Below, one piece after another: positions 1 through 46,013 of a stretch of DNA of 46,013 nucleotides; positions within the stretch are counted from its first letter, which is position 1, and the number at the start of each line of letters is the position of its first letter. The notes under the pieces are model-generated. The model had not been told where the DNA came from. It did not search any database and saw nothing but the letters and a program-made list of their open reading frames with translations. The DNA lies in assembly GCA_026394155.1 (NCBI GenBank), contig JAPKYT010000053.1, positions 1 to 46,013 of the forward strand, given 5' to 3'. A program made the translations under genes and the position numbers. The DNA comes from a bacterium. GTDB taxonomy: Bacteria > Electryoneota > RPQS01.

Positions 1-816
1 GGCATTCATCTCATTGATCTGCGCAAAACTCAAGAGTGCCTGACCAAGGCCTGCGCCGCGCTGAAGGAGATTGCCAGCCGCGGAGAGCAGGTCTTATTTG
101 TCGGCACCAAGGCGCAGGCGCGCGACATCATTCTGGCCGAGGCCCGACGGGCCGGCCAACCCTACGTCAGCGAGCGCTGGCTGGGCGGCGCGCTCACCAA
201 CTTCCAGACCATCCGTCAGGGCATCAAGACCCTCAATTCTCTGGAAAAGAAAATGACCGACGGCACCTTCGAGAAGATCTCGAAGAAAGAGCGGCTCACG
301 ATCGAGCGTCGTCGCGCCAAACTGCTGCAATCCATCGGCGGCATTCGCGAAATGAACCGCTTGCCCGGGGCGGTGTTCGTGGTGGACACCCGCCGTGAAC
401 GCATCGCCGTGGCTGAGGCTCGCCGCCTGGGCGTTCCGGTGGTGGCCATCGTGGACACCAACGTGGACCCGGATCTGATCAACTATCCGGTTCCGGCCAA
501 TGACGATGCCTTCAAGTCCATCGCCCTGATCACGCGATCCCTGACCGATGCCTTGACGGAAGGGCAGGCGCTGTACAAAGCCAGTCCACATCTGCACGAG
601 GCGGTTCCCGAGACCGCGCAGCGCGATCAGGACCATCGCGAGAGCCGTCCGCGGGAAGGGCGTCCCGGCGGGGAGCGCGACCAGCGGCGGCGGCGCGTGC
701 GCCGTCCCGATGAACGGCGGCCCGAAGCGCATACAGGCGAAGAAAAACCGCAGGCGCCCGAAACCCCGCCCGCTCCCGCCAGTGAACCCAAGAGTGCGGA
801 GGCTTCGGAGAACTGA
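1..816 (+). CDS. rpsB: 30S ribosomal protein S2, 5' end cut by window edge
   Basis: Component of the small ribosomal subunit. The reading frame is open from base 1 (GIHLIDLRKT...) and 271 codons are visible; the start lies outside the window. Family landmarks include VLFVGTKAQA, RWLGGALTNF, GGIREMNRLPGAVFVVD and the VAIVDTNVDPDLINYPVPANDDA block near the end of the conserved fold. After about residue 195 of the visible part comes a low-complexity tail of some 65 residues rich in Arg, Glu and Pro, longer than in standard S2. It sits directly before tsf, the usual rpsB-tsf-pyrH-frr order. The identification is secure; the role of the tail is unknown. Confidence 0.97.
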   Translation, partial: GIHLIDLRKTQECLTKACAALKEIASRGEQVLFVGTKAQARDIILAEARRAGQPYVSERWLGGALTNFQTIRQGIKTLNSLEKKMTDGTFEKISKKERLTIERRRAKLLQSIGGIREMNRLPGAVFVVDTRRERIAVAEARRLGVPVVAIVDTNVDPDLINYPVPANDDAFKSIALITRSLTDALTEGQALYKASPHLHEAVPETAQRDQDHRESRPREGRPGGERDQRRRRVRRPDERRPEAHTGEEKPQAPETPPAPASEPKSAEASEN

Positions 817-872
817 CGCGGCGTTCCGCGCCGATGGAAACGGACTTTAGAACGAAGAACACAGAGGATACC

Positions 873-1757
873 GTGTCGGAACAGGAAATCAGCGCCGGAT
901 TGGTGGCGGAACTGCGCCGCGAGACCGGTGCGGGCATGATGGACTGCAAGAAAGCTCTGGCGGAATCGAGTGGCGACAAGGCGAAAGCCCTCGAATACCT
1001 TCGCAAGAAGGGAAAGGCCGCCGCGGCGAAGCGCGCCGACCGCAGCGCGGATCAGGGAGTGGTCGTCATCCGCGTCAGCGATGACGGACGGAGCGCTGCA
1101 CTGGTGGAAGTCAACAGCGAGACGGATTTCGTGGCGCGCAACGAGTCGTTTCGCGCCTTTGCCGCCGACGTGGCGTCACTCCTGCTGGCCTGGAAGGATG
1201 CGGCGGGCAAGACCGCCGAGGATCTGAAAAACCAGACCCTGCCTTCCGGTGTGAAAATCGGCGATGCTCTGACCGACTTGACCGGCAAGATCGGCGAGAA
1301 GCTGGTGCTCGGCAAGTTTGCACGCGTGCAGGCGCCCAACGGCTTCATCGGCACCTATGTGCATTCCGATTCCAAGCTGGGCAGCATGGTGGTGCTCGAC
1401 GGCGTCAACGGTACGAGCCCCGAGGTGCAGACGTTGGGGCGGGATCTGGCTATGCAGGTTGCCGCCATGCCTCCGCTGGTGGTGCGCCGGGAGGACGTTT
1501 CTGCCGACAAGATCGAATACGAGCGCGGCGTGGAAATCGAACGCGCCCGCGCTGAGGGCAAGCCCGAACCTGCCGTGGCCAAGATCGCGGAAGGCCGCAT
1601 TAACAAGTGGCTCTCCGAAGTGGCGCTGATGGAGCAGGCGTTCGTCAAGGACCCGAAGGTGGCGATCCGCGGTCTGGTGGCCGCTGTCGGCAAGAAGGTC
1701 GGCTCCGAGATCCGCGTCAAATCGTTCGTCCGCGTGCGCGTGGGCGAGTCGTCGTAG
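873..1757 (+). CDS. tsf: Translation elongation factor Ts
   Basis: Guanine-nucleotide exchange factor that regenerates EF-Tu-GTP. The N-terminal UBA-like segment LVAELRRETGAGMMDCKKALAE and the core motif VEVNSETDFVARN are diagnostic. I place the start at GTG 873, because AGAGGA lies 4-5 bases upstream and the protein then begins directly with the UBA region (294 aa, normal size). An in-frame ATG at 834 would add 13 residues unlike the family. The gene follows rpsB after a short gap and is followed by pyrH in the same frame, 15 bases after the stop. It probably shares the rpsB transcript. Confidence 0.96.
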   Translation: MSEQEISAGLVAELRRETGAGMMDCKKALAESSGDKAKALEYLRKKGKAAAAKRADRSADQGVVVIRVSDDGRSAALVEVNSETDFVARNESFRAFAADVASLLLAWKDAAGKTAEDLKNQTLPSGVKIGDALTDLTGKIGEKLVLGKFARVQAPNGFIGTYVHSDSKLGSMVVLDGVNGTSPEVQTLGRDLAMQVAAMPPLVVRREDVSADKIEYERGVEIERARAEGKPEPAVAKIAEGRINKWLSEVALMEQAFVKDPKVAIRGLVAAVGKKVGSEIRVKSFVRVRVGESS

Positions 1758-1772
1758 TCGCGAGAGACAGAC

Positions 1773-2480
1773 CTGAACTACCACCGCGTTCTGCTCAAGT
1801 TGTCGGGCGAATCGCTGGTCGGTGACCGCGAATACGGCATTGACCCCGCGACGCTGAAGGCCATGGCCGAGGAAATCGCCGAGGTTCACGCGCAAGGCGT
1901 GGAGCTGGGGATCGTGATCGGCGGCGGCAACATCTTCCGCGGGCTCAAGGGCGCCGCTTCCGGTATGGATCGGGTCAGCGCCGATCAAATGGGGATGCTG
2001 GCCACGGTCATCAATTCGCTGGCTTTGCAGGACGCTCTCGAGCGGCTGAACGTGGTCACACGCGTTCAGTCGGCCATTCCCATACAAGCCGTCGCCGAGC
2101 CTTTTGTCCGCCGCCGCGCGCTGCGGCACCTCGAGAAAAACCGCATCGTGATTTTCGCCGCCGGCACCGGCAGTCCGTTTTTCTCCACCGATACCGCCGC
2201 TGCGCTGCGCGCCACGGAGATCAAGGCGGAGGTTCTCATGAAGGGCACCAAGGTGGACGGCATCTACACCGCCGACCCAGTGACCGACCGCAACGCCACC
2301 ATGTACAAGCACATCAGTTACATGCAGGTGGTGGAGCGCCAATTGCGGATCATTGACTCGACGGCGGTGACCTTCTGCATGGAAAACGGAATTCCCATCC
2401 ACGTGTTCAATTTCAAGATCCGCGGCAACCTGCTCCGCATCTTGAACGGCGAGGACATTGGCACTAAGATACACGGGTGA
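1773..2480 (+). CDS. pyrH: UMP kinase, probable CTG start
   Basis: Phosphorylates UMP to UDP in pyrimidine nucleotide synthesis (amino-acid kinase fold). Motifs: the N-terminal [13 protein letters not shown] phosphate-binding strand, [28 protein letters not shown], and [12 protein letters not shown]. The first ATG/GTG/TTG-type codon in frame is TTG 1800, inside the conserved LLKLSGE motif, so starting there would delete an essential strand. CTG at 1773 follows a GAGAG purine run by 6 bases and gives [12 protein letters not shown], matching the family N-terminus and a 235-residue protein. The start is therefore inferred to be CTG. A sequencing change near the start is the alternative. Next gene frr begins 6 bases after the stop. 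Confidence 0.93.
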
Positions 2481-2486
2481 CCGACC

Positions 2487-3044
2487 ATGCTCAAACCCAT
2501 TGTGGCGGATTGCGAAGTGCGCATGAACAAGTCGGTGGAAAAGCTCCGGCTGGAGATGGCGCACATCCGCACCGGCAAGGCTTCGGTGGGACTGGTGGAG
2601 CCCCTGAAGGTGGAAGTCTACGGCACGGAAATGCCCATCACGCAGGTGGCTTCGCTGTCCACTCCGGACGCGCGCACCATTGTGATTCAACCGTGGGATC
2701 GCGGCACCATCGGCGCGATTGAAAAGGCCATTCAGAAATCGGACCTCGGGCTCAATCCGATGAGCGACGGAACCTTGATCCGGCTGGCGGTGCCTCCTCT
2801 CACCGAGGAACGCCGCCGCGAACTCGTCAAGGTGGTCAAGAAATATGCGGAAGAGGCCAAGGTGGCTCTGCGCAACATCCGCCGCGATGCCAATGAGCAC
2901 ATCAAGCGCGAAGAGAAGAACCACGAGGTCCCCGAAGACGACAGCCGCAAGACACAGGAACGCATTCAGGAAATGACCGACAAGCACATCAAGGACATGG
3001 ATCACCTCTTCGAACTCAAGGAGAAGGAGATCCTCGAGACCTGA
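2487..3044 (+). CDS. frr: Ribosome recycling factor
   Basis: Splits post-termination ribosomes together with EF-G. At 185 aa it has the exact family length. Visible landmarks are MNKSVEKLRLEMAHIRTGKAS at the N-terminus, VEVYGTEMPITQVASLSTPDARTI in the beta domain, and the helical VPPLTEERRRELVKVVKKYAEEAKVALRNIRRDAN segment. It lies 6 bases behind pyrH and completes the conserved rpsB-tsf-pyrH-frr cluster. No separate promoter is evident, so co-transcription is likely. Confidence 0.97.
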   Translation: MLKPIVADCEVRMNKSVEKLRLEMAHIRTGKASVGLVEPLKVEVYGTEMPITQVASLSTPDARTIVIQPWDRGTIGAIEKAIQKSDLGLNPMSDGTLIRLAVPPLTEERRRELVKVVKKYAEEAKVALRNIRRDANEHIKREEKNHEVPEDDSRKTQERIQEMTDKHIKDMDHLFELKEKEILET

Positions 3045-3072
3045 CGGACGGTCGAGGTCGAGACGACACCGC

Positions 3073-4065
3073 ATGAACCACATTTCTGCACGCCGGGCGG
3101 ATGAGATCTTTCGAGCGGCGGCGGGCAAGCAAATCGCCGTGTTAGGAGACTTCATGCTCGACCGGCACCTCATGGGATCGGTGCGCCGCATCAGTCCCGA
3201 AGCCCCCGTGCCGGTGGTCGAGGTGGAATCCGAAACGACCGGACTGGGCGGAGCGGGGAACGTGGTGCAGAATCTCGCCGCGCTGGGGGTCGTGCCGGTG
3301 GCTTTCGGTGTGGTCGGCGATGATGCCGCGGGTCAGGTGCTGCGCGGTCATCTCGAGAGCATCGGGGCGCTGACGGACGGCATGCTGGTGTCCCGTTTCC
3401 GTCGCACCACCGAGAAAATGCGCATCATTGCGCACGATCAGCACGTGGTTCGGGCCGATCGCGAGAGCGCGGAGGATATCCGGCCCGATGACGAAAACCT
3501 CCTGCTGGAGAAACTGGATGCCGCCCTGTCCGGCCTCCGCGGTCTTATCCTTCAGGACTACAACAAGGGCGTTCTGACCAGCCGGGTGATCGAAGAATCG
3601 CTGAAGCGGGCGGCGGCCAAAGGCGTTCCCGTTTCCGTGGACCCGAAGTTCGATCACTTCTTTGACTACCGGCGCGCGCACCTGTTCAAGCCCAACGTAC
3701 GCGAACTCGAGCGCGCACTGGGGATGCGAATTCAGACGGACGACGATCTGAGCGCGGCCGGTAAGCAACTCATTGATCGCCTATTGCCGGATGTGCTGAT
3801 GGTCACCCGCGGCGAGCGGGGAATGACCCTCTTTCTCGACCACCAGCGCGTGGAGCACATTCCTACGCGGGCCAAGAAGGTGCATGATGTTTCGGGCGCG
3901 GGAGACACGGTTATTGCCGCCTGCGTGGCGGCCGAGGCGGGAGGAGCCGGCCCGGTGGAGGCGGCGGTGATCGCAAACTACGCGGCCGGCGTGGTCTGCG
4001 GCGAGGTGGGAGTGGTCCCCATCGAACGCGAGCGCCTGCTAACGGAGATTTCCGAACAGGACTGA
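3073..4065 (+). CDS. rfaE1: D-glycero-beta-D-manno-heptose-7-phosphate kinase (HldE kinase half)
   Basis: PfkB-family sugar kinase that makes heptose-1,7-bisphosphate on the route to ADP-heptose for the LPS inner core. Seen: the N-terminal VLGDFMLDRHLMGSVRRISPEAPVPV segment typical of HldE/RfaE1, GGAGNVVQNLAALG, the DQHVVRADRE region, and the PfkB signature VSGAGDTVIAA with the catalytic Asp. In Escherichia coli this domain is fused to the adenylyltransferase; here the partner (rfaE2) is a separate gene starting about 85 bases downstream, with a tRNA gene between. Length is 330 aa. The presence of the pathway supports a Gram-negative, LPS-bearing cell. Confidence 0.95.
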   Translation: MNHISARRADEIFRAAAGKQIAVLGDFMLDRHLMGSVRRISPEAPVPVVEVESETTGLGGAGNVVQNLAALGVVPVAFGVVGDDAAGQVLRGHLESIGALTDGMLVSRFRRTTEKMRIIAHDQHVVRADRESAEDIRPDDENLLLEKLDAALSGLRGLILQDYNKGVLTSRVIEESLKRAAAKGVPVSVDPKFDHFFDYRRAHLFKPNVRELERALGMRIQTDDDLSAAGKQLIDRLLPDVLMVTRGERGMTLFLDHQRVEHIPTRAKKVHDVSGAGDTVIAACVAAEAGGAGPVEAAVIANYAAGVVCGEVGVVPIERERLLTEISEQD

Positions 4066-4073
4066 TTTTCGAC

Positions 4074-4150
4074 GGGCGACTAGCTCAGCTGGTTAGAGCG
4101 CTGGTCTCACATACCAGAGGTCATAGGTTCAAGTCCTATGTCGCCCACCA
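4074..4150 (+). tRNA. tRNA-Val (anticodon CAC) with encoded CCA
   Basis: A complete cloverleaf is visible. The acceptor arm GGGCGAC pairs with GTCGCCC. The D-arm is GCTC...GAGC and the anticodon stem is CTGGT/ACCAG, with loop CTCACAT giving anticodon CAC (valine, GTG codons). The T-arm is CATAG/CTATG with GGTTCAAGT. Discriminator A is at 4147 and the CCA end is encoded at 4148-4150. It lies 8 bases after the rfaE1 stop, and its last A is also the first base of the most likely rfaE2 start codon. No promoter is seen in the 8-base gap, so it is probably read from the rfaE1 transcript. Confidence 0.96.
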
Positions 4151-4644
4151 TGAGCCCAACACCTGCTCTCCGCGGGCTGCTGTCGCGCTTAGACGCGGCC
4201 CGGCGCTGCCGCATCGAACGCATTCAAGGCGGCACCATCGTTTTCACCAACGGCGTCTTCGACGTCCTGCACCGCGGTCATCTCGACTATTTGCGCGAGG
4301 CGCGCGCCTTGGGGAGTATGTTGATCGTCGGCTTGAACAGCGACGAATCGGTGCGCCGCATCAAAGGCCCGAAGCGACCGCTCTATTCAGAGGAGGACCG
4401 CGCCGCCGCTCTGGTGTCTCTGCGCTTCGTGGATTTCGTGGTGATCTTCGACGAGGATACTCCCCTGTCGCTCATCGAGGAACTGAATCCGCACCTGTTG
4501 GTCAAGGGCGGCGACTATCTGCCGGAAAACGTGGTCGGCTATGATCACGTCACTCGAAACGGCGGGCGGGTGATCGTCATTCCTTTTAAGGAAGGGTATT
4601 CCACCAGCCGGCTCATCGAGACCGTGGTGGAGCGGTACGGTTGA
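4150..4644 (+). CDS. rfaE2: D-glycero-beta-D-manno-heptose 1-phosphate adenylyltransferase (HldE transferase half)
   Basis: Nucleotidyltransferase that makes ADP-heptose from heptose-1-phosphate and ATP. Motifs: VFTNGVFDVLHRGHLDYL (HxGH nucleotide-binding site), GLNSDESVRRIKGPKRP, LVKGGDY and the GYSTSRLIE signature that ends the domain. The protein is 164 aa from ATG 4150. That ATG shares its A with the tRNA CCA end. The only other in-frame ATG (4138) lies inside the tRNA T-arm, and no GTG or TTG follows before the HxGH motif; CTG 4177/4180 remain possible. No Shine-Dalgarno sequence precedes 4150. The enzyme identity is firm, the start is not. Confidence 0.92.
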   Translation: MSPTPALRGLLSRLDAARRCRIERIQGGTIVFTNGVFDVLHRGHLDYLREARALGSMLIVGLNSDESVRRIKGPKRPLYSEEDRAAALVSLRFVDFVVIFDEDTPLSLIEELNPHLLVKGGDYLPENVVGYDHVTRNGGRVIVIPFKEGYSTSRLIETVVERYG

Positions 4645-4647
4645 TCC

Positions 4648-5970
4648 ATGTTTGAAGATCTCACGGCACGGCTGGATCAAGTTTTCCGAAATCTGCGGGG
4701 AATCGGAAAACTGACGGAAGCAAACATCCGCGAGAGCCTGCAAGATATCCGGCGGGTTCTGCTCGATGCGGACGTGAACGTGCAGGTGGCGCGTGAATTT
4801 TTGACTCGAGTCGAAGAACGGGCCGTCGGTCAGGAAGTCCTGAAATCGGTTTTACCGGCGCAGCTCATCGTCAAGATCGTCTATGACGAGCTGGTGCACC
4901 TGTTAGGGGAGAAAGAGAGCCGGCTGGCGAGTTCTCCGCAACCGCCCACGGTCCACATGGTGGTCGGTCTTCAAGGTTCGGGAAAGACCACTTTCTGCGC
5001 CAAGCTGGCGCGTCATCTGAAAACCAAGGGCAAGCGGCCGTTGCTGGTCGCTGCTGACCTGCAACGCCCGGCGGCGCAGGATCAGCTTCAGGTGTTGGGA
5101 GATTCCATCGGAGTGCCCGTCTTCCGGGGGAGCGGTAAGGATCCGGTTCTGGTGTGTGAGGACGCGCTGAAACACGCGCGCCGCATCAGTCTCGATCCGG
5201 TTATTCTCGACACCTCGGGCCGGCTGCACGTGGACGACGATCTCATGGCCGAGCTCGAGCGCATCCAGAAGGTCGTGCGGCCCGCTGAAATCCTGTTTGT
5301 GGCCGACGGCATGACCGGTCAGGATGCGGTCAATTCGGCGCGTGCCTTTCACGACCGCTTGCAGTTCACCGGCAGCGTGTTGACCAAGATGGACGGCGAT
5401 ACCCGCGGCGGCACGGCCCTGTCCATCGTGCACGTCACCGGCAAACCGCTGAAGTTCGTATCGGTCGGCGAGAAGCTCGAGGCTCTCGAACCGTTCCACC
5501 CCGATCGCATGGCGGGGCGCATCCTCGGCAAGGGCGACATCGTCAGTCTGGTGGAGAAGGCGCAGCAGGTGGTGGGCGAGGATCAGGCCGCCCGCATCGA
5601 GGCCAAACTTCGTCGCGCCGAGTTCACGCTCACTGACTTCTTGGATCAGCTTCAGCAGCTCAAGAAAATGGGTTCGCTGCAAAGCCTGCTGGGCATGATC
5701 CCCGGCATGGGCGCGCAAATGCGCGACGTTCAGGTGGACGAGCGTGGCCTGAAGCACATGGAAGCGCTGATCCTCTCGATGACTCCGCGGGAGCGCGACC
5801 ATCCCGGCATCTTGAACGCGCGGCGTCGCCGGCGCATCGCGGCGGGAGCGGGACTCACGGTGCAGCACGTGAACCGTCTCATCCAGCAGTACGATCAGAT
5901 GGTCGCCATGATGAAGAAGCTGCGCAAGGCCGGGCCCGGCCAGATGCGGCGCGTCATGGGCGGCAATTGA
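4648..5970 (+). CDS. ffh: Signal recognition particle protein Ffh (SRP54)
   Basis: GTPase that binds signal sequences together with 4.5S RNA and delivers ribosomes to FtsY at the membrane. Order: helical N domain (1-90), G domain with GLQGSGKTTFCAKLA (G1), ADLQRPAAQDQL, DTSGRLHVD (G3) and TKMDGDTRGGTAL (G4 region), then the methionine-rich M domain with MGSLQSLLGMIPGMG and the helix-turn MTPRERDHPGILNARRRRRIAAGAG. Length is 440 aa, normal. It begins 3 bases after rfaE2 and precedes rpsP, as in many bacteria (ffh-rpsP-rimM-trmD-rplS). Confidence 0.97.
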   Translation: MFEDLTARLDQVFRNLRGIGKLTEANIRESLQDIRRVLLDADVNVQVAREFLTRVEERAVGQEVLKSVLPAQLIVKIVYDELVHLLGEKESRLASSPQPPTVHMVVGLQGSGKTTFCAKLARHLKTKGKRPLLVAADLQRPAAQDQLQVLGDSIGVPVFRGSGKDPVLVCEDALKHARRISLDPVILDTSGRLHVDDDLMAELERIQKVVRPAEILFVADGMTGQDAVNSARAFHDRLQFTGSVLTKMDGDTRGGTALSIVHVTGKPLKFVSVGEKLEALEPFHPDRMAGRILGKGDIVSLVEKAQQVVGEDQAARIEAKLRRAEFTLTDFLDQLQQLKKMGSLQSLLGMIPGMGAQMRDVQVDERGLKHMEALILSMTPRERDHPGILNARRRRRIAAGAGLTVQHVNRLIQQYDQMVAMMKKLRKAGPGQMRRVMGGN

Positions 5971-6004
5971 AACGCTTGTTCTAAATCAAACCATAGGGAT
6001 ACTC

Positions 6005-6421
6005 GTGTCCGTTCGCATCCGACTAACCCGCGCGGGGCGCAAGAAAGTGCCGCACTACCGCATTGTGGTGATGGATTCTCGCAAGCGCCGTGACGGCGCC
6101 TATCTCGACCAGCTCGGCACGTATCATCCGCGCCAGCAGCCGGCGCAGCTGACCATTGACGAGACGAAGGCGCTGAAGTGGCTCATGGCCGGCGCACAGC
6201 CGTCCGACACCGTGCACAGCCTGCTCTCGGGTCAGGGCATTCTGCTTCAGTTCGATTTGATGAAGCGGAACGCGGCGCCGGAGGTCGTGGCCGAAAGCGT
6301 AGCGAAATTGAAGAGCGCGCGGGCCGAGCGCGATGCGCGTCGAGCGCACGCTCGCACGTCCAAGCGCAAGGCCAAAGCCGCGGCCGCGGAGACACCCTCC
6401 GAGACCACACAGTCTGCGTGA
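6005..6421 (+). CDS. rpsP: 30S ribosomal protein S16
   Basis: Small-subunit assembly protein. The N-terminal VRIRLTRAGRKKVPHYRIVVMDSRKRRDG is diagnostic, followed by LGTYHPRQQP and the AQPSDTVHSLLSGQG motif. The start is GTG 6005, with AGGGA 5 bases upstream. At 138 aa it is longer than the 80-90 aa of compact S16 proteins because of a basic, Ala/Lys/Arg-rich C-terminal tail (about residues 95-138). First gene of the conserved rpsP-khpA-rimM-trmD-rplS block. Confidence 0.96.
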   Translation: MSVRIRLTRAGRKKVPHYRIVVMDSRKRRDGAYLDQLGTYHPRQQPAQLTIDETKALKWLMAGAQPSDTVHSLLSGQGILLQFDLMKRNAAPEVVAESVAKLKSARAERDARRAHARTSKRKAKAAAAETPSETTQSA

Positions 6422-6454
6422 TTGTTCTCCTATTTCTTCTGGGGTGATCCGGCT

Positions 6455-6721
6455 ATGGAAGAGTTCATCAGCTTCATCGTCAAGCATCTGGTGGACAACC
6501 CCGACGCTGTCCGGGTGGAGTGCGTGGAGAAGGAAACCGGACGGCATTTGTACCGCCTTAAAGTCGGCGACGGGGATTTGGGACAGGTCATCGGCAAAGA
6601 AGGCAAGACCGCCAAGTCCATCCGCACGCTGGTCATCGCCGCCGCCGCGCGCAAGGGTATGCGGGCCGGGTTTGAGATCGTGGATCCCGCGCGACCTTCT
6701 GAAGACACCGTGGCGGTGTGA
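6455..6721 (+). CDS. khpA: KH-domain RNA-binding protein KhpA
   Basis: Small single KH-domain RNA-binding protein of the YlqC/KhpA family, usually partnered with KhpB. The 88-residue product starts MEEFISFIVKHLVDNPDAV and carries the RNA-binding GxxG loop in VIGKEGKTAKSIR. ATG 6455 is chosen because family members begin exactly here and a GGGGTGAT sequence lies about 7 bases upstream; an upstream in-frame ATG at 6422 would add 11 atypical residues. The stop overlaps the rimM start by four bases (GTGA), which suggests translational coupling. Confidence 0.93.
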   Translation: MEEFISFIVKHLVDNPDAVRVECVEKETGRHLYRLKVGDGDLGQVIGKEGKTAKSIRTLVIAAAARKGMRAGFEIVDPARPSEDTVAV

Positions 6722-7290
6722 CCCGGACTTTCGTCACCGTGCGGCCGGATGACCTGCGCGCTGTGGGAGTGGTGGTCGGCGCGCACGGCTTGCAGGGCGC
6801 GCTCAAGCTGAACCCGCTCTCGGACTTTCCCGAGCGGTTTCAAGCGCTGAAGACCGTTTACCTGACGCGCGGCGACGAAATCATCATGGAAGCGCAGGTC
6901 AAGCGCGTGCGTTATGCGGTCGCGCAAGTTCACCTCACCTTGCGCGAAGTCACGACCCGCGAAGCGGCCGAGGCGCTGACCGGTGTCGAAGTGTGCGTGC
7001 CGGACAGCGAAACATGGGCGCTGCCCGAAAACGTCTACTACGCTTCCGATCTTCTGGGGTTCGAGGCAATCGGCGACGACGGCACGAAAATCGGAGTCGT
7101 GCGCGACGTTCGCACCGGCCCGCAGGGCATTCTCGAGATCGCGCAAGGGACTCAGGAGTATCTGGTTCCTTTCGTGGACGAGTGGGTGGGGAGGATAGAC
7201 GCGGAGAGTCGCACCATTGAAATTCTCAATTGGCGGCGGCTGCTCTCCCCGGAGACGGTGAAAGGACCCTCCGAGCCCGATGGTCATTGA
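6718..7290 (+). CDS. rimM: Ribosome maturation factor RimM
   Basis: Assembly factor for the head of the 30S subunit that binds S19. Seen: N-terminal RimM barrel starting AVGVVVGAHGLQGALKLNPLSDFPERF, the VYYASDLLGFEA linker, and the PRC-type barrel ending in LVPFVDEWVGRID. The start is GTG 6718 in a GTGA overlap with khpA. Length is 190 aa, within the family range. The last 11 bases overlap the start of trmD, so translation of the two is probably coupled. Confidence 0.95.
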   Translation: MTRTFVTVRPDDLRAVGVVVGAHGLQGALKLNPLSDFPERFQALKTVYLTRGDEIIMEAQVKRVRYAVAQVHLTLREVTTREAAEALTGVEVCVPDSETWALPENVYYASDLLGFEAIGDDGTKIGVVRDVRTGPQGILEIAQGTQEYLVPFVDEWVGRIDAESRTIEILNWRRLLSPETVKGPSEPDGH

Positions 7291-7993
7291 CATCCTCACC
7301 GGCTTTCCCGAGGTCTTCAGCGGCCTCGTCAACAGCTCCATTGTTCGCGGTGCGCTCCTGAGCGGCGCGGTCGAGATCTGGGCGCATGACCTGCGCCACT
7401 ACACCGACGACCCGCACGGCAACATGGACGACGCACCCTATGGCGGCGGAGCGGGCATGGTGCTCATGGCGCAGCCGGTGTTCGCCGCGGTGGATGCTCT
7501 GACCAAGATGCGCGGCGGAAATCCCGTGCGCATATTCCTTACGCCGCAGGGGGAGCTGCTGACGCAAAAGCGCGTTCGCGAGCTTGCCGGCAGCGGCTGG
7601 CTCCTGTTGCTGTGCGGCCACTATAAGGACGTGGACGCCCGCGTCCTGGCGCGTGATCCGTGGATGGAAATCTCCGTCGGCGACTACGTGCTCAGCGGAG
7701 GAGAGATTCCGGCGGCAACTCTGGTGGACGCGGTGGTGCGGCTTCTTCCCGGAGTCCTTAGCGATCCTCAATCTGCCGACAGCGACAGCTTTGAAGACGG
7801 CCTGTTGGACGCGCCCTATTACACGCGGCCCGAAGAGATCGAAGGTCTGCGCGTTCCCGATTCGCTGCTCAGCGGGCATCACGAACGCATCCGGCAATGG
7901 CGTTTCGATCAGCGCCTGGAACGAACGCGCCAGCGCAGGCCGGACTTATGGAACCGGTGGCGGGAACGTCACTCGACGGACGAAAAAAAGTGA
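7280..7993 (+). CDS. trmD: tRNA (guanine-N1)-methyltransferase TrmD
   Basis: Makes m1G37 in tRNAs using S-adenosylmethionine, preventing frameshifting. The trefoil-knot SPOUT signatures are all present: IDILTGFPEVF at the start, DDAPYGGGAGMVL, LCGHYKDVDARV, and the knot sequence EISVGDYVLSGGEIPA. The C-terminal domain includes YTRPEEIEGLRVPDSLLSGHH. Length 237 aa is typical. It overlaps rimM by 11 bases and precedes rplS by 20 bases. Confidence 0.97.
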   Translation: MVIDILTGFPEVFSGLVNSSIVRGALLSGAVEIWAHDLRHYTDDPHGNMDDAPYGGGAGMVLMAQPVFAAVDALTKMRGGNPVRIFLTPQGELLTQKRVRELAGSGWLLLLCGHYKDVDARVLARDPWMEISVGDYVLSGGEIPAATLVDAVVRLLPGVLSDPQSADSDSFEDGLLDAPYYTRPEEIEGLRVPDSLLSGHHERIRQWRFDQRLERTRQRRPDLWNRWRERHSTDEKK

Positions 7994-8013
7994 AGCAACC
8001 ATAAAGCGTCATC

Positions 8014-8409
8014 ATGAATCGCATCGCCAATTGGACGCAGGATGACCTGCGCAAAGATATCCCAAGCTTCGGACCCGGTGACATGGTCAGCGTCTGGGTT
8101 CGAGTGATTGAAGGGGATAAAGAGAGGCTGCAGGCTTTTCAGGGTACCGTCATCGGGCGGCACGCCGGCGGGCTTGACGAGACCTTCACCGTGCGCAAGA
8201 TCTCCATGGGCGTGGGCGTGGAACGCATCTTCCCGCTGCATTCGCCCGCCGTGGCGCGTATCGAAGTTCTGCGTCACGGTCGAGTCCGCCGCGCCAAGCT
8301 GACCTTCCTGCGCAATCTCAAGGGCAAGAAGGCGCGCATTCGCGAGAAGACGCGCGCTATCGTCGCCGTCGAGAACGAAGCGGCGGCCGACGAAAAGTCC
8401 GCATCGTGA
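8014..8409 (+). CDS. rplS: 50S ribosomal protein L19
   Basis: Large-subunit protein at the 30S-50S interface. Motifs: [31 protein letters not shown] and [33 protein letters not shown]. The 131 aa length includes a short acidic/Ala tail after the conserved 115 residues. Last gene of the rpsP block; a terminator-like hairpin follows five bases after its stop. Confidence 0.97.
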
Positions 8410-8413
8410 TTCT

Positions 8414-8455
8414 GCGGGGCTCTTCCGGAGTCCCGCCTGTTCGCTCTTTCATTTT
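8414..8455 (+). terminator. Probable intrinsic terminator after rplS
   Basis: GCGGGGCTC (8414-8422) pairs with GAGTCCCGC (8428-8436) with one G-T wobble and a five-base loop. A T-rich stretch follows (tgttcgctctttcatttt), though the T run is interrupted. The position, between the ribosomal block and the cobalamin riboswitch, fits a transcription end. A partial attenuator is an alternative. Confidence 0.6.
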
Positions 8456-8460
8456 CACCC

Positions 8461-8602
8461 GCGGTTGGTGTCCGCTTCGGGCGGAAGAATAGGGAAGACG
8501 GTGAAAGTCCGTCGCTGAGCCGCAACTGTGACGCACGGGCCGCGTGGCCTGTTGCCCAGCCAGGAGACCTGCCAGCCGTGCATTAGCCCTTCGGACGTAA
8601 GG
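8461..8602 (+). promoter_or_regulatory. Cobalamin (adenosylcobalamin-type) riboswitch aptamer
   Basis: The conserved core is unmistakable: AATAGGGAA, ACGGTGAAAGTCCG, GCTGAGCCGCAACTGTGAC, then the B12 box GCCAGGAGACCTGCC near 8559-8573. A short hairpin follows (CCTT 8588-8591 with AAGG 8599-8602). The aptamer sits directly upstream of an ECF S component and two TonB-receptor-type genes, so bound cobalamin is expected to switch that operon off. The exact 5' limit (P1/P2) is uncertain by about 15 bases. Confidence 0.96.
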
Positions 8603-8614
8603 TTCAGGTGGAGG

Positions 8615-8634
8615 CTCTCCGCGTGGGCGGAGAG
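8615..8634 (+). promoter_or_regulatory. RBS-sequestering hairpin (riboswitch expression platform)
   Basis: CTCTCCGC (8615-8622) is perfectly complementary to GCGGAGAG (8627-8634), leaving a GTGG loop. The right arm contains the Shine-Dalgarno GGAGAG, which is spaced 6 bases from ATG 8641. A hairpin over the ribosome binding site directly after a cobalamin aptamer indicates translational control. The anti-sequestering partner was not worked out. Confidence 0.8.
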
Positions 8635-8640
8635 ATGGCC

Positions 8641-9198
8641 ATGAGTCTCGAAACCCGGCTCGGGCGGTCGCCGCTTCTGCTCACGCGCATGGCGGCCTTC
8701 GTGGCGGTGGGAATCGCGCTGGGTCTTGCTCTGGCGGCCATTCCCAACGTCGAGCTTGTTACCGCCGTCAGTTTCATGTCCGGTTTTCTGCTGGGGGCGC
8801 GCGCGGGCGTTGTCACCGGCGGGCTCATCGAGGCTCTGTTCGCCGGTTTCCACCCGCTGGGCAGTTCACTGGGTCTTGTCCTGATTGCGCAAATGGCCGG
8901 CATGGCACTCGCCGGACTTCTCGGAGGAGTGGCGGCGCGCGTTACGGGTCCGTCCCGCCGGGGAATCCGCTACGCCGCCAGCATCGTTCTGGCCGGTGCT
9001 GTGGCCACCATCGTTTTCGACGCTCTCACCAACCTGGCCTTTCCCGTGATGGCCGGGTTTTCTCGCTCTCAGACTTTGGTCACATTGGCCGCCGGTGTTC
9101 CCTTCGCGGCTATCCATCTGTTTTCCAATCTGCTTATCTTCGGTGTCATTGTCCGTCCTTTGATCCCCCGGCTCGAAAGAGTGTGGCTCGCCTCGTGA
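8641..9198 (+). CDS. ECF transporter S component, probably for cobalamin or a precursor
   Basis: Small integral membrane protein (185 aa) with about six hydrophobic segments, in the size and layout of ECF-transporter substrate-binding (S) subunits. The segment PNVELVTAVSFMSGFLLGARAGVVTGGLIEALFAG, with its Gly-rich helices, is characteristic. Start ATG 8641 is chosen over ATG 8635 and GTG 8608 because only it has well-spaced GGAGAG. The riboswitch upstream and the TonB receptors downstream imply cobalamin as substrate; this is inference. It would need the shared EcfA/EcfT module; an EcfT-like gene begins at the right edge of the window. Its stop overlaps the next start (GTGA). Confidence 0.82.
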   Translation: MSLETRLGRSPLLLTRMAAFVAVGIALGLALAAIPNVELVTAVSFMSGFLLGARAGVVTGGLIEALFAGFHPLGSSLGLVLIAQMAGMALAGLLGGVAARVTGPSRRGIRYAASIVLAGAVATIVFDALTNLAFPVMAGFSRSQTLVTLAAGVPFAAIHLFSNLLIFGVIVRPLIPRLERVWLAS

Positions 9199-10985
9199 AA
9201 CGGATCATCCTCGTTGCCCTTCTTTGCCTTCTGCCCGTGTCGGTTGCCTTGGCCCAAGGACCGGTCTTTCAGCAGACCGATCTGTGGGCCCTTCCCTACG
9301 AAGACTTGAGTGATCTTCTGCGGCGCTATCCGGGAATGTACCCTCTCGACTACGGAACACTGGGTGCGCCCATGGCCTTCCGGCCGTGGAATCTTCATCC
9401 GTGGGAACTTCGAGTTGAGCGGGATGGAATCCCGCAGAATCGCCGCTTCGACGGTTTGTACGAACCCAATCTGCAACCGGCAGGCGAACTGGAGACCATC
9501 CGCTATGACTTTCTATCGGGCGGCGCGGCGGGATTATTCTCGCTGACCACCCGCACGCTGAAAGCCGACACGCCGTACACCGAGTTCCAAATCCGCGAGG
9601 GTTACTACGGCTACGGAACTGTGGACTTCGCCCACGGCCAAAGGCTGCATCGTTCGCTCACCCTTGAGATGACCGGCCGCCTCGGATGGTACGACGGCAT
9701 GCGCACACCGAGCGCATCGCGCGCGACCAGAGTGCGCGGCCGAGTGGGCATGGATCTCGGCCGGCGGTGGCGCGCTCAGGCGACGTATTCGGGTTCGAAT
9801 GTGAAAACCCAGTTTCTCCTGAACCCGCGCCACGATTATGTGCCGTCCCGTGTGGAAGGCATTCTCGAGGTTTTCGAGAAGGACTCGCTGCGCACGGTCT
9901 GGAGTCCGTCTCTCACCATCTACTCGCGTGAGGACCGTGAAACGTGGGGTTCTCCTTGGCGTGCGCGCGAACTCAACTCCGGTCTAATGGCCGAGGTGCA
10001 TGCGCAGCTCGCCCGGCAGCATTTCACATTCCGTCACTTTGACTCATGGACGGAAATCAACTTCCCGGGCATGACCCGGCGCAGCGAGTTGGCAATGGGT
10101 TTGACGGCGCGCGACTCGTTGGCGTTGAGCGTCGTCGCTCTGGATCTCCGCGCGGGAATTCGCCGCGAGTCGGGCTGGTCACCCGGCGGCGAAAGTGATC
10201 AGCGATGGCTGGCGGATTTTTCAGCGCGCGCTGAAACGCAGTCCTGGCGGAACGTTCGCGTGCGCGCGGGAGGAAGCTACTCCGAAAGCGCCGTTCCCAT
10301 CGGGTGGTGGAGAGGCGAATACCGTTTGGCGGACAGGCCTCTGGTCATCGCGCCGGAGATGACAAATCTGACGCTTGATTACGCGGGTTCTCATCAGGGC
10401 GGTCCGCCGGTGGATCGTTACCTCGGTTCCGAGTTCGGATTGCGCTGGTCACGCGGGCAGGCACTCTGCGATCTGGCCGTGTTGACCATCGCCCGTCCCG
10501 GCGACTTTTCCAGCCGTTTCGTGGTCGGCGATACGGCCGTCCGCCTGATCCACGAACGCGATCCGAACCAAGAGACACAGGTGGGCGTCGCGGCTGACGC
10601 GGTGATTCCGCTGTGGTACGGCCTGCGGATTGAATCATGGTGGTTCCGGCAGGCCAACAGTTCGGACGTGGGCGAATCCAGCGACGCGCGGGGGTGGAGC
10701 CGTTTGTACTTCGAGCGAGCCTTCTTCAAATCACCGCTGACCATTCGCAGCCACCTCAGCTATGAGTACCTTGGTAGGCGCTGGGCGTTCTCCGACGGCT
10801 TCCCGGCAGGAGTCTCCATCGGGCCAAGCCATTTGTTCGGCTTTCGCGTCTCGGCCACCGTGCGCGGCGTGACCCTCATCTGGGGGACAGAAAACGTGCT
10901 CAAGGAGCGTTACTCGTTCATGCCCGGCTATTGCATGATCGCCAAAGAGGAGTACTTGGCGTTCATCTGGAGACTTTGGCTGTGA
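9195..10985 (+). CDS. TonB-receptor-like outer-membrane barrel in the cobalamin operon
   Basis: 596 aa, with signal peptide VKRIILVALLCLLPVSVALA ahead of Gln. Residues about 30-120 look like a shortened receptor plug: DLLRRYPGMYPLDYG, WELRVERDGIPQNRRFDG, and a GGAAGLFSLTTRT ending that matches the usual plug-barrel junction. The remainder is rich in alternating aromatic strands (GYYGYGTVDF, AQATYSGSNV) and ends in WRLWL, as expected for a beta-barrel. The N-terminal carboxypeptidase-like domain and an obvious TonB box are missing. GTG 9195 overlaps the previous stop. It may be an accessory channel or a second receptor; family placement by sequence alone is tentative. Confidence 0.7.
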   Translation: MKRIILVALLCLLPVSVALAQGPVFQQTDLWALPYEDLSDLLRRYPGMYPLDYGTLGAPMAFRPWNLHPWELRVERDGIPQNRRFDGLYEPNLQPAGELETIRYDFLSGGAAGLFSLTTRTLKADTPYTEFQIREGYYGYGTVDFAHGQRLHRSLTLEMTGRLGWYDGMRTPSASRATRVRGRVGMDLGRRWRAQATYSGSNVKTQFLLNPRHDYVPSRVEGILEVFEKDSLRTVWSPSLTIYSREDRETWGSPWRARELNSGLMAEVHAQLARQHFTFRHFDSWTEINFPGMTRRSELAMGLTARDSLALSVVALDLRAGIRRESGWSPGGESDQRWLADFSARAETQSWRNVRVRAGGSYSESAVPIGWWRGEYRLADRPLVIAPEMTNLTLDYAGSHQGGPPVDRYLGSEFGLRWSRGQALCDLAVLTIARPGDFSSRFVVGDTAVRLIHERDPNQETQVGVAADAVIPLWYGLRIESWWFRQANSSDVGESSDARGWSRLYFERAFFKSPLTIRSHLSYEYLGRRWAFSDGFPAGVSIGPSHLFGFRVSATVRGVTLIWGTENVLKERYSFMPGYCMIAKEEYLAFIWRLWL

Positions 10986-13114
10986 TCGTGCTGCTGCTGA
11001 TTCTGACAGCCATTTGCGGCGAAGCGTTGGCACAGGCCGGAGCCGGCATCGAAGTGCGATGCACGCCGGCGACGGCGGTGGCAACTCTGTGGCCCGGCAA
11101 TCAAACGCAGCGCACCGATGCCGGGGGCCGCATTGTATTCGACGGTCTGGCGGCGGGAACATACCGGCTGGAGATCTGTGCCGCCGGATTTGCCGTGCAG
11201 GATAGCACGCTTCAAGTAGCCCACGGTGAGCGGGTCTCTTTGGTCATCATTCTCGAGCCTCTGGCGGTAACGCTGCCCGAAATCACCGTGGAGAGCGCGC
11301 GCGACCGCGAATCCCGCCGTTCCTTCAGCCGCCGTGAGATCGAGGCCAGTGCGGCGCGCAGCCTGCCCGATTTTCTGAAGGATGCCGCCGGACTCGACCT
11401 GCGGAGTGACGGCACGGCGGGAGGAGTTCAGACTCTGCGCATCGGTGGCTCTCAGCCCGAGCACGTTCTCGTGTTAGTGGATGGCCGCCGGCTTCAGAAC
11501 GTGGGCTCGGGCGAAGCGGACTTGTCCGCAGTTCCTCTCGAGTGGGTCGAATCTGTCGAAGTCACGCGGGGTGGAAGCCCCGAATTCGGGGGTGAAGCCA
11601 TCGGCGGAATTCTCCGCATCACCACGCGCAAAGGCGAGCAGAGCGACTTGGCCGCCGACGTGGAGTACCGCCCAACCTGCACGCGGGCAACTTGCTCGCG
11701 CTCCGACCATTTCGGCTCCGTGTTTGTTTTCTTGTCTCTCACACGAACGCAAGGGCCCGGTGACTTCAAGTATACTATCACCGAAGATGATGGAACTGGC
11801 CCATTTACGGTCAATTTGGACAGCAGCTTCCGGCGTGCGAATGCCGACATAACGCGCGACCAAATGCTGGCCAAAATCCGTTCTCCCATTCACGGTGCCG
11901 GTATGCTCGAGATCAGCGGCGCTCTCGACCGAGCTAACCGCGGCATGCCCGGCTATTTGGCACCGCAGCTCACGCCTCTCGCTCGCCAGAACATGCGGCA
12001 GGAAGCCTTCAACGCCAGGCTGGTGCACGACCGGAAATCGTTGTCGCTGGAGGCACGAGCGTCCTACCAGCGGGATCGCCGCGAATATGTAGACTCCGAC
12101 CCGCTGGCTCTGGTGCACGAGAGCCGGGAATCGAGCGATCAATGGGACATCGAGAGTCGCGCGAGCTTCGTCCGCGGAAAGAGCGCGCTCTCCGGCGGCG
12201 CGCAAGTCGGCCGCGAAACCTTGTTCAGCGAATCTATCGCCCATAGCGGCGCCGCGCGGAATCGCACGGCAGCATGGACTCGTCTGCGCTGGAGCGCGCT
12301 CTCTGACCGTAGCACCCGCCTATCCCTCGCGGCTTGTCCCGCTCTGCGATGGGAACGGTATGATAACGAACAGGTGCTCTTGCCCAGCGCGACGCTCGCG
12401 CTTGAATCGGCCCGGCGCGTCCACATCGGTGCGGAAGCCACCTGGGGACGCTCCTATCACGCGCCTTCGCTGTATTCTCTCTTTTGGCTTGACGATCAGG
12501 TGGCGCAGGGCAACCCGGATCTTCGTCCCGAGCTTTCGCAGGAACTCACCGGCAGTCTCCACGCCCAGAGTTCATCGGCGAATCCGAGCCGCGCCGAGCT
12601 GTGCGTTTCTGATCAGCGTGTCGAGGACCTCATCATCTGGCGGCGGACGTTCGACAACCGCTGGAAACCGTTCAACCTCAAGCAAGCGCACATCCGGACG
12701 CTCGACCTGTCTGCCGAGCAGGCACTATGGAAAGAGCAGGTGAAGGTCTCCGGCGGCGCAAACTGGACGGAAGCGCGCGATGCCACCGATGACCGCAACA
12801 CGGGCGGCAAGTACCTCACGTTTCGCGCACCGCGGTCCCAGCGGCTCGGCGTCGAGCTTCGCGCGCGCGGCTTCGATCTGCTGACCCGCATGCGCTGGGT
12901 GTCGGCGCGCCCGGTTTTGGAGACCAATTCCAAGTGGCTTCAGGCCTACCGAATCTTGGATCTTCGACTCTCCTATGCGCTGCACACGAAAGGGGCGCAG
13001 ATCGAGCCCGCCATCGGCGTGGACAACGCGCTCGATGAGGATTATCGCTTGATTCGCTTCGCTCCCATGCCGAAGCGGGAGTGGTTCATCGCCGTCCGAA
13101 TCGTGCAAGTGTAA
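10982..13114 (+). CDS. TonB-dependent receptor, BtuB-like
   Basis: 710 aa outer-membrane receptor. Signal peptide IVLLLILTAICGEALAQ is followed by a carboxypeptidase-regulatory-like domain (about 25-95, with AGGRIVFDGLAAGTYRLEI). A TonB-box-like PEITVESA comes next, then the plug (about 120-215: LPDFLKDAAGLDLRSDG, VLVLVDGRRLQ, VESVEVTRGG, GEAIGGILRITTR). The barrel ends in FIAVRIVQV. The start is GTG 10982 (GTGA overlap, GGAGA 8 bases upstream) rather than ATG 10931, which would spoil the signal peptide. The cobalamin riboswitch upstream makes it the likely outer-membrane cobalamin transporter. It could carry another corrinoid, but unrelated cargo is unlikely. Confidence 0.9.
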   Translation: MIVLLLILTAICGEALAQAGAGIEVRCTPATAVATLWPGNQTQRTDAGGRIVFDGLAAGTYRLEICAAGFAVQDSTLQVAHGERVSLVIILEPLAVTLPEITVESARDRESRRSFSRREIEASAARSLPDFLKDAAGLDLRSDGTAGGVQTLRIGGSQPEHVLVLVDGRRLQNVGSGEADLSAVPLEWVESVEVTRGGSPEFGGEAIGGILRITTRKGEQSDLAADVEYRPTCTRATCSRSDHFGSVFVFLSLTRTQGPGDFKYTITEDDGTGPFTVNLDSSFRRANADITRDQMLAKIRSPIHGAGMLEISGALDRANRGMPGYLAPQLTPLARQNMRQEAFNARLVHDRKSLSLEARASYQRDRREYVDSDPLALVHESRESSDQWDIESRASFVRGKSALSGGAQVGRETLFSESIAHSGAARNRTAAWTRLRWSALSDRSTRLSLAACPALRWERYDNEQVLLPSATLALESARRVHIGAEATWGRSYHAPSLYSLFWLDDQVAQGNPDLRPELSQELTGSLHAQSSSANPSRAELCVSDQRVEDLIIWRRTFDNRWKPFNLKQAHIRTLDLSAEQALWKEQVKVSGGANWTEARDATDDRNTGGKYLTFRAPRSQRLGVELRARGFDLLTRMRWVSARPVLETNSKWLQAYRILDLRLSYALHTKGAQIEPAIGVDNALDEDYRLIRFAPMPKREWFIAVRIVQV

Positions 13115-13125
13115 GGAGTGATGAG

Positions 13126-14403
13126 TTGCTCTGGCGTTTCATGGTCATGCTGTTGCTGATTGCCGTCCGGTGCCGGGCGGACACGCGCCTCTACGTGGTT
13201 CAGTACAATGACGAGTCGCTGGGACGGATTCATCCGGCGAGCGGCGCCGTCAATGCCCACGTGCTGGACTTGGGTTACGGCTGCAATGAGATTGTCGCTC
13301 ACGGATCGCGGCTTTATGTGACCAATTCGCTCATCAACACCGTGCAGGAAATAGATGCCGAGAATCAAGTCACCCTGCGCGACATTCCCACCGCGGGCGG
13401 TGTCAATCCGTACTCTCTCGCGGCGCTGAATAACGACACTCTGGCCGTGACGAACTTCGTCACCAACAACGTGCTGCTCCTGCGCATCTCGGACGGGCAG
13501 ATCGTGGGCAGCCTACCTGTGGGGCTTGCACCCGAAGGGATTCTTGCCCACGGAGACCGGCTGTACGTGTGTCTCACTCGCTACTCGGCTCAGGGCTATG
13601 GGCCGGGGCGTGTAATGATCTACGACCGTAGCACGCTGACGCTCGTAGATAGTCTGTCGGTCGGCGTGAACCCGCAGTTCGCAGCCGTGGATGACCGCGG
13701 CCGCTTGCACGTCGTGTGCACCGGCAACTACACGAACATACCGGGGGAAATCCACGTCTTCGACTTAACAAGCCGGGAGAGTGCAAGCGTGGTGCCGGTG
13801 GGCGGCGCGCCCAGCGCTGTCAGCTTCGGCGGGGAATGGGCCTTCGCCGCAGCAGGCGGCTGGGCGGGAACAGGTCAGGTGTTCCGCTACCGGCTCAGCG
13901 ATCTGGCCGTCGTGAATGGCGCAGACAATCCCATCCAAACCGGCCTCGGCGCGACCGATGTGGTCGCCATGCCCGATGGATCATTTTTCGTGAGCTGCGC
14001 CTTGGCCGATACGGTCGAGCATCGCTCCGCCGAAGGGGCGCTCCTCGCGTCCTACGCGATGGGTGCCGGTCCGGGCTGCATGGTACTGTATGAGTCGGCA
14101 TCCGCGTCTCCGCCCGGCCGCATCTCTCCCGCAGGCTCCGCCTATCTTGCAGAGGCGTTTCCCAACCCTTTCAATAGCACTGTTCGGCTGCGCCTGTCCG
14201 CTCCCGCTTCACATGCATCAAACATCATAATTTACAATTGCATAGGTCAGAGAGTTGCTGAGCTGAGGCTGGCGGCTGGAGCGTCAGAAGCTTGGTGGCT
14301 TCCCACAGCAAGCGACGCAAGCTGCTTGTCTACAGGAGCTTATTTTGCCCGATGGGATGGTGATGACGCGAACTCTGCGCTCCGCTTGGTCTTCGTGAAG
14401 TAG
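13126..14403 (+). CDS. Secreted beta-propeller with C-terminal sorting domain, BtuG-like candidate
   Basis: 425 aa. TTG 13126 is chosen: AAGGAG lies 7 bases upstream and it gives signal peptide MLWRFMVMLLLIAVRCRA. Residues about 20-335 hold repeating propeller blades of YncE/NHL type (LYVVQYNDESLGRI, LYVTNSLINTVQEID, LAVTNFVTNNVLLL, LYVCLTRYS). Residues about 340-425 are a type IX-like sorting domain with FPNPFNSTVRL and GAYFARWDG. BtuG of Bacteroides is a beta-propeller that captures cobalamin on top of BtuB, and this gene is directly behind a BtuB-like receptor in a cobalamin-riboswitch operon. Cargo binding is inferred. No lipobox is seen (Cys16 is preceded by AVR), unlike lipoprotein BtuG. 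Confidence 0.8.
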   Translation: MLWRFMVMLLLIAVRCRADTRLYVVQYNDESLGRIHPASGAVNAHVLDLGYGCNEIVAHGSRLYVTNSLINTVQEIDAENQVTLRDIPTAGGVNPYSLAALNNDTLAVTNFVTNNVLLLRISDGQIVGSLPVGLAPEGILAHGDRLYVCLTRYSAQGYGPGRVMIYDRSTLTLVDSLSVGVNPQFAAVDDRGRLHVVCTGNYTNIPGEIHVFDLTSRESASVVPVGGAPSAVSFGGEWAFAAAGGWAGTGQVFRYRLSDLAVVNGADNPIQTGLGATDVVAMPDGSFFVSCALADTVEHRSAEGALLASYAMGAGPGCMVLYESASASPPGRISPAGSAYLAEAFPNPFNSTVRLRLSAPASHASNIIIYNCIGQRVAELRLAAGASEAWWLPTASDASCLSTGAYFARWDGDDANSALRLVFVK

Positions 14404-14409
14404 GGTTTG

Positions 14410-14448
14410 GCAGCCGGCTGAAAGGGCCGATCCGGTTGCTATTTTTGT
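14410..14448 (+). terminator. Intrinsic terminator ending the cobalamin operon
   Basis: GCAGCCGG (14410-14417) pairs with CCGGTTGC (14432-14439) with one G-T wobble and a 14-base loop, followed at once by TATTTTTG. It lies seven bases after the beta-propeller stop. The right arm overlaps the -35 element of the trpS promoter. Confidence 0.75.
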
Positions 14449-14464
14449 GAGAATATTGTATCTT
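14436..14464 (+). promoter_or_regulatory. Sigma70-type promoter for trpS-scpAB
   Basis: TTGCTA (-35, 14436-14441) and TATCTT (-10, 14459-14464) are separated by exactly 17 bases in an otherwise GC-rich region. It would start transcription about 30 bases before trpS. The -35 overlaps the upstream terminator stem. Confidence 0.65.
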
Positions 14465-14499
14465 AAAGTTTCGATTTGAAGAGGAGATGACGCCCCTTT

Positions 14500-15495
14500 A
14501 TGACGCGCAAAAGGCGCCTCTTGTCCGGTATGCGCCCCACCGGGAAGCTCCATTTGGGCAACTACGTGGGCGCGCTGGAAAACTGGATCAAGCTGCAAGA
14601 CGAGTTCGAAAGCTACCATTTCGTGGCCGATTGGCACACGCTGACCACCGATGCGGAACACACACGGATCATCCCCGAGAACACGCGGGAAATGGTCACC
14701 GATTGGCTGGCCGCCGGACTGGATCCGCAAAAGAGTCCGCTTTTCATTCAGTCGCAGATCAAACAGCATGCCGAGCTGCACCTCATCTTCTCCATGCTGA
14801 TCACAACCTCGCGGCTGGAGCGTAACCCCACCCTGAAAGAACAGGCGCGCGACCTTGGCCTCGAAACGCGAATGAGCTACGGCCACCTGGGCTATCCGGT
14901 ATTGCAGGCGGCGGATATTCTCATGTACAAGGGCGAAGTGGTTCCGGTCGGCGAGGATCAGTTGCCGCATATCGAGATGGCCCGCGAAATCGCGCGCCGC
15001 TTTAATCACGTCTATTCTCCCCGGCAGATGGTTTTTCCCGAACCGGAGGGACGGCTCTCGCAGTTTCCCCGCTTACCGGGGCTCGACGGAAATCGCATGT
15101 CGAAGTCGCTGGGCAACACTATCCTGCTGTCCGATCCGCCCGACGAGATCCGCCGGAAAATGCGCACGGCGGTGACGGACCCGCAGAAGATTCGCCGCGG
15201 CGATCCGGGACGGCCTGATGTGTGCCTCGTCTTCACCTACCATAAGCGCTTTACGCCCGACGGCGTGGCCGAGATCCGCTCCGGCTGTGAAAGCGGCGCC
15301 TTGGGTTGCGTGGAGTGCAAGCAGCGTTGCGCCGACAGCGTCATCTCCCACGTGGCACCTGTGCAGGAGCGGCGGCGCCACCTTGAAGAGTATCCGGAAC
15401 AAGTGACCGAAGTTCTGCACGAGGGCAATCAGCGGGCGCGAGCCGTCGCCGCGAAGACGATGGACGAAGTTCACGAGGTGATGGGATTCGGATGA
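14500..15495 (+). CDS. trpS: Tryptophanyl-tRNA synthetase
   Basis: Class I synthetase that charges tRNA-Trp. Seen: SGMRPTGKLHLGNYVGAL (HIGH-type site HLGN), the FVADWHTLTT region, YPVLQAADILMYKGEVVPVGEDQLPHIEMAREIARRFN in separate conserved blocks, and the KMSKS-type NRMSKSLGN. Length 331 aa matches the bacterial family. GAGGAG lies 13 bases upstream of ATG 14500, an unusually long spacing; a nearer ATG (14487) is in the wrong frame. The gene ends in an ATGA overlap with scpA. Confidence 0.96.
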   Translation: MTRKRRLLSGMRPTGKLHLGNYVGALENWIKLQDEFESYHFVADWHTLTTDAEHTRIIPENTREMVTDWLAAGLDPQKSPLFIQSQIKQHAELHLIFSMLITTSRLERNPTLKEQARDLGLETRMSYGHLGYPVLQAADILMYKGEVVPVGEDQLPHIEMAREIARRFNHVYSPRQMVFPEPEGRLSQFPRLPGLDGNRMSKSLGNTILLSDPPDEIRRKMRTAVTDPQKIRRGDPGRPDVCLVFTYHKRFTPDGVAEIRSGCESGALGCVECKQRCADSVISHVAPVQERRRHLEEYPEQVTEVLHEGNQRARAVAAKTMDEVHEVMGFG

Positions 15496-16235
15496 GCGTC
15501 TGGCAAGTCAAACTCCCCTGCTTTGAGGGTCCGCTGGATCTCCTGCTCTTTCTGGTGAGCCGGCAGGAGTACGACATCATGGACCTGCCCATGGCCGAGA
15601 TCACCGAATCGTATCTGGCGGTGATGGACTCCATCGGCGGAGAGAACCTCGAAGACGCGGGCGAATATCTGCTCATGGCGGCCACGCTCTTGGCCATCAA
15701 GGCGAAGATGATGTTGCCGCGTCCCGAGCTTGAAGAGAGCGCGGAGGAGATCGAAGATCCGCGGCGTGAGCTTGCTCAACGGCTGCTTCTCTATCAAAAG
15801 GCCAAGGAAGAAGCGGAGCGTCTGGGCCGCTACGAGAACGTGATGCTCGAACGCTGGGAACTCGGTCGTCCGGCCAAGCCGGCGGCTGCGGAACCCAGCC
15901 CGGAAGAGCTGCTGCTGCCCATGACCTTGTACGATCTGACCCGCGCGCTCGAGGATATACTCGCCCGCCGCGATGACCACGCCGCCCATCAGGTGCATCT
16001 CGACAAGATCAGTCTGGAGCAGCGCATTCAGTGGGTGCTGGATCTGCTGCAACAGCTGGAGCGGTTTGGACTTCTCAAGCTGCTTCAAACGGAGCGCGAA
16101 CGCATGGTGTGGGTGGTGACGATCCTCGCAGTGCTGGAGCTCGCCAAACGGCAGAAGTTGCGTCTGATGCAAAACAAGCAATTTGCCGAAATTCACGTGA
16201 GCCGCGCGACGGTGCCTGAGTTGCAAGCGGCTTGA
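15492..16235 (+). CDS. scpA: Segregation and condensation protein A
   Basis: Kleisin subunit of the SMC-ScpAB condensin that organises and segregates the chromosome. The N-terminal FEGPLDLLLFLVSRQEYDIMDLPMAEITESYL is the family signature, followed by LLMAATLLAIKAKMMLP. The C-terminal winged helix includes MVWVVTILAVLELAKRQKLRLMQ and FAEIHVSR. It is 247 aa, starts in a 4-base overlap with trpS and is followed 7 bases later by scpB. Confidence 0.95.
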   Translation: MSVWQVKLPCFEGPLDLLLFLVSRQEYDIMDLPMAEITESYLAVMDSIGGENLEDAGEYLLMAATLLAIKAKMMLPRPELEESAEEIEDPRRELAQRLLLYQKAKEEAERLGRYENVMLERWELGRPAKPAAAEPSPEELLLPMTLYDLTRALEDILARRDDHAAHQVHLDKISLEQRIQWVLDLLQQLERFGLLKLLQTERERMVWVVTILAVLELAKRQKLRLMQNKQFAEIHVSRATVPELQAA

Positions 16236-16242
16236 TGGTCTC

Positions 16243-17019
16243 ATGTCCGACGAAGCTCCCCGCCACGAATCTTCAGAATCTCCGCTGCCGGAAGACGCCG
16301 AGTTGCCGCTGGACGTCGAGCCGGTCGGCATTCCGGATGACAACGGCCGGTTCCTCAAGGCGGCCACCGAGGCGCTCATCTTCGCCAGCGCCGAACCGCT
16401 GACGGAAAGCCAGTTGACCGCCGCTTTGGGCGCGCGGGTGAAGGGCGAATTGCCGCGCATCGTGGCGGAACTGAACTACGAGTATCAGCGCGACGGGCGC
16501 GCCTTCGAGATTCTCGCCGTGGCCGGCGGCTATCAGTTCTTTACGCGCCGCGACTTTTCGGGCGTGCTGCGCCGCTTGTCTTTGACGCGGGCGCGCACGC
16601 GACTCTCGCGGGCCGCTCTGGAAACGCTGGCGGTGGTGGCCTATCGCGGACCGGTCACGCACGCCGAGATTGACGAGATTCGCGGCGTGGATTGCGGCGG
16701 TGTGCTGCGCACTCTTCTCGACCGCCGTCTGCTGGCCGTGAAAGGCCGCGCGCAGGTTTTGGGACGGCCGCTGCTCTATGAAACCACGCCGGAGTTTCTG
16801 AAGCACTTCGGCCTGTCCGATCTCTCCGATTTGCCCCGCGATTCGGAGCTGCTGCGCGAATGGGGGCAACCGCGCAACATCGAAGAGCCCGTGCCTGCGG
16901 AGCCGCCGCTCGAAGATTCCTCGCAAGTTGATCTCACCTTGGCGGAAGACCAAGGGAATGGCCGGATGCCCGCACAGCCGGTCGAAGAAAATGAGTCCGA
17001 GAAGGATATGACCCCATGA
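16243..17019 (+). CDS. scpB: Segregation and condensation protein B
   Basis: Dimeric winged-helix partner of ScpA in the SMC condensin. Motifs: ATEALIFASAEPLTESQL, FEILAVAGGYQFFTR, LSRAALETLAVVAYRGPVTHAEIDEIRGVD and the second winged helix LLDRRLLAVKGRAQVLGRPLLYETT followed by FLKHFGLSDLSDLP. At 258 aa it has acidic extensions at both ends (about 30 N-terminal and 60 C-terminal residues). Its stop overlaps the next start (ATGA). Confidence 0.94.
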   Translation: MSDEAPRHESSESPLPEDAELPLDVEPVGIPDDNGRFLKAATEALIFASAEPLTESQLTAALGARVKGELPRIVAELNYEYQRDGRAFEILAVAGGYQFFTRRDFSGVLRRLSLTRARTRLSRAALETLAVVAYRGPVTHAEIDEIRGVDCGGVLRTLLDRRLLAVKGRAQVLGRPLLYETTPEFLKHFGLSDLSDLPRDSELLREWGQPRNIEEPVPAEPPLEDSSQVDLTLAEDQGNGRMPAQPVEENESEKDMTP

Positions 17020-18716
17020 TGCTGCGTAACTCCAAAGTGCTGGTGCTGGGCGGGTGGGGGTTGGTCGGAATGGCGGTGTGCCGAAGACTGCTTGCGCGTG
17101 GCCCTGCCAAGCTGGTCCCTCATTCTTTGCGGCGGTCCGAAGCGGAGGAAGCGGCGTGCGAGCTGGCCGCCGAGTTTCCACAGGTCACCGTTTTGCCCGC
17201 GTGGGGCGACATCTTTGTCCGCGAGGAGTTCAAGGACATCCCCCGCACGGAAATCATGAAGTCGCGTGAGATGCGCTGGACGTTCGTGGAAGACGTGTTT
17301 GAGAAACTGACTCCCGAGCGGCTCGAGCGCTTTTTCCTGTACCGCCTTATTATCGAACACCGTCCCGATCTCATTGTGGACTGCGTGAATTCGGCCACCG
17401 GCTTCGCCTATCAGGACATCTACTCGGCCTATTACGACGTGAAGAACGTGATGGAGGTCGAAGGCCGCGGCCTCCCGCCGCATGACCCGTTCTTCGACCG
17501 CGTGGAACGTTTTTGCGGCACCGTCTATGTTCCGCAGTTGATCCGTCACATTCAGGTGCTGCACGAAGCCACGTCGCAAGCCGGCGTGCATACGTACCTC
17601 AAAGTCGGAACCACCGGCACCGGCGGCATGGGATTCAACGTTCCTTACACCCACTCGGAAGCGAAACCGTCCGGACAGTTGCTGGCCAAGTCCTCCATGG
17701 CCGGCGCGCACAGCATGCTGCTCTTTCTCATGGGCCGCACTCCCGGCTGCCCCTACGTAAAGGAAATCAAGCCCGCCGCGGCCATCGCCTGGAAGCGCAT
17801 CGCCTATGGCGAGGTGCTGCGCGGCGGCAAGCCCATTCCGCTCTACGATTGCCCGCCGGAGACGGCGGAGACTCTGGGCGTGACCTTCCTACGTTTGAAG
17901 AGCGGCAGCGGCGTGCCCCTCAATGAGAATCTCAAATCGGTGTTCATTGACACCGGCGAAAACGGCATTTTCTCGGTGGGCGAGTTCTACACCATCACTG
18001 CCGCCCAGCAGATGGAATTCGTGACGCCCGAGGAGATCAGCCAGGCCGTGCTCTGGGAGATTGAAGGAGGGAACAGCGGTCTGGACGTGATCGGGGCTTT
18101 GGACTCGGTCGTCATGGGACCGACTTATCGCGCCGGCATTTTGCGCGGCGCCGCCTTGAATGAAATGCGGCGGCTGGAGCACGAGCACAACACGGCCAGT
18201 GTGGCTTTCGAAATGCTCGGCCCGCCGGCGCTGGCCAAGTTGCTCTATGAAGCGTATCTCCTGAAGCTGGCTTATCCCGATCCGGCTGTGATTCCGTCGG
18301 AATCGGCGGCCACCATCAGCGCCAAAGTTTGGGAAATTCTCCATCGGGAGCCGGTGCTTCGCGCTACGATTATCAGTATCGGTGTGCCGATCCTGCTGCC
18401 CGACGGCAAGAGCGTTCTGCGCGGACCCGAAGTCAAGATCCCGGCCTACTCCGGCAGCAACGAGCTTCCCGTGACGCCGGGCGCGGTAGACGAATGGGCG
18501 GACAAAGGCTGGCTGGATCTGCGGCCTTCCAATATGCGGCGTTGGCAGCAGCGTGTGGCTGACTTCTTCAAAGCGGCCACCGAAGCGGCCACCACCGACA
18601 CCTCGTCGGGCTTCCCGTGGGAACGCCGTATGCTCGGCGAAGAAGACGAATTCTTCGCCGGTCGCATCGTCACTTATCTGTTCATCGAGGAAGAAAAGGG
18701 CGGGCGGATCAAATAG
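17016..18716 (+). CDS. Uncharacterised Rossmann-fold (SDR-like) protein
   Basis: 566 aa, not recognised as any characterised enzyme. The N-terminus VLVLGGWGLVGMAVCRRLLARG is a dinucleotide-binding GxxGxxG motif as in extended short-chain dehydrogenases. A YYDVK sequence (YxxxK pattern) occurs near residue 140 but its catalytic role is unproven. The middle contains a Gly-rich LKVGTTGTGGMGFNVPYTHSE segment typical of nucleotide or sugar binding folds. No signal peptide or membrane segment is seen, so it is probably cytosolic. It is locked between scpB (ATGA overlap) and cmk (one-base overlap), implying steady expression with core genes. The substrate is unknown. Confidence 0.6.
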   Translation: MMLRNSKVLVLGGWGLVGMAVCRRLLARGPAKLVPHSLRRSEAEEAACELAAEFPQVTVLPAWGDIFVREEFKDIPRTEIMKSREMRWTFVEDVFEKLTPERLERFFLYRLIIEHRPDLIVDCVNSATGFAYQDIYSAYYDVKNVMEVEGRGLPPHDPFFDRVERFCGTVYVPQLIRHIQVLHEATSQAGVHTYLKVGTTGTGGMGFNVPYTHSEAKPSGQLLAKSSMAGAHSMLLFLMGRTPGCPYVKEIKPAAAIAWKRIAYGEVLRGGKPIPLYDCPPETAETLGVTFLRLKSGSGVPLNENLKSVFIDTGENGIFSVGEFYTITAAQQMEFVTPEEISQAVLWEIEGGNSGLDVIGALDSVVMGPTYRAGILRGAALNEMRRLEHEHNTASVAFEMLGPPALAKLLYEAYLLKLAYPDPAVIPSESAATISAKVWEILHREPVLRATIISIGVPILLPDGKSVLRGPEVKIPAYSGSNELPVTPGAVDEWADKGWLDLRPSNMRRWQQRVADFFKAATEAATTDTSSGFPWERRMLGEEDEFFAGRIVTYLFIEEEKGGRIK

Positions 18717-19414
18717 TGTCTCCCGGCAAGCGCGGACTCATCATCGCCATTGACGGCGTCGCCGGATCGGGCAAGTCCACCACCGCCAAGCTCGTGGCCC
18801 AGCGACTCGGCTACATGCACATGGACACCGGTGCCATGTACCGCGCCGTCGCCCTTAAAATGCTGCGCTGCGGAGTGGAAGTCACCGACAGCGAGAAAAT
18901 TGACGATCTGCTGCGCAATACCACCGTAACACAGAAGGAATCCGATTCGCAACCGCGCATCGTGCTCGATGGAGCGGACGTGACTGACGAGATTCGCACC
19001 CCCGAAATCTCGCTCTGGGTCGGACCGGTTTCTGAAAATCCTCTCGTGCGCCAGCATTTGGTGCGCTGGCAGCGCGAGTTGGGCAAAGACGGCGGCGTGG
19101 TGCTCGAGGGCCGGGACATCGGAACCGTGGTCTTCCCGGACGCGGATCTTAAAGTCTACATGGTGGCCGACCTGAAAGCGCGCGCCAAACGTCGCCGCAA
19201 GGAAATGCTCGCCAAGGGTCTGGATCAGAGTCAGGCCGAAGTGGAAGCCAGCTTGGCGGCCCGCGACGAACGCGATTCCACTCGCGAGCACAGCCCCCTG
19301 CGCAAAGCGGACGACGCCATCGTAGTGGACACGACCAACCTCACCATCGGCGATCAGGTGGAGCGGGTGGTCGAGCTGGCCCGCAAGATCGCGCCCACAG
19401 CCATTCGCACGTAG
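18716..19414 (+). CDS. cmk: Cytidylate kinase
   Basis: Phosphorylates CMP and dCMP. Start GTG 18716 shares its G with the TAG stop of the preceding gene and yields IAIDGVAGSGKSTTAKLVAQRLG (P-loop) right at the N-terminus; the longer frame from 18617 would lie inside the upstream gene. Further signatures: YMHMDTGAMYRAVAL, the NMP-binding insert, VVLEGRDIGTVVFPDADLKVY and ARDERDSTREHSPLRKADDA. Length 232 aa. The cmk-plsC-rpsA order is common in several phyla. Confidence 0.95.
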   Translation: MSPGKRGLIIAIDGVAGSGKSTTAKLVAQRLGYMHMDTGAMYRAVALKMLRCGVEVTDSEKIDDLLRNTTVTQKESDSQPRIVLDGADVTDEIRTPEISLWVGPVSENPLVRQHLVRWQRELGKDGGVVLEGRDIGTVVFPDADLKVYMVADLKARAKRRRKEMLAKGLDQSQAEVEASLAARDERDSTREHSPLRKADDAIVVDTTNLTIGDQVERVVELARKIAPTAIRT

Positions 19415-19417
19415 TCC

Positions 19418-20098
19418 ATGCGGCTGGGATACTGGCTGGTCAAGACTCTCGCTCTGGTTCTTTTCCGTCTGCTTTACGGCGTGGAAGTGACGGGCCGCGA
19501 GAATATCCCGCGCTCCGGCAAGGTAGTTTTCGCCTCGAATCACCGCTCGAACTTCGACCCGCCGCTTCTGGGAGCGGTCATTCCCCGCGAAGTGCATTTC
19601 TTCGCTAAGGAGGAGCTCTTTCGCAGCCGCTGGCTCGGCGGATTCATCCGCTATCTGAACGCCTTCCCCGTGCGGCGCGGTCAACTGGATCGCGAAGCGC
19701 TCTCCCGGTGTTTGAACATCCTGAAGAACGATGGCGGGCTGATCTTTTTCCCGGAAGGAACGCGCGCGCCGGCCGACGGCTTCTTGAAAGCGAAACTGGG
19801 AGTCGGTTGGCTGATTGCCTTGTCCGATGCGCTCGTCGTGCCGGTCTACATTCATGGGACGCATCGTTTGCGCCCCAGCCTTGTCGGGAGACCGCACTTT
19901 TCAGTCGTCTTCGGCAAATCCGTAGCCGCGGATAAGTTGAGGCCCGGGTCCGAGCGCGGCCGAGACCTCTATCAGACCATTTCCGACCGGATCCTCGACC
20001 AGATTCGGGAAACGTCGCTCCGCACTCCTCGTGAACGTGTGAGCGCCAAGGGTCCGGTCTATGAACGCGACGTGATCGAAGAAGAACGACTCCGATAG
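19418..20098 (+). CDS. plsC: 1-acyl-sn-glycerol-3-phosphate acyltransferase
   Basis: Makes phosphatidic acid by acylating lysophosphatidate at the inner membrane. The HX4D catalytic motif is NHRSNFD, and the acceptor-binding motifs FPEGTRAP and VVPVYIHGTHRL are present. The N-terminal hydrophobic segment LVKTLALVLFRLLYGVEV can anchor it to the membrane. 226 aa. It follows cmk by three bases, and later in the window cdsA provides the next lipid-synthesis step. Confidence 0.93.
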   Translation: MRLGYWLVKTLALVLFRLLYGVEVTGRENIPRSGKVVFASNHRSNFDPPLLGAVIPREVHFFAKEELFRSRWLGGFIRYLNAFPVRRGQLDREALSRCLNILKNDGGLIFFPEGTRAPADGFLKAKLGVGWLIALSDALVVPVYIHGTHRLRPSLVGRPHFSVVFGKSVAADKLRPGSERGRDLYQTISDRILDQIRETSLRTPRERVSAKGPVYERDVIEEERLR

Positions 20099-20160
20099 CC
20101 GTTTTCATCTCACCCCAACCCCGCATCCTCCGGGCGGGCATACAAAAGCCGGAGATAAAC

Positions 20161-22023
20161 ATGACAGAACCCAATCACACCAACCCCGAAATCACGCCGG
20201 ACACTGAAGCTCCGGCCGCAACTCCCGCCGCCCGCGACGTAGTTCCCTTCCGCGGTCGCAAGGTCAAGCCCGCCGATCTGCCCGAAAATCAAGGCGCGAA
20301 TCGCGAGGACGCGGAGGACCTCAGCGGACTCTATGAAAAAATGATTATGGAGTTCAAGGAAGGCGAGATCGTCAAGGGAAAGGTCATCGCCATCGGCGAG
20401 AAAGACGTCTCGGTGGACATCGGCTTCAAGTCCGAAGGCACGGTGGCGCTCGAAGAGTTCGGAGGAGCGCAGGCGATCAAGATCGGCGACGACGTCGAGG
20501 TCTATCTCGATCGCGTCGAGGACTCCGAAGGACAGTTGCTGCTCTCGAAAAAGAAGGCGGATTTCCTCAAGATTTGGGAACGCGTCGGCGAAATCTTCCG
20601 GACGGAGGAGATCGTCCGCGGCAAGATCATGCGCCGCATCAAGGGCGGCTTCGTGGTGGATATCATGAGCGTGGATGCCTTCCTGCCGGGCTCACAGATA
20701 GACGTGCATCCGGTGCGCGACTTCGACGCGCTGGTGGCGCAGGAGATGGACTTCCGCATCGTTAAACTCAACGACGCGCGCAAGAACATCGTGGTGTCTC
20801 ACAAAGTGATCGTCGAGAAGAGTCTGGCCGGAATCCGCGAAAAAGTGCTGGGTGAACTCAAGGTCGGCGATATGATGGAAGGCACGGTCAAGAACATCAC
20901 CGATTTCGGTGTGTTCGTGGATTTAGGCGGCGTGGACGGCTTGCTGCACATCACCGATCTGTCCTGGGGACGAGTGAGCCATCCGTCGGAAGTCGTTCAA
21001 CTGGATCAGCGCATCACCGTCAAGGTGCTCGACTACGACCGCGACCGTCAGCGCATTTCCATTGGTCTGAAACAGCTTCAGTCGCACCCGTGGGAAGGCG
21101 TCGAGCAGAAGTACCCGGTGGGCACCAAGGTTCACGGCCGGGTGGTGTCCATCGCCCGCTACGGCGCTTTTGTGGAACTGGAAAGGGGCCTCGAAGGTCT
21201 GGTGCACATCAGCGAAATGAGCTGGACGCAGCACGTCAAGCATCCGTCGGCTCTGCTTTCGGTCGGCGATGAGATTGACGTGGTCGTGCTCAACATAGAC
21301 AAGGAAAACCGCAAGATTTCCCTCGGTCTCAAGCAGGTGGAACCCGATCCGTGGGAGAATCTCGAACTCAAGTACTCGGTCGGCTCGCGGCACACCGGCC
21401 GGGTGCGCGATCTGGTGCCTTTCGGCGCGTTCGTGGAACTCGAGGACGGCATTGACGGTCTGGTGCACATCTCGGATCTCTCGTGGACCCGGCGAGTGCG
21501 CCATCCGGGCGAAATTCTGCGGAAGGGCGATGAAATCGAAGTGCTTATTCTCGGTTTCGACCGCAATGAACGCCGCATCGCTCTCGGCCTTAAACAGGCG
21601 CAGGCGAATCCGTGGGAGGAGTTCGAGCAAACCTATGCCGTCGGCACCAAAACCCCGGGCAAGGTGGCCCGCGTCCTCGAGAAGGGCGTGGTGGTGGAAC
21701 TGCCGCGCGAAGTGGAAGGCTTTGTCCCGAACAGCCAGCTCAAGCGCATCACTCGCGGACCCAAACACGTGATCGTGGTCGGAGACGAGCTGCAACTTGA
21801 GGTGATCGAGTTCGACAAGGAATCAAAGAAGATCATTCTGGCGGCGCAGGCCCCAGTGGGAGCTGAAGCGGAAGCGGATGACGAGACTATGAAGCAATAC
21901 GTGGTTGGCTCGGACGTGGAAGCGGCACCTGCGCCGGAAGCTGCCGAACCGCCGGCGGAGACGAGCACGCCGCCTGCCGAAGAGACTCCCTCGGAGCCTC
22001 CGGCCGAGCCGGCGGCAGAATAG
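20161..22023 (+). CDS. rpsA: 30S ribosomal protein S1
   Basis: mRNA-binding ribosomal protein. Six S1/OB domains can be read in order, starting near residues 65, 145, 230, 315, 400 and 485. Domains three to five carry the strong repeat pattern G-x-V-x-x-x-x-x-F/Y-G-A/V-F-V-x-L followed by GLVHISxxSW. The ends diverge: about 55 N-terminal residues and a Pro/Glu/Ala-rich C-terminal tail of some 45 residues. 620 aa. ATG 20161 has GGAG about 8 bases upstream. The 62-base gap before it shows no clear promoter. Confidence 0.96.
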   Translation: MTEPNHTNPEITPDTEAPAATPAARDVVPFRGRKVKPADLPENQGANREDAEDLSGLYEKMIMEFKEGEIVKGKVIAIGEKDVSVDIGFKSEGTVALEEFGGAQAIKIGDDVEVYLDRVEDSEGQLLLSKKKADFLKIWERVGEIFRTEEIVRGKIMRRIKGGFVVDIMSVDAFLPGSQIDVHPVRDFDALVAQEMDFRIVKLNDARKNIVVSHKVIVEKSLAGIREKVLGELKVGDMMEGTVKNITDFGVFVDLGGVDGLLHITDLSWGRVSHPSEVVQLDQRITVKVLDYDRDRQRISIGLKQLQSHPWEGVEQKYPVGTKVHGRVVSIARYGAFVELERGLEGLVHISEMSWTQHVKHPSALLSVGDEIDVVVLNIDKENRKISLGLKQVEPDPWENLELKYSVGSRHTGRVRDLVPFGAFVELEDGIDGLVHISDLSWTRRVRHPGEILRKGDEIEVLILGFDRNERRIALGLKQAQANPWEEFEQTYAVGTKTPGKVARVLEKGVVVELPREVEGFVPNSQLKRITRGPKHVIVVGDELQLEVIEFDKESKKIILAAQAPVGAEAEADDETMKQYVVGSDVEAAPAPEAAEPPAETSTPPAEETPSEPPAEPAAE

Positions 22024-22037
22024 CAAGAACCGTTCGT

Positions 22038-23366
22038 ATGCTTGGGGCGAAAACAGACGCGCGGCGCGCAGTGGCCATCGCCACGCTCGGCTGCAAGCTG
22101 AATCAATTTGAGAGCGAGGCTATCCTCACTCGTTTCCGCGAGGCGGGATACGACGTGACGGATGAAGTCGAGGCGGCGGATGTGTGCGTGGTCAATACCT
22201 GCGCGGTCACAGCCACCGCCGAGAGCAAAGCACGCGCACTCCTGCGTTCGATGCACCGCCGCAACCCTCGCGCCGTGCTCATGGCCGTGGGCTGCATGGC
22301 CGAACGCGCCCCGCAGGCGCTGGCGGCGATTGACGGCGTGAGTGCTGTGCTGGGCAACCGCGAAAAGGAACACATTCTCGATTTTCTTCCGCTGGCTCCT
22401 GCGTCGGGTGCGCCCGCCGTTTTCGTGGGCGAGACCCGCGCGGCCACCGGATTCGACGACAACGTGGCGGTCTCGGGGCTGCTCGGCCGCACGCGGTGTT
22501 TCCTGAAAGTTCAAGACGGCTGCTCGCAGAAGTGCACCTACTGCATCATTCCGCAGCTTCGTGGACGCGGCCGCAGTCTCGAAATTCCGAGGGTGGTGGA
22601 GCAGGCGCAAGCGCTGGCCGAACGCGGCTTCGCGGAACTCGTGATTACCGGCGTCGCGTTGGGAACCTACGGCAGCGATCTCGGTCTCGATCATGGTTTG
22701 GTTGACTTGCTGGCCGCGTTGTCGTTCGCGTCGGGACTGCGGCGCATCCGGCTGGGCAGCGTCGAACCGTGGGCCGTGACCGAAGACCTCATCGAAGTCA
22801 TGGCCGCCTCGCGAACGATTTGCCCTCACCTGCACGTTCCCTTGCAGAGCGCCGACGATTCCGTGCTGCGCCGCATGAATCGGCGGTACACGATGAGCCA
22901 GATCAGCCGGGTCCTCGAACATGCGTTCCGATGGCGCGACGATTGGGGCTTCGGATCGGATATCATCGTCGGCTTCCCGGGCGAAGGACGCGAGCAATTC
23001 GAGAACACGTGCCGTTTCCTCGCCGATTCTCCGCTTTCTTATCTTCACGTGTTTCCCTTCAGTGCCAGACCCGGCACACCGGCCTCCAAACTGCCGGAGC
23101 GAATTGGAGACTCGGAGAAAAAGGAGCGCGCCTCCCGGCTCCGCGTCTTGGACGGCGAGCTGCGCGGGCGCTTCCGCCGTGCTCACCTCGGCAAGTGTGT
23201 GCCGGTGCTTTTCGAAAAGCGTTACGCCGGAAGTCTCCTCGCGGGCCACGCCGCCAATTATCTCGACGTCTACGCAGCCGCTGACGAATCGCTGGCGGGA
23301 ACTATTCAGGACGTGATGATTACCCAGCTTCATCCCGCGGGCGTCGTGGGTGAAGTCGCCATCTAA
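22038..23366 (+). CDS. mtaB: tRNA t6A37 methylthiotransferase MtaB
   Basis: Radical-SAM enzyme that converts t6A37 to ms2t6A37 in tRNAs reading ANN codons. The N-terminal UPF0004 domain has TLGCKLNQFESEAI, VNTCAVTATAESKAR and GCMAE (three cluster cysteines). The radical-SAM CxxxCxxC is in VQDGCSQKCTYCIIP. The C-terminus has a TRAM-like segment. The KLNQFES variant and TCAVT separate MtaB from MiaB. 442 aa. It begins 14 bases after rpsA. Confidence 0.94.
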   Translation: MLGAKTDARRAVAIATLGCKLNQFESEAILTRFREAGYDVTDEVEAADVCVVNTCAVTATAESKARALLRSMHRRNPRAVLMAVGCMAERAPQALAAIDGVSAVLGNREKEHILDFLPLAPASGAPAVFVGETRAATGFDDNVAVSGLLGRTRCFLKVQDGCSQKCTYCIIPQLRGRGRSLEIPRVVEQAQALAERGFAELVITGVALGTYGSDLGLDHGLVDLLAALSFASGLRRIRLGSVEPWAVTEDLIEVMAASRTICPHLHVPLQSADDSVLRRMNRRYTMSQISRVLEHAFRWRDDWGFGSDIIVGFPGEGREQFENTCRFLADSPLSYLHVFPFSARPGTPASKLPERIGDSEKKERASRLRVLDGELRGRFRRAHLGKCVPVLFEKRYAGSLLAGHAANYLDVYAAADESLAGTIQDVMITQLHPAGVVGEVAI

Positions 23367-23379
23367 CTCGGGATCGAAC

Positions 23380-24543
23380 ATGAGCACGGCAACTCCCAAC
23401 ACCGACCGCATGGTCAAAACGTTTCTGGAGCTGGTGCAGATTGACAGCCCTTCCAAGCAGGAAGCGGCCGTGGTGGACTACATCGAGAAGACTCTCGCGC
23501 CGCTCGGTGTGAAGACGTGGCGGGACAACGCGGGTGAAAAGATCGGCGGCAATTGCGGCAACCTGCACGTGCGCGTGCCGGCCAGCGGTTCGTCGTCGCC
23601 GGCCCTGCTCTTCTCCGCGCACTTGGACTCGGTCATGCCGTGTTTGGGCATCAAACCCAAAGTAGAAGACGGCGTGATCCGTTCCGACGGGACCACCGTC
23701 TTGGGCGCGGACGACAAGGCCGGTGTAACCGCCGTCATCGAGACTCTGCGCTGCGTCAAGGAATCCGGCATGCCTCACGGTCCCATCGAAGTGATTTTCG
23801 ATGTCTCCGAGGAGACCGGGCTGCTGGGCGCGAATCAGGTGGATCTCACGAGTGTCACCGCCAAGTGCGCGTTTGTGCTGGATGGTGAGGAGCTGGATCG
23901 TGTCGTCTACCGCTCGCCGAGCGCCAACCGCATGAATTACGAGATAGACGGCGTGGCCGCTCACGCCGGAATGTACCCCGAACGCGGGGTGTCCGCTATC
24001 GAAGTGTTCGCCGAGGCCGTGTCCAAGATGAAGCTCGGCCGGCTCGATCCCGATTCCACCGCGAACATCGGCACGGTGAACGCCGGGCGAGCCACCAACA
24101 TCGTAGCCGATAAACTTGCGGCCACGGCGGAAGCCCGCAGCCACTCGCAAGAAGTCCTCGAGGCTCAGACCCGGCACATGTCCCAGTGCTTTGAAGAGGC
24201 CGTGCGGCGTTTCACCAAGACCGTGGACGGCAAGATCGTCGCGCCGGTCTTTCGCGCGCAGGTGAAGCGGGAATTCAACGCCATGAACATCGCCCATGAC
24301 AGCTTAGCGTATCGTCTGGCCTTCGAAGCGGGGCGCGCACTGGGACTGGGCATGCAGCCCATGTCCATCGGCGGCGGCACCAATGCCAACGTCTATAACG
24401 AGAAGGGTCTGCCGGCGGTGGTCATCGGCTGCGGCATGAAGGATGAACACACCACCAGCGAGCATCTCTACATCCGCGACTTGGAAACGAGCGCGAAATT
24501 GTGCCTGATGATTCTCCGCAAGAACCATGAGTTTTCCTTGTAG
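23380..24543 (+). CDS. M20-family metallopeptidase, tripeptidase T-like
   Basis: Zinc aminopeptidase-type protein of 387 aa. Metal-site motifs: SAHLDSV (His-Asp), LGADDKAG (bridging Asp), DVSEETGLLGA (catalytic Glu-Glu) and the terminal DEHTTSEHL (last His). The dimerisation domain includes DGVAAHAGMYPERGVSAI. ATG 23380 is the first start after the mtaB stop and agrees with the family; the frame opens further upstream inside mtaB. The PepT-like assignment over other M20 subgroups is moderately certain. Cytosolic, with a probable role in peptide recycling. Confidence 0.85.
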   Translation: MSTATPNTDRMVKTFLELVQIDSPSKQEAAVVDYIEKTLAPLGVKTWRDNAGEKIGGNCGNLHVRVPASGSSSPALLFSAHLDSVMPCLGIKPKVEDGVIRSDGTTVLGADDKAGVTAVIETLRCVKESGMPHGPIEVIFDVSEETGLLGANQVDLTSVTAKCAFVLDGEELDRVVYRSPSANRMNYEIDGVAAHAGMYPERGVSAIEVFAEAVSKMKLGRLDPDSTANIGTVNAGRATNIVADKLAATAEARSHSQEVLEAQTRHMSQCFEEAVRRFTKTVDGKIVAPVFRAQVKREFNAMNIAHDSLAYRLAFEAGRALGLGMQPMSIGGGTNANVYNEKGLPAVVIGCGMKDEHTTSEHLYIRDLETSAKLCLMILRKNHEFSL

Positions 24544-24561
24544 CCCCGAACCGCGCAGGGC

Positions 24562-27141
24562 ATGAGCTCCCCATCACCTTCTTTCCGTTTTCTCGTTTTC
24601 TGTCTGGCCCTCGTGCTGGCAGGTCTGACGCGCCTGGCCGAGGGCTTTGTGCTCTATGAGCAGCACGAGCCCGCCGAGGCTCCGCTCCCTCAACTTCGAC
24701 TCGATCGCGGCCAAGTAATTATCAGTCTCAACGGCCCGTGGGAATTTCGGGTTGGCAACAAGGGAGCGTTTCGTTCAGGCTGGATACCCTGCTCCTTTGA
24801 CGGCAGTTGTGACGAAGTGGTTTTCCGGCGCTCATTTTCCCTTCCGGACAGCCTGAAGTCCTTCAACATTCAACTGCACCTTCCGGAAGTCCACCATACG
24901 GTGGAAGTGTGGGTGAATGGGGCGTTTGTCTCCTCCTTCACGGGAAGCCAGCTGGCTTTCTCGTGTCTCATCACCCGCGACCGGCTGCGCTTTGGGGGAG
25001 AAAACGACCTCGAACTTCGCGTGGATGCCCGGCTCACGCCGCGCAGCACGTTTCCGGTTCGGCCCCAGCTGATGCACCCGCAGAACTACGGCGGAGTGTT
25101 TTCGGGAGTCTATCTGCGCGCCGTTCCACCGTGGTCCATGGAGGAATTGAACCTCGCCTGCGACTCCCCGCTCGATTCTTCCGCGGTGAACGCCACCGTA
25201 AAGCTGCGGATTGCGCGCTATCGCGTGGCGACGTGGGCCGCGGACACCTCGGGCGCATCGGGAGATATTCGCATCCACGCGCAGCTCAGAGACAGCACGG
25301 GCCGCACACTGACGGAGGGATGGAGCGAGCGCGTGGCCAGCGGAGGCAGCGAGAGCTTTCTGGTTTCCGTTCGCTTGCCCAAGACCGCCGTTTCGCTGTG
25401 GGCGCCCGGCCGTCCCGTGCTCTACGAGCTGGTGGCGACACTTGTCGCCGGTGCGGACACGCTTCAGCGCATGTCGCGGCAGGTGGGCTTCAAGAACGTG
25501 CAAATCCGCAACGGGGACCTGTACCTCAACGGCCGGCCGCTCCGTTTGCGCGGAATAGACTATGTGCCCGAGCACCGCGACGGCCGGCGCGCGATCTCGC
25601 GCGCCGTCTTCCGGCAAGACCTTTCCCGCATCCGCGAGCTGGGATTCAACGTCGTCCGTGTTCCGTTCGGCCCGCCACCGTTGCCTCTGCTTGATCTTGC
25701 CGATCAAATGGGGTTGATGGTCCTCGCCGAGTCCAATCTCGACTGGATTCCGGGAGAGATTCTGGTCCGGCCCGCTTATCGGGACATGGTGGAGCATGCG
25801 GTGACGCGGCTTCTGGCCGTCGCCGGCGATCATCCCTCCGTTCTGGCGTGGGGCCTCGGTTCGCAGTTGGACTGGCGCCGTCAAGCGACGCGCGACTTCA
25901 GCCTTTGGCTTCGCGGTCTCGTCAAGGAGCGGGACAGCCGGCCGTGCTACATTGAGACCGCCCGGCCTGAGTTCACAGATGGCTTGGCGGACATGATCTT
26001 CGTTACACAGTCATGGTGTGGCGGCGAGGGGGCGGGGTCTCTTCCTCGCGGCGACGTGCCCACGCTGCTGTCCCGTGTTGGCGCTTTGGCGGCGGCGGGA
26101 GGTCGCAACCCCTCGGGCATGCCGTCGGGCGCCGTGGAACAGGCCGAGTATCTTCTCCATCAGCTCGCCATGTTCGACGCCAACCCGTCGGTGGATGGTT
26201 TTCTCCTTCACAGCTTTGCGGACTATCACGGCAGTAGCCCGCTGCTATCGCAGCCCGGCGTGTACGATCCATCTCTGTACACCTTCGGCATCATGAGCTG
26301 GGACCGGCAGGAACGAGTCGCCTATGCCAAGTTGCGGGATCTGGCCCAAACCGGCCAGAGTTCACCGCCGGCGCCGTCCCCCGCCAAGTCCGGCCCACCC
26401 GTGGCTTTTCCGGTGGTCGGACTGGGCGCGCTGCTGTTTCTGTCCTTGGAAATGCGCCGCAACAACGTTTTCCGCCAGAATCTGAAGCGCGCGTTTTTGC
26501 ACGCCCACGGATTCTACTCCGACCTGCGTTATCGCCGCTTTCTCCATATCGGGCAGCCGATGGTGCTGTGGATTCTGGAAGCGGTCACCTTTGCCGTCTT
26601 GGTGTCTTCTGCGCTCTACTCGCTGCGCGCGAGCTTCGCTCTTGACTACTATCTGGCCCATTTCCTCCCTTGGCCGCGGCTCAAAGTCTGGCTGGTGGAT
26701 GTGATCTGGGCGCCGGCGCCCGCCATCGTGTATTTCACCGTTTTCTTTATGGTGGCGGTGGTGTTCAAGATACTGGTCGTGCGTCTGCTCTCTTTCCTCT
26801 TTCGCGAGCGCGTGGATTTCTGGCAGTCGGCCAACTACGTGATCTGGTCCTTGGCGGCCATTCTCTTCCTGTTGCCGCTGGCGGTGGTGTTCTATCGGGT
26901 CATCGAAATGTCCACCCTCGCTACGGTGGCCTATCTGGCCGTGGCGGCCGGCCTGATCTGGTGCGTGGTGCGGCTGCTCTCCGCACTGCGAGCCGGTTTC
27001 GCCGCGAGTCCCTTGCGAGTCTATGGTACAGTGGTGGGGATTATCGCACTGTTAATCGTGGTGATTCTGGCGGTCTTGGATAACCGCTTGGGCACGATGA
27101 CCTACCTGCCTTTCTTCCAAGATGTGTTCGTGGCGCGATAG
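24562..27141 (+). CDS. Catalytically dead GH2-like protein fused to a polytopic membrane domain
   Basis: 859 aa. A signal peptide or anchor (FLVFCLALVLAGLTRLAEG) is followed by a GH2 sugar-binding jelly roll (about 35-190: SLNGPWEFRVGN, VEVWVNGAFVSSFTG, GGVFSGVYL), an Ig-like sandwich (about 200-315) and a TIM barrel (about 318-600: LYLNGRPLRLRGIDYVP). The acid/base motif reads HPSVLAWGLGSQ, so the usual Asn-Glu is Ser434-Gln435. The nucleophile motif reads PTLLSRVGA, with Arg505 where Glu is expected. Residues about 613-840 hold six hydrophobic segments, faintly like Yip1-type proteins. I infer a sugar-sensing or scaffold protein, not a hydrolase. It stands alone between the peptidase and guaB. 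Confidence 0.78.
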   Translation: MSSPSPSFRFLVFCLALVLAGLTRLAEGFVLYEQHEPAEAPLPQLRLDRGQVIISLNGPWEFRVGNKGAFRSGWIPCSFDGSCDEVVFRRSFSLPDSLKSFNIQLHLPEVHHTVEVWVNGAFVSSFTGSQLAFSCLITRDRLRFGGENDLELRVDARLTPRSTFPVRPQLMHPQNYGGVFSGVYLRAVPPWSMEELNLACDSPLDSSAVNATVKLRIARYRVATWAADTSGASGDIRIHAQLRDSTGRTLTEGWSERVASGGSESFLVSVRLPKTAVSLWAPGRPVLYELVATLVAGADTLQRMSRQVGFKNVQIRNGDLYLNGRPLRLRGIDYVPEHRDGRRAISRAVFRQDLSRIRELGFNVVRVPFGPPPLPLLDLADQMGLMVLAESNLDWIPGEILVRPAYRDMVEHAVTRLLAVAGDHPSVLAWGLGSQLDWRRQATRDFSLWLRGLVKERDSRPCYIETARPEFTDGLADMIFVTQSWCGGEGAGSLPRGDVPTLLSRVGALAAAGGRNPSGMPSGAVEQAEYLLHQLAMFDANPSVDGFLLHSFADYHGSSPLLSQPGVYDPSLYTFGIMSWDRQERVAYAKLRDLAQTGQSSPPAPSPAKSGPPVAFPVVGLGALLFLSLEMRRNNVFRQNLKRAFLHAHGFYSDLRYRRFLHIGQPMVLWILEAVTFAVLVSSALYSLRASFALDYYLAHFLPWPRLKVWLVDVIWAPAPAIVYFTVFFMVAVVFKILVVRLLSFLFRERVDFWQSANYVIWSLAAILFLLPLAVVFYRVIEMSTLATVAYLAVAAGLIWCVVRLLSALRAGFAASPLRVYGTVVGIIALLIVVILAVLDNRLGTMTYLPFFQDVFVAR

Positions 27142-27172
27142 CCGCGCCGGTTGTGAACGGACGAGGTGTCTG

Positions 27173-28651
27173 ATGCAGCCTGAAAAGATTGAACGCGACG
27201 GCATGACCTTCGACGATGTGCTGCTGCTGCCGGCGCGTTCGGACGTCATCGCCGGTCAGGTCAACGTGGCCACGCGCTTCACCCGCAACATCGCCCTCAA
27301 CATTCCCCTCGTCTCGGCGGCGATGGATACGGTGAGCGAATCGTCGCTGTGCATCGCTCTGGCTCGTGAAGGCGGGATCGGTGTGATTCACAAGAACATG
27401 GCGCCCGCAGCGCAAGCCGCTGAGGTGACGCGCGTCAAGCGCTCCGAGTCGGCCATGATTCTCAAGCCGCACACCTTGCCGCCGCAGGCCCGGCTGGCCG
27501 ACGCCCGTGCGCTGATGAAAGACAAGAGCATCAGCGGAATCCAGGTGGTGGACGGCGACAAACTGGTGGGAATCGTCACCAACCGCGACTTGCGCTTCGA
27601 ACACGATTGGCAGCAGAAGATCTCGGCGGTGATGACCCCGCGCGAGCGACTGGTCACCGCACCGCTCGGGACAGACCGCAAGACGGCGGAAAAAATCCTA
27701 CAGAAACACCGCATCGAAAAACTGCTGTTAGTGGATGCCGAAGGCCGGCTGGCGGGTCTGGTCACGGCCAAGGATATTCTTAAGACCACTCTCTTTCCCA
27801 ACGCCTGCAAGGACAGTGAGGGACGGCTGCGGGTGGCCGCGGCGCTGGGGATCAGGCCCGAGTCCGTGGATCGCGCCCGCATTCTCATGGAAGCCGGCGT
27901 GGACGCTCTGGTGGTGGATTCCGCGCATGGCCATTCGGAAAACGTGATTCAGATGGTGAAGACGCTGCGCCGTGAATTCCCGAACGTGGATTTGGTGGCG
28001 GGAAACGTGGTCACCGCCGAAGGCGCGCGCGAGTTAGTGGAGGCGGGAGCGGACGCGGTGAAGGTGGGAATCGGGCCGGGCTCGATTTGCACCACGCGCG
28101 TCATCGCGGGTGTGGGAGTTCCGCAGATCAGCGCCATCCTCGATGTCTATGCGGCGATGAAGGATCTCGGAGTGCCGGTGATCGCCGACGGCGGCATTCG
28201 TTACTCCGGCGACATCGCCAAAGCCATCGCTGTGGGAGCATCCACCGTGATGATCGGCAGCCTGTTCGCCGGAACCGAAGAGGCTCCGGGCGAGATGATC
28301 TTGCTCGAGGGGAGAAGTTACAAGCAGTTCCGCGGAATGGGATCGTTGGGGGCTATGCGGCAGGGGAGTGCGGATCGCTACTTCCAGTCCGCCGCCGATG
28401 CCTCGGGCAAGTTCGTTCCCGAGGGCATTGAAGGGCGTGTGCCCTACAAAGGAAAGCTGGCGGACACGGTCTACCAGTTGGTGGGAGGTCTCAGGCAGGC
28501 TATGGGCTATTGCGGTGTGGCGACCATCGCCGACATGCAGGACAAGGCGCGACTCATCCGGATCACGTCAGCCGGCTATCGCGAGAGTCACCCTCACGAT
28601 GTGGTCATCACCCACGAGGCGCCCAACTACGAACAGCCAAAGTGGTCGTGA
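27173..28651 (+). CDS. guaB: Inosine-5'-monophosphate dehydrogenase
   Basis: Oxidises IMP to XMP, the committed step to GMP. Seen: [26 protein letters not shown], a pair of CBS domains (about residues 90-205), [12 protein letters not shown], the catalytic loop [11 protein letters not shown] and the flap region [14 protein letters not shown] 27173 with GAGGTG upstream gives 492 aa, normal length. The frame extends to 27122 inside the previous gene, but that extension is not family-like. It is transcribed towards rpsT. Confidence 0.96.
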
Positions 28652-28666
28652 GCGTCCGGCGCGGGC

Positions 28667-28731
28667 AAAAAAGAAGAGCCGGTGTTCCGACTCTGGCTGG
28701 AGGGGGAGGAGCGCCAGAGTAACACCGGCTC
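28667..28731 (-). terminator. Intrinsic terminator of rpsT; hairpin shared with guaB end
   Basis: GAGCCGGTGTT (28676-28686) pairs perfectly with AACACCGGCTC (28721-28731). Inside it ACTCTGGC (28690-28697) pairs with GCCAGAGT (28713-28720), giving a 19-bp two-part stem. On the - strand it is followed by TTCTTTTTT (complement of 28667-28675), a classic terminator for rpsT. On the + strand there is no T run, so it may only weakly end guaB transcripts. Confidence 0.85.
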
Positions 28732-28760
28732 GGCGGGGAAACTTCGCGAATGTCGCGCGG

Positions 28761-29018
28761 TTAACCTTGTAGAGAGTTCACGTGGCGCGCCAGCTTGGAC
28801 TTGTGGCGCGCAACGGTATTGCGATGGTAAAGTCCCTTGGCTGCCATGTGATCCAGCAGCCCGTAGGCTCTGACCAGTTCGGCCTGCGCAACGGTCTTGT
28901 CACGCAGCAGCAGAACCCGTTTTTCGGCGACGCGGCAACGCGAGCGCTCGGTGCGATTGCGCAGGCGAGCCACGGCCGAGGTGCGCATCCTCTTCTCAGC
29001 GGACTTGTGTGAAGGCAT
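28761..29018 (-). CDS. rpsT: 30S ribosomal protein S20
   Basis: Small, basic, helical ribosomal protein of 85 aa, and the only convincing - strand gene in the window. The sequence MPSHKSAEKRMRTSAVARLRNR, the LDHMAAKGLYHRNTVARHKSKLARHVN end and the composition match S20. It is monocistronic: its own strong promoter lies upstream and a strong terminator downstream. A 7-bp hairpin (29050-29066) sits in the 5' leader. Confidence 0.94.
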   Translation of the reverse strand: MPSHKSAEKRMRTSAVARLRNRTERSRCRVAEKRVLLLRDKTVAQAELVRAYGLLDHMAAKGLYHRNTVARHKSKLARHVNSLQG

Positions 29019-29049
29019 CTACTCGTGTACCGTTAACAATGACTCTACA

Positions 29050-29066
29050 AAGTGCCGGGGGCACTT
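29050..29066 (-). promoter_or_regulatory. Hairpin in the rpsT 5' leader
   Basis: AAGTGCC (29050-29056) and GGCACTT (29060-29066) form a perfect 7-bp stem with a three-base loop. It lies between the inferred rpsT start site and the start codon. Leader structures commonly serve ribosomal-protein feedback, but no S20-binding role can be shown here. Confidence 0.4.
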
Positions 29067-29092
29067 GGCTTGCGAAAGTGTGTTAATATAAT
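29065..29092 (+). promoter_or_regulatory. Promoter for the sirtuin-lipoprotein-cdsA genes
   Basis: TTGGCT (29065-29070) and TATAAT (29087-29092, perfect -10) are separated by 16 bases. The -10 overlaps the -10 of the opposing rpsT promoter. A good GAGGTGAT ribosome site follows, 9 bases before ATG 29139. Confidence 0.6.
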
Positions 29093-29113
29093 CATCTACA
29101 ATACCATTGTCAA
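29085..29113 (-). promoter_or_regulatory. Strong promoter for rpsT
   Basis: Read on the - strand: TTGACA (complement of 29108-29113, perfect -35), 17-base spacer, TATATT (complement of 29085-29090). This is the closest match to the sigma70 consensus in the window, and it is correctly placed about 70 bases before the rpsT start codon. Confidence 0.85.
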
Positions 29114-29138
29114 GTTATTTTGAGGTGATCTCGGGCAG

Positions 29139-29888
29139 ATGGATGATCATATCCAGATTATTGTAAATTCAGAAAATATATGCATTCTGACGGGTGCCGG
29201 GATATCGGCCGAGTCGGGAATCCCGACCTTTCGCGGCGCTGGCGGCATGTGGGCCAAATACCGGCCGGAGGAATTGGCCACGCCCGAAGCTTTCGCCGCC
29301 AATCCCCGCCTCGTCTGGGAGTGGTATCAGGCCCGTCGTGAGGCGGTCTCAAAAGCCGCCCCTAATCCCGGCCACAAGGCACTCGCCGAGTGGGAGGGCC
29401 TTGCGCGCTCGTTTGTTTTGGTGACGCAGAACGTGGACGGACTTCACCGCGCGGCCGGCAGCCGTCAGGTGCTGGAGCTTCACGGCAACATTCGCCGTAA
29501 CCGCTGTACGGCCTGCGGGCGCGAATCCACCATGGATGAGATCACCTTCAACGGTCAGCTTCCGCTTTGCGAGTGCGGCGGCCTTTTGCGCCCGGCCGTC
29601 GTCTGGTTCGGCGAATCGCTGCCGGAGCAAGTCCTTGAGGCGGCTTTTGCGGCGGTGCGGCAATGCGATCTGTTTCTCACGGTCGGCACTTCCGCCGTCG
29701 TTTATCCGGCCGCGGCCTTGCCCCGTCTGGCTCTCGACCGCGGCGTCCCGGTGATTGAAGTGAACACCGAAGAGACGCCGTTCAGCGCCGGCGCAACCTA
29801 CAGCCTGCGCGGTCCGGCGGGTGAAGTCCTGCCGCCGCTCGTGGCCGCCTATGCCTCGGCTCCGCATCGTTCAAGGCAAATATCATGA
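29139..29888 (+). CDS. NAD-dependent protein deacylase, SIRT5-type sirtuin
   Basis: Removes acyl groups from protein lysines using NAD. Motifs: TGAGISAESGIPTFRG (NAD binding), TQNVDGLH, catalytic His115 in ELHGN, and a structural zinc site Cys123, Cys126, Cys144, Cys146. Tyr63 and Arg66 in EWYQARRE form the Y-x-x-R pair that lets SIRT5 and CobB bind succinyl- or malonyl-lysine, so desuccinylase activity is inferred. 249 aa. It has its own promoter and ATGA overlap with the downstream lipoprotein gene. Confidence 0.93.
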   Translation: MDDHIQIIVNSENICILTGAGISAESGIPTFRGAGGMWAKYRPEELATPEAFAANPRLVWEWYQARREAVSKAAPNPGHKALAEWEGLARSFVLVTQNVDGLHRAAGSRQVLELHGNIRRNRCTACGRESTMDEITFNGQLPLCECGGLLRPAVVWFGESLPEQVLEAAFAAVRQCDLFLTVGTSAVVYPAAALPRLALDRGVPVIEVNTEETPFSAGATYSLRGPAGEVLPPLVAAYASAPHRSRQIS

Positions 29889-32074
29889 AACGATCCATCA
29901 TCCTTGTCCTGCTCACGGCGCTGGCTCTCGGCGCGGCCTTGTGTGGCGGGTGCGCCTACTACAATACGTTCTACAACGCCAAACAGAAGTTCGCCGAAGC
30001 TGAACGCGAGACCCAGCGCAACCAGCAGCAGCAGACCGCAGCGGGAACGGCCCAAGGCGCGGCGCAGGGGGCGCAGCAGCCGCGCCCCGTTCCCATGGAC
30101 AAGTATCGCAAAGTCATCGAAACGTCCGCAAAGCTCCTTGAAATGTACCCCAACAGCAAGTGGGTGGATGATGCGCTCCTGCTCATGGGCATCTCGTACT
30201 ACCGTCTGAATGATCTGGCGCGAGCCGAGCGCAAGTTTACCGAGTTGATGACGCTCTTTCCGAATAGCCCGGACGTCCCGGCGGCGGTCATCTGGAGGGC
30301 GCGCACACTGGCGGACATGAAGAACCCTGAAGGAGCCGTTCAGCTTCTCAACGAGGGCTTGCCTAAGATCAAGGTCGGGCCGCAAAAGGCGGAAGCTCTT
30401 TATCAGCTTGCGCGTCTGCACTTGGAACTCGAGCAGTGGCCGGAGGCCGTGGAGCGGTTCAAGGCCTGTCTCCGGGAAAAACAGTCGCGCAGTCAGCGGA
30501 TCATCACCCTGCACGAAGCCGGACAGGCCGAGTTCCACGTGGGGGACTATGCCGCGGCGCGAGCCGCCTTTTCGGAAGTGGCCGGGGTCAGCCGGGACCC
30601 GAGTCAAGCCTACGAAGCCTTCGTGTACTGGTCAAGATGCGAAGCCGCGCTGGGGAATACGCATGAGGCGGAGGCCATACTATTGCGCGTTCGCTCGATG
30701 GAACGTTTCATAGACTTCACCGATCAGACGGATCTTGAGCTGGCCGGTCTGGCGGTCGGGGAAGGACGGATTGACGATGCCATCGCCATGTATGAGCAGT
30801 TCATCGCCCACAGCGAAAACGGCGCTCCGCGGGGACTCGCCTTCTACCGTTTAGCCAACATCTATCGTGAGCGGCGCGTCAATCTGACTCTGTCGAAAGC
30901 GTTGCTGGACAGCGCGACGCGCAGCGGAGCGGCCAAGGACATCGCCGACTCGGCGCGATCCTCACTCGATCAGATCTCCAAAGGTCTGCTCGCCTTGAAC
31001 CGCATCAGCGAACTTCTGGATCAGCTTCAGGCGCTCGAGAGGGGCGATGCCGAGAGTCCCCAGCCCGCGCCTCCGGAGTCCGGTGAAATCGTCGCGCCTA
31101 AGGACAGCATGGTCTTGCCTCGGTTGGATTCGTCCTTGACCGCTGCCACCGATTCCGCCGCAGAGTTGCTGCGCGTACCCCCGGAGATTGCGGCCGACAC
31201 AAGTCGTCGTTTGTCACCGGCCGAACTCGCGACGGATTCCATTCTGAAAGCGCTGCGCCGGCAGGCCGAGGAGAAGAAGGTTGCCGACAGCGTCGCCGGC
31301 GCCGCTCCCGTTTACGCCAAGACCGCACCGGCTGGCGGGAGCACCGCGCCGGGTGCCCTGACTTCGCTGCGCCGTGATCTTCAGTCCGCCTACCTTCGCA
31401 TCGCGGAATTCTACGAATTCGACTTGGCCGACCACGACAGCGCGTTGTATTACTACCGCTTGGCGGCCGCCGCTTCGGTCAATACTCAAGTCTTCTGGAA
31501 GGCCAACCTTCTTTTGGCAAGTCGTTTCGCCGCATCCGGCGATTCTCTGACGGCCGAGGCGGAACAACGCTATCGCGCCGTGATCGGTGCCGACAGCGTG
31601 CCCATCCCAGCGGCTAATCGGGCGAGGGCAGCGTTGCACATGCCGCTGATTGAGGTTCCGGTGTCTCCTCAACTTGCCGCTCTGCGGGCGGCCGAGATCG
31701 CTCAGTTTGCCGACAGCGTATCTCCGGATTCGGTGCTGAAACTCTACTCCGCCGTTATCGCCATGGACTCCACGACTCCTGAGGCTCGAACCGCTTTGTT
31801 TGCCAAGGCCTTTGTCTACGAAGACACGCTCCGGCAGCCGGATTCGGCCGCGGCCGTTTATCGCGACCTGCTGCGGATTTGCGCCGATGCTTCGGTCGCA
31901 GAAATGCTGAGGGCGAAACTCGACCCACCCGACAGCTCGTCACCATTCTTCGAGAGCGACGAGGCGCTGTTTGGTCAGAGCACAGAGACCGTTGAAACCC
32001 TTCTCCAGCCGGCCCAGCAAGAAGCGGGCTGGCCCCCGCCGGAGGAGTCCCTTCGAGGTCGTCGCTTCCGCTGA
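29885..32074 (+). CDS. Repeat-containing lipoprotein (TPR-like), function unknown
   Basis: 729 aa. A signal peptide ends in LCGGC, giving lipid-modified Cys23, followed by AYYNTFYNAKQKFAEAE, an opening seen in FCB-group lipoproteins. Residues about 60-370 contain helical tetratricopeptide-like repeats (KLLEMYPNSKWVDDALLLMGISYYRLNDLARAERKF is split over two helices). A Ser/Pro/Ala-rich linker (about 385-490) leads to a second repeat block containing FYEFDLADHDSALYYYRLA. It resembles BamD-like envelope scaffolds in layout only. Start ATG overlaps the sirtuin stop; the stop overlaps the cdsA start (TGATG). Confidence 0.8.
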   Translation: MKRSIILVLLTALALGAALCGGCAYYNTFYNAKQKFAEAERETQRNQQQQTAAGTAQGAAQGAQQPRPVPMDKYRKVIETSAKLLEMYPNSKWVDDALLLMGISYYRLNDLARAERKFTELMTLFPNSPDVPAAVIWRARTLADMKNPEGAVQLLNEGLPKIKVGPQKAEALYQLARLHLELEQWPEAVERFKACLREKQSRSQRIITLHEAGQAEFHVGDYAAARAAFSEVAGVSRDPSQAYEAFVYWSRCEAALGNTHEAEAILLRVRSMERFIDFTDQTDLELAGLAVGEGRIDDAIAMYEQFIAHSENGAPRGLAFYRLANIYRERRVNLTLSKALLDSATRSGAAKDIADSARSSLDQISKGLLALNRISELLDQLQALERGDAESPQPAPPESGEIVAPKDSMVLPRLDSSLTAATDSAAELLRVPPEIAADTSRRLSPAELATDSILKALRRQAEEKKVADSVAGAAPVYAKTAPAGGSTAPGALTSLRRDLQSAYLRIAEFYEFDLADHDSALYYYRLAAAASVNTQVFWKANLLLASRFAASGDSLTAEAEQRYRAVIGADSVPIPAANRARAALHMPLIEVPVSPQLAALRAAEIAQFADSVSPDSVLKLYSAVIAMDSTTPEARTALFAKAFVYEDTLRQPDSAAAVYRDLLRICADASVAEMLRAKLDPPDSSSPFFESDEALFGQSTETVETLLQPAQQEAGWPPPEESLRGRRFR

Positions 32075-32886
32075 TGCGCAACCTGCTGTCCCGTGTCCTG
32101 ATTGCAGCTCTGGGCATTCCGCTGCTCATCCTTCTCGCCAAGGGAGGAGTGTGGGCGCGCGGCCTCTTGATCGTGGCGCTGCAAGGACTGATCCTGCGCG
32201 AGTGGATTTCTCTGGTGTCGGTGCGAGGCGCGCGGGTGTCGCTGGCGGGCCTTGCGCTGGCTGCAGCCGGGTTGGACGTGCTCGTCTTCAGATCGGGCGG
32301 GGGAGTCGGCTTGGCGTCAGGGATCGCGGCCGTGGCGCTCATGCTCATCGTCGAGGTCTTTCGCCGCGGACGCCAACCACTGCTCAACCTCGGTGCGTCC
32401 GCTCTCTTTCTTCTCTATGTGTGCCTGCCGCTCTCCTTGTGGTTCGTCTTGGGCGACACCGACAGATTTGAGTCTTTCGCGCCGGCGGGCGCGCTGGTCT
32501 CACTGTGGCTGTCCACTTGGCTGTGCGACACGGCCGCCTATGCCGTGGGGCGCACGCTGGGAAAGCACAAGCTCTATGACGCGGCCAGTCCGAACAAGAC
32601 CATAGAAGGCTTCGTCGGAGGCATCGCCGGAGCGATTGCCGCTCCTCTGCTCATGTCGGCGCTCGGCTGGGCGCGGCTGTCGGTGGTGGATGTCCTCGTT
32701 CTGGGAGCCATCGTGGGACTCTTGGGTCAGACGGGTGACCTGCTCGAATCGCTCATGAAGCGCGAAGTCCAGCTCAAGGATGCGTCGTCCTTCTTGCCCG
32801 GCCACGGCGGTCTTCTGGACCGCTTCGACTCTCTGCTGCTTTCGACTCCCTTCTTTTACGCCTACCTGATCCTGTCGGGCGCCTGA
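32074..32886 (+). CDS. cdsA: Phosphatidate cytidylyltransferase
   Basis: Makes CDP-diacylglycerol from phosphatidate and CTP at the inner membrane. The family signature is complete: SLMKREVQLKDASSFLPGHG followed by GLLDRFDS. Upstream is WLCDTAAYAVGRTLGKHK and SPNKTIEGFVGG. Roughly eight hydrophobic segments span the 270 aa. Its start codon shares its A with the lipoprotein stop. Together with plsC it covers two steps of phospholipid synthesis. Confidence 0.94.
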   Translation: MRNLLSRVLIAALGIPLLILLAKGGVWARGLLIVALQGLILREWISLVSVRGARVSLAGLALAAAGLDVLVFRSGGGVGLASGIAAVALMLIVEVFRRGRQPLLNLGASALFLLYVCLPLSLWFVLGDTDRFESFAPAGALVSLWLSTWLCDTAAYAVGRTLGKHKLYDAASPNKTIEGFVGGIAGAIAAPLLMSALGWARLSVVDVLVLGAIVGLLGQTGDLLESLMKREVQLKDASSFLPGHGGLLDRFDSLLLSTPFFYAYLILSGA

Positions 32887-32923
32887 CGCTCGCAGGCGTA
32901 TCCTCAAACCTTCCCGCGGTCTT

Positions 32924-33643
32924 ATGCGAGAACCCGATCCAACCCATCGCTCGCCGAGTTCCGAAGTGGCGCGGATGTTTGACCGGATCTCGCGAACCTA
33001 CGATCTGCTCAACCATCTTCTCTCGCTGAGCTCGGATCGCCGCTGGCGTCGTTTGGCCGTCCGCCGCCTGTTGCTCGCGCCCGGGCACATGGTTCTCGAC
33101 TGCGGCGCGGGCACCGGCGACATGGCGCTCACCGCTCACCGGCACACGGAAGGTATCAGCACGGTCCTGCTCGATCCGGCGCACGCCATGCTGAGTCTTG
33201 CCGACAGCAAGGCGGGCATCATCGAACCTGCGCGTTTCAGACTGGTGCGCGGATATGCCGAGCGTCTGCCTTTTGCCGACGCGGTTTTCGACCGTTTCAT
33301 GGTCGCCTTCGGGATCCGCAACTTCAGCGACTTGCGCGCGGGACTCTGCGATCTGTGCCGGGTTCTCAAGACCGGCGGGCGCGGAGTGATTCTTGAGTTC
33401 ACGCCGGATCGCGCGCCTTTCATTGATGCGATCTTCACTTCTTACATGCGACGGATCATGGCTCCGCTCGGGGCAGCGATCTCGGGGGATCGCGACGCCT
33501 ACCGGTACCTGTCGCGAACCGTACAGAACTTCGCCACCTCCGGCGATCTTGTCCACTTGCTCGAAGAGGTGGGATTCCGCCATGTAGAGAGCCACCGACT
33601 GTCTCTCGGCGTCGCCACGCTGTTCGTGGTGGAGAAGCGGTAG
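32924..33643 (+). CDS. menG: Demethylmenaquinone/ubiquinone C-methyltransferase (MenG/UbiE)
   Basis: SAM-dependent methyltransferase of quinone synthesis. Motifs: MFDRISRTYDLLNHLLSL near the N-terminus, the SAM site VLDCGAGTGDMALTAH, FMVAFGIRNFSDLRAGLCDLCRVLKTGGRGVILEF and YRYLSRTVQNF. 239 aa. Menaquinone rather than ubiquinone is the likelier substrate in an FCB-like organism, but that is inferred. No other quinone genes are in the window. Confidence 0.9.
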   Translation: MREPDPTHRSPSSEVARMFDRISRTYDLLNHLLSLSSDRRWRRLAVRRLLLAPGHMVLDCGAGTGDMALTAHRHTEGISTVLLDPAHAMLSLADSKAGIIEPARFRLVRGYAERLPFADAVFDRFMVAFGIRNFSDLRAGLCDLCRVLKTGGRGVILEFTPDRAPFIDAIFTSYMRRIMAPLGAAISGDRDAYRYLSRTVQNFATSGDLVHLLEEVGFRHVESHRLSLGVATLFVVEKR

Positions 33644-33665
33644 CGCTGCGGAGACGGGCACCATC

Positions 33666-35498
33666 ATGACCGCCTTCGGGCCTCTCGACTTGCGGCGCGT
33701 GCCTGTTCTGCCCTTCACTCTGGCGGCGATTGCGGGGGTGGCGGCCGCCCTCTATCTGGATGTCCCGCCGCGGCTGTTGTTCTTTGTCACTGTTGCATTG
33801 TTCGGGCTGAGTGTCTTCCTGCTTGCGTGGCTGCGCGGACGCTGGCCGGTGGTGCTGCTCGTCTGTTTCGCTCTTGCTTCGCTGGCGACCTACCGGGCTC
33901 TCGGCGCGCTGGATCGCAACTCTCGACGCGCCGCGGAGAAGATGTCTCAGACGGGAGATGTCGCCACCGTAGTCGGGCGTGTCGCGTCGCTGCCCGATTC
34001 GCGCGTGCCGAGTGTTCTTCTCAAGCCGGTCGTGATACGGGTGGACACGCTTGTCTTGTCGTGCCGCGTGCTGGGCGTGCGCATCTATGTGGACTCGAGC
34101 ACGGTAGCGAGTTTGCGCGCTGGCGACCTCGTCTCTGCGTCCGGTACACTTGTTCCCTCCATTCGCTCGGGCAGAGGTTCGGTCGGCACTCTGGTTGGCG
34201 CGGTCGCCGGACGAGAGCTGGCGACCCTCTCTCCGGACACCGCCGGCGTGATGGCCATTCCTTCAGGCGGACATCACCTGCGCCGCGCGGTGGACCGGGC
34301 GCGGGCCTTCATTCGCGATACGTTCGACCGTCGCTTGAGCCCTGACGGCGCGGCTCTGTGCCGGGCGCTGGTCTTGGGCGACCGAAGCTCTTTCGGCGAG
34401 AGCTTTTCCGACAAACTGCGCCTCACCGGACTCAGTCACGTGTTCGCTCTGAGCGGCGTGAATGTCGGCGTGCTGGTGGCGGTGGCTTGGGTGATTCTGG
34501 GGCTCCTTTTTCTGCCGCGAGTTCCGCGGCTCTTGATTCTCATGGGACTCGTGGTTTTCTACATGGAGCTCGGGCGCGAATCGCCGTCTCTGGTCCGCGC
34601 GTCGCTGATGGCGGTCTTCATCGTCCTGGGTGCGCTGCTTCACCGCCGCAGCTCTCCCTTGAATACCGTCGCGTCTGCCGCCTTGGTGGAAATCTTGTGG
34701 CGGCCGCTCGATGTGGTGGACGCCGGATTCCTTCTCTCGTACTTGGCGGTGTTGGGAATTCTTGCCGGGATGCAGGTCATTCGTCCGCGCTTGAGAGCGC
34801 TGCGTCTGGGACAGGCGGGCCGCTTCTGGAGCGATCTTGCGGCTGCGACCATCTCGGCTCAAGTCGTGACGCTGCCGCTGGTCGGTTACCTGTTTCACCG
34901 CGTTCCTGTGTTGGGGGTAATTGCCAACCTGCTGGCCGTCCCCATGTTTGGAATCATGCTCGTCTGGTCGCTCTTGCTGCTGATGATCGAGGCGGTCATC
35001 CCTTCGCTGGGTGCGACGGTGGCAGCTTCGCTCGGCGCGCTCGCCTGGGCGACAGGTCGGGTCGTGGACTGGGTGGCGGCGTTTCCGTTATCGGCCGTGG
35101 TCCTGCCGCAGTTTTCACCTGCGGCGCTGCTGGCAGTCTATCTTACGCTTGGTGTCGCCGCCGTCGGCCTTCTCGCACGACGCGCCAAGATGGCAGTTCT
35201 GGCGCTGGGCGTGGCTGCAAATGTGGTGATTTGGAGCGCTGTCCTGAGTGGAGCGGGGAGGAGCTGCACGGTGACCTTCTTCTCCGTGGGCAATGGTGAC
35301 GCGGCGCTGATTTCGACGGCGAGCGGACGAAATGTTCTCGTGGATGCGGGTCCGTCCTACGGCGACGCTTCGGCTGCAGGCCGAATCCTGCGCGCCCTTG
35401 CCGAGCGCAAGATCGCCCGGCTCGACGCCATCATTCTCACGCATGACGACAACGATCATATCGGCGGCGCGGCCGAGATCATTCTAACCATGCGTTGA
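33666..35498 (+). CDS. comEC: ComEC/Rec2 DNA-uptake channel, truncated by internal lesion
   Basis: Inner-membrane channel that imports single-stranded DNA during transformation. The 610 aa part holds N-terminal hydrophobic segments with an OB-like region (about 30-180), the competence domain with the hallmark GLSHVFALSGVNVGVLVAV, and the start of a metallo-beta-lactamase domain (FFSVGNGDAALI, VDAGPS, then the metal motif THDDNDHIGG). The frame ends 9 residues after HIGG. The rest of the domain resumes in another frame at 35495. Compared with intact ComEC about 45-55 residues are missing at the join, so the gene carries a deletion plus frameshift, or the assembly is wrong here. Confidence 0.88.
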   Translation: MTAFGPLDLRRVPVLPFTLAAIAGVAAALYLDVPPRLLFFVTVALFGLSVFLLAWLRGRWPVVLLVCFALASLATYRALGALDRNSRRAAEKMSQTGDVATVVGRVASLPDSRVPSVLLKPVVIRVDTLVLSCRVLGVRIYVDSSTVASLRAGDLVSASGTLVPSIRSGRGSVGTLVGAVAGRELATLSPDTAGVMAIPSGGHHLRRAVDRARAFIRDTFDRRLSPDGAALCRALVLGDRSSFGESFSDKLRLTGLSHVFALSGVNVGVLVAVAWVILGLLFLPRVPRLLILMGLVVFYMELGRESPSLVRASLMAVFIVLGALLHRRSSPLNTVASAALVEILWRPLDVVDAGFLLSYLAVLGILAGMQVIRPRLRALRLGQAGRFWSDLAAATISAQVVTLPLVGYLFHRVPVLGVIANLLAVPMFGIMLVWSLLLLMIEAVIPSLGATVAASLGALAWATGRVVDWVAAFPLSAVVLPQFSPAALLAVYLTLGVAAVGLLARRAKMAVLALGVAANVVIWSAVLSGAGRSCTVTFFSVGNGDAALISTASGRNVLVDAGPSYGDASAAGRILRALAERKIARLDAIILTHDDNDHIGGAAEIILTMR

Positions 35499-35917
35499 TG
35501 ACATGCGCCGCGGCCGAAAACGAGCAATCTCTGGTGCTGCGCTTCGACTGTCAGGGATCTTCGCTGCTCCTGACGGGCGATGCGGATTCGCTGGTCGAAG
35601 CAAGACTCGCCGCTTGGGGATCTCTTCTCGACGTAGATTTGCTGAAGGTCTCGCATCACGGGAGCCGCACCGCGACAACCCGTGACTTCCTGAGCCGGAG
35701 TTCACCCGAGTTTGCGGTGGTGTCGGTCGGACGCCGGTCGCGCTACGGTCACCCGGATTCGACCGTAATCGCACGGTTAGCGAAGCACAACGTTCGAGTT
35801 TGTCGAACCGACCGCGATGGAGATGTCGCCTTCGCGGCGGCAAATGGGTCTTGGCAACGACTCGAATTGCCGGCGCAAGCTGTGGCTCGCAGGTGGAGGC
35901 TTCATGCCACGGGCTAA
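35495..35917 (+). pseudogene. Detached C-terminal part of ComEC metallo-beta-lactamase domain
   Basis: 140 codons from TTG 35495 (or ATG 35498), overlapping the stop of the upstream comEC part in a different frame. The sequence ENEQSLVLRFDCQGSSLLLTGDAD, DLLKVSHHGSRTAT, VVSVGRRSRYGHPDSTVIARL and VRVCRTDRDGDV is the exact continuation found in complete ComEC proteins, including the last metal ligands. It would not fold alone. It overlaps rnhB by 14 bases. It is either a relic or the second half of a gene broken by a sequencing or assembly error. Confidence 0.82.
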
Positions 35918-36560
35918 GAAAACAAACGATCTCCTGCTGCCTGACACGGGTGAGATTCTGGAACGCGCGTTGTTCGCTTCCGGTGTGAGCTGCTTTTGCG
36001 GCGTGGACGAGGCGGGACGCGGCCCGCTGGCGGGTCCGGTCGTGGCCGCCGCGGTGCTGTACCGCGATTGTCCCGCCTTGTGGAACGCCTGCGACTCCAA
36101 GCGGCTCTCTCGTGCCGCACGGGAGGAGCGCTTCCTGCACATCGTGAAAGACATGGAATTCGCCGTGGGCATTTGCGATTGCGAAGAGATTGACCGCCTC
36201 AACATTCTGCAAGCCACGCTTCAAGCCATGCGCCACGCTGTGAAAAAGCTCCGTCCGAAGCCGGGACTCATTCTCGTAGATGGAAAGCAGAATCTCGGAG
36301 CGGGCTTTCCCTCGCGTGCCATTGTGCATGGCGACGCGCGGGTGGCGCTCATCGGAGCCGCCTCCATTGTGGCCAAGGTGACGCGCGACCGCATCATGAT
36401 CGCGTACGACCATCTCTATCCGGCTTACGGCTTTGCGCGCCACTTTGGATATCCCACGGCCGCACATCGGCTCAGGATTCGCCAAATCGGTCCCTGTCCC
36501 ATTCATCGAAGGACGTTTCGTGGTGTTCGGGAGTTTCTTCAAGAGGCTGTTTCGGACTGA
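35904..36560 (+). CDS. rnhB: Ribonuclease HII
   Basis: Cleaves RNA in RNA-DNA hybrids, including single ribonucleotides in DNA. Catalytic signature CGVDEAGRGPLAGPVVAAAV (Asp-Glu), then DSKRLSRAAREE, LVDGKQ, GDARVALIGAASIVAKVTRDR (catalytic Asp region) and the FARHFGYPTAAH motif. ATG 35904 has GGTGGAGG just upstream and gives 218 aa, the family length; the open frame from 35817 adds 29 atypical residues. The 3' end overlaps yraN by about 41 bases. Confidence 0.94.
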   Translation: MPRAKKTNDLLLPDTGEILERALFASGVSCFCGVDEAGRGPLAGPVVAAAVLYRDCPALWNACDSKRLSRAAREERFLHIVKDMEFAVGICDCEEIDRLNILQATLQAMRHAVKKLRPKPGLILVDGKQNLGAGFPSRAIVHGDARVALIGAASIVAKVTRDRIMIAYDHLYPAYGFARHFGYPTAAHRLRIRQIGPCPIHRRTFRGVREFLQEAVSD

Positions 36561-36927
36561 TGCGAAAGTGGCGCCGTCGTCCGCTCTGGGCGCGGCGGGC
36601 GAGAAGATTGCCGCGCAGCATCTCCAGCGCATCGGCTGCCGCATCGTCGCGCGCAACTGGCGCTCGCGTCTCGGCGAAGTGGACATCATTTGCGAGGACA
36701 AGGACACTCTGGTCTTCGTGGAAGTGAAAGCCGCCAAGCACCTCAGCGCTTTGCCGCCTGAGCTGCGCGTGAACCGGCGCAAACGGCGCAAGTTGCTGAC
36801 ACTCGCTCAGCATTATCTCAAAGTGAACCACACGGATCGTCCCGTCCGTTTCGACGTCGTCTCCGTGTGGTCGGAAAACGGAACGCCGCAAATCAGGCAC
36901 GTCAAAGATGCTTTTTCGACACGTTGA
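36520..36927 (+). CDS. UPF0102 (YraN) nuclease-fold protein
   Basis: 135 aa. It has the family core LGAAGEKIAAQHLQRIGCRIVARNWRSR, then GEVDIICEDKDTLVFVEVKA (PD-(D/E)xK-like Glu-Asp-ExK layout), VNRRKRRKLLTLAQHYL and RFDVVSVW. This is the Holliday-junction-resolvase-like fold of unknown cellular role, often next to rnhB as here. Start GTG 36520 is chosen for AAGGA 6 bases upstream; the frame stays open to 36433 but overlaps rnhB further. Confidence 0.9.
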   Translation: MVFGSFFKRLFRTDAKVAPSSALGAAGEKIAAQHLQRIGCRIVARNWRSRLGEVDIICEDKDTLVFVEVKAAKHLSALPPELRVNRRKRRKLLTLAQHYLKVNHTDRPVRFDVVSVWSENGTPQIRHVKDAFSTR

Positions 36928-37213
36928 AGTCATTCTGTGCGCTTGCTTGGCTCTGGCTCTGGCAGTGCCCGCCTCGGGTCTTGTCCTGAACGAAATCATG
37001 TACGATCCCGACGGCGACGAAGGCACAGACGAGTTTATCGAACTCTACAATGACGCGACGTTCCCGGTCAGCCTGCAAGGCTGGCGCATTTCCGACGGCG
37101 AGAGCGAGGACAACATTGTTGCTCTCGAGCAGGGACTGCAAGCGCTGCCCGGGCAGTATGTGTTAGTGCTTGACCCCGATTGTCCAACAGCACAGCCGAA
37201 ATGGTTTCGTTAG
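36908..37213 (+). CDS. Lamin-tail-domain secreted protein, N-terminal fragment
   Basis: 101 codons. Signal peptide (VEVILCACLALALAVPASG) followed by the first two-thirds of a lamin tail domain: LVLNEIMYDPDGDEG, FIELYNDATFPVSLQGWRISDG, LPGQYVLVLDPD. The frame then runs into ten unrelated residues and a stop at 37213. The missing end of the domain resumes in a different frame at 37180. A second, intact lamin tail domain downstream has about 25 more residues at the matching point, so a small deletion with frameshift is inferred. It overlaps yraN by 20 bases. Confidence 0.75.
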   Translation: MLFRHVEVILCACLALALAVPASGLVLNEIMYDPDGDEGTDEFIELYNDATFPVSLQGWRISDGESEDNIVALEQGLQALPGQYVLVLDPDCPTAQPKWFR

Positions 37214-38535
37214 TGGACGATCAAGGCCATACGGTGAGCAGCTACATCTACAGTCTGCTAAACCCGGAGGGTTACTCGGACGAGAAGATTCTTCCCCGGG
37301 GCGGCGACGACACCACGAACTGGGCGAATGCCACACAGCATCACGGCACACCGGGCGCGCGCAACAGCGTCACGCCGCCGGATCACGATCTGGCGCTTGC
37401 GCGGCTGTATTCCGTTCCGCCGTTTCCCCAGCGCGGAGACAGTTTTGTGGTTGGGAGTGTGGTGCGCAACGATGGACAACTCGCGCTGGCCGACACTCTG
37501 CGGCTTTTCGAATTGATCGGCGCGCTGCCTGAAACGGTACTCGTCCGTCTCTGGACTGCGCCCACGCTGCCGCCGGGAGACTCGGCGTCCTTCGATGCTC
37601 CGCTGTGGATGAGCGAGAGTGTCACCCGCCGCTTCTGGGCACGACTGTCGGGCACGGATGACCGCCCCCAAAACGACGCCCGCGGCCTCAGCGTTTCTCC
37701 CAGTGGCGAAGTTGGCTCTGTGCTCATCAACGAGATCATGTACGCTCCGGAACCGCAGCGCAGCGAGTGGGTGGAGCTGGTGAACACCTCGCCGTTTGCG
37801 CAGTCACTAAGCGGCTGGAGCTTTGGTGACGGAACGGGCATTGCCGACACGGTGCGGCGGTTCCGTCTTGCCGATGTGCAGATCGAAGCGGGAGGATTCG
37901 TTGTTCTGGCGGCGGATTCCACGATCCTCTATGAAAACGTGCCGCCGTTCGTGCCCATTCAGGTTTGGGAACATGCGCCGATCACGCTCAACAACACCGG
38001 CGATTCCCTCGTTCTCTACGATGCAAACGGCGCGCTGGCGGATCGCGTGGACTATCGTCCGTCGTGGGGAAACAGCACGTCTGGCTTCGGTCTCGAGCGC
38101 ATTTCGACGTCTTCCCCGTCCAATGATCCGCTGAACTGGGCATCTTCCCTCGACAGCACGGGCGCGACACCGGGCCGCGTGAACTCGCGGACGTCTCCTG
38201 CCTTAGGCGCGGTCACTGAAGTTCTCACACTGCAGCCGAATCCCTTTTCCCCCGACGGTGACGGCCACGATGACTTGTTGTTCATCCGCTACCGGCTCGA
38301 ACACGCCGACTCACGATTGGACTTGCGAATCTATGACGTGCGCGGTCGCGAAGTGCGACGCCTAACGAACAACGCGGCCGCCACGTTCAGTGGCGAGATC
38401 CTCTGGGACGGCAAGGACGCCGGTGGTCGCGATCTTCCCACCGGGCTTTACATCGTGTACCTCGAGGCGCTCGGCAAAGGCGGCACCCGCATTCAGTCCG
38501 CCAAACGCGCCGTGGCTCTGGCGCGACGCTCATGA
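37180..38535 (+). CDS. Lamin-tail-domain secreted protein, C-terminal part with sorting domain
   Basis: 451 codons from TTG 37180, just after an in-frame stop at 37171. It starts in the middle of the first lamin tail domain (LSNSTAEMVSLVDDQG, SDEKILPRGGDDTTNWANA, GTPGARNS). A CARDB-like beta-sandwich (about 70-170: RGDSFVVGSVVRNDGQ) comes next. A complete second lamin tail domain (about 182-335: VLINEIMYAPEPQRSEWVEL) follows. The end is a FlgD-like/type IX-style sorting domain (LQPNPFSPDGDGHDDLLFIR, LPTGLYIVYLEA). No signal peptide of its own; it belongs with 36908-37213. Four-base overlap with the ABC-F gene. Confidence 0.75.
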   Translation: MSNSTAEMVSLVDDQGHTVSSYIYSLLNPEGYSDEKILPRGGDDTTNWANATQHHGTPGARNSVTPPDHDLALARLYSVPPFPQRGDSFVVGSVVRNDGQLALADTLRLFELIGALPETVLVRLWTAPTLPPGDSASFDAPLWMSESVTRRFWARLSGTDDRPQNDARGLSVSPSGEVGSVLINEIMYAPEPQRSEWVELVNTSPFAQSLSGWSFGDGTGIADTVRRFRLADVQIEAGGFVVLAADSTILYENVPPFVPIQVWEHAPITLNNTGDSLVLYDANGALADRVDYRPSWGNSTSGFGLERISTSSPSNDPLNWASSLDSTGATPGRVNSRTSPALGAVTEVLTLQPNPFSPDGDGHDDLLFIRYRLEHADSRLDLRIYDVRGREVRRLTNNAAATFSGEILWDGKDAGGRDLPTGLYIVYLEALGKGGTRIQSAKRAVALARRS

Positions 38536-40520
38536 GACTGCTGTATCTGGACAGTCTGTCGGTGATCTTTCCGGGGCGCACGCTCATCGAGAACGTGGTG
38601 TGGTCCATCTTTCGCGGCGAACGCCACGGTTTGGTGGGTGCCAACGGGACGGGCAAGACCACGCTTTTGCGACTGATCGTGGGTGAGGCGGAACCCTCAT
38701 CCGGCGTCATCGCCCGCACCCGCGGCCTCACCGTCGGCTACCTTCCGCAGGAAGGCGTTGCGCAGAAGGATCGCGGGCTGTTTGAAGAGGCGTGGAGCGG
38801 CCTGCCGGCCTTGCCTCAACTCGAACAGGAGATTGAGCAGCTTCGCCAAATGGTGGCCGCAGACTCATCTGATGCGGATGCTCTGGAGAGACTCGGCGCG
38901 CTCCAACATCGCTGGGAGGATCTTGAAGGTTATCACGCCGAAGCCAAGGTGGCGCGAGTGCTCGGCGGGCTTGGCTTCAAGGAGCGCGATTTTCGCCGCC
39001 GGGCCAGCGAGTTTTCAGGCGGGTGGCAGATGCGCATCGCGCTGGCGAAGTTGCTGCTCTATGATCCCGACCTGTTGCTGCTGGACGAACCTACCAACCA
39101 TCTCGATCTGCCCGCTTTGATGTGGTTGGAAGGTTATCTTGGGCAGTTTCGCGGTGCGCTCATCGTGGTGAGTCACGACCGCGATTTCCTGGACCGCATC
39201 GTCGAGCGCATCGCCGCCCTCGATCGCGGCAAGCTCACGCTCTATCACGGCAACTACACGGAATTCGAGCGGCAGCGCGCCGTCCGCGAAGAGCAGCGGG
39301 AAGCGGAAGAGGCGCGCGTGGAGGCTGAGCGCAAGCGGATCGAGACCTTTGTAGAACGCTTCCGCTACAAGGCCACCAAAGCGCGACAGGTGCAGAGCCG
39401 CATCAAGATGTTGGAGAGACTTCAGCCTTCGGACACCGCGCTGCCTGCATCATCGCGCCGCGTTCGCTTCCGTTTTCCGCCTGCGCCGCCCAGCGGGCGG
39501 ATCGTCCTGGAGCTCAAGGGCCTGACCAAAAACTATGGCGATGTGCAAGTCTTCCGCGACTTGGATCTGGTTCTCTCGCGCGGCGAGAAAATCGCGCTGG
39601 TGGGCGTGAACGGCGCCGGCAAGTCCACTCTCTGTCGCTTGTTGGTGGGAGTGGAGGCGCCGAGTTCCAGCGAGGTGCTTCGCGGTCACAATGTGACCGT
39701 GGACTACTTTGCGCAGGAAGCGGATTTCCACCTTGATCCCAAGTTGACCGTTCTGGAGCAGCTCGAAGCCGAAGCGGGTTCGGCTCCGCAGTCCGGCTTG
39801 CGCTCTCTTCTGGGAGCATTTCTCTTTTCCGGTGATGATGTTTTCAAGCGTGTTTCGGTTCTGTCGGGCGGGGAGAAGTCGCGGCTGGCGCTCGCCAAGA
39901 TGCTGCTGCGTCCCTCGAATTTTCTCATTCTCGACGAGCCCACCAACCATCTCGACATGGCCTCGCAGGAAGTGCTGCTTGAGGCGCTGCGCGCTTACGA
40001 GGGGACGCTGTTGGTGGTCAGCCACGACCGCTATTTTCTCGACCGGCTGGTCAACCGCGTTCTTGAGCTCGAAGACGGCAGCATGAAGGATTGGGCGGGA
40101 AATCTATCTGAGTACATCGAGCGCAAGAGTCTGGATGTCGCTTCATCGGCGGAGGAAATGACGCGGGCTCGAGTGCCGGTGGAAGCGCCGCACGAGACCG
40201 GATTCAAATCGCGGGAGCGGAAGCGCACCGAAGCCGAGATCCGCAACCGCCTCTCCCGCGCCTTGCGTGCCGCGCACGACAAGGTCGAGAACCTGCAAGG
40301 CCGAATTGACCAAGCGGAAGCGCGCAAGCAAGAAATTGAGCGGATGCTGTCCGGCGAAGAGATTTACAAGGATGTGGAGGAATACCGACAACTCCTCTCC
40401 GAATATGATGCCCTTCGCGCCACGCTGCCGCGGTTGCTGGAGGAGTGGGAGGCCGCAGCCCTGCGTTTGCAGGAGTTGGAGCGTGATCGTGATGCGGAAC
40501 TCTCCGGCTCAAATGCCTGA
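38532..40520 (+). CDS. ABC-F family ATPase
   Basis: 662 aa cytosolic protein with two ABC domains and no membrane segments, the ABC-F layout of ribosome-associated ATPases. Domain 1: Walker A GANGTGKTT, signature FSGGWQMRIALAK, Walker B LLLLDEPTNHLD. Linker (about 235-325) contains FVERFRYKATKARQVQSRIKMLERL. Domain 2: GVNGAGKST, LSGGEKSRLALAK, FLILDEPTNHLD. A C-terminal coiled coil (about 555-650) resembles Uup/YdiF types. It may act on stalled ribosomes; resistance cannot be deduced. Starts in ATGA overlap with the preceding gene. Confidence 0.93.
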   Translation: MRLLYLDSLSVIFPGRTLIENVVWSIFRGERHGLVGANGTGKTTLLRLIVGEAEPSSGVIARTRGLTVGYLPQEGVAQKDRGLFEEAWSGLPALPQLEQEIEQLRQMVAADSSDADALERLGALQHRWEDLEGYHAEAKVARVLGGLGFKERDFRRRASEFSGGWQMRIALAKLLLYDPDLLLLDEPTNHLDLPALMWLEGYLGQFRGALIVVSHDRDFLDRIVERIAALDRGKLTLYHGNYTEFERQRAVREEQREAEEARVEAERKRIETFVERFRYKATKARQVQSRIKMLERLQPSDTALPASSRRVRFRFPPAPPSGRIVLELKGLTKNYGDVQVFRDLDLVLSRGEKIALVGVNGAGKSTLCRLLVGVEAPSSSEVLRGHNVTVDYFAQEADFHLDPKLTVLEQLEAEAGSAPQSGLRSLLGAFLFSGDDVFKRVSVLSGGEKSRLALAKMLLRPSNFLILDEPTNHLDMASQEVLLEALRAYEGTLLVVSHDRYFLDRLVNRVLELEDGSMKDWAGNLSEYIERKSLDVASSAEEMTRARVPVEAPHETGFKSRERKRTEAEIRNRLSRALRAAHDKVENLQGRIDQAEARKQEIERMLSGEEIYKDVEEYRQLLSEYDALRATLPRLLEEWEAAALRLQELERDRDAELSGSNA

Positions 40521-40526
40521 TTCAGG

Positions 40527-40555
40527 CTTGACATTGTCCCGAAAGTGGCTTAGAT
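40527..40555 (+). promoter_or_regulatory. Promoter for arcC and the sucCD region
   Basis: TTGACA (40527-40532, perfect -35) and TAGATT (40550-40555) are 17 bases apart, in the 96-base gap between the ABC-F gene and carbamate kinase. It would make a leader of about 55 bases. A short palindrome (GCCTGA-T-TCAGGC, 40514-40526) abuts the -35. Confidence 0.68.
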
Positions 40556-40616
40556 TTGGCTTTCCACATTGTGACGGGATTCTCAAAGAGGCGGCATAGC
40601 CGGCACAAGGAAGAAC

Positions 40617-41585
40617 GTGGCATCTGACGAAATCCGCACGCCACCGGTGGCGGTGATCGCGCTGGGCGGCAACGCAATTTCCAGCCCCGACCAGCCCGAC
40701 ACCATCGCCAACCAGTTCCGCCACACGCGGGATGCGCTGGTGGGTGTCGTGGACCTTGTCAAGCGCGGCTATCGCGTGGCCATGACGCACGGCAACGGTC
40801 CGCAAGTGGGAAACGCGCTCCTGCGCGTGGAACTGGCCAAAGGCAAGGCGCCCGTTCTTCCTCTCGGAGTGATCGTGGCCGACACCGAAGGCGGCATGGG
40901 GTACATGATCGAGCAGTGTCTGCAGAATATGCTTCTGCGCCGCGGCGGTCTGCGCCGCGACGTGGTAACCATCGTCTCGCAGGTTCTGGTGGACCCCGAG
41001 GATCCCGCGCTGCTGAATCCCACCAAATTTGTGGGCCAGTTCTACACAGAAGCAGACGCCAAGCACCTTGCTGACGCGGAAGGGTGGACGGTTAAGCCGG
41101 ATGGTGAGCGCGGATGGCGCCGGGTGGTGGGAAGTCCCGAACCGCTGGAGATTCTCAACGGCCCGACCATCAAGCAGCTCATCGCCGCGGACAAGATCGT
41201 CATCGCGGCGGGCGGCGGTGGAATTCCCGTCTATCGCAAATCAGACGGCCGGTTGGAAGGCGTGGACGCGGTGATTGACAAGGATCGTGCCTCGGCGATT
41301 CTGGCGCATGACATCGGCGCGCAGGAGCTTTTCATCCTCACCGAAGCGGAACACGTGGCCCTCGATTTCGCCAAACCCACTCAGCGCAACCTCCGTCGCG
41401 TCACACTCTCTGAAATCGAGCGCTATGATGGGGAAGGTCATTTCCCGCCGGGCAGCATGGGGCCGAAGATCGAAGCGGCCATCAAGTTCCTGCGGAGCGG
41501 GGGACGGCGCGTCATCATCTGCGCACTGTCGAAATTCATCGAAAGTCTGGACGGCAAGAGCGGCACGACCATCGTACCGGATTGA
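40617..41585 (+). CDS. arcC: Carbamate kinase
   Basis: Interconverts carbamoyl phosphate plus ADP and carbamate plus ATP (amino-acid kinase fold). Motifs: VIALGGNAI, VMTHGNGPQVGN-type sequence VAMTHGNGPQVGNALLR, FVGQFYTEADA, the IAAGGGGIPV glycine loop and VIDKDRASAILA. GTG 40617 with AAGGAAG 4-5 bases upstream; 322 aa. No arginine deiminase or ornithine transcarbamylase gene is nearby. It lies 52 bases before sucC, perhaps on the same transcript from the promoter at 40527. Confidence 0.92.
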   Translation: MASDEIRTPPVAVIALGGNAISSPDQPDTIANQFRHTRDALVGVVDLVKRGYRVAMTHGNGPQVGNALLRVELAKGKAPVLPLGVIVADTEGGMGYMIEQCLQNMLLRRGGLRRDVVTIVSQVLVDPEDPALLNPTKFVGQFYTEADAKHLADAEGWTVKPDGERGWRRVVGSPEPLEILNGPTIKQLIAADKIVIAAGGGGIPVYRKSDGRLEGVDAVIDKDRASAILAHDIGAQELFILTEAEHVALDFAKPTQRNLRRVTLSEIERYDGEGHFPPGSMGPKIEAAIKFLRSGGRRVIICALSKFIESLDGKSGTTIVPD

Positions 41586-41637
41586 AACGCGGCACGGTAC
41601 GTCTTCGCGCGATTCCCGATAACGGCGTGGAGCCAAG

Positions 41638-42804
41638 ATGAAAATTCACGAACATCAAGCCAAAGAACTTCTGGCGCGCTACGCCGTTCCCGTACCGCGC
41701 GGTCGCGCGGCTTTCTCGGTGGAGGAAGCCATGGACATCGCCGACAGTCTGGGGAAATATCCGGTGGTGGTCAAGGCGCAAATTCATGCCGGCGGCCGCG
41801 GGAAAGGCGGCGGCGTGAAAATCGCCAAGACCAAAGCCGAGGCGCGGCAATACGCCTCGCAGATTCTTGGCATGCAGCTGGTCACACACCAGACCGGGCC
41901 CGAGGGGAAGAAAGTGCAGCGGTTGCTCATCGAAGAGGGCATGGACATCAAGTGCGAACTCTACGCGGGCCTCTTGCTCGACCGCGCGTGCGCGCAGAAC
42001 GTGTTCATGGTGTCCACCGAAGGCGGCATGGAAATTGAGAAGGTGGCCGCCGAGACCCCCGAGAAGATCGTCAAGGTGCATATTCATCCGGCTATCGGAT
42101 TTCAGCGCTTTCACGCGCAGAAGCTCGCCTTCGCACTTGCTCTCACCGGCGACGCCTTCAAGAGCGCCGTGAAGTGCTTTACGGCAATGTACAAGGCGTA
42201 TGATGATCTGGACGCGAGCCTGCTCGAAATCAATCCGCTGGTGGTGACGGGGGATAACCGGGTGATCGCTCTCGACGCCAAGATGAATCTCGACGACAAC
42301 GGTCTTTTCCGCCATCCCGACATCGAAGCCATGCGTGACCTGAGCGAAGAGGAGCCCGCCGAAGTGGAAGCTTCGGCGGCCAATCTGAACTACATCAAGC
42401 TCGACGGCACGGTGGGCTGCATGGTCAACGGCGCGGGCTTGGCGATGGCGACCATGGACATCATCAAGCTGCACGGCGGCACTCCGGCGAATTTCCTCGA
42501 CGTCGGCGGAACGGCCAGCGCGGAAACGGTGGAGAAGGGTTTTCGCATTATTCTCTCCGACAAGAACGTCCGCGCCATTCTCATCAACATTTTCGGCGGC
42601 ATTGTGCGCTGTGACCGCGTGGCAGGCGGAGTCATCGAGGCTGTCAAAAAGAGCAAGGTGAGCGTGCCGGTGGTCGTCCGCCTGGAAGGCACGAATGCGG
42701 ACATCGCCGCCAAGCTGCTGAGCGAATCCGGTCTCAGCTTCGTCGTCGCCAAAGACCTGACCGATGCTGCGCAAAAGGCAGTTTTGGCAGTGAAGGGCAC
42801 ATGA
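41638..42804 (+). CDS. sucC: Succinyl-CoA synthetase beta subunit
   Basis: ATP-grasp subunit of the citric-acid-cycle ligase that forms succinate and ATP/GTP from succinyl-CoA. Seen: [67 protein letters not shown] split in two conserved blocks, [22 protein letters not shown] and [13 protein letters not shown]. 388 aa, normal. In most genomes sucD follows immediately; here two unrelated genes intervene, the first overlapping the sucC stop by four bases. Confidence 0.96.
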
Positions 42805-43679
42805 CCGATTACCCAACCCTGACCTTTCCGGACGATTTCGGATTCGAGAACCTTAGTGCGATTCACGATCTTACCACGCGATTCGTCGCATCGCTCGGCC
42901 CCGATGGCCCGAAGAAGGTGGTGCTTGATCTTCGTTGTGTGACCAAGTTCACTCCGTTTTCTGGCTGTTATCTCGCGTCGTTGGTCAAGGACCTGGTTAG
43001 CCTCGGGATTAATGTCGAGGTGCTTCGGCCTGTGCACACGGGCGCGTCGCATCAGCTCGATCACCTCGGCATTGTCGCGCACTTCTTGGGACACCCGGTC
43101 CCCACCACGAAACGAGTGCGATCTGTACCTTTAGTCCACCTGCATGGCAAGGACTTTGATCTTGCGATTCGCATGTCGAAGATGGTGCGAGTCTCCCTGG
43201 AGCTGACCGCCGCCAATTTCTACCTCGTTCAGCTCTGCCTGAAGGAACTCCTTCTGAATGCCTTCGATCACGGTCAGTCGCCGAAAGGCACGTTCTGCTG
43301 TGCATACGGCCTCAGGAATCTGCGGATCGTCCGTGTGTGCACAATGGATCACGGCATGGGTGTGCTCGCGCACCTCAGGCAGAATCCCAAGTATGCCAAT
43401 CTGACTTCAGACACTGAAGCTCTCGCGCTATGCGTGCGGAAGGGTGTCTCTGGGACAAGATGGACAAGAGGATTGGGACTGTTCTATGTGACTCAGGCAT
43501 TATTGCATGCTGGCGGGGAGATCGCTATGGCTTCGGGCAGTGCGACGATGCTTCTGCAGGAAGGCAAGCCGCCGGTTTTTGGCAATCTGTCCACACCGTT
43601 CACGGGCACTGTCGTGAACGTCACGTTCAAGGTCAGAAAGGCGTACCGGTTCATTCTGGATGACCTGGAGGATAGATGA
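42801..43679 (+). CDS. STAS-like plus GHKL ATPase protein inserted in sucCD
   Basis: 292 aa, not matched to a named gene. Residues about 1-100 look STAS-like ([25 protein letters not shown]). Residues about 120-280 form a GHKL/HATPase domain: N-box [11 protein letters not shown] (Glu149, Asn153), G1 box DHGMG (183-187), G2 box TRGLGL (222-227) and the closing TGTVVNVTF strand. There is no histidine phosphorylation domain, so it is closer to anti-sigma or partner-switch kinases than to sensor kinases. It starts in ATGA overlap with sucC and overlaps the following STAS-like gene by four bases. GC is visibly lower than in its neighbours, suggesting transfer. Confidence 0.75.
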
Positions 43680-44020
43680 AAAAGGGCACAACTCTGACCA
43701 TTGCTGTCAAGCCGTTCCTTGACTCGAAGGTTACGACCCGTGAAGATGGAGAGGCTTTGCGGGACTACCTGCAGGAGCACTGGGAGCAGGTGGAAATGAT
43801 CGTTCTCGATTTCCGAGGACTTCAAATCGCTTCTGTCTCATTTCTTGATGAGGCATTCGGGATGCTGGCCGAAGCCCATCCGAAGAAGGAGATTGGTCAC
43901 AAGATTAGGGTCGTTCGCATGGACGCAAACGATCAGATCATGTACGAGTCCATCTTGAAATCGCGCGAGTCCCAGTTTCGAAAAACAAAACGAGCGAGCC
44001 GCTCGGAAACCGTCAACTGA
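43676..44020 (+). CDS. STAS-like DUF4325-type protein
   Basis: 114 aa small cytosolic protein. The segment [22 protein letters not shown] (residues 41-62) fits the DUF4325/STAS-like pattern (V-x-L-D-F-x-G-x-x-x-x-x-x-S-F-x-D-E). It is preceded by [12 protein letters not shown], and the end is Arg/Ser/Lys-rich. In partner-switch systems a STAS protein is the substrate of a GHKL kinase; Ser53 or Ser55 would lie at the corresponding helix start, but phosphorylation is speculation. It overlaps the ATPase gene by four bases and ends 7 bases before sucD. A hand count of 43681-43980 gives about 52% GC. Confidence 0.75.
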
Positions 44021-44027
44021 GCTACAA

Positions 44028-44903
44028 ATGTCCATTCTTCTCACTCAACACACGCACGTTCTTGTGCAGGGCATCACTGGCGGGGAAGGGACGTTCCACA
44101 CCGCGCAGATGCTCGATTATCATACCAAAGTGGTGGGGGGAGTCACTCCATGCAAGGGCGGCCAGACGTGGGAGGGCAAGCTTCCCATCTTTAACACGGT
44201 TTCGGATGCCGTCAAAGAGACCGGTGCCAACGCGTCCGTGATCTTTGTTCCGCCCGCTTTCGCCGCGGACGCGATTCTCGAAGCGCTGGACGCGGGAATC
44301 GAGCTCATCGTGACCATTACCGAGGGCATCCCGGTGCGCGACATGGTCAGAGTCAAACACGCTCTCAATCAATCCCAGTGCCGCATGGTCGGACCCAATT
44401 GCCCCGGTGTTATTTCTCCGGGAATCGGCAAAATGGGCATCATGCCCGCCTTCATTCATCGGCCGGGCAAGTGTGGTGTCATCAGCCGCTCGGGAACGCT
44501 GACTTATGAAGCGGTCAAGCAGCTCAGCGACCGCAACATCGGCCAGTCCACCTGTGTGGGAATCGGCGGCGATCCGGTCAACGGTTCGTCCTTCACCGAT
44601 ATTCTCCGGCTCTTCAAGGATGATCCCGGTACCGAGGCGGTGGTGATGATCGGCGAGATCGGCGGGTCCGCCGAGGAAGAGGCCGCGGCCTACATCCGGA
44701 AGGAATTCAAGAAGCCGGTGGCGGCTTTCATCGCGGGATTGACTGCGCCTCCCGGCCGTCGCATGGGGCACGCGGGCGCAATCATTGCCGGCGGCAAGGG
44801 AACGGCAACCGAGAAGATCAAGGCGCTGCGAGAGGCGGGCATTCACGTGACGGATTCCCCCGGCGAGATCGGCGCTACGCTCGAGCGCGCGCTGAAGAAG
44901 TAA
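44028..44903 (+). CDS. sucD: Succinyl-CoA synthetase alpha subunit
   Basis: CoA-binding, phosphohistidine-bearing subunit of the succinyl-CoA ligase. Motifs: [35 protein letters not shown] region, [36 protein letters not shown] and the active-site His in [17 protein letters not shown]. 291 aa. Only a weak purine signal (TGAG) precedes ATG 44028. It is separated from sucC by 1.2 kb of inserted genes, whose expression must pass through for sucD to be made unless an internal promoter exists. Confidence 0.96.
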
Positions 44904-44919
44904 GAGGATCGCCAACCGC

Positions 44920-45318
44920 ATGGAAAAAACCCTGATGATTATTAAGCCCGACGCCGTTGCCGCCGGGCGAATCGGAGACGTCCTCGCCCGCGCGGAACGT
45001 GAGGGTTTTGCCATCACCGGCCTGTGCATGCTGCTCCTCTCGAAGGAGCAGGCGGAAGCCTTCTATTCCGTGCACCGCGAGCGTCCGTTCTTTGCGCCGC
45101 TGGTGAAATACATGTCAAGCGGGCCGGTGGTTGTCGGGCGGCTGGAACGCGAAAACGCGGTCGAACATTGGCGCAAGGTGATCGGCTCGACCGATCCCCT
45201 AAAGGCTGATCCGGGAACGATCCGCCGCATGTTCGGCGCGAGTATCGAGGCCAACGCGGTGCATGGATCGGACTCTCCGCAAAACGGAGAGATCGAGACG
45301 GAGTTCTTTTTCGCGTAA
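44920..45318 (+). CDS. ndk: Nucleoside diphosphate kinase
   Basis: Equilibrates nucleoside tri- and diphosphates through a phosphohistidine. N-terminal MEKTLMIIKPDAVAAGRIGDV, the MSSGPVVVGRLERENAV block, and the catalytic His in ANAVHGSDS followed by EIETEFFF. At 132 aa it is slightly shorter than the usual 135-145. It lies 16 bases behind sucD, a frequent arrangement. A stem-loop follows 25 bases after the stop. Confidence 0.96.
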   Translation: MEKTLMIIKPDAVAAGRIGDVLARAEREGFAITGLCMLLLSKEQAEAFYSVHRERPFFAPLVKYMSSGPVVVGRLERENAVEHWRKVIGSTDPLKADPGTIRRMFGASIEANAVHGSDSPQNGEIETEFFFA

Positions 45319-45343
45319 GTTCACTTTCATCACGTGAGAGCAA

Positions 45344-45370
45344 GTCGCCTCGGTGCTCAGCCGGGGCGAC
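45344..45370 (+). terminator. Stem-loop after ndk, probable terminator
   Basis: GTCGCCTCGG (45344-45353) pairs with CCGGGGCGAC (45361-45370) with one wobble pair and a 7-base loop. Only a short T run (GTTTG) follows, so its efficiency as a terminator is doubtful. It separates ndk from a new promoter. Confidence 0.5.
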
Positions 45371-45395
45371 GTCGTTTGGGGCAGAGAGGGAGTGC

Positions 45396-45424
45396 TTGAC
45401 TCTGCGAGTAATTATTTGTATATT
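45396..45424 (+). promoter_or_regulatory. Promoter for the EcfT-like gene
   Basis: TTGACT (45396-45401) and TATATT (45419-45424) are separated by 17 bases, followed about 30 bases later by a GAGG ribosome site and a TTG start. It is one of the best promoter matches on the + strand and lies in a locally AT-rich patch. Confidence 0.75.
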
Positions 45425-45454
45425 CAAAAGCTTAGTGAGAATACGAGGTTAAGC

Positions 45455-46013
45455 TTGGGACGTGCCGCGGGGTGGTCTGTTCACCCACTTTGCGCTCTGT
45501 GGGGGGCCTGCGTGTTTCTGGCGAGCCTGCTGATGATCGCTTCGCCAGTCAAGCTTATTATATTGTTTATTTTATTCTTATTGATTTGCGCTTTTTTGCA
45601 CGCGAACGTCATTGCGAGTTCAAGGCTACTGTTGCAGGCGTGGCCGCTTCTCCTCATTACGTTTGTCATACATGCGGTCATATCATCCCGAATTACGGCC
45701 GTTTTAGCTGGTCATGCCACGGCTTCACCCGACTTCTTCCAAGGACTCGGACTGGCCGCCATTTTCACCGTGCGCTTGGCGCTGATGCTGCTGACTGCGG
45801 GTGTTCTTTTTCGGTTGCACCCGATGCAGCGTTATGGTCAGGCCATTGGAGGCTTGTTTTCTCGCCTGCCGTTCGGGCGCAGAACCTTGGCTCAGGCTGA
45901 GCTTGCGGGCACGCTGGCTTTGCGATTTGTCCCGTTTGTCGGGCAAGAAGCCGCGCGGCTGAGGATGGCCCTGGCCGCACGCGGCGAAGCGCTTCCCAAG
46001 ACTCGTTGGGCGC
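45455..46013 (+). CDS. ECF transporter T component (EcfT/CbiQ-like), 3' end cut by window edge
   Basis: An open frame from TTG 45455 (GAGG 6 bases upstream) runs off the right edge; 186 codons are visible. The N-terminal two-thirds are hydrophobic (VFLASLLMIAS, LIILFILFLLICAFLHANVI, LLLITFVIHAVI, LALMLLTAGVLF). They are followed by LALRFVPFVGQEAARLRMALAARGEAL, which has the Ala-Arg-Gly signature and the layout of EcfT coupling helices. It could serve the S component at 8641. Its own promoter lies just upstream. The start region has unusually AT-rich codons (45550-45595). Confidence 0.8.
   Translation, partial: MGRAAGWSVHPLCALWGACVFLASLLMIASPVKLIILFILFLLICAFLHANVIASSRLLLQAWPLLLITFVIHAVISSRITAVLAGHATASPDFFQGLGLAAIFTVRLALMLLTAGVLFRLHPMQRYGQAIGGLFSRLPFGRRTLAQAELAGTLALRFVPFVGQEAARLRMALAARGEALPKTRWA

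Follow-up and report, generated by a model that had tools for sequence, protein, structure and literature searches.

A riboswitch-led operon predicted to combine BtuB/BtuG-type outer-membrane capture of cobalamin with a CbrT-like ECF S component

Behind a cobalamin riboswitch in the window (the whole stretch of DNA that was analysed, 46,013 nucleotides long), 4 co-directional genes on the forward strand encode an ECF S component, a receptor-like barrel that we call OMP2, a TonB-dependent receptor and a secreted beta-propeller, followed by a terminator-like hairpin. We consider it very probable that these genes form an operon for corrinoid import that B12 represses, in which propeller and receptor capture the ligand, the S component works on a shared ECF module, and OMP2 is the partner of the S component. 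That the operon transports is something we infer from sequence. ECF S-component importers are best known from Gram-positive bacteria.

The operon and its recurrence across genomes

An earlier note on this DNA had described riboswitch, S component, receptor-like barrel, TonB receptor and secreted propeller as one unit. All of these elements are confirmed, and their order recurs across genomes. The features, including the part of the ECF module that lies in the window, are as follows:

8449–8590, + strand: cobalamin riboswitch aptamer, RF00174 (87 bits, E 3e-20, gathering cut-off 31.5)
8615–8634, + strand: hairpin CTCTCCGC-GTGG-GCGGAGAG that would hide the Shine-Dalgarno (SD) sequence; its right arm holds the SD of the S gene, GGAGAG (8629–8634)
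8641–9198, + strand: ECF S component, predicted CbrT-like, 185 aa, start ATG 8641
9195–10985, + strand: OMP2, with signal peptide, plug domain and a barrel of about 22 strands, start GTG
10982–13114, + strand: BtuB-like TonB-dependent receptor with Plug, barrel and TonB box, start GTG
13126–14403, + strand: BtuG-like secreted beta-propeller, named from profile matches to BtuG
14146–14400 (limits approximate), + strand: T9SS type-A-like sorting tail of the propeller (Por_Secre_tail E 1.6e-4, below cut-off)
14410–14446, + strand: intrinsic-terminator-like hairpin (14410–14439) and T-run (TATTTTT)
45353–46013, + strand: N-terminal two thirds of EcfT, start uncertain, cut by the contig end

Apart from this aptamer, no cobalamin riboswitch was found in the genome (2.41 Mb, 88% complete). 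The SD hairpin downstream of it folds with a z of -3.6, with no shuffle equally good, and in 10 genomes of the same family 100% of its cells are paired, with two pairs changed on both sides. When no ligand is bound, the B12-box GGAGACCTG (8563–8571) could pair with CAGGT/CTCTCC (8605–8609 and 8615–8620) and so free the SD, an alternative that makes translational control, off with B12, the most likely mode of regulation.

The genes had been described as joined by GTGA overlaps. This holds for the first 2 junctions, which have 4-base overlaps at 9195–9198 (S component/OMP2) and 10982–10985 (OMP2/receptor), but not for the third, where an 11-base gap, with AAGGAG ahead of the TTG, separates the receptor stop from TTG 13126, the most likely start of the propeller. 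For the S component, an in-frame GTG at 8608, upstream of ATG 8641, is a less likely start. The closing terminator noted earlier is present as a terminator-like hairpin and T-run; it folds with only a slight advantage over shuffles (MFE -15.5, z -1.6), and a simple terminator scan overall gave a count no higher than chance expectation. From their translations alone, we read the flanking ORFs as rimM, trmD and rplS upstream and trpS downstream. A 566-aa ORF at 17016–18716 has no Pfam match at 1e-5.

We searched 61 genomes, 39 of them from the same phylum, and found the S component in 39 of the 61, including 37 of the 39 phylum members. The riboswitch lies directly before the S gene in 19 genomes, i.e., all 11 of its own family, both members of f4 and 6 of f7, and likewise in 4 separately fetched loci (L166, L167, L169 and L176). 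The whole S–OMP2–receptor–propeller cassette is present in 13 genomes, with several others cut by contig ends. In family f3, S component and OMP2 are together while receptor and propeller occupy a separate locus; in f5, the S component stands alone, with propeller and receptor at a separate locus behind a riboswitch. Named relatives carry the labels KSB1, Calditrichaeota, Neomarinimicrobiota and WOR-3. Because the gene order recurs in so many genomes, we reject chance co-location, and the comparison of riboswitch-linked S-component neighbourhoods that had been proposed as a check bears out the arrangement.

The inner-membrane step

Single-sequence Pfam matches of the S component to S-component families fall below cut-off. 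A profile of 33 relatives, searched against the PDB, finds CbrT (6fnp, E 4e-9), followed by RibU at E 0.03, and with E-values up to 1 this search returned no BtuM chain. The AF2 model (pLDDT 93) has the six-helix S-component fold, and Foldseek hits obtained with it are ECF S components at all of ranks 1 to 16, with probabilities of 0.92–1.00 and modest E-values (0.02 or worse). Helix 1 (TM1) contains an AxxxA motif (A17/A21, in the numbering of the translation from 8644), which we take to be the EcfT docking site; among the relatives, almost every aligned row has A, G or S at these positions. CbrT is a B12-specific S component (PMC5997447) that also carries cobinamide (PMC5997447). We infer that the protein is CbrT-like; a member of this type would be expected to show high-affinity cobalamin or cobinamide binding and ATP-driven uptake. 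The earlier note had held that relatives carrying a different vitamin would speak against its reading; this is not what we see, as the nearest solved relative is CbrT and the riboswitch directly precedes the S gene in 3 families.

The energising module was sought in the whole genome. Neither a FecCD permease nor a Peripla_BP_2 protein was found in it (88% complete), so that the proposed check for a BtuC-type permease or BtuF-type binding protein elsewhere came back empty. FecCD matches in the phylum sample are weak, at 22–47 bits (<48), whereas true permeases score 218–347 bits in genomes that do not belong to the phylum. Given that the genome lacks both families and that its relatives' FecCD matches score far under true permeases, we reject a BtuCDF system elsewhere in the genome. 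With a metagenome-assembled genome that is 88% complete this absence falls short of certainty, although assemblies of higher quality from the group lack BtuCDF as well.

The search for ecfA, by contrast, was successful, yielding EcfA1 and EcfA2 on one contig plus an EcfT whose gene is split by an assembly gap. EcfA1 and EcfA2 are in tandem on contig C30 (5015–5797 and 4320–5141 of locus L193), with the loops FQNPDHQ and FQFAEDLF; their best families are TIGR04520 and TIGR04521 (ECF ATPase 1 and 2), with scores under the equivalog cut-offs. The part of EcfT at the end of the window includes the first ARG motif, MALAARGEA, while the remainder, with the second (ALTVRGYD), opens contig C18, adjoining truA. 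Pfam CbiQ alone located EcfT on C18 only, whereas a clade-specific family model gives 131 bits for the part in the window and 64 bits on C18, placing most of the protein in the former. Relatives such as G002 and G008 share the gene order sucC-sucD-ndk-ecfT-truA. To judge from these genes, the genome encodes a complete though scattered ECF module (EcfA1, EcfA2 and EcfT), in what looks like the group II, shared-module arrangement. Since the ATPases sit on another contig, calling the operon self-contained was wrong: it lacks an energising module of its own, and the ECF module lies elsewhere, partly at the far end of the window. The central proposal of the earlier note, that outer-membrane capture is wired to an ECF inner-membrane importer, is supported, and both of the tests that it had named as capable of refuting it (a BtuCDF system and a different vitamin among S-component relatives) failed to do so.

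A second S-component-like frame is present on contig C88 of the same genome (G000; 1321–1998 of locus L202, + strand), just upstream of genes reading like complex I subunits. B12-binding domains occur in 3 proteins of the genome, and a 1216-aa frame with such a domain can be read as MetH.

We think it improbable that the S component acts alone, in the manner of BtuM, without an ECF module. In Gram-negatives, the S-like protein BtuM transports B12 as a solitary protein, and it was predicted partly via btuB co-localisation (PMC6072759). In addition, the family model does not detect EcfT in 3 fragmented relatives (G001, G004 and G006). However, EcfT is present in the well-assembled relatives checked, the genome itself encodes an ECF module, the presumed docking motif in helix 1 is kept, and the PDB profile search finds CbrT rather than BtuM. 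The last of these, together with the encoded module, also leads us to reject membership of the BtuM family.

Outer-membrane components and the S–OMP2 pair

The receptor has Pfam Plug and barrel domains above cut-off and, at its N-terminus, a CarboxypepD_reg-like domain and the TonB box LPEITVESA. Its best NCBIfam family is TonB-B12 (E 1e-40), at 139.8 bits and hence below the equivalog cut-off of 599.7, and its matches in the PDB are BtuB chains. The propeller profile matches BtuG of BtuBG complexes (8blw_B, E 4e-22; 8p97_B, E 2e-14).

The propeller has no lipobox, and thus not the anchor of a surface lipoprotein. A PNPFN-type T9SS tail is kept within its own family (the protein at 13126–14403 and those of L105, L106 and L111–L114), while some relatives in other families (e.g., L124, L122, L127, L150 and L155) have a lipobox and no T9SS tail, suggesting that one BtuG-like catcher may reach the surface by 2 routes. 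T9SS-type sorting in this organism is supported by a lamin-tail-domain protein with a CHU_C T9SS tail at 37180–38535. In family f5 (L149, L150, L153 and L154), the B12 receptor gene lies among several propeller-like genes, all behind one riboswitch.

It is very unlikely that the cassette carries another ligand, e.g., cobinamide or some other corrinoid precursor, or a different vitamin, while the riboswitch does no more than sense B12. In favour of this, the S family has diverged from those members that are characterised, and transport of cobinamide is known for CbrT (PMC5997447). Nevertheless, B12 is indicated independently by the S component and by each of the two outer-membrane parts, the riboswitch linkage recurs, and cobinamide would extend rather than contradict the preferred reading of corrinoid import.

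OMP2 is modelled (AF2, pLDDT 90) as a plug and a 22-strand-type barrel that superimposes on Escherichia coli BtuB (1nqe; TM 0.78/0.84, rmsd 3.6), and its profile matches BtuB1 (8blw_A, E 9e-12). No TonB box is found ahead of the plug: the mature chain begins at the plug (GPVFQQTDLWALPYEDLSDLLRRYPG), leaving no room for one. In distant relatives with longer N-termini, the absence of a TonB box is less clear. Of all its neighbours, OMP2 accompanies the S component most constantly: it follows directly in 32 of 39 genomes, including some that have their TonB receptor at another locus. On 3 separate contigs, the 2 proteins are fused in one reading frame (L124 8311–10614, − strand; L179 7980–10313, + strand; L180 4278–6211, + strand), joined by an internal signal-peptide-like stretch. 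We give little credence to OMP2 being an unrelated barrel that is in the operon by chance; the S component does stand without it in family f5 and in G041, but the adjacency in most genomes, the fusions and the BtuB fold argue otherwise.

Left uncut, the joint of about 30 residues in the fused frames would by our estimate be too short for crossing the periplasm, and for this reason a polyprotein cut by signal peptidase is the likeliest reading of the fusions. As a tentative and rather doubtful extension, S component and OMP2 might be a dedicated envelope pair, in which a BtuB-derived barrel without TonB box works directly with an ECF S component, by hand-off or co-assembly across the periplasm. 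The two would be produced through coupled translation or, in certain lineages, from a single polyprotein that is cleaved at a signal peptide within it. If true, the pair would be an import link between two membranes without a periplasmic binding protein.

Proposed route and relation to known systems

We propose the following route. When cobalamin is scarce, the riboswitch would leave the SD free and the genes would be translated together. The surface propeller would bind the corrinoid and lid the BtuB-like receptor, from which TonB would drive the ligand into the periplasm. Without BtuF or BtuCD, the S component would bind the corrinoid there, dock on the shared EcfT–EcfA1A2 module and, upon ATP hydrolysis, release its cargo inside the cell. 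OMP2, a barrel that derives from BtuB and whose TonB box has probably been lost, may serve as the outer-membrane partner of the S component, either as an auxiliary receptor or for hand-off.

Many B12-requiring Gram-negatives have BtuB but no BtuCDF, leaving the inner-membrane step unassigned (PMC6072759). The operon provides a conserved, riboswitch-linked candidate for this step in an uncultured branch around genomes labelled KSB1, Calditrichaeota and Neomarinimicrobiota, and suggests that a Bacteroides-type outer-membrane trap can be coupled with an inner-membrane engine of another kind. It also exposes a new barrel family, OMP2, that is sometimes fused to an inner-membrane subunit. In the open literature searched, with subscription journals mostly outside, we found no description of a riboswitch operon in which BtuB/BtuG-type proteins are combined with a CbrT-type S component. 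The claim that the layout is undescribed as a unit stands to that extent, but there is a Gram-negative precedent of another kind in BtuB with the solitary BtuM (PMC6072759).

The nearest system for the inner-membrane part is ECF-CbrT of Lactobacillus delbrueckii (6FNP; PMC5997447), which shares the S fold, the closest sequence match, the B12 context and a shared (group II) ECF module whose genes lie away from that of the S component. It differs in being Gram-positive, with the cluster nrdJ-cbrS-cbrT-pduO and no outer-membrane parts, whereas the S gene here heads a riboswitch-controlled outer-membrane uptake operon. For the outer-membrane part, the counterpart is BtuB-BtuG of Bacteroides (PMC10404256), likewise a TonB receptor beside a B12-binding propeller under riboswitch control. 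There, however, the pair works with BtuCD-type ABC transporters and BtuG is lipid-anchored; the operon described here instead has an ECF-type inner-membrane part and a propeller ending in a T9SS-type tail, with OMP2 as an extra component. BtuM and BtuB of Proteobacteria (PMC6072759) also combine a Gram-negative host with an S-like protein genetically linked to BtuB, but BtuM is solitary, has a Cys ligand and occurs in a host without ECF module, while the protein described here is closer to CbrT and its module is encoded. Caldithrix abyssi, from a neighbouring phylum, has a riboswitch-led BtuB locus as well (PMC5317091), for which the predicted inner-membrane step is BtuCDF (BtuB-BtuF/BtuCDF), not ECF. 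Each part of the operon is related to something known (CbrT, BtuB, BtuG and the riboswitch), and the S–OMP2 pair is its newest element.

Follow-up and report, generated by a model that had tools for sequence, protein, structure and literature searches.

The window, by which we mean the whole stretch of 46,013 nucleotides that was analysed, holds a succinyl-CoA synthetase operon in which the two subunit genes are separated by two other genes, all four on the forward strand. The gene for the beta subunit, sucC (41638..42804, +; NF001913, E=1.9e-172), is the upstream wall of what we will call the slot, and the gene for the alpha subunit, sucD (44028..44903, +; NF004230, E=2.7e-137), is the downstream wall, with ndk 3' of it (44920-45318). 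Between the walls lie a gene for a 292-aa STAS-GHKL protein, a VapK-like kinase (42801..43679, +), and a gene for a 114-aa VapS-like DUF4325 STAS protein (43676..44020, +). The sucC/kinase and kinase/STAS genes overlap by 4 nt each, in both cases ATGA, and 7 nt separate the STAS gene from sucD. The annotated ORFs and the measured spacing give the same gene order and four-base overlaps as the initial annotation, which also put the GC content of the second gene at about 52%. We measure 51.3% for the DUF4325 gene and 55.7% for the GHKL gene, against 59.9% for sucC and 61.1% for sucD. The genes around the pair are sucC, sucD and ndk; there is no adjoining sigma factor or phosphatase gene, as had been claimed, and no PIN gene or other effector gene next to the pair either.

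The kinase assignment draws on motifs, homologues and profiles together. Against the Pfam HATPase models the protein gives sub-cut-off matches only (HATPase_c_2, E=0.0025), and the SpoIIAB profile matches it weakly (E=1.3e-3). Over its full length it also matches phrog_3364 (E=4.9e-20), a family of phage proteins with no known function. All of the ATP-site motifs are present, three of them in boxes placed by alignment: E149/N153 in the N box, E149...N153...H157 (43245..43271, +), D183xGxG187 in the G1 box, D183-x-G-x-G187 (43347..43361, +), G224xG226 in the G2 box, R223-G-x-G-L227 (43467..43481, +), and finally G269-T270. N153 is kept in all 26 sequences that cover its column and E149 in all but one, which has Asp (G026), while D183, G185, G224 and G226 are conserved throughout the alignment and G187 in every kinase from a sucC|sucD slot. 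The structure model of the GHKL part is poor (mean pLDDT 59), yet a fold search with it finds GHKL proteins at a probability of about 1.0. The model and the alignment place an N-terminal STAS-like domain at about residues 1-100 (42801..43100, +), with a modelled beta-alpha-beta-alpha-beta order. The motifs, the SpoIIAB profile and the fold search concur with the earlier reading of this protein as a GHKL ATPase with a STAS-like N-terminus.

The second protein is a member of DUF4325 (PF14213, E=1.3e-10; 41.3 bits, cut-off 23). Its sole credible sequence match in the PDB is Escherichia VapS, 9z7o (E=3.5e-13 by profile, E=1.1e-5 with the sequence alone). Its model has a pLDDT of 84, and a fold search puts STAS entries at ranks 19-46, which is not significant. 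VapS comes from one of two systems, CapK/CapS and VapKSC, described by Chambers et al. 2026 (PMC13373217). VapKSC consists of a STAS-GHKL kinase, VapK, a STAS antitoxin, VapS, and a PIN toxin, VapC (PMC13373217). The STAS-GHKL kinase CapK is activated by ssDNA and phosphorylates a serine of its STAS partner, S54 of CapS; the phospho-serine of VapS, S48, was inferred from mutants, and phosphorylation of the STAS partner frees a promoter or the PIN toxin (PMC13373217). In partner switches of the SpoIIAB/AA type the phospho-serine stands where STAS helix 2 begins, and the VapS position corresponds to Ser58 of SpoIIAA (PMC13373217).

The initial annotation proposed Ser53 and Ser55 as phosphorylation sites. 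In an ungapped alignment it is Val54 that falls on S48 of VapS, so the known site is flanked by both serines (S53-V54-S55, codons at 43832..43840, +). A gapped alignment that puts S53 or S55 on S48 was dropped because, with no gap introduced, the DF strand motif and the next Phe are already equally far apart in the two proteins. As toxin-linked controls we used the vapK-vapS-PIN operons of G032 (L004, same phylum), L072 and L089, with the PIN gene identified by Pfam in L004, L072 and L076. The S48 position is V, A, I or G in 11/11 STAS proteins from sucC|sucD slots, whereas it is S or T in 5/5 toxin-linked ones. The following position, S55 in the window, is Ser in all 11, and all 11 have D-E where the controls show N and a variable residue. 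This +1 serine also occurs in PIN-less pairs of other phyla and in the MoxR|DUF58 pairs described below. Since Ser55 is invariant and Ser53 is not, we take Ser55 to be the better candidate and, judging by conservation, the most likely phosphate acceptor of the STAS protein. The kinases have their own signature. P52-F53 is invariant in those from sucC|sucD slots, and the toxin-linked controls have A/V and N/H/E at these positions. The aromatic residue that probably binds ssDNA by stacking is F54 in VapK and W68 in CapK (PMC13373217). In that column, which we placed by alignment and by the numbering of other VapKs and not from the Escherichia VapK sequence, the window kinase has K49; an aromatic residue is found in 4/10 relatives versus 7/7 toxin-linked kinases.

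How far does this arrangement extend? Our sample comprised 39 genomes of the LCP-89/Electryoneota-like phylum, mostly drafts; in 35 of them the sucC-sucD junction was scorable. The kinase-STAS pair lies between sucC and sucD, always in the same gene order, in 11 of the 35 (G000, G017, G018, G022, G024, G026, G029, G030, G032, G033 and G036). A contig break falls inside or beside the cassette in four of these 11 (G018, G026, G029 and G036, with only the start of the kinase gene visible in G029), and strain variation may lie behind it; in G017 the N-terminal part of the kinase shows a frameshift. Wherever the cassette is complete, sucD follows directly 3' of it and there is no PIN gene. The initial annotation had treated the pair as a unit, and as a unit it recurs in ten other genomes at the same insertion site. 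Because ten other assemblies show the same order, chance and assembly artefact are ruled out as its source.

The slot is empty in 21 of the 35 genomes (gap <=118 nt) and holds other cargo in the remaining three. One of these has a methyltransferase gene (G025). In another (G016) an AbiJ_NTD4/PDC-S32 candidate defence gene follows sucC directly (L113: 110-1039; PADLOC E=1e-98), with a GC content of 31.8% versus 54.6% for sucC; it lies close to the end of its contig, and this genome, 79% complete, yielded no sucD. The third (G011) lacks the kinase gene and has in its place a putative membrane ORF, predicted to contain two hydrophobic stretches, next to a STAS gene beside sucD (L057: 4320-5236). 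This ORF has a sub-threshold match to MerC only. The STAS protein of this genome, having no kinase, may have another partner.

Outside the phylum the junction looks different. Among the 82 genomes listed in which sucC and sucD share a contig, 78 by eye count leave no more than about 250 nt between the two genes. One genome has a 131-aa ORF of the 23S rRNA intervening-sequence type (23S-IVP) between sucC and sucD (G261, L125: 1568-1963), and in another the two genes are 7.6 kb apart (G076). Counting both of these, cargo is present in 14/35 genomes within the phylum versus 2/82 of those listed outside it (Fisher p=4e-7, with kinship ignored). In 386 sampled genomes outside the phylum nothing closely related to the sucC|sucD pair turned up. 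The best relative there (G158, E=1e-33) lies between acyl-CoA synthetase and kbl-like genes (L127: 2905-7694), among metabolic genes on one strand. In the literature we found no report of genes inserted between sucC and sucD.

The trees tell different stories for the walls and for the cargo. In the tree of SucC plus SucD each family with at least two members is a clade, and the presence of the pair (G011 counted) requires at least 10 changes on it. In the tree of the pair, all of the sucC|sucD pairs form one clade (support 96/91), separate from toxin-linked VapKs, from the MoxR|DUF58 pairs and from other PIN-less pairs. For the pair tree, the AU test rules against uniting G030 and G033, two genomes of one genus, as in the host tree (p=4e-4), and likewise against uniting family f3 (p=2e-5), although these groups were picked after the trees were seen and the p-values are flattering. 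Pairwise identities give the same picture. G030 and G033 share 90% of SucC and 89% of SucD, with 31% for the kinase and 43% for the STAS protein, while G018 and G022, from different families, share 67% and 71% of SucC and SucD, with 59% and 60% for the kinase and STAS protein. The distances among kinases and among STAS proteins correlate more closely with each other (Mantel r=0.93) than with those of SucCD (r=0.44 and 0.55), so we conclude that the two genes move as a unit. Windowed identity along the end of sucC and the start of sucD shows no recombination edge in the walls, and co-transfer of the flanks with the cassette was set aside on this ground. Old transfers are a possible history of the exchange, as is fast divergence in place combined with some transfers.

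Base composition sets the cargo apart as well. It is AT-richer than the walls in 10/10 carriers examined, by 9-24 points for the STAS gene and about 4-26 for the kinase gene, and in G024 third-position GC falls from 92% in the walls to 48% in the cargo. The AbiJ-type and methyltransferase cargoes are likewise AT-richer than their walls. A purely vertical, ancestral regulator of the TCA cycle is weakened by the patchiness, the conflicting trees and this AT-richness. At the other extreme, the window might hold a one-off recent foreign insertion with no meaning beyond its own genome, and the low GC relative to the flanks and the closest SucCD relatives (G003, G009 and G008), none of which has the pair, would suit this. 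We consider it very improbable. A single recent insertion is contradicted by the recurrence of the pair across the phylum, where ten further genomes from four other families carry it at this junction; the STAS protein nearest to that of the window is in a sister family and is 49% identical; and the window copy does not look like the newest arrival, since its AT shift is the mildest of the ten measured. The initial annotation proposed that the module was acquired horizontally. This holds in the sense that the conflicting trees and the AT-richness point to exchange between lineages, but not as a single acquisition here, since the slot is used throughout the phylum.

The same evidence bears on the idea of a dedicated regulator of succinyl-CoA synthetase, in which the STAS protein, held or released by a GHKL kinase sensitive to ATP/ADP, would bind SucC or SucD and tune assembly or activity to energy charge. 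One clade does keep to a single junction across five of the phylum's families, so a function linked to sucCD could also be at work, and a position between the subunits with overlapping codons would give matched synthesis. However, the closest SucCD relatives do without the pair, its alleles are replaced within one genus (G030/G033), unrelated genes occupy the same slot, its homologues turn up at MoxR|DUF58, next to phage integrases and in the vicinity of TA genes, and it is AT-rich in every carrier examined. We therefore regard such a regulator as unlikely. The initial annotation offered two outputs for the module, a tie to citric-acid-cycle flux or the exploitation of a strong constitutive operon. 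The second fits best; we see no positive evidence for the first, and it is disfavoured by the unrelated cargo that swaps into the same slot.

There is a second slot of this kind. On contig C115 of the genome that the window comes from, a MoxR ATPase gene is immediately followed by a further GHKL-STAS pair, distantly related to the first (L058: ~3730-4877). C115 ends after this pair, and a DUF58 gene opens contig C28. The order MoxR-GHKL-STAS-DUF58 is intact in G001, G002 and G008 (L059, L060 and L061). Other genes occur here too: the MoxR|DUF58 junction of G010 holds a DndB/DpdB-like gene and a small GIY-YIG gene (L130: 1951-5008), and in G006 DndB/DpdB-like and GIY-YIG genes precede DUF58 (L131). 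In G003 and G007 no genes lie between MoxR and DUF58. The cargoes of this junction are again AT-richer than MoxR.

The junction between sucC and sucD is found empty, refilled or holding other, defence-like genes again and again across the phylum, and we therefore read it as a probable site for swappable genes and not as a component of the citric acid cycle. We think it somewhat probable that it is a fixed slot inside the operon for an exchangeable cassette, probably of a defence or stress type, which is expressed with the TCA operon. Since the stop and start codons overlap, the cassette would be co-transcribed and co-translated with sucCD, and the core operon would supply steady expression. 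A stress or phage signal would then activate the STAS-GHKL kinase, which would phosphorylate the STAS protein, with S55 as the probable acceptor, and so free or block a partner that is not encoded alongside; the benefit would be defence or stress survival. The exchange as a unit, the AT-richness, the AbiJ-type gene and the phage relatives beside integrases incline us towards a role in conflict or stress, for which the core operon would serve as carrier. Counting against a defence cassette are the lack of an adjacent effector, the phospho-site position that is not Ser or Thr, the Lys in the aromatic column and the lack of a PADLOC match. The pair might instead be a general stress or partner-switch regulator that relies on the operon for expression only and has no defence role; its target might, for example, be a sigma factor or a second-messenger enzyme whose gene lies elsewhere. 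The SpoIIAB-like kinase profile, the lack of an adjacent toxin and the +1 serine signature common to PIN-less pairs of other phyla all speak for this. We nevertheless doubt it, since an AbiJ-type gene alternates in the same slot and allele exchange with AT-richness would be unusual for a housekeeping regulator.

Returning to the exchangeable cassette, we tentatively propose something broader, for which we would claim slightly less than even chances. Standing slots within operons, sucC|sucD and MoxR|DUF58, would swap two-gene conflict cassettes while their walls descend vertically, and the window would hold a new toxin-less branch of VapK/VapS in which the phospho-serine has moved and the target is distant or host-encoded. 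Immune genes are usually sought in defence islands, prophages and the gaps between core operons. If our proposal is true, they would also lie in a place that is rarely looked at, between the subunit genes of a TCA enzyme, where kinase-STAS pairs are exchanged as units and an AbiJ-type gene takes the same position. The pair also splits the kinase/STAS switch from the known toxin and the known phospho-site, which offers a direct test of a change of target.

It remains to compare the pair with known kinase-STAS systems. The initial annotation suggested that the module may be undescribed, and this does not survive, since the type of pair is already known as VapK/VapS and CapK/CapS (PMC13373217). 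We did find no description in the literature of the toxin-less sucC|sucD subclade, nor any function assigned to exactly this pair. Its idea of a compact GHKL kinase and STAS protein with the logic of a partner switch is upheld by the VapS match and the intact ATP-site motifs. Neither window protein has a PADLOC match. A pattern scan of IMG/VR gave no viral relatives of the kinase or of VapS, and the phage relatives were found by distant tblastn only. Two other occurrences should be recorded. G032 holds a complete vapK-vapS-PIN operon (L004: 546-2341) alongside its sucC|sucD pair, and G080, from another phylum, has a toxin-less GHKL-STAS pair near genes for a DUF6036/AbiEii-type nucleotidyltransferase and an HTH protein (L128: 2609-6357).

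Like SpoIIAB/SpoIIAA and RsbW/RsbV, the window encodes a GHKL kinase and a STAS protein, and the SpoIIAB profile match, though weak, fits this. Unlike them, the window kinase has a STAS domain of its own and no sigma factor adjoins it; the phospho-serine position of the SpoIIAB/AA type is Val54 in the window STAS protein. The toxin-less pairs of temperate phages (Streptococcus Javan172 and LYGO9; Francisella KIRK, PMC7924643) are similar in having a kinase of 293-307 aa and a STAS protein of 99-114 aa, and they lie near an integrase with no PIN gene annotated alongside; KIRK is set beside them by description. However, Javan172 and LYGO9 retain Thr or Ser where VapS has S48, and they are distant in the pair tree. 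CapK/CapS shares a STAS-GHKL kinase gene followed directly by the gene of its STAS partner, but the window proteins, at 292 and 114 aa, have neither room nor a match for an HTH or wHTH domain, and sucD and ndk stand downstream of the pair in place of an immune operon. The likeness to VapKSC lies in a STAS-GHKL kinase that has no HTH, followed by a short STAS protein, with the GHKL ATP site kept in the window. The differences are that the window pair has no PIN gene and that its clade has P52-F53 in the kinase, no Ser or Thr at the S48 position and Ser at +1. We have not filed the pair as VapKSC or as CapK/CapS, since defining features of each were looked for and are lacking. On sequence grounds, the pair in the window is a diverged, toxin-less relative of VapK/VapS (CapK/CapS).
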